Part shown: piece after piece, positions 1 through 64,000 of the stretch
How positions within the stretch are numbered: position 1 is the first letter of the stretch
Layout of the letters: each line of letters starts with the position of its first letter
Assembly (NCBI RefSeq): GCF_018873765.1
Contig: NC_057921.1
Span: 68,949,596-69,013,595 of the forward strand
DNA length: 64,000 bases
Source: Telopea speciosissima
Taxonomy: Eukaryota; Streptophyta; Magnoliopsida; Proteales; Proteaceae
Direction: 5' to 3'
Notes under the pieces: generated by a model
Told to the model about the DNA's origin: nothing
Databases searched by the model: none
Seen by the model: only the letters and a program-made list of their open reading frames with translations
Translations under genes and position numbers: made by a program

Positions 1-874
1 CCTAGTCTATTTGGCCTTGGCTCAGTACCTAGGCGTTTTGGCTTTTCCATGGACTCGCTGAGCCCAAATTTTCTAGCAACCAGCCCTTCAGCCTGTCAGC
101 ATTTTGACATGTTTGACTTTGCTTGAGGCTAAAAGTCCAACCTCCAATCTCGAAGCCCTGAATCCCCAATTGATCTTGCCCCAAGAGTTGCTTACTTTGC
201 TTCTGAAATCAGTAACCTGGATGGGGCTTCTGTTTTGAATAATGGTTTATGAATGTGGTGTTGCCCCAGCTGTAAGATCCAATCCGTAGACTTCCCAACT
301 CCCTGATTGATCTTTCCCTAGGAAGTTGTCTACTGCTCTTTTGTTTTACTAATTAAAAGGGTTGTCTATGATGTTATACTCGTGGTTGCAAAACTTGTTT
401 GGATATTTACTTTCATAATCAGCTTCTCATGTTGTAAACAATCCTAAGGTGGTTGCTTGGTAAAAAAAGCTCACACATGGACAACCACCCAAAAATTGAG
501 GCTACTACTATCTAGTATTACAACTTTTGCAGACACAAATGTCAAGGGGCGTATCTTGGGAATGTCTGGTTGATGGAGACCCTATGTTGGGCCAAAGATG
601 ATATTCTCAAAAGCTGAACTCAATGGTTCAGCCCATCTCAACCCAAATTATAAAATTTCAATCTATCAGAGAAGAACTTGATGCAAAACAATTTAGTTTC
701 TGTTGCCAAGTTCATAAAAAAGGATGTTTAATGGTTATATCTCATTAGGCCCTAGGTTTATTGATTAAGAATCGGGATTTCCTAATGTTGAGATGGGCGC
801 TTTTGAGGCTTTAGTATCTGTTTTGGTGGAGCGGATTCATGTTGGATCAACCTTGATCCAATTATAAGATATTT
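1..874. other. Non-coding flank, no gene recognised
   Basis: Reading both strands shows only short broken frames and no recognisable protein, RNA or repeat ends. If the Msp1-like gene at 7563 extends off the left edge, this could be intron sequence; that is inference only. Confidence 0.4.
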
Positions 875-1106
875 TGTTGGAATATGTAATCCAGAATACC
901 GTGGGGGTATTCTGGTTTTTTTTGGGGTAGTTTTATTCTTCTTATGTTATTAAGTGTAAGTGGGCTATGTGGGTTTTAGTCCCACATCGCCTAGTTTAGT
1001 CTCTTTGTAATTTCCCCTCTATTATAAATAGAGGGGCTTACCTATCAATGAATACAACACATTATTTTCACTCATTCTCTCTTTCTAACCCACGATTTTG
1101 CCAACA
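875..1106 (+). repeat. 5' LTR (232 bp)
   Basis: It starts TG and ends CA. It contains a TATA box, TATAAATA at 1023-1030, inside a short palindrome with flanking CCTCTAT/ATAGAGG. It matches the 3' LTR apart from a few point changes and one deletion in the latter. Confidence 0.9.
1023..1030 (+). promoter_or_regulatory. LTR TATA box
   Basis: TATAAATA lies in the 5' LTR about 80 bp before its end, a usual place for the U3 core promoter. The matching stretch is deleted from the 3' LTR. Confidence 0.6.
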
Positions 1107-1120
1107 TGGTATCAGAGCAG
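1107..1120 (+). other. Primer-binding site (initiator Met-tRNA type)
   Basis: TGGTATCAGAGC directly follows the LTR end and is the classical plant minus-strand primer site. A second copy, again preceded by CCAACA, lies at 1286-1299, so the leader contains two candidate primer sites. Confidence 0.75.
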
Positions 1121-3990
1121 GCAGGAGTCACGGTATCGAGTCCGCCTAGGAGCGGGCAGGTGTTAAATTATTTATCCACCCGTGTCCCCCTTTGGATAGT
1201 CCGCCGTGTTAGAGTTCCTGTTTGATATACATATTGTTTCTTCCTTTTCCTACAGGGTTGGCCTTTTAGGGGAAGCGGTTCCAACATGGTATCAGAGCTG
1301 GTCTGATCTCGGTTAGAAAAAGAGAAAAAACCCTACTCCATCTTTCCAATCGACCTCTCCTTCTTCTCTCTTTCTCTAGTTTTCTTCTTCTTCTCCTTGT
1401 AAGGGGGCAGCACTAATGAGGTAAAATCCCTGACCAATGATTTAGTTGCTGCCCTCCTCCATTCTATCTACTTTTTTATAGTAAAATACTGTTGGAATCA
1501 TCTTTACGATTTGGGGTTTTCCAGAATTTTTTGAAGATCGACTTCCTATTACTATTGAAGGCTGACCATGCACCCTTCTCTAGCCCCTTTCTACCTTATT
1601 CCATTATCTTCATTCCCTATTTCCTTTTTCTCCAAGTTTTAATTAATTCCAGCTACCATACCCTAATCGATCTTAACTTGTTAGTGTTTTTCAAAACCCT
1701 GACTCCAATCGATTTTGGTGTTTCCTTTTTCAGATGCAACTGATCTTTTGGGGGGTGATTCCCTATTACTACAAACCCTACTCGACCTAAGTTTGGACCC
1801 TTTTTTATGGTTGGATTTGTTTCTACAGCAAAAATTCATTAACCTGCTTATTTAGTTACCTGCCAAAAACCCTGACTTTCAGGTTTCAGTTTTTTGCTAA
1901 TTTTTTGAGGGCTGATTACTCCCACTTCAAAGACCAATCGACCTCAATATTTCACCTATCCAAGTTTTTTTAAGACCCCTACCCCAATCGATCTCTTCTT
2001 TTCACGGTTTTCCAAAACCCTAATAAAAATCGATTTGGGCTAGGGATGTTTATTGTTGTTCGAGTGCTTTGGAGGTGGTTCTAACATTAAAAGAGAACTC
2101 TCCTTCATCAGTTCAAGGCTTGAAGAAGGTCCTTTATGCTAGTGTAGTGCTGTAATGCTACCCTGCTCTACTTCTGCGATTTTTTGGAGTCTCTCCCCTT
2201 TGAAGATCAGGTCTCACTCTTACTGGAGATTGATTGTTCACCTTGGAGGTTCCATTCTAGCAGCCTTGGTCAGCATCTATTACATATCTACATCAGCAAT
2301 TACAACCCCTTTTCCCTAAATCGATCTCAATTTCAGGGTTTTCTAAAACCCTGACAACAATCGATTTTAGGGTTAGGGTTTTCCTATCAAGCTCATATTT
2401 TGAGGAGAGTCTTATACATATCAGAGGAGTATTCAACCCATATTTCAGTTTCATCAATTATTTTTGGAAAAAATTCAGGTTCATTCTTATGGCTCGATTT
2501 TTCCAATTATCAACCTATTTTTCTTGTTCTTATGTGGCTGACTGCTAAAACTACCTATTGGATCTACTGAGTGATTATCTTATATTTGCTGGTTCTATTG
2601 AGCTTTACTACCTACCTTGCTGGTTCTATTGATTGGCTTCTGTAAGCATGATTGGTTGACATGTTACTGCTATCTTTATGTGGACTACTGCTGCCCTATT
2701 ATTGAGATTGAGTATCCTACTATTGGAGATCGAATTTCTTTCATTATTGAAGAATCAAATCTACTACCTTGGAGATCAGCTTATTTGGGATTACAATAGT
2801 GTGTTCCAAGGTTATTGGTTGCAACTACGAACCTATTCAGTTATGTGAAGCTTTTTTGGTTCATATCCGGCTTACTTTGAGAGCTTGATCCTAGCCTTAT
2901 TCACTAATTTAGATCTGATCCAAGTTTTTTGTTGAAGCTTCTTACATCCATTGCTATCCAGATATCTTCGTCAATTCTATTTAGCATGTGGGAGTTTATA
3001 GTTTGGAATTTTGCACACTGGTTCTTCCTTGTGTGAAGATCGATTAAGTTTTTGAAGAATGGTGCCTTCTCCTTCTAAAAATCAGACCTATTTTTTTATA
3101 ATTTAGATCTGATCATTGGAGATTGGTGTTTTGGAATTAGTTTGATCGATTGAAAAAGGTTGAAGATCATTGTGTTGCATTGTTTTTGTCCATGGTTCAT
3201 TATCCCATTGCTCTTTTCACTTCACCACCTCCCAAAACATACCTTTGACATGTACCCATAACCCCTTTGGAAGTTAATGGTATTCTCTAATGTGCCATTT
3301 CTTCCTTTTCCATTACCCATAGCACTTCTTGGAAAATTCTGGAATATTATGTTTTTGCCCTATCTCTTACATCATCTCTGTTATGTCCACATGTACTACA
3401 CGTGAGGGGGGGATTATGTATAGTACACCTGCAAACATTGTAGAAGCAGAACTTGCAGTAACACTTGGTGTAAAACATAGAAGATCAGAGTTTTCACCAT
3501 TGCCAATGGGTATCTACTTTGTTATTGGGTTGAGTTTGCTGTAAGGGGGAGATTGAAGTATTAAAGTATTGAAGATGTTTGGTTATTGCCTGCCTATATG
3601 AGGTTCTACAGTTGGGTTGATTTTTTTCGCTGCTTGATTTTTTTTGCTGCTTGATTCATCTGCTTGCTGCCCTAGTTGCTTATCTTCAAGATTATCAGTC
3701 AGAGATTCATCACTGGACAACTGTTAAAGATTGGTGAAAGTTTGCTGCTCAAGTCTGCCCAGGTTTTGAAGATCTGTTTTTTTCAAGTTCTTGAAGGATT
3801 ATTTGGGAGCTGCATTCATCTGTCAAGCTGGATTCTGCTACAACTTAGTTTTTTCCCTTTTTTTTGTTCAAGTTGGGCATTAGTACCTTGTATACGCCAA
3901 CTTGAGGGGAAGTGTTAGCATTATTAGGAGTTATTTTTTCTTTAGTTCAAACTAGATCTTCTTTCTTTGCTTATTTGTATAATCCAGCTT

Positions 3991-3999
3991 GAGGGGGAG
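3991..3999 (+). other. Polypurine tract
   Basis: GAGGGGGAG lies immediately before the 3' LTR, the expected plus-strand primer position. A similar tract occurs upstream near 3903-3911. Confidence 0.7.
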
Positions 4000-4218
4000 T
4001 GTTGGAATATGTAATCCAGAATACCGTGGGGGTATTCTGGTTTTTTTTTGGGTAGTTTTATTTTTTTGTTATTAAGTGTAAGTGGGCTATGTGGGTTTTA
4101 GTCCCACATCGCCTAGTTTAGTCTCTTTGTAATTTTCCCTCTATTTGGCTTACCTATCAATGAATACAACACATTATTTTCACTCATTCTCTCTTTCTAA
4201 CCCACGATTCTGCCAACA
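4000..4218 (+). repeat. 3' LTR (219 bp) lacking the TATA box
   Basis: Same ends as the 5' LTR. The region corresponding to 1023-1036 is missing: CTATT runs straight into GGCTTACC, so the TATA box and one arm of the hairpin are gone. Confidence 0.9.
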
Positions 4219-4453
4219 TATTTTATTTCTGTTTATGATATTTTTGTTAGTATACTAAAGTTTTTTTTTTTTTTTTTTTTGCATAAAACGGGGCAAGCAA
4301 TTAATTTCAATATTGAAATGACTATAGGATATCCAAGCTTTGACTAGAAGAAATCGGAACAAATGCAAAAGATATCTCCAGCTCCGTAATCAAGAAACGT
4401 AGGTTTTGAAATGTTCTAACCTAATAAAGAAGTAAAAAAGAAATCTGGGTTTA

Positions 4454-4768
4454 CCAATCGATCCAGTGTTGGTATGTGGCGATGCATATGGCTAATAACT
4501 TATTGGGAGAGGCTTCTCTGAGCAAGCAGGGTACTCTACACTCTCTCATATTAATTTTTTAATCATTATTTCTCTCTTTAAAAATATAAATAAAATAATC
4601 TCATGTGAGGAGGCGTAGTGTACGCCTTAGGCTCAGAGAGCCTTTTCCCTAACTTATTAAATGCAGAAACCTTTTTCGTTTGTGCAGACTATTTCACCAT
4701 GATGCTCAATATAGAAATTTTGATTGGCCAATCCATCCAATCTTGGTATTTGGTGATGCATATGGCTA
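4454..4768. repeat. 41-bp direct repeat pair flanking a small transposon
   Basis: A 41-bp stretch at 4454-4494, ending GATGCATATGGCTA, recurs at 4728-4768 with about five mismatches. The Mutator-like element at 4505-4649 sits between the copies. No coding sense is evident. Confidence 0.6.
4505..4649. mobile_element. Mutator-like foldback element (145 bp)
   Basis: The ends are inverted repeats: GGGAGAGGCTTCTCTGAGC at the left and, reversed, GGGAAAAGGCTCTCTGAGC at the right (16 of 19 match). A perfect 9-bp target duplication, TAACTTATT, lies at 4496-4504 and 4650-4658. Nine-base duplications are typical of Mutator-superfamily transposases. There is no coding capacity. Confidence 0.85.
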
Positions 4769-4769
4769 T

Positions 4770-6667
4770 AGCAGAAGTGATGTGAAATCAGTAATCAAAA
4801 TATCCCATACATTTCTTTGTATATCCTTTCCAATCAGAAGACTGATACGGAACATTTCTGGTTTATTTTAACTGCATCTTTCCCCCCTCCAAAGTTCTGT
4901 ACATGTGTAACCAATACAAAACCTAATATTCGTCTTAAATGAGCTTGACTGTGTGATCTAACAATTTGGGAATTGACTGGGAGAAAAAGAATAAACCTTC
5001 TTTATTGAAAGGTAGCCCTGAAAAAGCCGATTGGAAGCAGAAAAAAACAAACAGAAAAGATTGCAGGGTGAGAGTCGACATAACCTTTTGCTTTGTGATT
5101 CTTTCATTCTCCTCTTCCACATTTGGAACTTCTTGCTCACTCCATGTACCTCATCCAAACATTGCTATTGGATATTTGGATTTCGTGGATTTCCTCTCTA
5201 ATGCAGGACTGGTCCAAAAACTGGTCCTATTTTATTATCTACATTGTGTAAAAAGCCCAAAAGTGAGGGACTAATGGGGTGCATAAGTATTTTAATTAAT
5301 GGTGGGCCAGTGGAGCCGGTTAGAGGTTAGTTTAGTATTTATGTAATATTAGCTGTTATAGAGATCTTGTGGGGGCCTATCCTTAGCTCTCATTAATAAA
5401 TCTAGAAGGGTTCTATTAGATTTAGTTTTTGTTTGAGATTTTCAGTAGTTTAGCAAGTTAAGAGTCCTAATAGTATTTTCTAAGTAAGTTTACTTATTTT
5501 AGGAAACTAGATATTAGGAGGTTTTTTTTTTTTGGGGGGGTTCTTTAAATATTATAACACCCCCTAATTGATAGTTAATGAAGAAATATTTTAGTAAAAA
5601 CTGAGAGTTATGACTCTTCTCCTCTCCTATTTTCTTCTCTTCCGAGAGCCCCAACACAGAGCATCACCTCTCCCTTTTCACGCTTTGAGGTAGGGTCCCA
5701 TTGAGTTCTTACTCTTCCAGTGAGATTTTGATCCATTCCACAAGATAAAAAAGATAAAAGTTGGAAATTTATCCAGTTAACATAATTAGAATATTCTATT
5801 CCTATAAATACGGACTCTTGCTCCAATGTTTCAAACTACTCCATTCCTTCTACATTACTGTTCACGAGTACTGTTCCCAGTCCCAAAACAGCCCCCTATC
5901 GGTTCTCTTTCTTCCCCCCATCTCAGGCTACTGAAATCAACAAATTAGCAAGCCTTTTCAACCCTGTTTTATTAGGAAAATAGTTCAGATGGGGGATTGT
6001 GGAGCAACCGATCCGATCTTTGATTCCTAATCTGGAATCTTGGTTGGTTGGCTGAATCACTCTCCTCTCCTTTTCAAATCAAAATTGAAGGAATAAGTAG
6101 AAGAATGAAATTATCTGAAGATGGGGGAGCTTTCTTGCAGGTTGCAGACTTGGGTGCTGAGTGAGTAGATTTTGGGTTGGGACTGTAGGAGACTTGACTA
6201 GTTAGGGTATTCACAAGATAAGTTTTTCTGGGATATTTATGTTTTTTGAAAGAATTAACCTTACCGGCATCTTTTAGGTCGTGGACCATTTGATGACCGT
6301 GAGGCAGTATGTATGGGTTCAAACTAGAATTGAACGTGTAATTATGATTATCAGCACTCATTACCCAAAATGAAAACTTATTGTGCTTCGAGATGGTTTA
6401 TGAATATTGTATATGATCTTGACCATGTGATAAATGTGGGTCAAAGTTTACGTGGATAGTTTAGAGTACCATTCTTTTTGGAAATGCTAATGAATGTCAT
6501 TGCTTGGCCAATAACAATGTCAAATAGAACTATAAAAATATGATGTAAAATAGGCAACTATTTAAGCATTGGGTGCTAATGTTCACTGAAATAGGGGCGG
6601 GGAGCTTTGAGACTTTAAATCTTTATTGAGGCTTCTCAATTTGATTTGTGTAATATGAGGTTTACTG
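4770..6667. other. Gene-free stretch, possibly decayed repeat
   Basis: No protein family was recognised. The part at about 5200-5830, with an AATATTATAACACC segment and pyrimidine-rich tracts, reads like a decayed LTR or promoter, but no ends or target duplication could be defined. Confidence 0.35.
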
Positions 6668-6681
6668 TGTTACAATGTTAG

Positions 6682-7226
6682 TTTTTTTTTTTTGTTTTTA
6701 AAACCCGAATATTACCTGGGACCCGGCCAGCCCCTAAAGTTTTATTAAAATCAATCAATAAATCAAAGAATACAAGGGGGGGACATACCACCTTACCCCA
6801 AGCCCAGGAGTACATCCACTCTCTCCATACTCAAAACTGCCACTTCCAATCCCACAGAAATATAAAAAACACAGAAAAACTACTTCCTAAGAACAGGCAG
6901 GCCAGCCTTGTCCTCTCGAAGAATACCAAGGAAGTTACCCTTAGGCAGCCCGCCCTGGTGGAGCGTAATCGAAGACCCAGAATCACAAGCAAGGTTAGCC
7001 AACCAATCTGCCGCTTTGTTGCTTTCACGATAAGCAAAGGACACCGAAGCCCTAGTAGAAGAGACTAAGGTCAAAACCTCCCGGAACCAGTACCAACCCT
7101 TCCAAAGATTGCACCTCTGATGGTTAACCATTCGAACGGTGGCAGCAGAGTCCGAGTTAACCACCACATCAAGGCAACCTAGAACTTGGCACAGCTGCAA
7201 ACCGTCCCTCAAGGCTCTGTGTAATA
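6682..7226 (-). mobile_element. 5'-truncated LINE with RNase H-like 3' end
   Basis: On the minus strand a 110-codon open stretch (7212-6880) resembles the C-terminal RNase H domain of plant L1-type LINEs. It has NSDSAATVRMVN and later RESNKAADWLANLA, the D-containing and N-x-x-AD-LA motifs of that domain. A 3' UTR follows, ending in an A tail (T run at 6682-6693 on +). Flanks carry near-identical TGTTACAATGTTAG (6668-6681) and TGTTACAGTGTTAG (7227-7240). The match can be extended leftward to TGTGTAATATG with a small gap, the signature of target-primed insertion. The endonuclease and RT are absent, so it is dead on arrival. Confidence 0.82.
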
Positions 7227-7562
7227 TGTTACAGTGTTAGTGGATCAAGTAATTGATTTGATTTGCGAATACAGCGAATATATCACATTCTATATTATCC
7301 ATAAAAAAAAATATTACATTCCACATAAAGGCCATGTTGAACTTAGCCTAATTTTCTGTTATATTTTCTAGTTGAAATATTTCAAGAATGTTCGTTTTGA
7401 TGGTTAATAGTGGAGAAAGTATTGTCTAGTTGAAATGAGTAAAGGGTACCTAGATTTTGAAAAAGAGAAAATATTATTGCTTATCAAAAGATGAAAATAT
7501 TATGCTTCTCTCTGTCTGTTTTGTTTGATCCTGTCTTCATTATATTTTTGATGATCTCACAG

Positions 7563-10500
7563 GATGTAATAGCTTGTGATGTTATAAACCCTGACCATAT
7601 TGATGTGGAGTTTGACTCTATTGGAGGCTTGGAAAATGTCAAGCAAGCATTATTTGAATTGGTTATTCTTCCATTATGGAGACCTGAGTTGTTTGCACAT
7701 GGGAAGCTTCTCAGTCCACAGAAAGGGGTATTGTTATATGGACCTCCTGGAACTGGAAAGACAATGCTAGCCAAGGCCATTGCAAAGGAGTCTGGAGCTG
7801 TCTTTATTAATGTTAAGATAGCTAATTTAATGAGCAAATGGTTTGGCGATGCACAAAAACTTGGTAAGTTTGTGCTGTTTTCACATGGTTTTGACTGGCA
7901 TATAAAAATTATTTCCATTTTTTTAATTATGTGTGTAACTGGACGACATAGTAGGGGATGCAATATATGTAAGCTGATAGTTTAGGGAAGGAGGGGGTTA
8001 AAAACTGTTATGTTACCACACATTGTTAAATGGAGTTAGATGCTAGATTATCTTTAACTTAGATTTGTGTGTCAGATTCATATTACATGGTAATGCCTTA
8101 ACTATTTGATCCTTCAAGCTCAGACAAGCAATAACATGATATATATTGAGTTTAAGAAAATCTGGGTGATTTAATATGCTAATTCCATAGCTGATAAAAT
8201 CAACAATGGCTGGGTGAACAGGGGTGTTTTGTTTGTGGATCCGTACCCTTTTAACTAGTACCCTTGAGGGTTTGTTTGGGTTTCACCCTCCTCATTGTTG
8301 TACAAACAACAATATTCTGTTTCTCTGTTTCTTTCATTGCAACAAATTCTGCTGTCATTTATTCAAAAAAAAAAAAAAAGATTTATTACTTTAGACTCTA
8401 GAATGGTACATCAAAGTTATGTTACAAATATTATGATATTAGGAAGTGAAACTGAACTGTCTAGGCCTTATCCCAGCTGCTTGTCAATCACATGAATCGT
8501 GTTTCGCTTTTTTACTCTAGTAATGCCATCTCTAGGGTTTGTTCCAAAGCCCCATGTCTCTTCTAACTACTTTAAGCCAAGGTATCCTTTGGATCATCTG
8601 TCCTTTTAGCATCTGCAATTTGCTTGATATCACTTCTTGTCACTGGTACATCCATTGGTCTTCATTTACATGGCTGAACCATCTCAATTGACTCTCCTGC
8701 GTCTTGTTACCTATTCTAGCCACTTTTAATTGACCCTTAATTCCATTTTATTTTTTATCTATTTTTCTATCTTCCTAGTCTTGACATATTAAAGTCAGCC
8801 GCACTCACTTTATGTGTAATTTTTTTACTGGCACATGAGTATCATTGGAGTAGATACATATATTACTGAAAATAGGAGAAGCCAAGTTAACAGACTGATC
8901 AAAGTTCAGAGGAAGAAAGATTGGACCAAACATATACTCCAGCTATATCATCTTTTTAAAGGAACCTAACTATGCCCTGGCACAATGGCATTTGTATATG
9001 TATAGTAATTTCATTTCAATTTACAGCAATGTGTAAATGAACACATTAATACATAAACAGCATTTAGGTTCAGTTTGATTTTCTCCCAACATTAATGTTA
9101 CTAAAATCTTGCAGTGGCGGCTGTGTTTAGCTTGGCACATAAGCTCCAGCCTGCTATCATATTCATTGATGAGGTTGACAGTTTTTTGGGGCAGCGGCGT
9201 AATACAGATCATGAAGCATTGACAAACATGAAAACCGAGTTCATGGCATTGTGGGATGGTTTTACCACAGACCGTGAGTAGGCTTGCTCTGAACTCAACA
9301 GTTATTTATTCTTTCTTTTCTTTGAGTTCTACTTCATTGATTGCTGCTGAAAATTGAGCTGTCTCTTTTCTTCAATATTATATTGTCGTACCTCTGAGAT
9401 GGTACTGTTGGGAATCTGGAATACCACAACGTCCAAACTTATCGTTGAATTTGGATATAACTTGATTCTATCTGATTAGCTAGATCATTATTATCAGTGT
9501 AAACAAATTTTTTTTTTCTCAGTTTTGGGTCAATCTCAAATTAATACAAAATAAACAAATAAACAAGTCATTTTCGTGTTGAACTGGCTAAAGCCGAAAC
9601 TAACCTGCCTAACTTGTATTTTACATTTTATTAGTATGGTTCTTTTACCCTGTTTATCATTTTTGTGTCTTGTCTTCTTATCAGACCTGAACATAGCCCA
9701 TTAGAAAAAAAGGTTCATTGTACTAGTTATGCCAGGTTGATGTTGGGGATTTCTTTAAAGCATTAGCTTCAGGTTGAGACATCTTCTGTCATACTTGTGT
9801 ATGATCAAAGCATGACATCTTACCACCAAGGGTGTGTATGATATGTCTTCGAAATTTAATCACCTGCTAATCTGTCATGTGGCAGAAAATCGGGGCACCT
9901 AGTGTCAATCACAAGATGAAGGGTTAAGGAAATTGAGATTGGGTTGCAGAGAAACCAACCTTGTTCGACAGAACATATTTAGCATCTTGTTGAAGGATTT
10001 ATAAACACCCCTCCTAGCCTCTCATTTGTTGGAAGTGGTTCATGTTTAGACATAGGGCAGTTTAAGTTTTTAAAAGCAATATTAACAGTTTTTGGTTTCC
10101 TTTGCCTATGGGGAAACTGAACTCTGAAGGGCCTGGAGTTGTGCTTACAATGACATGTGCTTCTTGTGTAATTGCTCTATTTCTGCTGGAGCCGTTTTTT
10201 CTGCAGTTTTTATCATTCTCTCAAAAACATTATTTTTTAGTATTTTGACCAAGTTGGATAAAGTTATAGAGTTGACCACAATGAACTCTAAATCTCCAGC
10301 TTCACTTAAAATTATTTATCTATTCATTTTCTGGTTGAAATAATTGATTTGAGAACTTGGGTGGTGGTATTCTGTTGTTGTAACAGAGAATGCTCAGGTG
10401 ATGGTCCTGGCTGCAACCAACCGCCCATCGGAACTTGATGAAGCAATACTTCGTCGTCTTCCTCAAGCCTTTGAGATAGGAATACCTGATTGCAGTGAGA

Positions 10501-11348
10501 GAGCAAAGATAATGAAGGTGATTTTGAAGGGGGAAAATGTAGAAGATGGCATTGATTTTGACCACATCGCCAGCTTGTGTGAGGGATACACTGGCTCTGA
10601 TCTTCTTGAACTTTGCAAGCAAGCAGCTTACTTCCCTGTTAGGGATCTACTACGTGATGAGAAGGAAGGCAAGCCCTCTCATGTAAGTAACTATCTCATG
10701 GTTATTGCTCTTTATTTTCGGGTATGGGTATTTTTCTGTGTACCTGGATTACACTGATGGTTAAACAAAATGGGAAAGGATGTCCATTGTCTGAGTTGTT
10801 TTCTTTAATGGGTAAAAAGTGTTGGCATGAAGTCTCAGAGACCCCATGGTTGTTTGTAGCTTGAGGTAATAAGACTTTCAATTTTTTATTTTTATTTTCT
10901 TAATTTGTGTTTACCATGCTCTTCTTGAATGAGGCACATGCTTTCAAGTGTACCTGGATTACTTATTTTTATTTTTGCAAGCTGAGATGCTGTAAAAAAC
11001 AAAAGTATCTAGAGCCAGAAAAGATAGAACTTTCTATAGGGCTGTCTAAAGGGTGAGGGAGTTAGTGTAGCCTTTATTGCAACAATCCATTTTGACTAAC
11101 AAGTCTGCTTTTGTTGCTTGCCCTAGACTCCAAGGCCATTGTTGCAATCAGATCTGTTGCAAGTTCTTGCTACGACAAGAAAGGCAGGGGTTGCTGCAAG
11201 CGAATACAGTGGTTTAAGTTCACAGTCATCGTCATGGTCAAGGCACAGGGAGCAAGATGATTACCAGGCCCAGATTGCAATCAGCGAGCTTTCCAAGCTT
11301 GTGATGTCGCAAATTTCCAATTTTCAGTCAGATGCAAGAGATTCTTAA
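7563..11348 (+). CDS. Msp1/ATAD1-type AAA ATPase, last four coding exons (N-terminus not found)
   Basis: Exons 7563-7863, 9115-9273, 10387-10682 and 11127-11348 join in frame through GT-AG introns to give 325 residues ending at TAA 11346. In order they carry a linker ([17 protein letters not shown]), Walker A GPPGTGKT, the pore segment [11 protein letters not shown], Walker B IIFIDEVD, sensor-1 ATNRP, the AILRR arginine-finger region and a C-terminal helical lid. This family pulls mistargeted tail-anchored proteins out of the mitochondrial outer membrane and peroxisomes. Plant homologues are about 400 aa, so roughly 75 residues including the membrane anchor are missing. No fitting exon was seen in 1-7562; it may lie left of the window beyond an intron loaded with transposons. 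All exons are open with good splice sites, so the gene is probably functional. Confidence 0.9.
8510..8730 (-). mobile_element. Degenerate RTE-like LINE 3' fragment in the Msp1-like intron
   Basis: Reading the minus strand gives [16 protein letters not shown], then a stop and a frame change, then [14 protein letters not shown]. Both pieces match the C-terminal tail of RTE-type reverse transcriptases, which have LRWFGHV and a TW...V.RDM motif. Frameshifts and stops show it is dead. Borders are approximate. Confidence 0.6.
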
Positions 11349-12392
11349 TATAAAATTTTTCATCTGCAATCTGAAGTTAGTGTAATGTGACGGCCAAAGA
11401 TTTTTCAAGATCTTGACATGCTGATATTTTACTCTCAGGAATTGTAATCTACCTTTTGAGGTAGACTGCTTGCACCATCAACCCTTGCAGGCACTCAACA
11501 TCCTTGTTTAATGTCAAGAAATATCTGTTGGTAAGGCTGTGCTGGTTTTGGACCATTACCTGTTCTTTCGATTTGGTGTTGTAAAAAATTCATTTTTTGT
11601 TGGACATTGTCTGAGCTCCAAGAAAATCAATCAATGTTGCTTTCTAATCTTTGCTTTTCTGTATCATATTGCTCTGAGAACGTTCAGCAATGAGTTATGT
11701 CATGCTTGCTTCTTATTCCCTTTCCATCATGCTCACGATTATCACAAGCATGGCAATTCAGATTAGTTCCAAATCTAGTAAATATGTAGTCATTATATAG
11801 TCATGGTCAAACTCTCAAATAAATCTTAAACGTTGTGTGTCATTATCAAGGTCTAAAATATTTTTGAAAAATGTATAGAAAATAAAATATAAATTTAATA
11901 GGAATCATTGAAAAACCAAAGGAATAGTTCATACATGATGGCTTATATGATTGAGATAAGCCTTTATGAAAGAATTCTAAAGTCTTGGACAAAATAATAA
12001 TAATAATAATGATGAGTTATTCAGAACTGATCTTAGAAGCTAATTTCATTTAAAAAGAAAATCGTAGAAGCTAATTCACCTTTAACAGAGTCTTGTAGAG
12101 GAATGAAGGGGAAAGTTTTCCCTTATTCTTTCGCCACCGGTGAATTTACTATGTGATTGGATTATTAGATCATTATAACACTCTCACCCCTAATGATGAT
12201 GTTGAAACCATCCCTCCCTTGAGTAATCCCCGGGTACCGATAGCCATGGCGAAGGAGGTGAAGGAAATCTCGGTCATGAATGAAGTTGAGGAATTAAAAT
12301 TTGTCAAAAACAAAATGATGGTATACTGTTCCGGGGGCACCTGATTGGCAAATACAAATAAGAAGGTTTTGGAGTTTGGACGCATGGAGAAG
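11349..12392. other. 3' flank of the Msp1-like gene and intergenic DNA
   Basis: The first few hundred bases are AT-rich and probably include the 3' UTR. Beyond that, no gene or repeat with definable ends was seen. Confidence 0.4.
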
Positions 12393-12538
12393 GGATCCAG
12401 CTCCTCTCCAGATAGCCCAGCGCGCAGAGAATATCTAGGAGGTATCCATCGGCTGGGCTGTATCGCACATATTCCGATGGTTGATTGGGCACAGCCCAAC
12501 CGTTGGGCGCTGGGTTTCCTGGAGAGGAGCTCGATGCA
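12393..12538. mobile_element. Foldback element with about 30-bp inverted ends
   Basis: The left end reads GGATCCAGCTCCTCTCCAG...CCCAGCGC. The right end is its near-perfect inverse, GCGCTGGG...CTGGAGAGGAGCTC. A smaller inverted pair (GCCCAACCGTTGGGC) lies near 12493. No coding capacity; a target duplication could not be fixed. Confidence 0.65.
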
Positions 12539-12883
12539 TGGAAAAGAGTGAAAAATTGGCCGGTGAAAGGGGGCCCCACCATGCTTTGATTTACTTCTAA
12601 TCCAACCAGAACTCCAGTTGTGGGGATTTTTAAAATCCCAGCTGTGTTCACTTCAGATGTTATAACCTTTTTGATTGATTAAAGCTAAAGGACATCATTA
12701 TTAGTATTAATGAAGAATTAATTAAGGTCAATTATTATGTTCCTTACCGACCCTACCCCCATCACCATCCATTCGTTGGCAAGAGCAGCAGACCCACTAC
12801 ATCCCCCATTCATTCCCATTTGATTTTAGAAGAAACTCGGTGTTTTCACTAATCATTATACTTTTTAGGGAAAATGATTTTTT

Positions 12884-13029
12884 TCTGGGAGCACAGCGTA
12901 TGCAAGCTCCTTCTTGAGTCTATCTCTATTCTGTCTTCTCTCTGTTCCCTTTGAAATGACAAATATACCCTTTTATTGTAGGAGGAGAGAGATAGGCTCA
13001 GGAACACTTGCATATGCTACACTCTCGGA
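12884..13029. mobile_element. Foldback element of the TCTGGGAG family
   Basis: The left end TCTGGGAGCACAGCGTATGC pairs with the right end read in reverse, TCCGAGAGTGTAGCATATGC. It shares GAGAGAGATAG(G/A)CTCA and the terminal sequence with the element at 16587-16691, so the two form one family. Absent from the homologous duplicate at 14.7 kb. Confidence 0.65.
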
Positions 13030-13151
13030 CAGAGGACTTGATCTAAAACTTTTATTACAAGTAGATTACTATTTAAGATTTATTTTCTCTTAAACTTTCA
13101 CTACAATTTATCTTTCTTAATTCTATATTTGCGTTTAGGCTCCAGGTTCTG

Positions 13152-13345
13152 TTTTTTTTTTTTTTTTTTTGATAGAAACAAAATCTATTAAAGGGAACGG
13201 ATTACACTCCTGGTCTTTGAAATATAATCAATAGAGACCCAGGGATCGAAGTTGGGCCAAACTATCCTATCCGTTAGCGATAGAACCCTCCTAGCAAGGG
13301 AATCTGCAACGGTAATCAAAGGAAAGACAAGGGAACAAAACTTTG
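13152..13345 (-). mobile_element. LINE 3' stub
   Basis: A 19-base T run (13152-13170) is the A tail of a minus-strand insertion. Upstream of it in that orientation the frame reads VADSLARRVLSLTDRIVWP and on to a stop, matching the end of LINE RNase H domains (VAD-LA motif). The 5' border and target duplication are not clear. Confidence 0.65.
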
Positions 13346-13583
13346 AAATTGGTACCTCACAAATTCCAAATTATTCATTATTTGATTATTTAATTTCACT
13401 TTACTTTGCATCCAAATCCCTTTAGTTTTGAAAGTAAAATTAAATATCACATATGAAAACTATCATAATTAAATATAATAAAAAATTTAAGTATTTTATA
13501 CAATCGTGTTATATAATGATTACAAAAATTCTTTTTTTTGGTTTGAAAATTTTAGTTCTCTTCCCTATACTTCCCTTGCAACC

Positions 13584-13677
13584 AAATGGAGCCTTAGGAT
13601 TTCAAGAATCAAAATCAAATTGGTCAAAGCAAATGGAGCCTTAGGATTTCAAGAATCAAAATCAAATTGGTCAAAGC
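13584..13677. repeat. Exact 47-bp tandem duplication
   Basis: A unit beginning AAATGGAGCCTTAGG occupies 13584-13630 and is repeated without change at 13631-13677. Identity suggests a recent slippage or repair event. Confidence 0.9.
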
Positions 13678-15003
13678 AGTTGATTTGGATTCCTACTTCT
13701 GTTATTTGCAACTCACCCCTCCCTTCCTTCCTTGCATTTCATATATATAATACACAATGCATATTTTGCCTTTGGAGGACAATGATCCCCACATCAACTA
13801 TGCGGGAATCACTTTCACGCACACTTTCTCTTCTCTTTGACATGTGGATCTCTTGTATATGAATCATGTGATCTCCTTCCGTGTGGGCCCACATTGACTG
13901 GGCATCTAGATATCATCTCACACCACCAATTTGTCAATCCCCCTACCTTCTACCTTTTATTAAATCTGTTATTTTTAATGGAGGTTAAGCGATTCTCTCG
14001 TTGTCTTTAAATTTTTATTTTTTTTCATTTTTGTAAGAAATGAATCACCTACTTGAAGATAAAAAAAAAAGACTCGAAATAATTATCATTACTCAAAAGA
14101 TTACATGTTCTAAATACACTATAGATGTATCATTCAGATAATTTATATAATTGCTTTGAGTGTATACCCGTGCCTACCATGTGATATAATGGGGTTAGCA
14201 GGGAAAGTAATCAATTACTGCCCCTGTGAAAAAAAATCCACTCTATCACCAGATACAAATACAAATACAAATACAGCTAGGGTTATCAGGTAGACAACTT
14301 CGTATACTTTACTTGTTCCAAAGAGATCAAGTAACTATCCATCTCCACCAATATCGTAGAATTAGCTTTTTCATTTATTAGATAGATACATACCCTTGTG
14401 GCTTTGACCTTTTCATTTAAGTAGGTCACCATGCCCAAACCAAGCAGTGATGAGTGGACAGGGAAGAAGGAGAATAGGAGAGAAGGCAGTTATAGGGCTG
14501 CCCCATCCCATACTCCCATTGTCCAACTTTCAGTTTCTCTACTCATTTATTGTCCTATGGCTTTGGCCAGGTCATATATTAGCTTTTTCATTTATTAAAG
14601 CTAATGGACATCATTATTAGTATTAATGAAGAGTTAATTAAGGTCAATTATTATGTTCCTTACAGGACCTACCCAGTACCCCAATCACCATCCATTCTCT
14701 TGCAAGAGCAGCAGACCCCACTACATCCCCATTCATTCCCATTTGATTTTAAAAAATTATTAAACATTTATTACTAGTAGATTACTACTTAAGATTTCTT
14801 ATCTCTTAAACTTTCACTACAATTTTTCTTTTCTACTTCTACATTTGCAACTCACCCCCTCCCTTGCATGTCCTATAGATAATACAAACTGTATATTTTA
14901 CCTTTGGGAACCTATAGACGGTGTGAGAATCTCTTTCACATATTCTCACTCTTCCTGCACATTCTCCCTTTTCCTTGACATGTGAGTCTCTTGAATACGA
15001 ATC

Positions 15004-16586
15004 TTGGGGGTATAGGAATTGCCCAGCCCATGCAAGCAGTGATGAGTGGACAACGAAGGAGACTAGGAACGGGGGATCATATATCAGTTATAAAGCCAAA
15101 TGTTCTTTGTGCTGGGGGAAGGGGGAACAAGCTGCGCCCAGACATATGGGGTGGATGAAATGACCACCTTGCCCCCCTGAATGATGGGCCCATGTGGCAC
15201 AGAGAACATCAGCCCTAGTAATTATTATAATTCTCTTACAGTGCAATATTGAAGGGAGTATGGCTGGCCATCCCAGAGTCTCACCGTCCCGCTTTCAATT
15301 TCTCTACGCATTGTTGCGAAACAAAGGAAAGGAAAGGAAAGAAAAGGAAAGCGTATGAGCAATATTGGTCCCAAGACTACTCCAATGCCACATCAAACTC
15401 AACTTTGAAAGTCTGAAAATGGTGAACCAACGGTCCAATGCACATGAATGATAATAATTGAGTTCATCACTTTTCCTGTAGATTGTCTCCCAAAGCTTTA
15501 TTAAGAAAGAGAGAAAGAAAGAAAGCTGCTATAGTGCTGTGCCCTGCTGTGGGCATTATTGCTTCTTGCATATTTGATTCAAAGCATGGGCAATGCAGTT
15601 GTCTCCTTCTGCTGCTGGCCAAGGCATGCAGGACTTGGTCCAAGTCCAACCCTATAATGTCTATAGTAGGAATTTAAAACACCAATCCGGATCAGTGTAG
15701 GCTGATTTTGATCTAGATTTGGAATCAAAATATTCTTGGTATCTAGGGTTTTTTCGTATGAGAATCAGATGAGCCAGATCGCTCGGAATCGAGATTGATC
15801 AGCCTACACCGCCCATCAAATCCTGATTCTATGTGAAAAGCACCACCATGAAATCATGAATCATAACATTAATTTGATGCATTGTGAGGATCAGCCAATT
15901 TGGTTGATTTTTCTCTCTTGACTTAAATGAGGCCTTTGAAGTGTTCTGCATCTGTTTTTCAATTCGCCCATATGATGATATGATATTATCTTAGTCACTT
16001 TTGTGTGATGATCCATGGTGGTACTTTTCATCTTTTGATTTTTGAGTTCTTAACTTGGAAGGATATTCTTCAATATTTCTGACCGGGCAGGAACTTGAGA
16101 GGAGAAAAATTCGTGGAAGTAGGCACTTCAGATATTAAGAAACAGTTTACCAATTGCTCTCTTATTTTCAGAAACCTTTACATTAATGTCTGTAATCTCT
16201 CTCTCTCTCTCTTAATTCTATGGAAAAAATGATTTGAAATGGGCATTATGGTAACGTCATCCAATAAAATGGTTATTTAATATTCTTTCCATGGTGGATC
16301 TCTAGACCACCAATCCAATCTTTGACCAGCAAACCAGATAAGCTTTTGCCTTTTTTTTTTTGTTTTAACATGTTGGAACATTTTGTGTTAGCATTATAGA
16401 TTTAGTGGCTTTTTGGCGACAAATCTCCTGTCATGGTCCTCTTTAGTCTATTTTTAGCTTTTCATTGAGACACATAAGTATCAGCCAAAACTTGGATTGC
16501 TTTCACAAGCCCCAACACACACACACACCCACACCCGCACAAAGAAAGAAAGAGAAAACTTATTTCATATATATGTTATGGGTTTA
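15004..16586. other. Intergenic, no gene seen
   Basis: Contains a weak foldback (GTGTAGGCTGAT near 15700 against ATCAGCCTACAC near 15800) and a (TC)n run near 16197. No protein or RNA gene was recognised. Confidence 0.4.
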
Positions 16587-16691
16587 TCTGGGAGTGTGGC
16601 CTCCTCAAAACGAGGGGGCAGAGGTGTCGTTTCATATGGAGAGGAGAGAGAGATAGACTCATGGAATACTGGCGTAGACCACACTTCCAGA
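16587..16691. mobile_element. Foldback element, second copy of the TCTGGGAG family (105 bp)
   Basis: TCTGGGAGTGTGG at the left is the inverse of CCACACTTCCAGA at the right with one mismatch. Its interior shares the GAGAGAGATAGACTCA segment with 12884-13029. Confidence 0.65.
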
Positions 16692-19600
16692 CACAAAACT
16701 TTCTCTCATTCCTTATATATTGATATGATAAAAATCTCATCCTACATGGATTTTTTTGTGGACGTACAACAAATGTATTATTCACAAGTGTCATGAATCA
16801 GACTAAACTTAGACCATGAATATTTATTTTTTTGAGGTGGAGTGGACTCACTAGGATTTTCGAAAGGGAAACCTTGAGTTGAGTTGAGCCAATGAATTTT
16901 TTAAATTAAGATTTTTATTTTTTCTTCAAAATTTAGAGTAAATTTGAACCAGAAGAAGAGCAGCATGATGCAACACCACCTTTATTATTATTGTCTTGTT
17001 TCATCGATCCGTGGATGCCAAACTGCCAATTTATGATCAAGATCATCTTCATGAATTAGTTGAATTGTATCGGTTGAGATGATTTGAGCTTGAAATTTCA
17101 TGATCGATGATGATAATATATATATATTTTGTGTCTCTCAGTTTTAAGGTAAGTGTCCGCATTCTATTGGTCAATACATATCTGTGTCATGCACCAAAGC
17201 TTGATATTTATATATATGGCATTGATTTGGTCAAAAAAAATAAATTTTTTTATATTAAGAAGTGAGCTATTGATCCGGTATACTGACTAATTCAAAATAT
17301 CGAGACTGACAAGTGGCATGGTCATATGAGAACTACGAGAGAGTCGTTTAAGGTGATATGGTCAATCCCAATAGAGGCCTTGGGATATTCTGGTTTGAAT
17401 GAAAGATTTGATCTAGATTAAAGAAGTTAAAGGAACCAGGGACAGACTTAAATTAATCATATAAGTGAAGTAGTAAGTAAAGACATGCATAAGTTAGGTC
17501 TCGTTTCTTATATGATATCAAACATAATTGATTGGAGAGCAAGGATCCTTGTAGCAGATTGACCCCATCTAGTTAGCAGTATACCCAATATCGTGTTTTA
17601 TAACATTGGTCAGTCTCTCGTAGATCAGAATCAGCCATAACCCATCTGAACCTTAGAAACCATGTATGGATCGCTCGGTCCGAAATGGTAGGAATCGGGA
17701 TTAAACTGAGACCGCTTTTGATTCGAATTGGTCTATTCACCGGATCTGATTTCGTTGCATGTGTGGGAGGCTTAATACGTTTGAGGTGAGCATATTCAAA
17801 ATGGTAAAATGGTAAGCGATTGAGCGTTGATTTGACACCAAATTAAAGTAATTATTTTTTGATAAGACAAATTAAAGTATTTATTAGTAGAGCCGTAGTA
17901 CTTTGACTTAGTACTTCTAGTACTATTAATGTTGCTGTGATGGGAAAAGAATATGTTTTAAAGATAGGAGGAAGGCATGCATGCATGCATGGCCCAGGCT
18001 TGCTTTGCTTATATATATGGTTCTATCATCATTCATCATTCATCCATTCATGTATGTATGCATGCATGCATGCATGGATCTTATGGATCTTGTAAAGGGT
18101 TAAATTTAGCCTTAGTTTACTACAAAGATGCAATCGCAGTTTATCAAGAACTCATGGATCACAATCTTCTCCAAATTAGAGTCATAGTCAGCAAACATAT
18201 ATAGACTATTTAATTAATTAAAATTAATAGAGAATAAATTAAAAACCATTTAACCATTTGGATGGATGAAACGATGCAAAAGCATTAATCAGCAGATTTT
18301 CAAGAGGCTAATTTGGAATTGAAGAAGTCCTTGGAAAACAAATGCTAACCTCACCTATTGCACCTATTTCTCCTCATGAATTTGTCAAAATGACCATTCA
18401 TTGGCATGGAAAATATATTTTGTTTTTGAGAAAAATAAATAAAAAAACACATGTTTTTTATTTATTTATTATTTTCTCTTTTATTTTTAACCATGTGGGC
18501 TCAGGTAAATGATATTTAATTAGTGGGAGAGAATCCCCAACAGTAACACCATCAGCTTGTGGAATCCTTAAAAAAATTATTAGAATATTCAAAAATGAAA
18601 ATTTCAAATTATTAAATTATTTATATTTTGTTTAATTTTAATCAAATTACCCAAAATAAAGATAGATATTAATAAAATTACCCGAAACAATATCGGGTTT
18701 TATTCCCAACTCCCTCTACCTCCACTTCTCTGATCACCACCATTTCCAACCTCACTCATTTGAGAAAACCAAGGAGAGAGATGGGGCTGAGGGAGAAAAT
18801 GAGAAAGAGGAGAGACTAATGCAAAGAGAAAAGAAGGGTGGAGCAAAGGCCAAAAATGTCAAAAAACGTGGATCAATGTGAAAGCAGCTGGCACATCTTT
18901 ATTTTGAGTAATTTCTATCCTAAATTAGAATTTATTTAGAAGTAATTCTAATAAATGATAAGTTGTAAGAAAATTGATTGTCTAGACACATGAATTGGGT
19001 ATTTAAGGGGATAGAGTGGTCATTTCGTCAACCCCATGTGTCTGGGCGTAATAAACTAAGATATAATTAAATGTAATTTCTCTTGATTGATTGTATTGAA
19101 GATTACAAGTATGTATATGTATAGATATAAAATGTACATAGATAGATTGATCTATGTTTGGTATGTACAATAGATACAATGGATATGATGGATTGTAAAT
19201 GATTCTTGGCAATTAACTGAGGTGGAAGATCAGATCAAATATTGGGTTTTCAAGTTTAAAAAAAAATCCAATATTTGATCAATAAAACGCAGCATGCACC
19301 TTTGGTACAGTTCAAAAAAAACTAATTAATAAAATTAAAAATAGATTTAAAATACCTTAGAACTAGTAATAAATATGACTTTAGATAGAATTGATGCAAA
19401 AAAAAAAAAAAAAAAAAAATCTATATAACCTGTGTGTTTTTGATAACTCTATATAACCGACTATATTATAAAGTTGAATAGAATTGATGCAAGAAAAACG
19501 AAAAAGAATCTATCAAACCGACTATTATAAAGTTAGAGTTGAATTGATACGATATGACAGTGTTTCATTAGGAATCGTGAGTGTCATACATCACTTCTTT

Positions 19601-21515
19601 TGTGAAATTGTCAAAAACCCCTCAATATCTATTTGACAATTTGTAGTGGTGGTGGGGCCGGCGGCAGCGGCAACGGCAACGGTGGTACTAAAAAATTGTT
19701 AGAACAGAAAAGAAGAGAAGAAAAGAGACTAGAGAAACAGAATATATATTATAGCATCCCCTTTAATGCAGACCAAAACAAAAAGCATATGAGAGAGTAA
19801 GGTCAAGAGAGAGAGAAAGAGAGAGAGAATCAAAACTGTCAAATATGGATTAGGGATTGGACGGCTTCACATCAGTCTCCCTCTTCTCTTACCTCCTCTC
19901 ACAAAGTCACAAGTCATTCTCTGCATGGCTTTTGTCAGTTTCGCCCATTCTTTGTATAAAGTTAGGGGTATAAATGAATAGTCAAAATTCGTTTCTGAAT
20001 TTGTTCGATAGCTAATCGAATGTGGATGCAGATATAGTACTATCCGAGTCGTATTCGATTCATGATACGAATTAAAAGCGGCAAGTTGGAGAGCTGAAGT
20101 TGGATCCACCGTTAAGTTGGGTCCACCGTTGAGAATTTATTGTAAACATTAGAAGTTAGTTAAATTGACTAATTGTTGGTCATTAGATTGTATTAAATCC
20201 AACGGTAGAGAAGGGATATAATTTTTAGTTGTTAGGTTCGATCTCACCAAATAGAGAGGGGTCTTTTTCCTATAAGATTCATTTTAAAATTTCCTTCTTA
20301 TTCAAAGTTCTCACAAGAGCGACAAATTCAAAACTGTTATTGTAAACTCCCCCTTCTTCTCCTGCCCTCTTGTGTTGTGAGCTAAAAAGGTAGCTTTCAC
20401 CAAATGGATTCATTCATTTGAGTCATATATCACTAGATATCACTAGGATATTTAACTTTTCTTAAATTAGTGGAGTGCCCACCCCCATACAACACGGGTT
20501 CACATTTCAACAAAAGCTTATCCTAAAGTCTATCCAATCAATTTGTATCAACCAAATACCTTGCAAAGGTAACAAAGAAAAAAACATATAATAATTAAAA
20601 ATGAGTAGTATTACTATATATGATAATTGGAAAAAGTCTTTCCTTGTATCTATCTCTCTTCTTCTCGCAAAAAATAATTTTGCTATTAAATTATCATATA
20701 TATGATACTATTTTATTGCACCTTATTATGGAGCTCCCCTACATCGTTTGCTCAAAGAATCCTCTCCCATGATTATAATTATCATTTTGTCTTTATGGTA
20801 GCTAGGTAAGGTTAGATAATCGACTTATGAACTCTTACCTTCGAAGGGATGCAAAAGTTGTAATCCTTATTTTATAAGATTGTTTATGGATTTGCGGTTG
20901 TGTGAGAGTGAAAATTTCCATTAATTAATGTGTAAATTGACAAGACAAGAAAAGCACCATAGGAAAGGAACTAGGGAAAATAACAAATCTTTTGAATTGT
21001 AGATCATAATCTTCAATATAATTTAAACTCGGGCACATAAAAAGAAAGGGAAAATCGACTTTAGACTCATAAGCTGTACGGTTTTGGTTTCCACTATTGG
21101 AAAAACCAAAATTTTTTTTTCACTACAAGGTAAGTGATGAAGATTATTTTACAAAAAATATACATGAATAGACGATAAGATCAACATCAAAAGGAAAAAA
21201 AAATACATGAGCAAAACTAACAAAAATTAACCACTTTCAACATTGTCAATAGTAGATTGCAAGAGCCAAGAGATTATACATGTAAAATTACCTAACCCTA
21301 CTTAGACATCCTAACAGGTAATTGAATGGATAAGGTAATATAACTTTTACCCTAACCCTAAACTTAAAAAGTAAGACCTTCTTGCCCATCCATTTTCTTT
21401 ACTCTCCAAAGTCCAAACTAGTGGCATGTTGAGGGGAGTAAATGAATATGTGTTGCCACTCCAAATTTTAAGATCAGTTTGATGTCCCATCAACTAGTGG
21501 CATCACCCATAGTTT
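16692..21515. other. Long AT-rich intergenic stretch
   Basis: No coding frame or RNA gene was recognised. It contains A runs (near 19400), (GCATGC)n self-complementary runs at 17975-17991 and 18057-18075, and a GGC/GGT-rich patch near 19650. These look like simple sequence. Confidence 0.4.
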
Positions 21516-21712
21516 TCTCAATTAGGATCCTCTACTTCCACTCTGCCCGTACTGTCGTGTGTGTCCCATACACAGCAAGATGCAAAAAGATCACCTTACC
21601 TTTGCCCGAGCGTCTTGCCCGAACGTGGATAAGGCGGTCTTTACCACCTTACTGTGTGTAAAGCACACGACAGTAGGGACAGGGCAGAAGTAGAGCATAT
21701 GGATCCTAATTT
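21516..21712. mobile_element. Palindromic foldback element (TAAGGCGGTCATTG family)
   Basis: Ends ATTAGGATCCTCTACTTC and, inverted, GAAGTAGAGCATATGGATCC. The core has CACCTTACC, a near-palindromic CGAGCGTCTTGCCC and GATAAGGCGGTCTTTACCACC. The same end and core sequences recur in a cluster at 53.6-61.2 kb, so it belongs to that family. Its target duplication is not clear. Confidence 0.7.
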
Positions 21713-24084
21713 TTCTATGAAGCCCAAAAATAATAATACTTTATCTTCTTCTCTTTCTCAAAAAATTAAGTAAAAATAAAAAAGAAAAAGGTTGGCACAG
21801 TTGGGTCAATATTACTTATTAAAAATATTCTTATGAATCTTTAATGAGAATTCAAATAGAAGTTGGAACAATTAGGTGGCCAGTTGTCACCACTTTGCTT
21901 ATATGCCAACCAACAAACAATCCTTCTTGGTTGTTTGTTCAATCAACAATTAGCAATCAAGCTCAAATGTTGTTCACATCAATAATCTCTCTCTCTCTCT
22001 CTCTCTCATTGTTAATAGGGTAATTGGGTTTATGGGTTATGATTTGCATGTCTAGTTCCACATCTTTCCCTTGTATGGAGTAAAATCAAAGGGCAACTTG
22101 GGTTTTTCACTCTATATATACATATTAAGAACAAATGCTGACATAGAAAAGGGAGGAGAGGAAGGGGGAGAATAAATGCTGCAGTCCTCGTACTTGAGAT
22201 TGCATTGTTAATGTATTAAATATAATTTTTCCACCAACCATGGTAGTTAGTATTAAATATGTTCAAATAAGTAGCTTGCTTTTAAAAAAAACAAAATTAG
22301 TAAAGTTTGTTTAGCCTCTAATCACAGCTCACAACAATCTCCCACCGCTAGATATGGGAAATTAATAAAAGGATCCAATCTTTTTCCATAGAAAAGAAAA
22401 AAGCCCCAATCTTTGGAAATATTATTATAAGAATATGTAAATTAAACAATGCAGAGACATACTTTCTCATTCAACTTCTTGTCAGGAAATAGCTTCCACC
22501 ATCTGCATCAACCTATCATCACATATTACATAATATTCTAATTTTCCAGGGCCACCATTACCTACTAACCAACCAGTTGGCAAAGAAGATCTCTCTCTCT
22601 CTCTCTCCATATATATATATATATAAGGTGGGGAAGTTTTTCACTTTCAGAAAAGCTTTGAGGCTTCAGGTTCCATAAAATTCAAAGTTATATGCCATTC
22701 CACCTTATAAAATGCTAAAGAAAAAGAAAAGAATTTCACCTTTTTTTTTCTCTAAAGGGTTTTGCTAGCATCATAAGAATCTTAATTGAGGACCATTATA
22801 CTCTAATGCCAACACATTTTGGGTATTATAGCTGTACTTAAATAATAGAGAAAAATAAAAACTATTCTTTAAAGAGTTGATTGGGTCTCATAATTCTAAT
22901 GACACTAAAAAGAACTCCGCGTACAAAAAACTTATGTAGGCTCCATCTCTGGTTGTAAGGGAAATAAAGAGAAGAGATGTGAAATTAAAGCAAACTAAAA
23001 TAAAAAATTTATAATCATTATATAACATGGTTGTGTAATTATTCGAACAGGATTCTAAATTTAATTATTAAATTTTGTTATATTTTACAAGCAAAATCTT
23101 TGAATTTAAGAAGGTAAATAAAGATTTCATTTGAACAATTTTAGTACCATATTTAGTAAGAATTTAAGGTAATTTATATAATCATCGTTACAAAAGTTTT
23201 CACTTTTTTTAATTGATTTCACTTTTTTTCATTCCCTTCACTTTCAATGAGATGGAGTCACAGTATAATGTAAGCATAAAAATAAATAAATAAAAAATTT
23301 GTCTCTAGATTGAAGTAGTAAAATATGTCAAATACTTTTTATACACTCAGATTAACCACATATCAAATTTCATATTTTTAATTCAATTAAATACTCTCTT
23401 GTATATTATAGTAGATATCTTTTTCTCATTATAATATTAATATGTATCTTCGTGTGTGTCCATGCCCAACTACTACACAACCCTGTTGTGTATCCTCCAT
23501 AAGAGTCTACTAGACCATTAAATTTGGACCCCTTTGTTATGCCACTTGAGTCCTTTGCCTGTGGGTGTGTAAGAACGATCCCTACCATACTACCATGGAG
23601 GTGGCCCGTGGGCTCCCAAATTTATCACCAAATGTTATAATTTCTTAGAGAGTGTCATATTATAGAAACTTAAATATTTGACAATCATATTTTCGGTTAA
23701 AGAAGGAAGAGTATTGAAATCTTTTTTCTTTTTGGTAAGAAGGAAGGGTATTGAAATCAAATCAATATTTAAAGGTAAAATTTTGTAATTATTACCTAAA
23801 TTATCATGTAATTAATTTCAAAATATTGTAAATCTGATTAATAATTTTATATTGTTACAATCATTTTTATTTTTTTTTTGAAAAAGAATACGAAAATTAT
23901 ATTTTAAAAATTATGGGAGAAAGAATGCTAACTAGTGACGCGGCTTGTAACTACACCCATGCTTGCTGCACATGAGATGACCAACACACCCCTAAAAAGA
24001 TAGAAAGGACCAGGGATGTACCGGTCATTCACGTACAACTATGCTCGGGCACAGGTACACCCTGGCACTGATTGGCGTTCCTTT
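21713..24084. other. AT-rich intergenic DNA
   Basis: Simple (TC)n and (AT)n runs (near 21985 and 22590-22626) are present. No gene was recognised. Confidence 0.4.
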
Positions 24085-24088
24085 TCCC

Positions 24089-24100
<12 letters not shown>

Positions 24101-24121
<21 letters not shown>

Positions 24122-24407
24122 TTTTTGACACAAAAACCCCGCAGAGGGGGAGACAGTTTATTCTTCCTCAACGGGGGAAAAAATTTGGTTACAATAAACG
24201 CGAGAGACTCAGGATATGAGTTCTCCCACCGACCAAACTCAGGAAAACAAACAGCCCATTTAGCAATATTATGGGTACAAAAATTATACTTTCTTGGAAT
24301 AAAGAACAACTCATAAGTCATAACTATGGAAGTCTTGTTGAAGATGCCTAATATATTGGACAAGAGACAAGATCGCCAAATTTGACAGTCGATCGGAATG
24401 AACAATA
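24101..24407 (-). mobile_element. 5'-truncated LINE end with target duplication
   Basis: Minus-strand translation gives NIAKWAVCFPEFGRWENSYP, the terminal RNase H tail of a plant LINE, closely related to the copy inside the MYB intron at 48946. An (AT)n/T run lies on the left, the 3' end of the insertion. TCCCATAAATTATATA (24085-24100) and TCCCATAAATTACATA (24408-24423) form a 16-bp target duplication with one mismatch. Confidence 0.8.
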
Positions 24408-24975
24408 TCCCATAAATTACATAATCATAATTATATTTTTAGAAAAAATACAAATCGATTTCACTTTCCTTCCTTTTACTTTATTTTTTTATTTTTGGGT
24501 AAAAGTGTACAACATCCCTTTTACTTGGTCACCACCTGACCAACTGTTCATCAACCAAACACTTTTGATCCCAATAAAATATAATTCTTGGTGTCCATGT
24601 TTTTCTCCAGAGTCCATATTGGTGATCCCTGGACCCTGTGTTCTCCGCCATTGACCGATTAAACTCGCCGCCAAGAGCTGTCTCACGAGTCACGAACGCC
24701 ATTAAAAGGGATTGATCGTTCGTTCAAGAAGCTTTATTCTTACTTATCTCTCTCACTCGGACCCTTCTACTGTATCTCGTCGAAGGAAATTCCATGGATT
24801 TTCGTGAACGAAGAAGAATCTCAACTCTTCCAACTGTCTGAGACAAATTGCAACTCCGAATTTCTGAGCTCTTCTCATCGAGCTCATGAGTTGTCTCACG
24901 ATGCAATAAAAGCTTCTACTTCTCCTCCGACGATTCTGAGGACAGCAATTCGGAGTCCGGGTATCGATCGGAATC

Positions 24976-26466
24976 ATGCTCCCTACCAATCCGATTTCCC
25001 TTATTTTCGTGGTATCTGGTGTCGTTGTGGTCCTTCGACTATTCTTAAGGGGAACGACTCTCTGGTATCTACTGAAGAAATGGTGGAGATCGATTGACGA
25101 TCGGTTTCATGTGTACCAGTTCTACAAAGTTCCCGAATACAACCATAGTTTTCAAGAGAACCAGCTGTACAGAAAAGTTTCCACCTACCTGAGCTCCCTG
25201 GCTTCGATCGAAGACTCGGATTTCGCAAACCTTTTCGCCGGCAAGAAATCGAACGACATCATCTTACACCTCGATCCCAACCAGACAGTCCATGACACGT
25301 TCCTTGGCGCGAGAGTCTCTTGGAAAAATGAAACGAGAAACGACGGAACCAACATTTCCAGGACGTTTGTCCTGAAGATCAAGAAGAGAGACAAGCGTCG
25401 GATTCTCCGTCCTTACCTCCAACACATCCACTCCGTCACCGACGAAATCGAACTGAGGAAGAAGGAGGTCAAGCTCTATACGAACGCCGAAACAGAATAT
25501 CGCTATGCGGGCGGACGGTGGAAATCCGTCCCGTTCACGCACCCGTCCACACTCGACACCGTCGCCATGGATGCCGATCTCAAGAACAAGGTAAAGTCTG
25601 ATCTCGAGTCGTTCCTCAAATCAAAGCAGTACTACCATCGACTCGGTCGCGTCTGGAAGAGGAGCTACCTGCTGTACGGTCCGTCGGGCACCGGGAAATC
25701 AAGCTTCGTTGCCGCCATGGCCAAGTTCCTCTGTTACGACGTGTACGACGTTGATCTCTCCAAAGTCTCCGACGATTCGGATCTGAAGATGCTCCTCTTA
25801 CAAACTACCAGCAGATCGGTGATCGTGATCGAGGATCTCGATCGGTTCCTCGACGAGAAATCGACGCCTGTTAGCTTGTCTGGAGTTCTAAACTTCATGG
25901 ATGGGATATTCTCGTGTTGTGGGGAAGAGCGAGTGATGGTGTTCACAATGACCAGTAAAGAACACATCGACCCCGCCGTATTGAGACCTGGAAGAATCGA
26001 TGTCCACTTGCACTTCCCTCTCTGCGATTTCTCTGCTTTCAAAACTCTGGCCAACAGTTACTTGGGGCTCAAGGATCACAAACTCTTCCCTCAAGTGGAG
26101 GAGATTTTCCAGGGTGGAGCGACTCTGAGCCAGGCGGAGATCGGAGAGATAATGATCGTTAACAGGAGTTCGCCCAGTCGAGCACTGAAGTCAGTGATCA
26201 ACGCGCTCCAAACGAACGGTGATGGAAGGAGGGGTTCGGGGAAGCAAGGGCAGCGATTGAGCGAGAGTGCGTCAGGGAGCGGGCGATTGGGTGACGAGGC
26301 AAGGGATTCAATTTCGGGTAGTGGCAATGGAGTTATTTGCAGGGAGAGCGTCCATACTGTGAGAGAGTTTAGGAAACTCTACGGTCTATTGAGGATGAAG
26401 AGCAGCAAAAGATCGATGCCGTTCGACCTGTGTTCGGTGGAGAGGGAGAAGGATAAGGAAGGTTGA
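24976..26466 (+). CDS. BCS1-like AAA-ATPase (AAA-ATPase ASD family), intronless
   Basis: A single 496-codon frame. Residues about 6-28 form a hydrophobic anchor (ISLIFVVSGVVVVLRLFL). An AAA-associated domain follows, with VYQFYKVPEY and YRKVSTYLSSL near 45-75. The ATPase core has Walker A GPSGTGKSS at about 235, Walker B VIVIEDLDRF near 283 and the PAVLRPGRIDVHLHFP second region of homology near 335. This N-anchored, usually intronless plant family includes stress- and senescence-linked ATPases of mitochondria and ER; the substrate is unknown. The layout most resembles At2g46620-type proteins (from memory). The tail from about 415 is low-complexity and Gly/Ser-rich, as often seen. The gene is more GC-rich than its surroundings. 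The first ATG gives the anchor, supporting this start. Confidence 0.9.
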   Translation: MLPTNPISLIFVVSGVVVVLRLFLRGTTLWYLLKKWWRSIDDRFHVYQFYKVPEYNHSFQENQLYRKVSTYLSSLASIEDSDFANLFAGKKSNDIILHLDPNQTVHDTFLGARVSWKNETRNDGTNISRTFVLKIKKRDKRRILRPYLQHIHSVTDEIELRKKEVKLYTNAETEYRYAGGRWKSVPFTHPSTLDTVAMDADLKNKVKSDLESFLKSKQYYHRLGRVWKRSYLLYGPSGTGKSSFVAAMAKFLCYDVYDVDLSKVSDDSDLKMLLLQTTSRSVIVIEDLDRFLDEKSTPVSLSGVLNFMDGIFSCCGEERVMVFTMTSKEHIDPAVLRPGRIDVHLHFPLCDFSAFKTLANSYLGLKDHKLFPQVEEIFQGGATLSQAEIGEIMIVNRSSPSRALKSVINALQTNGDGRRGSGKQGQRLSESASGSGRLGDEARDSISGSGNGVICRESVHTVREFRKLYGLLRMKSSKRSMPFDLCSVEREKDKEG

Positions 26467-26980
26467 CCACTTGACGGCACTACGTGCCCGGACATCTCCG
26501 ACGAGTCGGCTCGGGCACGAGCTCCCTGAAAATATTTCTGAAAACTTGTGAAGCCCCCTATTTTTGTTTTTTGTTTTTTTCTTTTCTAAAGGGAATTTAC
26601 AGTATTTTTTTCCCCCAAATGGGTTTAACTCTTTAATCTGCTTTGTGATGATGATAAAATAGTTTAAAACCGGCCTTGCCGCTCTGTAAATAACCATTCT
26701 TATTTGGAGAGAAATTCAGCTTTGTATGATACGAGTTTAACAAGACAAATCCCCATTGTCGATTACAGAAGAGGGAAAGTGAACAGAGTGAGAGCTTTGC
26801 TCAAAATCGATTCAAATGTTTAAGATCTTCAGCAGATGATCTTTTCATAATTGGAGTATTTCATTCCAATTTGTGCAGTGAAACAGGTGGTGGTCATCCA
26901 TTCTGATTCTGGGTAGTGGGTGTTGTCATCCAACGTTTCTCATGTATTCTTTCTATCGAATGATTCCCGAAAATAAGGAT
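26467..26980. other. 3' flank of the BCS1-like gene
   Basis: Likely 3' UTR and intergenic sequence; pyrimidine-rich near 26560-26620. Nothing else recognised. Confidence 0.4.
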
Positions 26981-26984
26981 ATAG

Positions 26985-28178
26985 CACGAATCTTTCTGTC
27001 AATCTTTTCATCGAATACGAGCAATTGAAAGTTGTTAACCCTGACGATTCTGATCTCCTCTATAAATTATTAAATGGTTAGGATGTTTTTCATGGTCTGT
27101 CAGTGATTTCCACGAACAGCTGAAGGGTTTTTCTGAGTCCGATTGTCAACCATGCTGGCGTGGGCTGGAAGCCTGGAGGAATAGTGTTGATAATGAGAAA
27201 TGCCCACCTGAAATCATTGGACTGCCTTTAAGAAGAAAGACCAGGCTTTTTCGAATACATTGCAAGGGCCAACAGGGTATGTTGTCTATTAGTGTGCTCA
27301 GCAAGATGCTCTTACAGTTGCTCCCTTTAGGAATACAACGGTCTTGCTCCTCTCAAGGCGGCTCTGAGTAACCTGAAAGCTTGTGCTTTCTGCAGGTCGT
27401 CATTTCGCACCCCCATGTGAGGGGACTGTTCGGGCAGCAAACAGGAGACTCAATAACGATTTGTCAGTACTGCTCCCAAGAGCATTCGAACTCACAACGG
27501 TAATTTTCACTGTGATAAAGCTCGTGGCTGCATCATGATCCATCGGTAGTTCGAAACCGAGATTCTCAGGTCTAATTTCACGAACTTTGTTTTACATACC
27601 CTAGACTTTAGAATGTCTCATTTCTTGGATTATTGGCTGAACTAAATTGGTGCTTTAGTGTTGGAGGCGCTTGATGTTGGGGGCATCTGCGATCCACCTG
27701 AACTGTTATGTCAATCATCAGAAGAGATTGGATGAAATTTTTGGAGAAGGCTTCGCTACCAAGCTCAGTAATGCGAGGACCAGTGTTTGTCGAGTGAGAT
27801 TTGGTTGTGCCGAGACCAAGTAAGCTACCACAACCCAGTCATAATTATATTAGGTAAATCTGAATTTAATTTTCGTTTTCACTGTCTTTTGTTTTACTTG
27901 ATTGCTGAAAGTGCATAATCCAACCCTGACCCATCTTGCCAAATATTCAAAGCAATAACCTTCATGAGATACGTTAGTTTTGGGCTCTTAAGTCTTAACA
28001 GCAGTTCTAGCTTCCTGTCATTATTTACCACATCTTAGATTTTATATAGCTTTAACTGTTTCTCAAAACAAATAATATAGCTACCTCAGGTCTTTTTTTC
28101 ACAGTTTGGCGTGAGTTTCTTGCTCTACCACTATGGGAAAGAGATAATTACAAAGGAGCTTCAAGTAGATGGATGACA
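26985..28178 (+). other. Exon-like open stretches of unknown product
   Basis: Several open segments look protein-like and are bounded by plausible AG/GT signals. They read EQLKVVNPDDSDLLYKLLNG (to about 27078); HEQLKGFSESDCQPCWRG and on to about 27278; a stretch after CTTTCTGCAG at 27396 with VVISHPHVRGLFG (to 27500); and CVNHQ-like, KRLDEIFGEGFATKL near 27690-27820. The last is FGVSFLLYHYGKEIITKEL ending in TGA near 28177. I do not recognise the family. It could be a real multi-exon gene, a decayed one, or chance open frames; no starting ATG is assigned. Confidence 0.25.
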
Positions 28179-28189
28179 ACCTGATGTAC

Positions 28190-30440
28190 ATTGGTTATTT
28201 GTAGCTATCTATAAATGCTTCATGGAGGTAATGAAAACTCTCTCTCTCATATTCAAGATTGTGTTAACGTCCGCTGACTCCCAGCCTGATTAAAATTTTG
28301 TCTTTCAACTAATCATAGAAGAACCATCTTCACTGTGTGCTTTATTTTAGTTATCAAGGTGGCTTATTCATCTTATGTAGATAGAACTTTTTCTCACTTG
28401 GAAAGTATAATGGCTAGTAGTGCAAGGAGTATAATGCATCTAATTGTGAGATGATTAAATCACAATCTTTAACAAGCTCTTTAGATATGGAAGTAAAACA
28501 AAGTGCACTTTGCAGACTTGCAATTCCACTGGAACTGAAATTTTGTCTCCTATATTAATATCTGAACATTATTTGGAGGATTTCCAAGGGCATATTAATC
28601 AGTTGAAGTACTACATTATGTGATGAATAACCATCCCAGAAATGGGAGGACTTTGTTCTTTGTTGTAACTGATTAATTTTTGTATCTACTCGTATGTTAA
28701 CAAAGTGAACATCAGAAGTTTGTAAACATTTGAAAGCTACAAGAAAATATAGAAGTTAAAACAGTTTGAAACACATACAAACACATATATATAAATGTGC
28801 GCCGTTGCTGAATCAATAAAGCTGTTGAGGATCTTAGACTGAGTGGCCAAGTTTTCAAAGGCAACACCAAATCCTAAAATTTCTAAACTGTTCCTAGCTC
28901 GACATTATTCATCATTTAAAAGGATCAGATGTTCTAGTAATACCTCCATGGGAGGGACAGTTCTAATCCCTCCCTCCTAAACTTGTTGGGTTCCTTATCC
29001 TACCATTTCCACACATTTGTTGGTAATCATGTAAGGGAAAATAGTTTAAAAATGTGAGTAAAATGAAGGAAATAAAGAGTAGGAATCAAACTTGTAGTCA
29101 AAATCTTGGAGGAGTGGTGTTTGATTTGTTGCATCCTCAGTTTTTCACTGAAACACAACTTGGGGTCTTGAAATCCATTGAAAGTGGAGTTATGTTTGGA
29201 TGGGATTTTGTAGGTACCACTTTGGGAAGAATTGAAGCAAAAACCCTTATAGTTTCTTTTTTGTAAGTCTATGAGATCGATTTTTTGATTAGCTTCTTTG
29301 GAATTAAAAGGGTCCTGTTTCATCACAAGATACAATAGCATCGGTTTAAGGTATTAACCAGTCACCACAAGGACCAAACTGATCTTGTGATAATAGGAAA
29401 CTTCGGAAGGTGCTTAAGTGGCAACATAGGTAATTTTTTAAAATAATTGGGTAGCATTCTGATTTACATTTAAAATTTGGGATTATAGATAAGTGTCCTC
29501 TATTTCTATAGTTTTATAAATATCCTCTGTTTCTATAATTTTATTTCTGTATATATGTCCTCTACATATTCTTTTCCTGGTTGGTATATAATTACTATTG
29601 CATGCATATTCATAGTTGACAATCTATCAGCCAGAAAGAGTAATAATGACTCAGAAAATATGAATGAAATAAACAATAATCATTTTATGGTTTTCTTAAT
29701 CATATAGTAATACAGTAACATATTTTTGGATTTAGTGTCAATGAGAAATGGAGCCTATCATCAATTAAGCATAGAAATTTAAAATAAGAGGGGGAAAATC
29801 ATCTTGACTGTTGTTGGCCTTCAGTAAGATTTTGGGATGGCCACATTGTTTCCCCTGATGAGCAAGGAACTATTATTTTTTGAGTTCTTATCTAATTTTG
29901 ACTGCACACCTGTTAGCCAAGACTAGCATTTGTAGTGGCATCAATTCCAGTGTAAGCCGAATCAACATTTTCTATTAATGACGTCCCCACGTTAATATTA
30001 TCATCAATAGTGCTTTCAGAAGTAGCTTCAGTAATCTGGATATGAACAAGAAAGAATCCTTTATTGTACCTGCTTTGCTTTTAGGACTATGATCATCGCT
30101 AAGCTTCCCTCATTAGGCAGACGGTGTTCTCATTTCTGACCACTTAAACTCTTCCATCCTGGTCACCAGAGGCTAACAATACTTCCTGGTGCACAGCAAG
30201 AGACTCCTGTGGTTTCACTCCTGTGCAAATCAAAATATTCAGATAAATACCCAAAAATACTTGAGTAAGAAGATATATTTCTAGTAACCTCTTTTTTGGT
30301 TCAACTCTAAATAGTCAAGTTTTACACGGAATAGTGATTAGAGATCTTCCTGTTGCTAACTTGCACTAGGATTATGGAGACGGACACCAGTTCCAACAAA
30401 CATTCATAAAGACGAAAAAAGAACCTATGAACCTTTTACT
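28190..30440. other. Intergenic, weak coding-like remnants only
   Basis: Mostly AT-rich without recognisable genes. Two short minus-strand open pieces near 29940-30240 (ESLAVHQEVLLASGDQDGR, and TSESTIDDNINVGTS) look protein-like but have no assignable family. Confidence 0.35.
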
Positions 30441-30600
30441 CAAAAAGGGGCATACCTAGTGCACAAGGCTCCCACCACTGCAGGGTCTGGGGAGGGTCAT
30501 ACTGTGTGCAGCCTTAACCCCACTTCTGCAGAGAGGCTGTATTCTGACTCGATCCCGTGACCACTTGGCCACAATCGAGCAACCTTACCGTTGCACCAAA
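30441..30600 (-). mobile_element. tRNA-derived SINE resembling the Au family
   Basis: Read on the minus strand it has GCAACGGTAAGGTTGCTC (A-box region), GGTCACGGGATCGAGTC (B box), CAGCCTCTCTGCAGAAG and a tail ending CACTAGGTATGCCCCTTTTT. This order matches the Au SINE found across flowering plants. The internal promoter boxes are recognisable with a few changes. The target duplication is unclear. Confidence 0.7.
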
Positions 30601-30741
30601 AAACTCAGTTGCAGATAAATTGTTGATCGTAAACATGAAAAGGCAATTCGCGAGAGAAAAAATTATAGATGCATACATACCAGAGGTGGAATCCTAAGAA
30701 CAAACTTAGATTGTTATAGAAATAACATAACTGCAGCTTAC

Positions 30742-31021
30742 TTCGTATAAACTCATGGTGTTCTTCTGTCTCAGCAAAGATGCCAGATAGTGCAAATGCA
30801 GCATGCCTAGCAATATCCTAAGCTGTCCATTCTTTTGTGAGTCTAAGATCTGCAAATTGATGGCTCCAGGTGGATGAGCCAACATATAAGAGGAATCGTT
30901 TGTCAAGAGATAAGAGGACTTAACTTACCTCTTTGAATTCTTCCTCAGGGTGGACATCAAGGATAACAAAGTTGTTTTCATTCTGAAGGTGCAAGGCTTC
31001 TTTTACATCCACACAGCATAC
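30742..31021 (-). pseudogene. Rhodanese-like pseudogene (STR14-type plastid protein)
   Basis: One intact exon (31021-30929, 31 codons, AG and GT present) reads VDVKEALHLQNENNFVILDV and on to a splice donor. The next exon (30879-30742) contains AHPPGAINLQI, then loses one base after CAGATCT so the frame shifts. In the restored alignment frame a Trp codon of the EWTA segment has become TAG. Its acceptor is TG instead of AG. The later exon with the catalytic Cys loop was not found. Single-domain plastid rhodaneses are usually about 220-240 aa, so this is a broken fragment. Exon 1 might lie near 32240-32506 (Ser/His-Pro-rich), but this is not supported. Confidence 0.75.
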
Positions 31022-32389
31022 CTGCAGTGTAGTAGTTTTTCAGTATGAACTATGAAGCCTAACATGTCACATGAAAGGCAACAAGGTACTAGCATCCCAT
31101 GGTATTGTCACAGGTATAGAAGTAGTGAATTTTTGTTATAGTTAATTGGCTTGGAGGCAGCTGGCTTGGCCAAGTAAGAAATGCAGATTACAGTGAATTT
31201 GAATTTGTGTATCTTTCCGTTAAAAAGTAATAAACTTACATATGACTTCGGGAAAGTAAGATCTTTTTTAAAGAAACTATGGGATGGGGTTTAAATGGCT
31301 AGTGCTTGTGTTTTCATGTATAGAAACAGTGGAGGTGTTCTTTAATGTCTTCGTAATCTTTCTTTATGTGTGGATGCTGCGGTGAATCAACTAGGATTAA
31401 CCTACTTACAGAAGGGTAATATTTCTCACTTCTCACTGCTTTCTTTACAGAGAAATTTTCGAGGAAGTAAGAAGATGGTTTCCATGACAGAAGTCATACT
31501 GGAATGAACTCACGGTTATTGCAATTAATTCGACATCCAGAATTTTCATGTGTTTGACGGAATGTCAGTTGATGAACTACATTTCAACTGAGCGATATGA
31601 AACAAGAAGCAGTGAAGTTGCGTGCACGTCATTGGTTCTACCTACAGCAGTTGGGAGGCTTAATTTTGGAGATTTGAGACTAATTTAGATGGAGGAAAGT
31701 ATATTGTTGTATCTAAATCTGAAATATGATATGTGGCCGATCTTGACCATTTTCTAGATATCCATACAGTCAAGATTGCTATATCACCCTTCCTCCTGGT
31801 AAAACATGGTGTCCGTCTAGAGATACAGTCATCTTGTTGGACGAGAAATCTTCTACTAAGTCGGACATCAATCTCTTTGTATGTTAAACAGTACTAGTAC
31901 AGATGTTACCAGTTCTAGTTGTGGAGCATACAAAACACCCTAATATATAAAAATAGAGTAATCATCAGAAGCTAAAACGTAATGGAGTGTAGTACCCTTT
32001 TCTGAAGTAGATATATATGTTTGGTTTTCCAATCTTCTCCATCTGCAATCATGAACCAGATAAAAATGTTCCCTCTATTTTTTTTTTTCAAGGGACATGA
32101 GGATATAAACATCAGAAGTTCTCAATGATAGAAAATTAACAGAACAAGCTTGTGGTTTTAAAAAACAACTAAATCAAGAAGTACCAAAATTTGGGGGCTG
32201 CGAAACCAATCTCAAGCTCGGTGGCAGCACTCTGGATTGTCAACGTCTAAGACAGAGCCAGAAAACAATCTTATGCTGGACGAAGAAAGAATCAAATTTA
32301 GGGGCTGAGAAGTGCGCGGTGGAACAGAGGATGGTGGGGCTGGGCAGGGTAGAAGGGAAGGGATGGGCGGGGTGGTGGGGTGATTTGGG
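31022..32389. other. Non-coding flank of the rhodanese pseudogene
   Basis: Could include a former intron and first exon. No alignable coding sequence was recognised. Confidence 0.35.
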
Positions 32390-32445
32390 TTGCTGCAGGG
32401 GGTGGGGGTGGGGGTGGGGGTGGGGGTGGCGGTGGCGGGTGGGGT
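32390..32445. repeat. G-rich (GGGGGT)n tract
   Basis: Five or more GGGGGT units followed by GGCGGTGGCGGGTGGGG on the plus strand. Four runs of at least three G with short loops make it a G-quadruplex candidate. The minus strand reads as a His-Pro repeat, which I treat as a by-product. Confidence 0.7.
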
Positions 32446-32506
32446 TTCTCGAAGAAGAAGAAGAAGAGGGGCAGGTGGAGGAGGAGGAAGAAGACGAAGA
32501 ACGCAA

Positions 32507-33564
32507 GGGGTGGGGAAGGGTGGTTTGCAGGAATAATGACGAGGAGGTTGGGACTTGCCTTTCTAATTAGAGGAGGAAATGACTCCTCTACCCTAAACTT
32601 TGAGACTTTATAAGCATATGGCCATTAAAGTTCTGAAAAAATGACTAAAAATGATTTTTGGCCAAAATCCAGGTCTCAACTTTATTATGGTTTTTTATTA
32701 TTTTGATGTTTTATAAATAGAAATAGGGTCCATAAATTGTACCAAACACTTGTATAAACGTTTATGTGTCAGAAAATGAAAATGAAAAGTAATATCAAAG
32801 AGAACCTTAGAAATTGCAATAAAGGAGGAAGTTTTCTCTCTTCATCCAAGGTAAGGGAGTCAATCGGGCGGTTCGATCCAGCGGGGGCCCTCTACAAGGA
32901 TTCTTGAGATCTGGGGAGAGGAAAGAAGATTATAGACCTGTCCAGAGACAGAGAAAAGTCAAAATCAGATAATGATCTGAGAAAAGGAGGATAAGAAAGA
33001 CAGGACAGTTAGTTTCACAATCCGGGTTCGGGATATGGATGGAATCGAGAGGGACGAAAGAGTCCGGTTTCAGAGGCTTGATCAACTTTGTAATCATGGA
33101 TCATCAACAAATTGTTCGGGGTGTGAGTTTTAGGGGAAACGAAACTGAACCAATAAGGACTTTTTGGTTTTGGCTCGGTTTGGTTTGAAACCCGGGTATA
33201 GATTGCTTTGGGTAGGGATTGGGTAGAGTTATAAGGGTTTGTGGGTTGTTTTTGGTGTTCAGTTCGGGTTCAGCCCTATCGGACGGGGCCAATCTATGAC
33301 CCATCAAATAGCCCGATACGAGCTGAAACTGAACTATGCTCTAACCCGTAAATCAAAGACAAATCGATAAGGCCTCGGTTCGGTTTGGATCGAGTTGAGC
33401 TGGTCCGGTTTAGGTTTTTGACACCCTCAATCCAAGGTGATGTGATCTTATGATTTGATTCTTGGAACATGGTTTTAAAATTTGGAATTGGATAATTTGG
33501 ATTGACCGATCTAATTCCAAAGTCTAGGTTAGGACAACTTTGGGCTTATGGGAATCAGTCAAGA
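32507..33564. other. Intergenic, possible decayed hAT-like repeat
   Basis: 33117-33430 contains GGTTCGGTTTGG-type words and ends TTGACACCCTCA, recalling hAT ends, but its borders are not secure. Nothing else recognised. Confidence 0.35.
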
Positions 33565-33572
33565 CTCAAGAC

Positions 33573-34279
33573 TAGGAGTGTCAATTCCAGGCCCGGCCTG
33601 GCAGGTCCAACCAAGCCCGGCCTGATTACTAAATGAGGTTGGGCTTCAGCCCAACATGTTAAACAACCGGGTGGTCCTGGTGTGGGTTCCTAACCCGTTG
33701 GGCGTCTGATCGATTCTAGGCCCGACCTAACCTGCCGGTTACAGTCCGACCCTTTAATATTATAGGGCCCACCATTTGTGCAAGTAATTGCTTTAGTAAG
33801 GATACAAATGGGATTACAATAATGTGGGGGCCACTACTTTCACACCCAAAATCAACAACACTTCAAAAAATGGGTAAAGAAGTGTACAATGCATAAAAAA
33901 TTAAAAATCGGTGAAGTAATGGTGGGGTGTGGGGCCCACTCATGGAATCTCATTTTGTCTTCTAGTGTGGGTTTTTTTTTGGGTGGGGGGGGGTAACCAA
34001 AGGACTTTTTTTTTTTTTTGTTTCCTGATTTTTCAATAAAATTATTTTTTTCTGCGGCTAACCCAATCCTTTAGGTTGCACCGTTTAAAGACTATCTAGA
34101 TTTAAATAGGCTTATAGCCCGTTAAGCCCCAGTTAAGACCCGATTATAGCCCAACCCGACCAAAACCGTTTAGGTTCTGTCCAATTATCTAACAGGCGAT
34201 CACAGTGCATGCTTCAAGTTTGGTTCAGCCTGGTTAGGCTTGACCGAGACCAACCGAGCCCGGCTAGTTGACACCCCTA
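33573..34279. mobile_element. Non-autonomous hAT-like element (707 bp)
   Basis: Ends TAGGAGTGTCAA and, inverted, TTGACACCCCTA, typical of plant hAT-like elements. Flanking 8-bp sequences CTCAAGAC (33565-33572) and GTCAAGAC (34280-34287) match at seven of eight positions, the hAT duplication length. The interior is rich in GCCCGGCC/GCCCAACC words and has no transposase frame. Confidence 0.75.
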
Positions 34280-34287
34280 GTCAAGAC

Positions 34288-35988
34288 TGATCTGGATGCT
34301 GGATTGAGGATTGAATTTTCTTCCAAAGTCTGTCTTGGATGGTGAATTGTATCATTCAAGTCCCATCTCCTATTTTACTAGGTTGAAAGTATTCTTCCCT
34401 AGATCAATCAGAGAGTTAGATATTGTACTGCCAGACAACCCTACACTTAGAGAGCATTAACGCCCAGTGCTTGAAATGCTTGAACTTGAATTGAAGAGAA
34501 TAACAAAAAGGGATCCTTGATACTATTCATAGTGCATTACTTATTATTTACCATTTATATGTTTGTTCCTTTGGTCAAGCATTCATTCACTAGTATTTAT
34601 CAATTTAGCTAGGATTTTACTGAGATACCTATGCCAAAACTGTGAAACCACGTGGTGTACAGACCTTCTATAAGCTCAATACCAAGGTATATGATTCACA
34701 GACAGACTCCTGCGGATGCCTAGGGGTGGCACTGTTGGATCTTGGAACAACAAAAACAATTATTTACTGTTGGATCTTGGAACAACAAAAACAATTATTT
34801 CATGACAATATTATAACAGACAAACAGAGGAAGTCAATATGTCAACCAGGTCTCTACTTAAATAATTTATGGCTGAGGATACTAAAAAACCATGAGTGTA
34901 AGAAGAAAAGGTTTTTGCAATGACCCAACCATGGAGAAATATCTCAAGGAATCCATGTGATTGATATAGAAAGAAAAAATCCAACTTCAAAATCTGAATG
35001 TCCACCTGCCATTTTTTTTCCCTTTACAAAGTTGTCTTCCCCCCCCCCCCCCCGGGCAAAAAAAAAAAGTGTGAATACAATATTTACAAGCAGAGGAGGT
35101 AAGCATCCAGCTCTATTTATTTCCCGACAAGACTTTATCTTGGAGTTTCAATTAAGTTAAAAATCTAGAAAATGTAAACCTGTCATAAAACCATGTATTG
35201 GCAACAACTCTCCCAAAACTTTGATTCATGAGATAATGGTCCTATTGAAAATGTAAATTGAATGACCTTTGAATGGCATCAAAATTATGCAGGACGGATT
35301 GGTCTTGATGCTTGAAAAAAAGGCCTAAAAAGCAATGAAAATAGTAGCCGTACCCAATTTAGACTTCTCAAAACTAAGGGATGCCCCAGATTAACTAAGA
35401 TACAAGCCTAAACTAACAAAAGTATCTTCTTATCCCATAATAAATAAAAAAATTGAAAATAAACAACATTTGCACGATCCTACTTTACTGCGCCCCATAT
35501 TTTCTTTTTATGCTCTTCAATCCCATTTGAATCCTGTGGACTAGGAAAGCTCCAATGTGTTCTCTTCTTCAATTTCTTGCTCCCCGAACCTGTCTCCCCC
35601 CCCACAAACCCCCCCCCCCTAAAAAAAAAAGGGTCAAACATTTGAAAGTTCAATCATGAACCAGAAAATGGCAACATAATAGTTGGTGAAGGTTATTTAA
35701 CGGTTTTGAATTTGATTATGAAACTATAGATTTGAGTTTCACAGTGCCCCTTCCCCCTTTTCTCAATAGATACCTGGTGGTGATTTAAATTCAGAGCTTC
35801 GGCATGGAGAGAGGGTACTTGTTCAATAGTGGATCCTAAGGTCCTAGAACTTTAAAGCTTGGGATTAAGATGATACAATACTATGATACTCATTTCCTTT
35901 CTTTATATTTAGACTGTGTATCTTCTTAACCTGGAGAATTGATCAATTCTTAGACTTGATCATCGTTTTTTGAACCCGAACATGACAG
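34288..35988. other. Intergenic DNA upstream of the L5 exon
   Basis: No earlier exon of the L5 gene was found here. Contains an exact 35-bp tandem duplication at 34731-34800 and a run of 14 C near 35041. Confidence 0.4.
34731..34800. repeat. Exact 35-bp tandem duplication
   Basis: The unit ACTGTTGGATCTTGG...CAATTATTT at 34731-34765 is repeated unchanged at 34766-34800. Confidence 0.9.
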
Positions 35989-36324
35989 ATGATGTATTCT
36001 TTTTTGGATCGGCTGATAAACTTGGCACTTCCTAGGACAAGGGATTTCCAAGGTGTTAATCCCAACAGTTTTGATGGGCATGGGAATTACAGCATTGGAA
36101 TTCGTGAGCAGAGTGTGTTCCCTGAAATCAGATTTGATGCCATTAGCAAGCCAAGGGGAATGGATGTTTGCATAACTACAACAGCCAAAACAGACAAGGA
36201 AGGTCAGAAATTACTTGCTCTCATGGGAATGCCATTTAGAGAGGGTGGGGGACAAACATCAGTTATGCGCAAGAAGAAGCTGAAGGCTCATCATTTTGAT
36301 TCAAAATCCAAGGGTCGGAGATAA
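35989..36324 (+). CDS. Plastid 50S ribosomal protein L5 (uL5c), C-terminal exon only
   Basis: After a splice acceptor (CATGACAG) the frame runs 111 codons to [23 protein letters not shown], then the [12 protein letters not shown] segment, [24 protein letters not shown] and a basic [10 protein letters not shown] tail. This is the highly conserved C-terminal part of nuclear-encoded plastid L5, which binds 5S rRNA in the large subunit. The whole protein is about 260 aa, so over half, including the transit peptide, is missing. No upstream exon was recognised in several kilobases to the left. There are no stops or frameshifts. It may be a real gene with a distant upstream part, or a fragment left by rearrangement. 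Confidence 0.7.
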
Positions 36325-38359
36325 AGGTGATTAATCATGTGGCTCTTTCATCTCCCCTTGTTCGAACATTTCTTTTGCCTCTATATCATCAACAGTTAGA
36401 TTCAATGATCTTTGTTCAGTGTTGTGATGAAATCATGCAGTTGTATAATCCCTTATTTTGACATAACTGTGGTGCATCTGTCATTTGTTACATGCATATA
36501 AGAGCTTCATCGAACTGGATTCAGTTTTGTGTTTTTGTCTTCTGTATATCATCTTTGTGTTTATAAATCGCTAACTGTAGTGTTGAGCTAACATAATTGC
36601 AATACCATTTTAATGCTTGCCACTGGATGAGTAATGTTATCAGTATCCCAGGACTGTATAATCTAATAATAGTCCGACGTTTATTTGTGGCACTGCTATG
36701 CAATTTTTTTGGTGATTGGGAGGTTAGGTATGTGGTTTTGCTTGTAAGGGATGTCAGTAAACCTCTGGTCTAGTGTGTGTTTTTTTCACTGAGTTAATAA
36801 ACTGCCCAGAATGGAAAGTCAACCAGTACAATCAAAACAAAAAATGTCTCACTGAAGTATTGAATGGTTTGAAACAAGTTTTCTTTTGAAGGACACACTT
36901 TTTGTTCTATGCCCTACATCCATGATTCGAGTCAGGAAAATGTGGCTTAACAGCTGAATGTTTCCTAAGTTCACTGCTCTGTGATCTTAATAAAATCTTG
37001 ATTTCGGTGACCACAGATATTCGCAGAAATCTTGTGCCCTATAAGAGAAATTCTATGTTGGTCCATGTTGAACCTCCTGAATAGAGTGTCACATACTTGA
37101 TAATCAATGTAACTCTGGATATTTGACATTACATACCACAATGCTCCTGTTTGTTTCCAGATAAAATCCGCTTAAAGGGAAAATCATCAAATTAAAAAAA
37201 AAAATGAGATTTTACATGGCTTTTACCTAGAAACAAATTAGAGCACCAGGAGACCATTGGGTACAAGTGAATGCATTGGGTTTCATGGATTATGAAAAGC
37301 CTATTGAAAGCAGGGATTCTGCTGAATACCCAAGTTGAGTCTTGAGCTATAGTGTTTGGGCGGAGATTAGTGTCGTCTCCTGTGGTTGCTAGAATTGCTT
37401 TTCAGAATTTGATGGTAGAGGGAAAGACTCCCCCCCGACTCTGATGAACTTGATGATATCAAAGAGGGGTTTTGAAGCTCCCTTTTTGATAGCAGGCCCA
37501 TATCGTTGTCGAATTCTCTCTGAGGAAACCCTCCCTACGCTGGATATGCAGCGAGAGTCTCCTCGTGGGAGATCTGGGAGACCAATACGAGAGAGGGAGA
37601 GGGAGGCACTACCAACTACCAAGGGCATAATACATGAGGTGGTGGTGAGTGGCAGGTTAGTCCAAAGATAATTTGGTTACTTTGGTCAATCTCCATTCAG
37701 TTGCATGGGATTTTGGTTTCAGGATTAAGGTCAAAGATCCAAATTTACTAATAAAAAAATTTAAAAATTTGTAAACCCAATCATATGAGGCACTCTTTCC
37801 TGTGCACCCATTGGCTTATTGTTAGTAATGCTAATATACTGGGCTGCAGGATTATTCGTCTCCAATTTTAAATTTAAGATACCAGAGGCACTGAAGAGGA
37901 AGAAGATGAAGAAAGCTGACTTCCATTTTCAAGGTTGAGGAACCAAAGAGGAAGAAAATGAAGAAATATGTATGCTGAATTGTAATCTTTTCGGATCTTT
38001 TTCTTTTTTGGTTCTTGTAACAGACTGTCAAGAGAAAGACCATGAGTAGTCGTTGGACCCAATAAATAAGTTCTTTTTGTTTTATTCTTTTTTATAGTAC
38101 CATGAAGTGGTTTTTCTTTTTATTGGGATAGAAATGGTAAGATGGAAGACAAGCAATGGATGATTGGTAATGAAAATATACTTATAAAGTTAGAGAGCTA
38201 ACTGGCTGATGATTTATTCAAAACTGTAGATGAAATTTCCTGGAGATCGGACTCTAAATGAAAGAAAAACAATGAACTAGCGGGGCAAAGAAGAAACTAA
38301 GAATTTTTCTCTTTTAATATTTTAACCACAGCTATGTCATGTTAAACCACACTTAAGCT
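36325..38359. other. Intergenic between the L5 exon and MDAR
   Basis: Holds the probable 3' UTRs of both convergent genes. No other gene or bounded repeat recognised. Confidence 0.4.
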
Positions 38360-43862
<5,503 letters not shown>

Positions 43863-44440
43863 CAGTTTTCTAACTGTAACTCAGTGGAAAAACAAATTAA
43901 GCGACACAGAAATACAAAATCTGAAGAACAATATCGATTTACGCTCTTCTACTTTGATGAAGTCGGACCTGAATACATCGAACTCTGATCTTTTTCTACT
44001 TTTCTTTTTAAATTCCTCCTCCTCTGAATCTTTGGAATATTTAAATGTGATTATTGGCTCTTAAAGCTATACGAAGAATTAAAAATTGTACAGTAGCTAC
44101 TTAGCTATCGCCAAATCATCAATGGCGAATAGAAAAAGACATTACGAAGTCGGCCATTTTTTTTTGTCCGTGATTTCTGCAACGATACACCGATTGGAAC
44201 TGGAAGTTTTTTTTTTGGTAAAATTGGAACTGGAAGTTGCAGAAAGGAAACGCTGCGTTTCGTTTTGGTTTTTTCTTCGCCCGAAGAAAAATGACAAAAG
44301 ATGGAGAGACGTCTTCGACAGCCACGTGTATAGGCAATTTTACATAACTCAATAAAGACACATTAGGTCCATTCAAACCGACAGTTTATAACCAACAACC
44401 AAAACGGAAGTGAACCAAGTGGGTATCAGTTTTCGTAACA
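43863..44440. other. Upstream region of MDAR
   Basis: Promoter and 5' UTR region by position. No clear TATA box or other motif could be fixed. Confidence 0.35.
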
Positions 44441-44460
44441 AAAAAAAATTGAACAAAATT

Positions 44461-44697
44461 AACCTCAGGGGGTTAGCGTAACTAGCTTGGAGGGAACATG
44501 AGACTCCGTCTCAGGAAGCGAGATCTCATGATCAAACCTTTGCCACTTTATAATTTCTTGGGATACCTACCTGAGGCTCACTAGGGCCTAGAAGCTCCCG
44601 GTTCCTATATGGTGCGGGGGTCATGTACGAGCCCAGGGGGATTTTGTCGGCCTAAAGTCGGACACCCTTCCTGTCTCCCAAAAAAAAAAAAAAAAAA
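44461..44697 (+). mobile_element. tRNA-derived SINE, copy 1 of a tandem pair
   Basis: Begins AACCTCAGGGGGTTAGCGTA, has promoter-box-like words (TAGCGTAACTAGCTTGG and GATCTCATGATCAAACC) and ends in a poly(A) tail. Flanked by AAAATTGAACAAAATT at 44445-44460 and again at 44694-44709. Confidence 0.65.
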
Positions 44698-44709
44698 TTG
44701 AACAAAATT

Positions 44710-44944
44710 AACCTCATGGGGTTAGCGTAACTAGCTTGGAGGGGACATGAGACTCCGTCTCAGGAAGCGAGATCTCATGATCAAACCTTTGCCACTGTAT
44801 AATTTCTTGGGATACTTGCCTGAGACTCACTAGGGCCTAGAAGCTCCCGGTTCCTATATGGTGCGGGGGTCATGTACGAGCCCAGGGGGGATTTCATCAG
44901 CCTAAAGTCGGACACCCCTCCTGTCTCCCAAAAAAAAAAAAAAA
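44710..44944 (+). mobile_element. tRNA-derived SINE, copy 2 of a tandem pair
   Basis: Nearly identical to copy 1, with scattered point differences such as GGAACATG to GGGACATG. It is followed by a third AAAATTGAACAAAATT at 44942-44957. The flanking target sequence thus occurs three times around two elements, which points to duplication of a SINE-plus-target unit by unequal exchange. Confidence 0.7.
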
Positions 44945-44957
44945 ATTGAACAAAATT

Positions 44958-45790
44958 TTTTTGGGTCGGTTATGACTTTAGTTTCGATTATTGGTTCCAG
45001 TTCTAAATTGTTACTCTTAAATTTTGGTAGGTTTAACTGGGTTCAACTCGCGTCGTCGGGGTCCTCTACTGTCGAGCTGTCCCTACTACCGTATGTGCCC
45101 CAGATACAACAAGGTAGCAAAAAGACCATCCTACCCTTGCCCGAGTGGGGGTAAGACAAGGAGGAAGTGATGGTGGCAGATGCGGGGCATTGGCGGTGGT
45201 CGGTTTTGGTTTAGAAAATTTTGAGATGGATTTTGGGTGGTGTAGCGATGCAAACTACCACATCCTATGAGAAAAAAGAAGAAAAAAAAAATAGTACATG
45301 AATAAAGTCAGATGGTTTAATTTGTAAACTTTGATTAAAAGGACTGGCATTATTATTACTAATTGGTAAAATTAAGTAATATAGGTAAATAATTATTTAT
45401 CTGGTAAAAAATTCATTTATCTCGATTTAAAAATGTTCTTGCATGCAAGATTAAGATCAAAGTTTTCCTTCACCTAAGGTGAAAAGAAAATCTTTTTAGC
45501 CATAGTGATTTGACGTTTTGATTGAACTCCTACAATAGTATATGCCATCATTAATTCCCATTAAAAAGGTTTGAAATATCTTTTTAGTCCAATTAGAGAG
45601 TTAGATCCCATGGATTACAAGGTTAGTTCTTCATCTTAGGTGACTAAAAACTCGATTGTATTGGAAATGTGATGAGAATGGGTAGATAAGGGTGTGTTAA
45701 TTGAGCTAAATTTAGAATTGGCCCCAACATAACCGGCCAACTTTGACATTGAGCACCGCTCTTGCACACACAAGGGGGGGGGGGGGGAGT
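44958..45790. other. Intergenic with a half foldback element
   Basis: 45059-45156 matches one arm of the TAAGGCGGTCATTG foldback family (CCTCTACTGTCGAGCTG, then ACCCTTGCCCGAG) but lacks the opposite arm, so it is a truncated copy. A long G run lies at 45774-45787. No gene seen. Confidence 0.5.
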
Positions 45791-45925
45791 TGGTTTCCAT
45801 TCTTGTACGAGAATGAGTTCCAACCATCCAGATGGCATCCACTATGTGTGGGTCTCATCATGTGGATGCTCTACGGATGGCTGGAACCCATTCTCGTACG
45901 TGCGCACGAGAATGGAAAGAAAACC
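45791..45925. mobile_element. Foldback element (about 135 bp, long inverted arms)
   Basis: The left arm TGGTTTCCATTCTTGTACGA...GTTCCAACCATCC pairs with the right arm GGATGGCTGGAACCCATTC...GAGAATGGAAAG...AACCA. No coding capacity; target duplication not resolved. Confidence 0.65.
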
Positions 45926-45929
45926 ATTT

Positions 45930-47051
45930 GCAAGTAAAATACTTTTTTAGTATTTTCATTTTTTTAAATCAAATTTTCTTACTTTCATGACCTTCGTATG
46001 TCACTCAACCTGCCTATTTGATCATCTTCTTTGATTTGGGATCACTACTTGATCATGTGATGGCATTGAAATTGCATGTGATGGCATTGAATGTGCATGG
46101 AGAGACATTTATGGAAGCAAAAATTTGGAGTGTTGTTATATCGGAACTGATACTATTTCCAATACCATGATTTAATTAAAAAATTACTAAAAAGAATGCT
46201 ATTTGATTGTATGAAAGAACTATCCTACCCCCCATAAAATAAAAAAACACAACAATATTGATGCTTCTGTTTGTGTTCTCATTGGCCCCGCATTAATGCG
46301 GGGACTACACGATTAGACAGCGATCTTTTACCCTTTACATGAGCATCATTGGCAGGTCATTAACATTGTTGAGTGGTTTTGCAAAGGCAATTTCCCTTCT
46401 ATCTCATTCTTCCTCAAGGACACTGCGTGGAAGATGAGAACAAATTTTTTTCCCAATCATCATGAGGAGTGGAACAACGAACTGATCCATGGTTCAGAAG
46501 CATTGGATTGGAATCTTTACATTTATACTACTGTACCCATGTGTCGTACATAGGCAACCTAGCAGATGCATGGTTTCAATCCAACACTTTTTGAAACCAC
46601 AAGGCAACACTTGCTGTACTCCTCGGGAGTCAGGATTGCACTCCAATGGATTTTATGATATTATTGCTTCCAAACTGGGAAAAGGTGACAAACCACCCCA
46701 TAGGGATAAGATAGTTATCTCCCTTTCACATAAACAGCTTACATTAACATCTTCTATCCTAAGCAAATTTAAGCTATCTCTATAACTTCCTTGAGAGGAT
46801 TCCTCTACTGCATCCATTGATAGTGGATCAGGAAAATGCATGAAGCGGGATTTAGTACATAAAAATGCATATGGGTGCTCAATCATCCAGCCTAAGAGTA
46901 GGATGTCTTGTATTCCATTGCTTGTGCGCATGCATTCGTGGGCTGATTCTGAAGGGTCGTTAAGAGGTTTGGAAGAATAGGTCCATCTTGCACGGCATTA
47001 TCTTCATTATTGAGGGTTCGACAAATTGACGGATCCATGTGGGGGGTTTGG
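45930..47051. other. Intergenic
   Basis: Contains a perfect 18-bp palindrome CCCCGCATTAATGCGGGG at 46286-46303. No gene recognised. Confidence 0.4.
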
Positions 47052-47642
47052 TGTTAGAAAAACAACGTTCAGCGATAGAATGATTCCACTATTTCTGTGA
47101 AGCAAAAATACAAAACCCTCACTCTCACATCTCTCAAAGAGATAACAACAATATATAAGAAAACCCTAACCCATAAAGTACAAAACTGCCGCTAGAGACC
47201 CATCCCACCCAGTCAGGTTCTTACCTGAACTAATATATATCGAAATACATATCAAATCAAAGATCTTGACGAGCTCTACAGGAGTCAATGATCAAAGCGC
47301 TGACGTATGCACTTTTTGACTATTTTGGCGCATTTCGAAGGCAAAATAGTCCTTCGAAGTTCAAGGGCAGCCCCGAGAGAATCTTTTTAGGGCTATATAT
47401 ATGGGTATTTTGGTAAACTACCTCTACAAAAATTCACTATAAATTTGTAGCGAGAGTTCTTTCTCTGTTGTTATCAATCTAAGAGAGGTGTGAGAACGAG
47501 TGATTGTAACCCTATTCTCTATCGATGGTAGAACAAATCTCATCTCGCTGTGGACGTACGTAAATAATATAAATCCTTATATGTATTGTGATTGTTTATT
47601 TCCATTATTTTCTGCATTGTTTTAGGATCACGTTTTTCTACA
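47052..47642 (+). repeat. LTR-like repeat (putative solo LTR, + orientation)
   Basis: Starts TGTTAGAAAAACAACG and ends TTTTTCTACA, so it has TG...CA ends. It is homologous, in inverse orientation, to 50210-51175: both share GAGGTGTGAG...GATTGTAACC, CTATTCTCTAT and a TTTTAGG-TCAC segment near one end. No matching flanking duplication was found, so solo-LTR status is not proved. Confidence 0.5.
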
Positions 47643-48016
47643 CTGTATAGCCAAGATTAGGCATGGATGGAAGAAAGAGATATATCTTGTAATGGTGGAG
47701 AAACTATAGACAAAGGAAAAGGGATCACCCATTTGGAAATGGAATCACAATTACTTGGGAATTTAGGATTCTATATATAACCATGACAACACAAAGAAGA
47801 AGGCAAAGGTTATATTAGTATATATTGTCAAACCAAATCTGAAATCTCTGTCTGGGCTTGGTTGACCCATTTATTAATTACCTCACCCTTATGTTTCCAA
47901 AGTCAATCAAACATTTCATGCTTGCTTTCATTACATTCCCAACCACACAAATAAAATAAACAAACCCTAAGAGAGAGAGAAAGAGGATAAATAAAACACC
48001 TCACCTCATCATAACC

Positions 48017-49430
48017 TTAAAATGAAGAGGGGTAAGAAGAAGAAAGCATAGCTGAAGCATTTGAAGAAGAAGGTGCAAGATTTCCTTCCCCACACATCTG
48101 TGACTCAATGGGTTGATCCCAAATTAGAAAGCTAGATGGGCATGAGTGAGACTCAAGCCATTCATTCAAATCCTGTCTCTGTAAGCAATCCAAGTCCATC
48201 TCTCCATCTTCTTCTAAACCACATGCTTGAACCTCAAGAGGCACCATGGCTGCTTCTAGGTTTTCAAAAGCTGGCAAATAACTTGAGTTCATGCTTGGAG
48301 CTGTAAATGTTGAAATAGGGTGAAGTGAAGGTTGATTAAGAAAAGGAGGAAGAGGTGCAAGAAGTGTTTGGGTTTCATGTTGGTTTACATCTACTACTCC
48401 ACTACTACTACTGATACTACTAGTAAACCCATTATCAAAAACCAAATTAGTATCAAACATAAGAAGTGGGCATTGAGAAGAAAATAGGGTTTCTTGAATT
48501 GGTGCCTTATTTGTCATAAATTCTTGATTCATTAAATTGATTTGGTTATTAGAACCATAACCCGGTTTCGAATTCAACTCTGGAGTTGATGATGATTTCC
48601 TTATTTTCTTCTTAATCCATGAATTCCAGTAGTTCTTTATTTCATTGTCTGTTCTACCAGGCAAGTGACTTGCAATGTGAGCCCACCTACAAAACCCAAT
48701 TGCAGATCACAACTTCAAAACCTTAAAAAGAGACCATCAAAATTAATGAAATTAAGTGATGATCAAGTGGTGGATTCAAACCAAACCTGTTCCCTACGAC
48801 ACCATGCAGGCTTATAATCAGCTTCTCCTCTTCTGGAGTGAATCTGCCTCGTCTGATATCTGGCCTCAAATAGTTGATCCATCTCAAACGACAGCTTTTA
48901 CCACATCTTTGAAGGCCTACACCACAAAAGCATCTCTATTATTGGGTTTTTTGTTTTTGGGTGCAAAAGCCCCCAAAACCCTCTCAAGGAGGGGGAAGGG
49001 GGGGAATCAATAAAAGCCACAAAGGGCAGAAACTGCTGTACAGTTCTCAAAAGGTCCTCCGGAAAGGAGGACAACCAAAATCCCTGTCTAGGGAAACTGA
49101 TAGCCCACTTTGCAATAGAATGGGCAATCACATTTTTTTGATCTAATTACATGGCGGAAACTACAAGAAGCAAACTCATTTTTCAACAAGAGAATATCCT
49201 TAACCACAGTAGCTATTCCTCATCTCTATAATTGGAACACAGAGAGAGAGAGAGGGAGAGAGGGAGAGAGAGAGAGAGAGAGATGGGTGGACCGGACCTG
49301 CTTTCTCAGGGACTTCACTCCAACAACCATAGCCATGGGTGGTTATATATCGAACAAGTTTTTCATCTTCTTCAGGAGACCAGAGACCCCTCTTAACCTT
49401 CTGTTGGTTGCAGCAAGAATGATGACCCAT
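48017..49430 (-). CDS. MYB103: R2R3-MYB transcription factor, MYB103-type (3 exons, 310 aa)
   Basis: Exons 49430-49298 (133 bp), 48916-48787 (130 bp, the standard length for this family) and 48686-48017 join in frame. R2 (about 14-63, Trp at 17, 37 and 57) and R3 (about 66-115, F70, W89, W108) are complete, including [20 protein letters not shown] and [20 protein letters not shown]. The start [20 protein letters not shown] and the terminal SSSYPSSF match Arabidopsis MYB103 closely. That protein activates secondary-wall genes, including ferulate-5-hydroxylase for syringyl lignin, in xylem fibres. An in-frame ATG 18 bases upstream exists, but family alignments begin at MGHH. The 222-residue tail is acidic and Ser-rich, with activation-domain character. 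No bHLH-interaction signature is present. Intron 1 carries a LINE fragment and a GA microsatellite. Confidence 0.93.
48946..49220 (-). mobile_element. 5'-truncated LINE in MYB intron 1
   Basis: Minus-strand translation gives [16 protein letters not shown] and [17 protein letters not shown], a LINE RNase H tail related to the copy at 24101. The A tail appears as the interrupted T run at 48946-48957. CATCTCTATTATTGG (48931-48945) and CATCTCTATAATTGG (49221-49235) form a 15-bp target duplication with one mismatch. It shares the MYB gene's strand and leaves both splice sites intact. Confidence 0.82.
49241..49283. repeat. (GA)n microsatellite in MYB intron 1
   Basis: About 43 bases of near-pure GA, interrupted by two GGGAG steps. 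Confidence 0.9.
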
Positions 49431-50209
49431 GGCAGCTTCTCTTGGCATAGAACCTCGATCTGCTGCAGCACTGAGGAAGGTGAGGTGAGGGAAGAAGGTG
49501 AGGAGGAGGACCTTAGTCCTTCTCTTCCTCTTTAAAAAAAGGTAATTCCAATACTATCAAGGAGGGATAGTCGAGTCCGACAAATGGGTCCCATGAGGTG
49601 GGACCCATGTTTACATCTAACACTGAAACGACTTGGCATCAGACTTCATAGTAGTAGTCTCTCTATGTACACCTTGTATTACGTAACCAACTTCACGTAC
49701 CCAACCATGGTGAAGAGATCCAATACTTAACTCAAGCTAACTTCTGCAACAAATCCTTCTTCTTCTTGAAGCATTAATTTAACCCAATCAAGGTTCACAT
49801 TTTACACGCATACTTTGTAAAGCGTAATTGTAGGGGAATCTTTATATGGTCAACATATAAATCTACAAGTCACTCTCTTCATTCCTCCCTCCATCTAATA
49901 TTTGTTCTTGAAACCTCCATCACAAGAGAGATTATTTTCAGACATGTCTTATATTTAATAATCTATTGCTTACTTAACAAGAGAAAGCAAGAGAGAAGAA
50001 AATTGGGGATAAAACTGCTCATAGGTCACTCACATTCAGATTTCTTGTTGACCCACAAGATCTACGATGTGAGACCCATCAAGAAAAAGATGAAAACTAC
50101 CATGCTCTTCTCTTGTAATATATTCTATAACAAAACTTATATATACATCTAAATTATTTTCCATGGTTAGTCCTGGTGTAACTGTGCATGGATACAAATC
50201 CCGTAAAAG
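49431..50209. other. Upstream region of the MYB gene
   Basis: Promoter region by position (gene reads leftward). A TTTAAA box near 49531 on the minus strand could be a TATA element, but this is weak. The rest is AT-rich with no recognised motif. Confidence 0.35.
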
Positions 50210-51175
50210 TGTAGGAAAAATGTGAACCTAAAACGATGTAGAAAAAAAGAATGAAAATTACAAACAATAATCACACAATGCACCCATGGATTTATATGGT
50301 TCGACAAGATTGTCAACATTCAAGGTGAGATGAGATCTATTTCACTATCAATAGAGAATAGGCTTGGTTACAACTGCTTGTCCTCACACCTATCATATTA
50401 CAGAGAAAACTATCTTGCTATAAGTATATAGCAAAACCCTACATATGCACGTATTACTGAAATACCCTTGTAGCCCTAAAAAAATAATTCTTGGGGTCTA
50501 CCACCCTCGATCACCCCACATGGACCCATTAGCTCGCCGAGGCCTCAATAGCAAAAATAAACGCTCCAGGTGAGTTGATTCTTACTACAACCTTTTAATG
50601 GGCCTTTGAAATCAACCCACTAATGTAAGCAACAAAATACAAGACAATCTACCCTCTCTTTTGGTTGCTTAATGACTCTAGAAATTGTCTTAAAAAGAGC
50701 CCTCCTCGAGCAGTATCTGTTTTCTCACATATGTTATTGGTGAAGCTTGATCTCAATCTAGAAAGTGTTGTGGTGATTCTTCAGCGCATCATTTCGCCTT
50801 CGAAACACTCCAAAATGGCCAAAAAATACATATAACAGCGCTGACTCCTGTAGAGCTCACCAAGATCCTCGATTTAATATGTATTTTGACCTATGTTGAT
50901 TCAGGTCGACCTGGTGGGTCTCTAAGGGCAGTTTTGTACTTTTTGGATTAAAGTTTTCCTATATATTGTAGTTATCTCTTTGAGAGATGGAGTGTGAGGG
51001 TTTGTATTTACTTTGCAAAAATAGTGGATTCGTACTATCGCTCGATCGTAGATGTAGCTTCCTTCCTAGGGTTGAACTACGTAAAATCTTATCTTATGTG
51101 TGTGTCATTTCTCTTTCTTTTTGCATTTCTTTCTGCAAAATCTCCATTATGTTGCGTTGTTTTTCTTTTCTAACA
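50210..51175 (-). repeat. LTR-like repeat (putative solo LTR, - orientation)
   Basis: Read on the minus strand it begins TGTTAGAAAAG and ends TTTTTCCTACA, the same ends as 47052-47642, with collinear homology across much of its length. No flanking target duplication was found. The two repeats face each other around the MYB gene. Confidence 0.5.
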
Positions 51176-51950
51176 ACATACACATAGAATATACAATTAA
51201 TTAACTTCAGTAACCAGCTAAAGAGCTCTAGTGAAGATGGAGATCTCAGTACTTGTATTGATACTCAAAAAGACAAGGCTAAAAATAGTAAATACGATTT
51301 TGATGGGTGATGACATAAGATAACCGTATAAGACAATGAAATGGAAGGTGTTAGTTGGAATATAGAAATTGGGTATTTCTTATTGATGTCTCCAAATAGT
51401 GATATAGCAACGTTTTAAATACGTAGAGAGAGATATAAACTATAATAAAATAAATAAATAAAGAAAGAGAGGGAAATGGATAGATGGGAGAGGTTGAAAA
51501 TGAAGGTGTCTGTTGATTGATACAAATCAATCACCACATTGATGTGAAGATGAAGGGTGGCTTTTGCTTGGATGAATCGCAAGCCAAACAATGAAAGTAA
51601 TAATAAACAAATTAATCATTTTGAAAGGCTTTTTAATAAGAGAAGGAGCTTGGAAAAAAGGAGAAATGATTATAGTTAGCTTTAAGGAGGAGCAATGGAA
51701 TTTAAATTGGACCCTACCATTTTTTACGCTTTCAAATGTTAATGTTGGAAAAAAATTGAGTGTTTCCTTTTAAGCATGGTTGGTTGGGTTATTAAGTCAT
51801 AGATGTAATGTCTCTACCATACATTCTTTCCTTAAATATGGCCCTCATTATTCACATCTTTCTTCCTTTTCTCTCTTGTTTTCTTGTCTGTTTTAAAACT
51901 TTATTTAACCCTTATTCCCATGTAATAGTCTCTCTCTCTCTCTCTCTCTT

Positions 51951-51999
<49 letters not shown>

Positions 52000-53634
52000 G
52001 GGGAATCTGCATGTACATGAACGACTCACAGTTGTTCAGATACAATTCAATCTGTGAGAATATTCCATCTGAATGGCTATGAATCGTTCACATACGCTCA
52101 CACACATGAAGATTCACCGGACTCCTCACACTTGATGACTTGTTTTCTTCTTGCTCATAACTCAATAGACAAGTTGGCTAACAAAGATGCTGTCAATGGA
52201 CCTGCAAAACTTCCGGGTGGCTCATTCATAGATTGGATCTGAATTATCCCTGGACCCAGTTGGCCCATTTGAGTATTTTCCTGGATTTTACAAGATCTTT
52301 AAGCCCACAATGGTCCTGCTAGTTAGAGTCATGCCTAATGGGGCTGAAAGATTGGATTTGTGCTTGTAGACTTACACAATGGTCAGGTCAATTCGGAAGA
52401 AGGTAAATAATTAAAGGGAAAAAGAATGGTTATCTGTTGGATGGTTAGCATGGTTCCTGTGCTTAGATATAAACCAATGCTTATGTGTGTGAAAAGACTG
52501 TTCAGGCCCTAGTGAAATTGAAAATCACATCCAATCCAATGTCTCTGTGCGCAGAACTAACAATTTCCTCCCACTGTAGATTCTCAAATTCTATCTGGTC
52601 CTCTACTAAGAGGAAAAAGAAGAAGAAAAAAGAAAAATATGTAGTCTTTTGCTTCTAAGATAGTGCTTTTGTTGCTTCTTTGGAGGAGAGTCTGGAGTGG
52701 CCCCTCAATGTAAGACTGATAGTGCTTTTGTTGCTTCTTTGGAGGAGATTTCAGAGTCTATACTAAGTGATGCCATCGTGAATCCAATCTTAGAGTCTCC
52801 TTTCCTTTGCATTCTTGATTGGTAATCTCTTTCTTTAGCCTGCTACCTGCATGATTTTAATGCACATGTGAAGTATCCTGAAAAAGATGAGGATTTAGAT
52901 GGCCATTGTGTCTATACTTTTAGACGTAGTTATCACTTAAGATTTGCCCCGTACTACTTTTGTTCCAAGGAATGAGAAATTTAATTTGTAGTTTCATATC
53001 CCTTCCTTGGTGTTTTGACATATTCTCCTTTTGCGAATTGTTTCTTCTTCCCCTTCTTGATTTTGATGTATCATCCTTTGAAAGATTGTTCTTAATCTTC
53101 TGTTTGTGATTTTTCCTTGTCTAGCCTTTGTGGCTGATGTGTTATTTTTTTTTTTATTTTTTTTTTTTCATAATCTAAAACATCAGCAAAAAGAAAAATT
53201 AGCTTAAGCTTGAACCTAATATAATTCTTTGTGAAGTAAAAAATAATAATAATAATAATAATAAAAGGAAGAGAAAGACAAATTCATCAATTTTTATTTT
53301 CTTTTCTGTCCATATCTTGCCTTCCAAACATAGATTTATTGAAATAACTCATAGTAGATATTGAATTATTGGAAAATTTGTCCTCCTATGCACGTATCTC
53401 TGATTTCCCACATGCTAAGGCTGATGGAGAAGGGTGATGAAATTTATTTTTAATATCGAGTTTTTTCTTAACCCACGGTGATGGAGAAATTCCTTCATTA
53501 TCACCAAAAAAAAAGAGGAATTCCTTCATCAATTGCAACTATTGCATTTGAATGGGTGCCAACAAACAGTAAAAAGACATTTTAGACCTCCAATAAATTA
53601 AGGGAAGTAATTATGATGATAGAGATTCATGATG
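51176..53634. other. Intergenic, simple repeats
   Basis: Contains a (TC)n(GA)n self-complementary dinucleotide run at 51929-51996 and a 30-bp direct repeat (GATAGTGCTTTTGTTGC...) at 52659-52690 and 52718-52748. No gene seen. Confidence 0.4.
51929..51996. repeat. (TC)n-(GA)n hairpin-forming microsatellite
   Basis: A TC run turns into a GA run through TTCG, so the whole stretch can fold back on itself. Confidence 0.9.
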
Positions 53635-53825
53635 CGGATCCAGATCTCCTAAGGCCCAGCTGCCCGTAGCAGCCTGTGCGACGTGACAGGGTTGCGCGTG
53701 CAATGACCGCCTTACCCCCTGCTCCGGCAAGGTATTGGGCAGGAGGTAAGGCGGTCATTGCGTGTGTGGCCCTGTCACGACGCAGAGGCTGCTACGGGCA
53801 GCTGGGCCGTAGGAGATCTGGATCG
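53635..53825. mobile_element. Near-perfect palindromic foldback element (191 bp)
   Basis: Long arms CGGATCCAGATCTCC...CCCAGCTGCCCGTAGCAGCC and their inverse GGCTGCTACGGGCAGCTGGG...GGAGATCTGGATCG, with the core GCAATGACCGCCTTACC/GGTAAGGCGGTCATTGC. Flanks TTCATGATG and CTCCTGATG agree at seven of nine positions. Longest and most symmetric member of its family. Confidence 0.8.
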
Positions 53826-54516
53826 CTCCTGATGAACTCTTTCTCTTCGCTTGTTCGCGTGAAGAAAAACTTTTATTTATTTTTTAATGTAAGAGTCCAT
53901 TATTTTTTATGCAAAGTAAAAATTAATTAAGATGGATAGGGCCAGTAGGGGTGTCAACGGGCTGGACATGTTAAAACCCCAGCGCAGCCCTATGGGTCTT
54001 AAAGTTGGCCCAAACCAACCCAGCCCTGTAAGTGCCTAATAAAACCCTTGACCCAAGCCCAATTCTGCCAGAGATTACCCTAGCTTATCCCGGCCCTGAT
54101 TGAGCATGAAAAATAATAATAATAATAATAATAAAAAACTTATATCTTATCGATGAAAGGTGGTAATCTTTCATGTTTACTACATAAACTTATCTTATCG
54201 ATGAATGAAGAAGTTTAATTAGTCAATAAACATGTGGGCATGCTTCAGGTATTTAGTATTAAACCAATTAACTAAATAAACATCTCATTAATTATGATTC
54301 CATGTAGTAAGTGACATGGATTGTCCATCTGATCATAACTCAAGTCTTAATTTGTTGCAAAAACTGGACAAAACAGTCATAAGAAGGTATTCTATTTTCG
54401 GTTTTTATTTATATCTCCAGTTTAATCACCTATTTTAATTTTTAACAGCAAAAGAAAGTGTATCTGGTAAAATCAGGAGTTAGAAATGTCAGATTAGCAT
54501 TTAAGCAATGCTGTGC

Positions 54517-54631
54517 GGATTTAGATCCTCTACTGTCGAGCTGTCGTAGGGATAAGGCGGACATTACACGTAGCACCATGTCTAGACGGCACGATCCTGC
54601 TGGGCAGCTCGACAGTAGAGTATCCAAATTG
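54517..54631. mobile_element. Foldback family member, shortened (115 bp)
   Basis: Ends GGATTTAGATCCTCTACTGT and, inverted, ACAGTAGAGTATCCAAATTG. Flanks ATGCTGTGC (54508-54516) and ATGTTGTGC (54632-54640) agree at eight of nine bases. Confidence 0.75.
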
Positions 54632-55283
54632 ATGTTGTGCTTCAAGTTCTCAAGTAAAGGCATGGAAACATTGTTTTAATTTATTGATAACCACATGCCA
54701 TTGAATACTTTTTTATAAACAATTCGTTTCTCGTTCTAATTTTACCGGATTTCTGGGAGGAGAGAGATAGAAAGCAGAAGCTTTGCCAGCTTAACAGAGA
54801 GACGACGGCCACAGGATGATCGATGATATCCCCTCCCCAAATTTCGTTAATTCTTCCACCCCAATCGACAGAAATAGCGATTTTTGCAGGCTGGGAAAGG
54901 AGCCTGGACTGATCAGCAATCCATTACTAATAAATCGTCTAAATTTATAAGTGATCAGAGAGAGGATGGTTTTTATATCCTTTTTCCATTTTTCCCTTTT
55001 GGCGGTGGACAACAGATAGATATAAATTAAAGAAGATCACATAATAATTAATAAAAGTTAAAACGTACGTGCAAAGATGTCCGGATGAGCATTACTTTTT
55101 TCCTTTGCATGGTGCTTGCACGACACCTGTCCAATACTCAAATGGACAACTCATTCTGAAGTTCTCCCCTCATCTTCCTTATCAATTTTCTAATTTGGAT
55201 ATGGGTGTACGGTTTTCCAACAACTCATGACTGCATTAAGTCTCATACTTGGATCCAATATCCAATCAGATCAGACGTTCATT

Positions 55284-55452
55284 GGATCCAGATCCTCTCC
55301 TGTCGAGCTGCCCGATAGAACGGTAGTGTCAAGACACAGTAGCGGAAAATGACCGCTTTACCTCTGCTTAATCGTCTTGTCTGGGCAGGGATAAGGCGGT
55401 CATTGCATGCCTAGCCGTATCTGGGCAGTTCGGCAGTAGAGGATTCAAATTG
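55284..55452. mobile_element. Foldback family member present only in copy A (169 bp)
   Basis: Ends GGATCCAGATCCTCTCCTGT and GCAGTAGAGGATTCAAATTG; core GATAAGGCGGTCATTGCATG. Flanks ACGTTCATT (55275-55283) and ATATCCATT (55453-55461) correspond to the single ATGTCCATT in copy B (60746-60754), which lacks the element. Confidence 0.75.
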
Positions 55453-55474
55453 ATATCCATTCTTTAATCTTGCA

Positions 55475-55663
55475 ATCTAGATCTTCTATGACGCAGTTGC
55501 CCATCTTGCCTGGGCTATGCAAACACAGGGTTGCGTGCAAAGACCGCCTTACCCTCATTTGAACAAGATGCTCAGACAGGGGTAAGGTGGTCTTTACATG
55601 CGACCATATATTTGTGCAGCATAGGTTGGACGGACAGTTGCTCCTTAGAAGATCCAAATCCTC
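55475..55663. mobile_element. Foldback family member shared by both copies (A)
   Basis: Arms AGATCTTCTATGACGCAGTTG and, inverted, AGAAGATCCAAATC; core AAGACCGCCTTACC/GGTAAGGTGGTCTTTAC. Possible flanks AATCTTGCA and AATCTTGGC. The homologous copy is at 60768-60952, so insertion preceded the duplication. Confidence 0.65.
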
Positions 55664-55767
55664 AATCTTGGCATTGTGTAAATCTCATTCAATGTTACAA
55701 TGTTAGAGAATTGGACTATTAATGTGACCAGCCATAATACATGGTTAATTAATTGAAGGGACTCAAC

Positions 55768-55931
55768 GCCAATCGAGATCCTTTGCTGTTGCTTGCCTAT
55801 GCGGCTGTCATGCAGCCTCACGCAGGCAAGGGGCGTAGACCCCATCCAGGCATTGGGTAAGGCGATCATTTTACCCTTGCCTGTGTGAGGCTGCATGCGA
55901 TCACATAGACAGGTAGTAGAGGATCCAAATT
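55768..55931. mobile_element. Foldback family member shared by both copies (A, 164 bp)
   Basis: Flanks GGACTCAAC and GGACCCAAT (seven of nine). The interior inverted repeat GCAGCCTCACGCAGGCAAG/CTTGCCTGTGTGAGGCTGC differs from other members, although the outer GGATCC and AGTAGAGGATCC ends are kept. Same length as its partner at 61030-61193. Confidence 0.7.
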
Positions 55932-56438
55932 GGACCCAATGCTGCCATCAACGTACGTGCAGATGGGTATATGTGAACCACATGCCCTATTTTTATCATT
56001 TACAAGGAGATCAAGGAAGGGTATTTATGAAAACAAAAAACACCCTCTCAGATGTACGTTCACCTACACATACGTGTAGGTGATCCATTCTCTCCCACAC
56101 GACGGCCCAGAACCACAAATGCTGTGACGAGACACAATGGTTAAAAAGGAAGAAATCGGATCTCCAGAGTGAAGGAGACAGGTAGACAAGAAATTTGATT
56201 ATTTTATTGACATTAATTTCTTGAAAATAAAAGAAAATGAAAAAATAATATTATTTTATCTACATGAGAGGAAGGAATTAAAATAATAGAAAAAATATTT
56301 AAAACGGAATGTTCTGCATTGGACAGATTCCATTTCATACTCCCCCTGTACAAGGAAAGTGAATAGTAATAACTACTCTCCTCGTACGGTTCGGAAAAAT
56401 GCATGCATGGCTACTGTATTTGTCGTTTCGGTTCCTCT

Positions 56439-56839
56439 GCACGTACCAACAGGTGAGCATACTTGTGAGAGTCAATCACATTTTAATTTTGTTTTCATAA
56501 AAGCTCCTCCTCCCTTCATGGTCTTAATGCACGGTATTGGAACTAGTATCGGTGACCCACAAAATGGATATGATACTGATATGGTATCGGTTTGGATCGG
56601 ACAAAAATACCCTTGAAATTCTTTAAAAAATGATTTTTTTTACCATTTTACCCCTTATCCGTACCGTGTTACTAATACAGTATCAACATGGCATCGGCAT
56701 CAATGACTAACAAAACCAATACATATCATCCGATACGGACGATACGATACTGATACTTCGAACCATGCCTCCCCTTGTAAATGGCAAAAATAGGACAGGT
56801 GGTTGGCTCTCATATGTACGTTCACCTATTGGTACGTGC
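56439..56839. mobile_element. Nested foldback elements (copy A)
   Basis: The outer element has ends GCACGTACCAACAGGTGA and, inverted, TCACCTATTGGTACGTGC style arms. Inside it, at about 56517-56767, a second foldback starts CATGGTCTTAATGCACGGTA and ends with GATACTGATACTTCGAACCATG, with many GATACGGTAT/ATCGGTATC words between. The same nest is present in copy B. Confidence 0.6.
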
Positions 56840-57087
56840 GGATGATCCATTCTCATGTATTTGTATCTACACGCACGATCAAATTTTACAAAATCACTGG
56901 CGAAATATTGGATTGGATTCTTAATTTTGGCAACTCCAAAGAGATTGAGACGATTCATATCTTACAACCAGAACTAGAACCCTTCTTAATTCATAGAAAA
57001 AAAACATTATTATTATCTGTTATGATACTGAGATGACACAAATAAATACAGACCCGTTACGAAACTGCAACTACGCAAGAGAGATCG

Positions 57088-57651
57088 TTACGAGGGCAGC
57101 TGAGTTTCGATGGACGATTGTTCATCATCTCTTCCAAAGATAAGCTCATAAAAGAAAGCTAGCTTAGCAGTTAACCATGGCCAGAGAAACCAAACCCGAC
57201 CCCTAAGCTGCTTCAAGGGATTAATGGGTAAAAACAATAAAATGGGCAAAACCCAGAAGATAAACCCAACCTCTGCAGTCTTATCGAATATGAGAACGGA
57301 CCCAAGCATGAATAAGGTCTGGAATGCACAGAAAACACTGAAACGAGATAAGGCAAGCCTTGCCCATCGTGGAAGTAAACCATGCAAGAACTTCACTGCT
57401 GTGGAAGCAAAGACAGCCACAAGCATGGCAGATATGGAAAGGATAATGGTCACACCATGACCCCCATCCAACTCTCCTCCTCTACCTTGGTATTTGATAT
57501 CAATAAAACTTAATACGATTGTGAGAGCAAACCCAAACATGACATTGCTCTTCCAATCGATTTTAGTAGTACTATGGCTGTTTTGGCGTCTTCTCCAACG
57601 GCGAGAGCTATCAAACCTGAGTAACCATTTCTTGCTGTTGTTGTTAGCCAT
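57088..57651 (-). CDS. 187-aa four-pass membrane protein, paralogue A (unrecognised family)
   Basis: A single-exon frame from ATG 57651 to TAG 57088. The N-terminus (1-34) is basic with an Arg-rich patch (SSRRWRRRQ). Four hydrophobic segments follow at about 36-50, 67-91, 103-122 and 128-146. A Pro/Arg/Trp-rich stretch (NPLKQLRGRVWFLWPW) and a hydrophilic acidic C-terminus (GRDDEQSSIETQLPS) complete it. I do not recognise the family; the pattern fits a small plant-specific integral membrane protein. The start is supported by a TATA box about 50 bp upstream and by an identical start in paralogue B. Both copies are full-length with no stop, so purifying selection is plausible. 176 of 187 residues match B. 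Confidence 0.75.
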   Translation of the reverse strand: MANNNSKKWLLRFDSSRRWRRRQNSHSTTKIDWKSNVMFGFALTIVLSFIDIKYQGRGGELDGGHGVTIILSISAMLVAVFASTAVKFLHGLLPRWARLALSRFSVFCAFQTLFMLGSVLIFDKTAEVGFIFWVLPILLFLPINPLKQLRGRVWFLWPWLTAKLAFFYELIFGRDDEQSSIETQLPS

Positions 57652-57701
57652 TTTAATGGTATCACTGTTTCAGTGCAAGCTTGAGAACTAAACAGTCTAA
57701 A

Positions 57702-57707
57702 TTTATA
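57702..57707 (-). promoter_or_regulatory. TATA box of the paralogue A gene
   Basis: CACTATAAATTT on the minus strand, about 51 bp before the ATG. It implies a very short 5' UTR and is conserved exactly in paralogue B. Confidence 0.6.
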
Positions 57708-58258
57708 GTGAACTGGGGATCAATGCATGGAAAGTTGAGATGAGCCGCCACTGAAGATGATGGATTATTCACTTTCTTATTTCCCTATTGGTTGGGCGTG
57801 ACACATCTTTTCTATTTTCCCGCACTCATCCACTCACCTTTTTCTCTGTGGGTGAAGCAACGAGGTGATTTCCCATAAAGTTTAGAGAAAATGGGCCAAC
57901 TGAAGGACTCGCCATTGACCCACGCTAACAAGAGTTTGCAACTAGAAGATCAGAAAAATGTTTTTTTTTTTTTTTTTTTTTTTTTAAAAGGACAAATCTT
58001 GGGAGAAATTTTTAAACAAAGAGAAGGCAAGTATTCGGGGAAATTTAACCCAAAAAAAAGGGTCAAGTCTATAGGGAAATTTTTTCTGTTAGCTGTGGCT
58101 TCGCCATCTCCTTCTAGTGAGGAGTACTAGTACTATGGAAGTCCTCTTGGGTGTTCATACTCCTCACTGTATCATGTTGTCACTAAAATAAATAAGCCGG
58201 TTCAGGAATTGGACTTACTGTGAAAGATTTCATGCGTTCCATTCAAATGTAAAATAGA

Positions 58259-58431
58259 ATTCCAGAACCTCTACTGCCGAGCTGCCCGATAGCACCGTGC
58301 TGTCCAGACACGGTGCTGCGTGCAACGATCGCCTTACCCCCATTCGGGCAAGACGTTTAGGCAGGGATAAGGCGGACATTGTGTGCAGCACGATGCTGCC
58401 GGACAGCTCGGTAGTAAAGGATCCAAATTCA
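58259..58431. mobile_element. Foldback family member present only in copy A (173 bp, perfect 9-bp duplication)
   Basis: Ends ATTCCAGAACCTCTACTGCC and, inverted, GGTAGTAAAGGATCCAAATTCA; core ATAAGGCGGACATTG. Both flanks are TAAAATAGA (58250-58258 and 58432-58440). Copy B has a single TAAAATAGA (63393-63401) running straight into AGGGT-like sequence: an empty site. Confidence 0.9.
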
Positions 58432-58690
58432 TAAAATAGAGGGTGCGAGTGGTCATGTACAGGGTTGGAAACACCCGGGTTTACAATTCAGGCCTTGGGG
58501 AAAAACCCAGGAGCCTGAAACCCTGTGATCGAAGCACATTGTTTTAAACCAGCTGAGCAAACCCACAGGAGGTGAAAACATGCCTCCCTTATTCAATCAT
58601 AAGGGATACTTCTTTTGAAAGTTTGTTTAAAATAAATTAAGTTGGACTAAATTTTTCTTCACCCACAATCAAAGGGGAATCCCTTGATTG

Positions 58691-59410
58691 AGGGGTTTGG
58701 ATGGTGTGCAAAGGGTATCGGAGAGTGGGATTATTATCGACTACGTATAATAAAGGGTGGGGTAATAATGAACCTAGAAAAGTTGATGTTTCACAAAGGA
58801 AAACTTTTGCCTATGTTACTTTGAAAAATGTTATGGGCAACAGAACAATGCTTTGGTCATGAAATCCCTACACCAGTGTAGGGGTGAAGGAGAACATGCA
58901 CAGGGACATCAGCAAGGATGAGATTTTTTATTAAGAGAGGGTTGGATGGTAATTTTGCACACTCCTGTATTTGGCCTAGGAACCATACGAGTCAAAAAGT
59001 GTTCTTTTTCCCAAATTTTATTCTTCATTTGAAGGAAATGAAACCATTTGTTTACACCTACCTGTTGAATGGAGGGTCCTAAGCTTGGTCTAGGGTTTGA
59101 GTCTCCCTATATCACATGCCATTATGAAGCCACCCCCATCTAATAAGAAAAAGATCCTCTCCAACTCCAGCCCCTTACCAACCTACCCATCCAATGGTGT
59201 TGAAATGCAAGTTCAAATCCTCCTAACCGTTAAATGGGTAGTTAGAGAGGAGTTGGACACAGATTTTTATCTTTTCAAATGTGAGTGCACCTCACTTAAG
59301 CATCCAACTATAGAAACATGGAAAATGAAGTCTTTTTATCCTCTCAAATATTGAGTGAACGGTTGAATGCTTAAATGAGGTGCAAAAGGACTTTAGAGGA
59401 TAAAAATCCG
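58691..59410. other. Spacer between the duplication copies
   Basis: No gene recognised. It also follows copy A's distal segment and may belong to the repeating unit; the matching sequence for copy B would lie right of the window. Confidence 0.4.
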
Positions 59411-60767
59411 TTGAACGCCCAGCACAGCGCTAAGGGTCTTAAAGTTGGCCCAAACCCAGCCCAGCCTTGTAAGGGCCTAACAAAACCCTTGACCCAAGCC
59501 CAATTCTGCCCGAGATTACCCTAGCCTAACCCTTCCCTGATTGAACTTGATTGAGTGTGAATAAAAAAAATAATAATAATAAAAAATTTATGTTATCAAT
59601 GAAAGGTGGTAATCTTTCGTGTTTATTACTTAATAAAAAAAATTAATACAGTGCAAAGTTATAAGAATGCTGTTGTTGAACTGGGGGGGCTTGGCCCAAT
59701 CCTGCTTCCTTGGATGGCTGCTTGCAACGTGCAAATATTGTTAGGCCAGCCCATCATAATCAAAGCTATATATAGTTAATAGTAACAATAATGATATAGT
59801 TTGTTATTTATCCAAACATAACAAGGCACCAACTATCCTCTTAAAATTAAAATTAAAGATGTACTTGAAAATAAATTTTTATGGGATAATTAAGTGAAAT
59901 CACATTCACGGTGAGAAATAGAAATTTTTTTTTTTTAATAAATTCAAGAATTTGAGGGGATTTCTAATAAAGGATTAAATCGTGATTTGCACAACCCATC
60001 TTCCCCAACGGCCCAACCCCCCCTCTCTTCGTTGGCCGGTGTATCCTCTGTTCACTCTAGATTTTCTCTTTCACACGTTTCTCTCGTTTTTTTTTTTTTT
60101 TTTTTTTTTTGTTTTACTGAAAACCCTCTTCACTATATTTCTCTCTCGTTTCCGATTAGTGGTTAGGTTGTTTTAGTATTATTATTTCAAAGTCGTCAAT
60201 AAAAATGAAAACCTCGCGTTGTGATCAGAGCGAACCCACCAAACTTCGTTAATTCTTCCTCCCCAGTCGACTGAAACAGGCCGCGGCTTTCGCAGCTTCT
60301 TCGCCGTTGGCTTACCCACGGCCATCTAACCTGGATGAGCATTTCTTGTGGTTCTTAAGAAATAGCGAGTTTTGCAGGCTGGGAAAGGAGCCTGGACTGA
60401 TCAGCAATCCATTACTCATAAATCGTCTAAATTTATAAGTTTACATGGACTAGATGCCGTACGTGATCAGAGAGGATGGTTTTTAATTTTTTATATCCTT
60501 TTTCCATTTTTCCGATTTGGCGGCGGGCAACATTGATATATATAAATTAAAGAAGATCTCATAATAATTAATAAAAGTTAAAACGATGTCCGGATGAACA
60601 TTACTTTTTTCCTTTGTATGGTGCTAGAACGACACCTGTCCAATATTCAAATGGACAACTCATTCTGAAGTTCTTATGGGTGTACGGCTTTCCAGCAACT
60701 GATGACTGCAGTAAATCTCATACTTGGATCCTTCAATCGGATCAAATGTCCATTCTTCAATCTTGCA

Positions 60768-60952
60768 GTCCAGATCTTCTATGGCACAGCTGTCCATCCA
60801 ACTTGGGCTGTATAGGCACTGGGTTGCATGCAAAGACCGTCTTACTTCCATTTGAACAAGATGCTCGAGCAGGAGTAAAGAGGATTTTACGGCCCTATGT
60901 CTGTGTAGCACAGGCAAAACAGTTACCTGCACCGTAGAGAATCCAAATGCTC
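60768..60952. mobile_element. Foldback family member shared by both copies (B)
   Basis: Homologue of 55475-55663, starting at AGATCTTCTATGGCACAGCTG. It is more decayed on the right arm, where a deletion removes some flanking sequence relative to copy A. Confidence 0.6.
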
Positions 60953-61029
60953 AATGTTATAATGCTAGAGAATTGAACTATTAATGTGATCAGCCAAAAT
61001 ACATGGTTAATTAATTAAAAGGACCCAAC

Positions 61030-61193
61030 GTCAATCAAAATCCTTTGTTGTCGTTTGCCTGTGCGGCTATCGTGCAGCCTCACACAGGCAAGGGGGGTAA
61101 ACCCCATCCAAGCAATGGGCAGGACGATCATTTTGCCCTTGCCTGTGTGAGGCCGCATGTGGCCACACAGACAGATAGTAGAGGATCCAAATT
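61030..61193. mobile_element. Foldback family member shared by both copies (B, 164 bp)
   Basis: Homologue of 55768-55931. Flanks GGACCCAAC (61021-61029) and GGACCCAAT (61194-61202) agree at eight of nine bases. Confidence 0.7.
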
Positions 61194-61731
61194 GGACCCA
61201 ATGCTACCATCATTGTACGTGCAAAAAGGTATATGTGAGAGGTAACCACATGTTTATAAGAAGATTCACGAGGGGTATTTATGAAAACGAAAAACACATA
61301 TGGTTGCCTCTCAAATGTATGTTCACCTACACATACGTGTAGGTTATGTGTAGGTGATCCATTCTCTCCCACACGACGGCCCAGAACCACAAATGGTGTG
61401 ACGAGACACAATGCTTAACAAGGAAGAAATCGGATCTCCAGAGTGACGGAGACAGAAAGACAAGAAATTTGATTATTTTATTGACATTACTTTCTAGGAA
61501 ATAAAAAAAACATGAAAAAACAATATTATTTTATCTACATGCTGAGAGGAAGGAATTAAAATAATAGAAAAAATATTTAAAACGGAATGTTCTGCATTGG
61601 ACAAATTCCATTTCATATTCCCCCTGTACAAGGAAAGTGAATAGTAATTACTACTCTCCTCGTACGGGGAGGTGATCTAGACTCTTCGGATAAATGCATG
61701 CATGGCCACTGTATTTGGAGTTTGGTTCCTC

Positions 61732-62105
61732 TACACGTACCAACAGGTGAACATTAATGTGAGAGCCAATCATATTTTAATTTTGTTTTCATAAAAACTT
61801 CTCATTCCCTCATGGTTTTAGTGCAAGGTATTAGAACTGGTATCGGCGACCCACAAAATCGATACGATATCGATATAGTATCAGATTGGATCGGTTGTAT
61901 TAGACAAAAATACCCTTGAAATTCCTTAAAAAAGGGTTTTTTTTTGACCATTTTACCCCTTGTCCGTACCGTGCTACCGATACAGTATCAACATGGTATC
62001 GATATCGGTGACTAACAAAACAAATACGTATCGCCCGATATGAACGATACGATACTGATACAGGTGGTTGACTCTCATATGTACGTTCACCTATTGGTAC
62101 GTGTA
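61732..62105. mobile_element. Nested foldback elements (copy B)
   Basis: Same nest as 56439-56839 with outer arms TACACGTACCAACAGGTGA and its inverse. The inner element has lost its right end: about 36 bases, including the TTCGAACCATG arm, are missing compared with copy A. Confidence 0.6.
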
Positions 62106-62358
62106 GATGATCCATTCTCATGTATTTGTATCTACACGCACGGTCCAATTTTACAAAATCACTAGCGAAATATTGGATTGGATTCTTAATTTTGGCAACT
62201 CCAAAGAGATTGAGACGATTCATAATTTCATATCTTACAACCAGAACTAGAACCCTTCTTAATTCATGGAAAAACACATTATTATTCTCTGTTATTATAC
62301 TGAAATGACACAAATAAAGACCAACCGTTACGGAACTGCAACTACGCAAGAGGGATCG

Positions 62359-62922
62359 TTACGAGGGCAGCTGAGTTTCGATGGACGATTGTTCATCATC
62401 TCTTCCAAAGATAAGCTCATAAAAGAAAGCTAGCTTAGCAGTTAACCATGGCCAGAGAAACCTAACCCGAACCCTAAGCTGCTTCAAAGGATTAATGGGT
62501 AAAAACAATAAAATGGGCAAAACCCAGAAGATAAACCCAACCTGTGCAGTCTTGTCGAATATGAGAACGGATCCAAGCATGAATAAGGTCTGGAATGCAC
62601 AGAAAACACTGAAACGAGATAAGGCAAGCCTTGCCCACCGTGGAAGTAAACCATGCAAGAACTTCACTGCTGTGGAAGCAAAGACAGCCACAAGCATGGC
62701 AGATATGGAAAGGATAATGGTCACACCATGACTCCCAAACAGCTCTCCTCCTCTACCTTGGTATTTGATATCAATAAAACTTAATACGATTGTGAGAGCA
62801 AATCCAAACATGACATTGCTCTTCCAATCAAATTTAGTAGTAGTATGGTTGCTTTGGTGTGTTCTCCAACGGCGAGAGCTATCAAACCTGAGTAACCATT
62901 TCTTGCTGTTGTTGTTAGCCAT
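62359..62922 (-). CDS. 187-aa four-pass membrane protein, paralogue B (unrecognised family)
   Basis: Single exon, same length and start as paralogue A, lying in the second duplication copy. Substitutions relative to A fall at residues 21, 22, 24, 25, 27, 31, 62, 64, 127, 151 and 154; the four hydrophobic segments are unchanged. The Arg patch is reduced (SSRRWRTHQ). The basic N-terminus and long C-terminal tail again suggest an integral membrane protein with both ends outside the bilayer. Function is unknown; no catalytic motif is visible. The TATA box lies at 62973-62978. Confidence 0.75.
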   Translation of the reverse strand: MANNNSKKWLLRFDSSRRWRTHQSNHTTTKFDWKSNVMFGFALTIVLSFIDIKYQGRGGELFGSHGVTIILSISAMLVAVFASTAVKFLHGLLPRWARLALSRFSVFCAFQTLFMLGSVLIFDKTAQVGFIFWVLPILLFLPINPLKQLRVRVRFLWPWLTAKLAFFYELIFGRDDEQSSIETQLPS

Positions 62923-62972
62923 TTTAATGGTATCACTGTTTCAGTGCCAGCTTGAGAACTAAACAGTCTAAA

Positions 62973-62978
62973 TTTATA
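62973..62978 (-). promoter_or_regulatory. TATA box of the paralogue B gene
   Basis: CACTATAAATTT on the minus strand, at the same distance from the ATG as in paralogue A. Confidence 0.6.
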
Positions 62979-63468
62979 GTGAACTGGGGATCAATGCATG
63001 GAAAGTTGAGATGAGCCGCCACTGAAGATGATGGATTATTCACTTTCTTATTTCCCTATTGGTTCGGCGTGACACATCTTTTCTATTTTCCCCCACTCAT
63101 CCACTCACCTTTCTCTCTGTGGGTGCAGCAACGAGGTGATTTCCCATAAAGTTTAGAGAAAATGGGCCAACTGAAGGACTCGCCATTGGCCCACGTTAAC
63201 AAGAGTTTGCAACTAGAAGATCAGAAAATGTTTTTTTTTTTAAAAAGGACAAATCTTGGGAGAAATTATTAAACAAAGAGTTGGCAAGTCTTCGGAGTCT
63301 TTGGGGAAATTGTTTCTGTTATAGTCACGTAAATATAAGCCAGTTCAGGACTTGGACTTACCGTGTAAGATTTCGTGCGTTCCAATCAAATGTAAAATAG
63401 AGGGTACTATTGCAGTATTGGACAACTCTCATAAGGAAGAAAACATAGGGGGGGAGGGGGGGGGGGGG

Positions 63469-63764
63469 CTGAAATGATCATTCCATCCTCTGATCGAATA
63501 CACTGTTCGGGTTGGGGTCCACGTCCTTTTATTAGAGGCACTAGGGAACCGTACCGGACAAGGGAATCGCATGTGATAAAAATTCCCTCACCACCACCAC
63601 CACCACCACCCGTATGGGGGGGGGGGGCTGAAATGATCATTCCATCCTCTGATCGAATACACTGTTCGGGTTGGGGTCCACGTCCTTTTATTAGAGGCAC
63701 TAGGGAACCGTACCGGACAAGGGAATCGCATGTGATAAAAATTCCCTCACCACCACCCGTATTA
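63469..63764. repeat. Two-unit tandem repeat (period 159) bordered by G runs
   Basis: A unit starting CTGAAATGATCATTCCATCC and ending in CACCACCACC repeats occupies 63469-63627 and recurs at 63628-63764 without visible change. Each unit follows a long G run (63448-63468 and 63616-63627). Present in copy B only. Confidence 0.85.
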
Positions 63765-64000
63765 TTTAGGGTTGAAAACAACCCCTTTTTTTTTGGCTAA
63801 CGAGAAGACTCCGCCCACCCTGTGTAACGCTTCATTCATGGAGACTTGAACCTAAGACCCCGTGACCGAAGCACATTATCCTAAACCAGCCGTGCAAACC
63901 CACAGGAGGTGACCCTAGTTCAATTGTATGGGACATTTCTCTTGAAAGTTTGTTTAAAATAATTTAAGTTGGACTAAATTTTTCTTTACCCATAGTCAAA

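Follow-up and report, generated by a model that had tools for sequence, protein, structure and literature searches.

A Mutator-like foldback MITE very probably entered one of two tandem blocks after their duplication

Results

Tandem blocks with closely similar reading frames

The window (the whole stretch of DNA analyzed, the final 64 kb of contig C6 in a genome of 823 Mb) contains two blocks in tandem, A and B, each with a reading frame on the minus strand. A foldback element lies upstream of the block A reading frame, whose start codon is about 600 bp away. The features are given below by their position in the window; A' and B' stand for a second pair of these blocks elsewhere on the same contig.

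About 54-59 kb: block A, in tandem with block B
57088-57651, minus strand: reading frame of block A, 193 codons, 187 amino acids from the first ATG
58249-58257: left target site duplication GTAAAATAG in the family register, identical on both sides in A'
58258-58430, plus strand: foldback MITE of 173 bp in the family register, with termini AATTCCAGAACC...GGATCCAAATTC
58431-58439: ATAAAATAG, the target site duplication on the right, which differs from GTAAAATAG at one base
About 59.4-64 kb: block B, in tandem with block A
62359-62922, minus strand: reading frame of block B, closely similar to that of block A, 193 codons, 187 amino acids from the first ATG
63392-63400: empty site in block B, with one copy of the target GTAAAATAG
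C6:56.898 and 56.903 Mb: A' and B', the second pair, about 12 Mb from A/B

When the genome was searched with the 209-bp left flank of the element, only four places were returned, namely A, B, A' and B', with B and B' matching just the last 80 bases of the flank. Neither the block A nor the block B reading frame matched a Pfam family at E <= 0.001, and no Rfam match reached the gathering score in positions 50000-64000 of the window. Judged by eye, both 187-amino-acid products are hydrophobic; the frame is also open in A', where it has a longer tail, and in B'. The left part of block A (53637-55931) is crowded with family copies or pieces, located at 53637-53824, 54546-54630, 55284-55452, 55474-55660 and 55816-55931. 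For a comparison of density, 26 loci obtained via another repeat gave 2 family matches in 80.5 kb.

Borders and fold of the element

The original prediction placed a 173-bp palindrome between two perfect copies of TAAAATAGA, and both copies are indeed found, at 58250-58258 and 58432-58440. The 173 bp form a strong foldback hairpin (z = -5.1), and none of 200 shuffled sequences folded as well under DNA parameters. Copy A alone favors the predicted register, in which nine of nine target bases match as against eight of nine in the family register. However, the family members whose duplications are clean set the ends of the element at GGATCCAGATCC...CAAATT(G/C), and A' shows GTAAAATAG on either side. 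We therefore rejected the register with TAAAATAGA in favor of GTAAAATAG and set the borders at 58258-58430, so that the predicted size is kept and the predicted position proves to be one base too far right.

Compared with A', the element in A has a 16-bp gap between the direct repeats CAACACCG and CAGCACGG. In the family alignment this gap falls near consensus positions 127-144, and by eye 14 of the 39 rows lack either 16 bp (seven rows, including A) or 18 bp (seven rows). These gaps probably reflect recurrent slippage and give no sign of separate insertions.

The family in the genome

A genome search with the element returned at least 98 matches (40 scored among 1665 candidates). An 18-base end piece, allowing up to 2 mismatches, occurred 3597 times, compared to 30 times for the reversed control. 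At two ends per copy this gives a family of about 1,800 copies, which is a floor because ends decay. The consensus of 39 aligned copies is 189 bp long, begins with GGATCCAGATCC, ends with GGATCCAAATTG and pairs with itself along almost its full length (-174.7 kcal/mol, RNA parameters). Thirteen copies, the first of them truncated, form a satellite-like array at C2:63019853-63022227, where they follow one another head to tail, separated by short spacers that resemble each other.

Flanking sequences were compared for 33 of the 39 aligned copies, six having been dropped for incomplete ends; A and A', both among the 33, represent one insertion. The nine bases on either side were identical at a frequency of 0.650, whereas the shuffled null had a mean of 0.266 and a maximum of 0.354 (500 shuffles), and 8 or 9 of the 9 bases agreed in 17 of the 33 copies. 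Frames of 10 or 11 bases scored lower; 8-base frames within the nine scored equally (0.65-0.66). This genome search and flank table upheld the 9-bp duplications in the copies with complete ends.

The element is short (173 bp, consensus 189 bp), too small to encode a transposase and present in high copy number. It has terminal inverted repeats, despite the outer 7 bases at its two ends, which show no inverted-repeat pairing, and the inverted repeats make up most of its length and form a strong hairpin. A target duplication of about 9 bp is seen in the family flanks, in A' and at the second insertion described below; PMC4486113 describes a 9-base target duplication as typical of Mutator-like elements. 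The duplication had been called Mutator-type from the start, an assignment that the 33 copies with complete ends, of 39 aligned, support with no transposase tied to the family. The original interpretation seems mostly right: the element appears to be a non-coding MITE of foldback form and Mutator-like type, and elements of this kind are well known.

No autonomous partner was found among the MULE domains and family ends listed. MULE domains are abundant in the genome (150 scored among 827 candidates). On contig C1, none of the 17 MULE domains scored there came, by eye, closer than 10 kb to any of the 84 exact-match ends in the list for that contig (the whole list covers 100 of the 3597 places). 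A pair of facing ends 3.6 kb apart, considered as an autonomous element, proved to be two separate MITEs.

The empty site in block B

As predicted, block B holds one TAAAATAGA, at 63393-63401. The single target site of B is common to B'. The site had also been called collinear with copy A; this holds on the left, where A and B align to the end of TAAAATAGA, but not on the right, where they share GGGT and then diverge, homology clearly resuming at 58511 in A and 63848 in B. Between GGGT and 63848, B holds another dispersed repeat and sequence unmatched in A. This repeat (63462-63585, about 124 bp in a typical match) starts about 60 bp to the right of the empty site and has 1043 candidates in the genome, of which 40 were scored. 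A 142-bp stretch around it is perfectly repeated 159 bp further on (63457-63757, second copy at 63616-63757), and B' seems to carry this stretch once.

Since the right side shares 4 bp, the local A/B alignment is in itself weak proof of a pre-insertion site. The view of B as such a site, put forward in the original prediction, draws its strength instead from B', from the dating and from a second empty site with homology on both sides. The features of this second insertion, and of an older family copy beside it, are as follows.

55275-55283: target duplication to the left of the second insertion, ACGTTCATT in A and ATGTCCATT in A'
55284-55452, plus strand: the second family copy, carried by A and A' but not by B and B'
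55453-55461: target duplication to the right of the second insertion, ATATCCATT in A and ATGTCCATT in A'
55474-55660, plus strand: family copy common to A, A', B and B', the B copy at 60769-60948
60746-60754: single ATGTCCATT in B, the empty site of the second insertion, with two-sided homology

In A' the second insertion is flanked on both sides by ATGTCCATT, which is single in B and in B'. Both target copies have decayed in A, and the adjoining flank differs between A and A' at 8 of 96 sites (8.3%).

Order of events and dating

The first element is present in A' and absent from B'. Near its site, A and A' differ by about 3% and B and B' by 4-5%, whereas A or A' differs from B or B' by 11-16%; therefore, the A/B tandem duplication is older than the A/A' split. 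In the main block (55453-58091) the distances are 6.6% for A-A', 8.0% for B-B' and 8.4-9.3% for the cross pairs. Supporting sites there stand at 50 : 21 : 12, the A-A'/B-B' grouping being the commonest but much weaker than near the site. With distances this close and sites so divided, gene conversion among the block copies is likely within the main block.

The insertion, at 58258-58430, was dated from the elements of A and A' together with the consensus, using 172 element sites and 233 flank sites only. Taking the A/A' split as the unit, the insertion has an age of 1.64 (95% interval 1.19-2.41) and the tandem duplication an age of 4.05 (2.60-7.09); the order in which the insertion follows the tandem duplication was reversed in 5 of 5000 bootstraps. 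These values assume a steady rate within the element, and any differences that the source copy already carried would merely push the insertion estimate too far back. The A and A' elements have 8 non-consensus states in common, of which, among 37 other copies, one occurs in none and three occur in a single copy. The two elements nevertheless differ by 14.5%, against 12.7% for the nearest unrelated copy, and several copies are no farther from A than A' is. The excess rate described below explains this high divergence, although conversion could also do so.

Taken together, the presence of the element in A and A', its absence from B and B', and the dating place its insertion between the tandem duplication that made A and B and the later split of A from A', and make a deletion scar in B unlikely. 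The original prediction offered two options for the timing around one duplication; there are in fact two splits, that of A from B and that of A from A' with B from B', and the insertion falls between them.

Faster decay of the element

Of 172 element sites, 24 differ between A and A' (20 transitions, 4 transversions), and of 1959 flanking sites, 78 do (41 transitions, 37 transversions). Transversions are alike in the two (Fisher p = 0.57), whereas transitions are raised in the element (p = 1.6e-8) to about 5.5 times the flank level, an uncorrected ratio of which the higher G+C content of the element must explain part. The second insertion shows 32 transitions to 4 transversions between A and A', compared to 4 to 4 in its 96-base flank. 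Over about 230 bases with the older shared copy, the counts are 31 to 6 for A-A' and 30 to 8 for B-B'. We considered gene conversion between elements as the source of the A-A' divergence and ranked it second, given that transitions are raised and transversions are not and that two other copies behave alike.

Across the 39 copies, transitions affected 14% of CG, 11% of CHG, 6% of CHH and 2% of A/T sites. This order of contexts, CG over CHG over CHH, would fit cytosine methylation. Relative to the consensus, copy A has 5 CHG and 9 CHH transitions and none of its 24 CG sites changed, while copy A' has 3 CG, 4 CHG and 7 CHH transitions. Simple CG methylation is thus disfavored in copy A, because no change falls at CG there. 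We lean, by a little, towards the view that each MITE copy of this family acts as a local hot spot of mutation. If so, A-A' and B-B' would offer a matched clock of methylation-driven decay upstream of a gene.

Discussion

Our results make it very probable that a trans-mobilized, Mutator-like MITE entered copy A between the tandem duplication and the A/A' split, and that B was never occupied. A transposase from another locus would have mobilized the non-autonomous foldback element in trans, bringing it into GTAAAATAG about 600 bp upstream of the copy A reading frame. A staggered cut followed by repair presumably produced the 9-bp duplication found there. The insertion would be later than the A/B tandem duplication and earlier than the parting of A and A' (C6:56.9 Mb), with copy B retaining the target as it was, close beside another repeat. 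Since then, transitions have built up in the element at several times the rate seen in its flanks, which is what a methylated transposon would be expected to show.

Hairpins between direct repeats are capable of exact loss, and an element ancestral to A and B could have disappeared from B through precise excision, or through slippage across the hairpin between the 9-bp repeats, leaving an identical single target. Such a history requires two events and not one, it conflicts with the dating in all but the 5 of 5000 bootstraps, and the second element splits A/A' from B/B' in the same way; we regard it as highly improbable. The dating, B' and the second empty site speak likewise against the deletion scar in B that had been named as grounds for refuting the prediction. 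We also consider it very unlikely that B is an unrelated junction, where a rearrangement replaced everything to the right of the target, element included. Collinearity does stop past GGGT, with a dispersed repeat at most about 60 bp on, yet homology spans the full target and GGGT, and nothing would make a random break fall just there. In addition, B' agrees with B, and the dating does not depend on the junction.

A different doubt concerns the second pair, which might be the other haplotype, misplaced 12 Mb off in the assembly, so that the second split would be allelic. The window stands at the end of contig C6 and A and A' differ by just 3-5% in the element flanks, as this would have it, but the window matches C6:56.88-56.92 Mb only from about 53978 on (matches over 150 bp, E <= 1e-20), and a haplotype should extend further. 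We hold this to be rather unlikely; it is in any case compatible with the insertion into copy A after the tandem duplication, as it would leave the sequence of insertion and splits unchanged.

The insertion is real and well preserved. Its kind is ordinary, and its framing is unusually good: the order of events follows, with no outgroup, from a pair of insertions, the matching empty sites and the two splits of the block. The matched copies show a hairpin transposon changing faster than its surroundings, so that ages taken from element divergence alone would be biased. Moreover, the two near-alike reading frames differ upstream by the presence of the element, so that a regulatory effect could be tested simply.

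In the literature searched, by text and in part, the sequence family carries no name; it may stand in a repeat library. Its closest likeness there is MuTAnT of Medicago truncatula, for which PMC4486113 likewise describes spanning long inverted repeats, a hairpin, a 9-nt target duplication, frequent insertion near genes and the use of paralogous empty sites as proof of movement. MuTAnT was first described at 292 bp, and its family has TA microsatellite targets and a known autonomous partner, unlike the present family, which measures 173-189 bp, uses mixed 9-bp targets and has no partner found. The array at C2:63.02 Mb resembles the coral CMITE arrays, where full-length MITEs stand in tandem with similar spacers, but the CMITEs belong to another superfamily, being of piggyBac type with TTAA targets (PMC2872659). 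Plant Mutator-like MITEs are also short, non-coding and high in copy number (PMC12550479 and PMC12595863), and PMC12550479 assigns 41.5% of plant MITEs to the Mutator superfamily.
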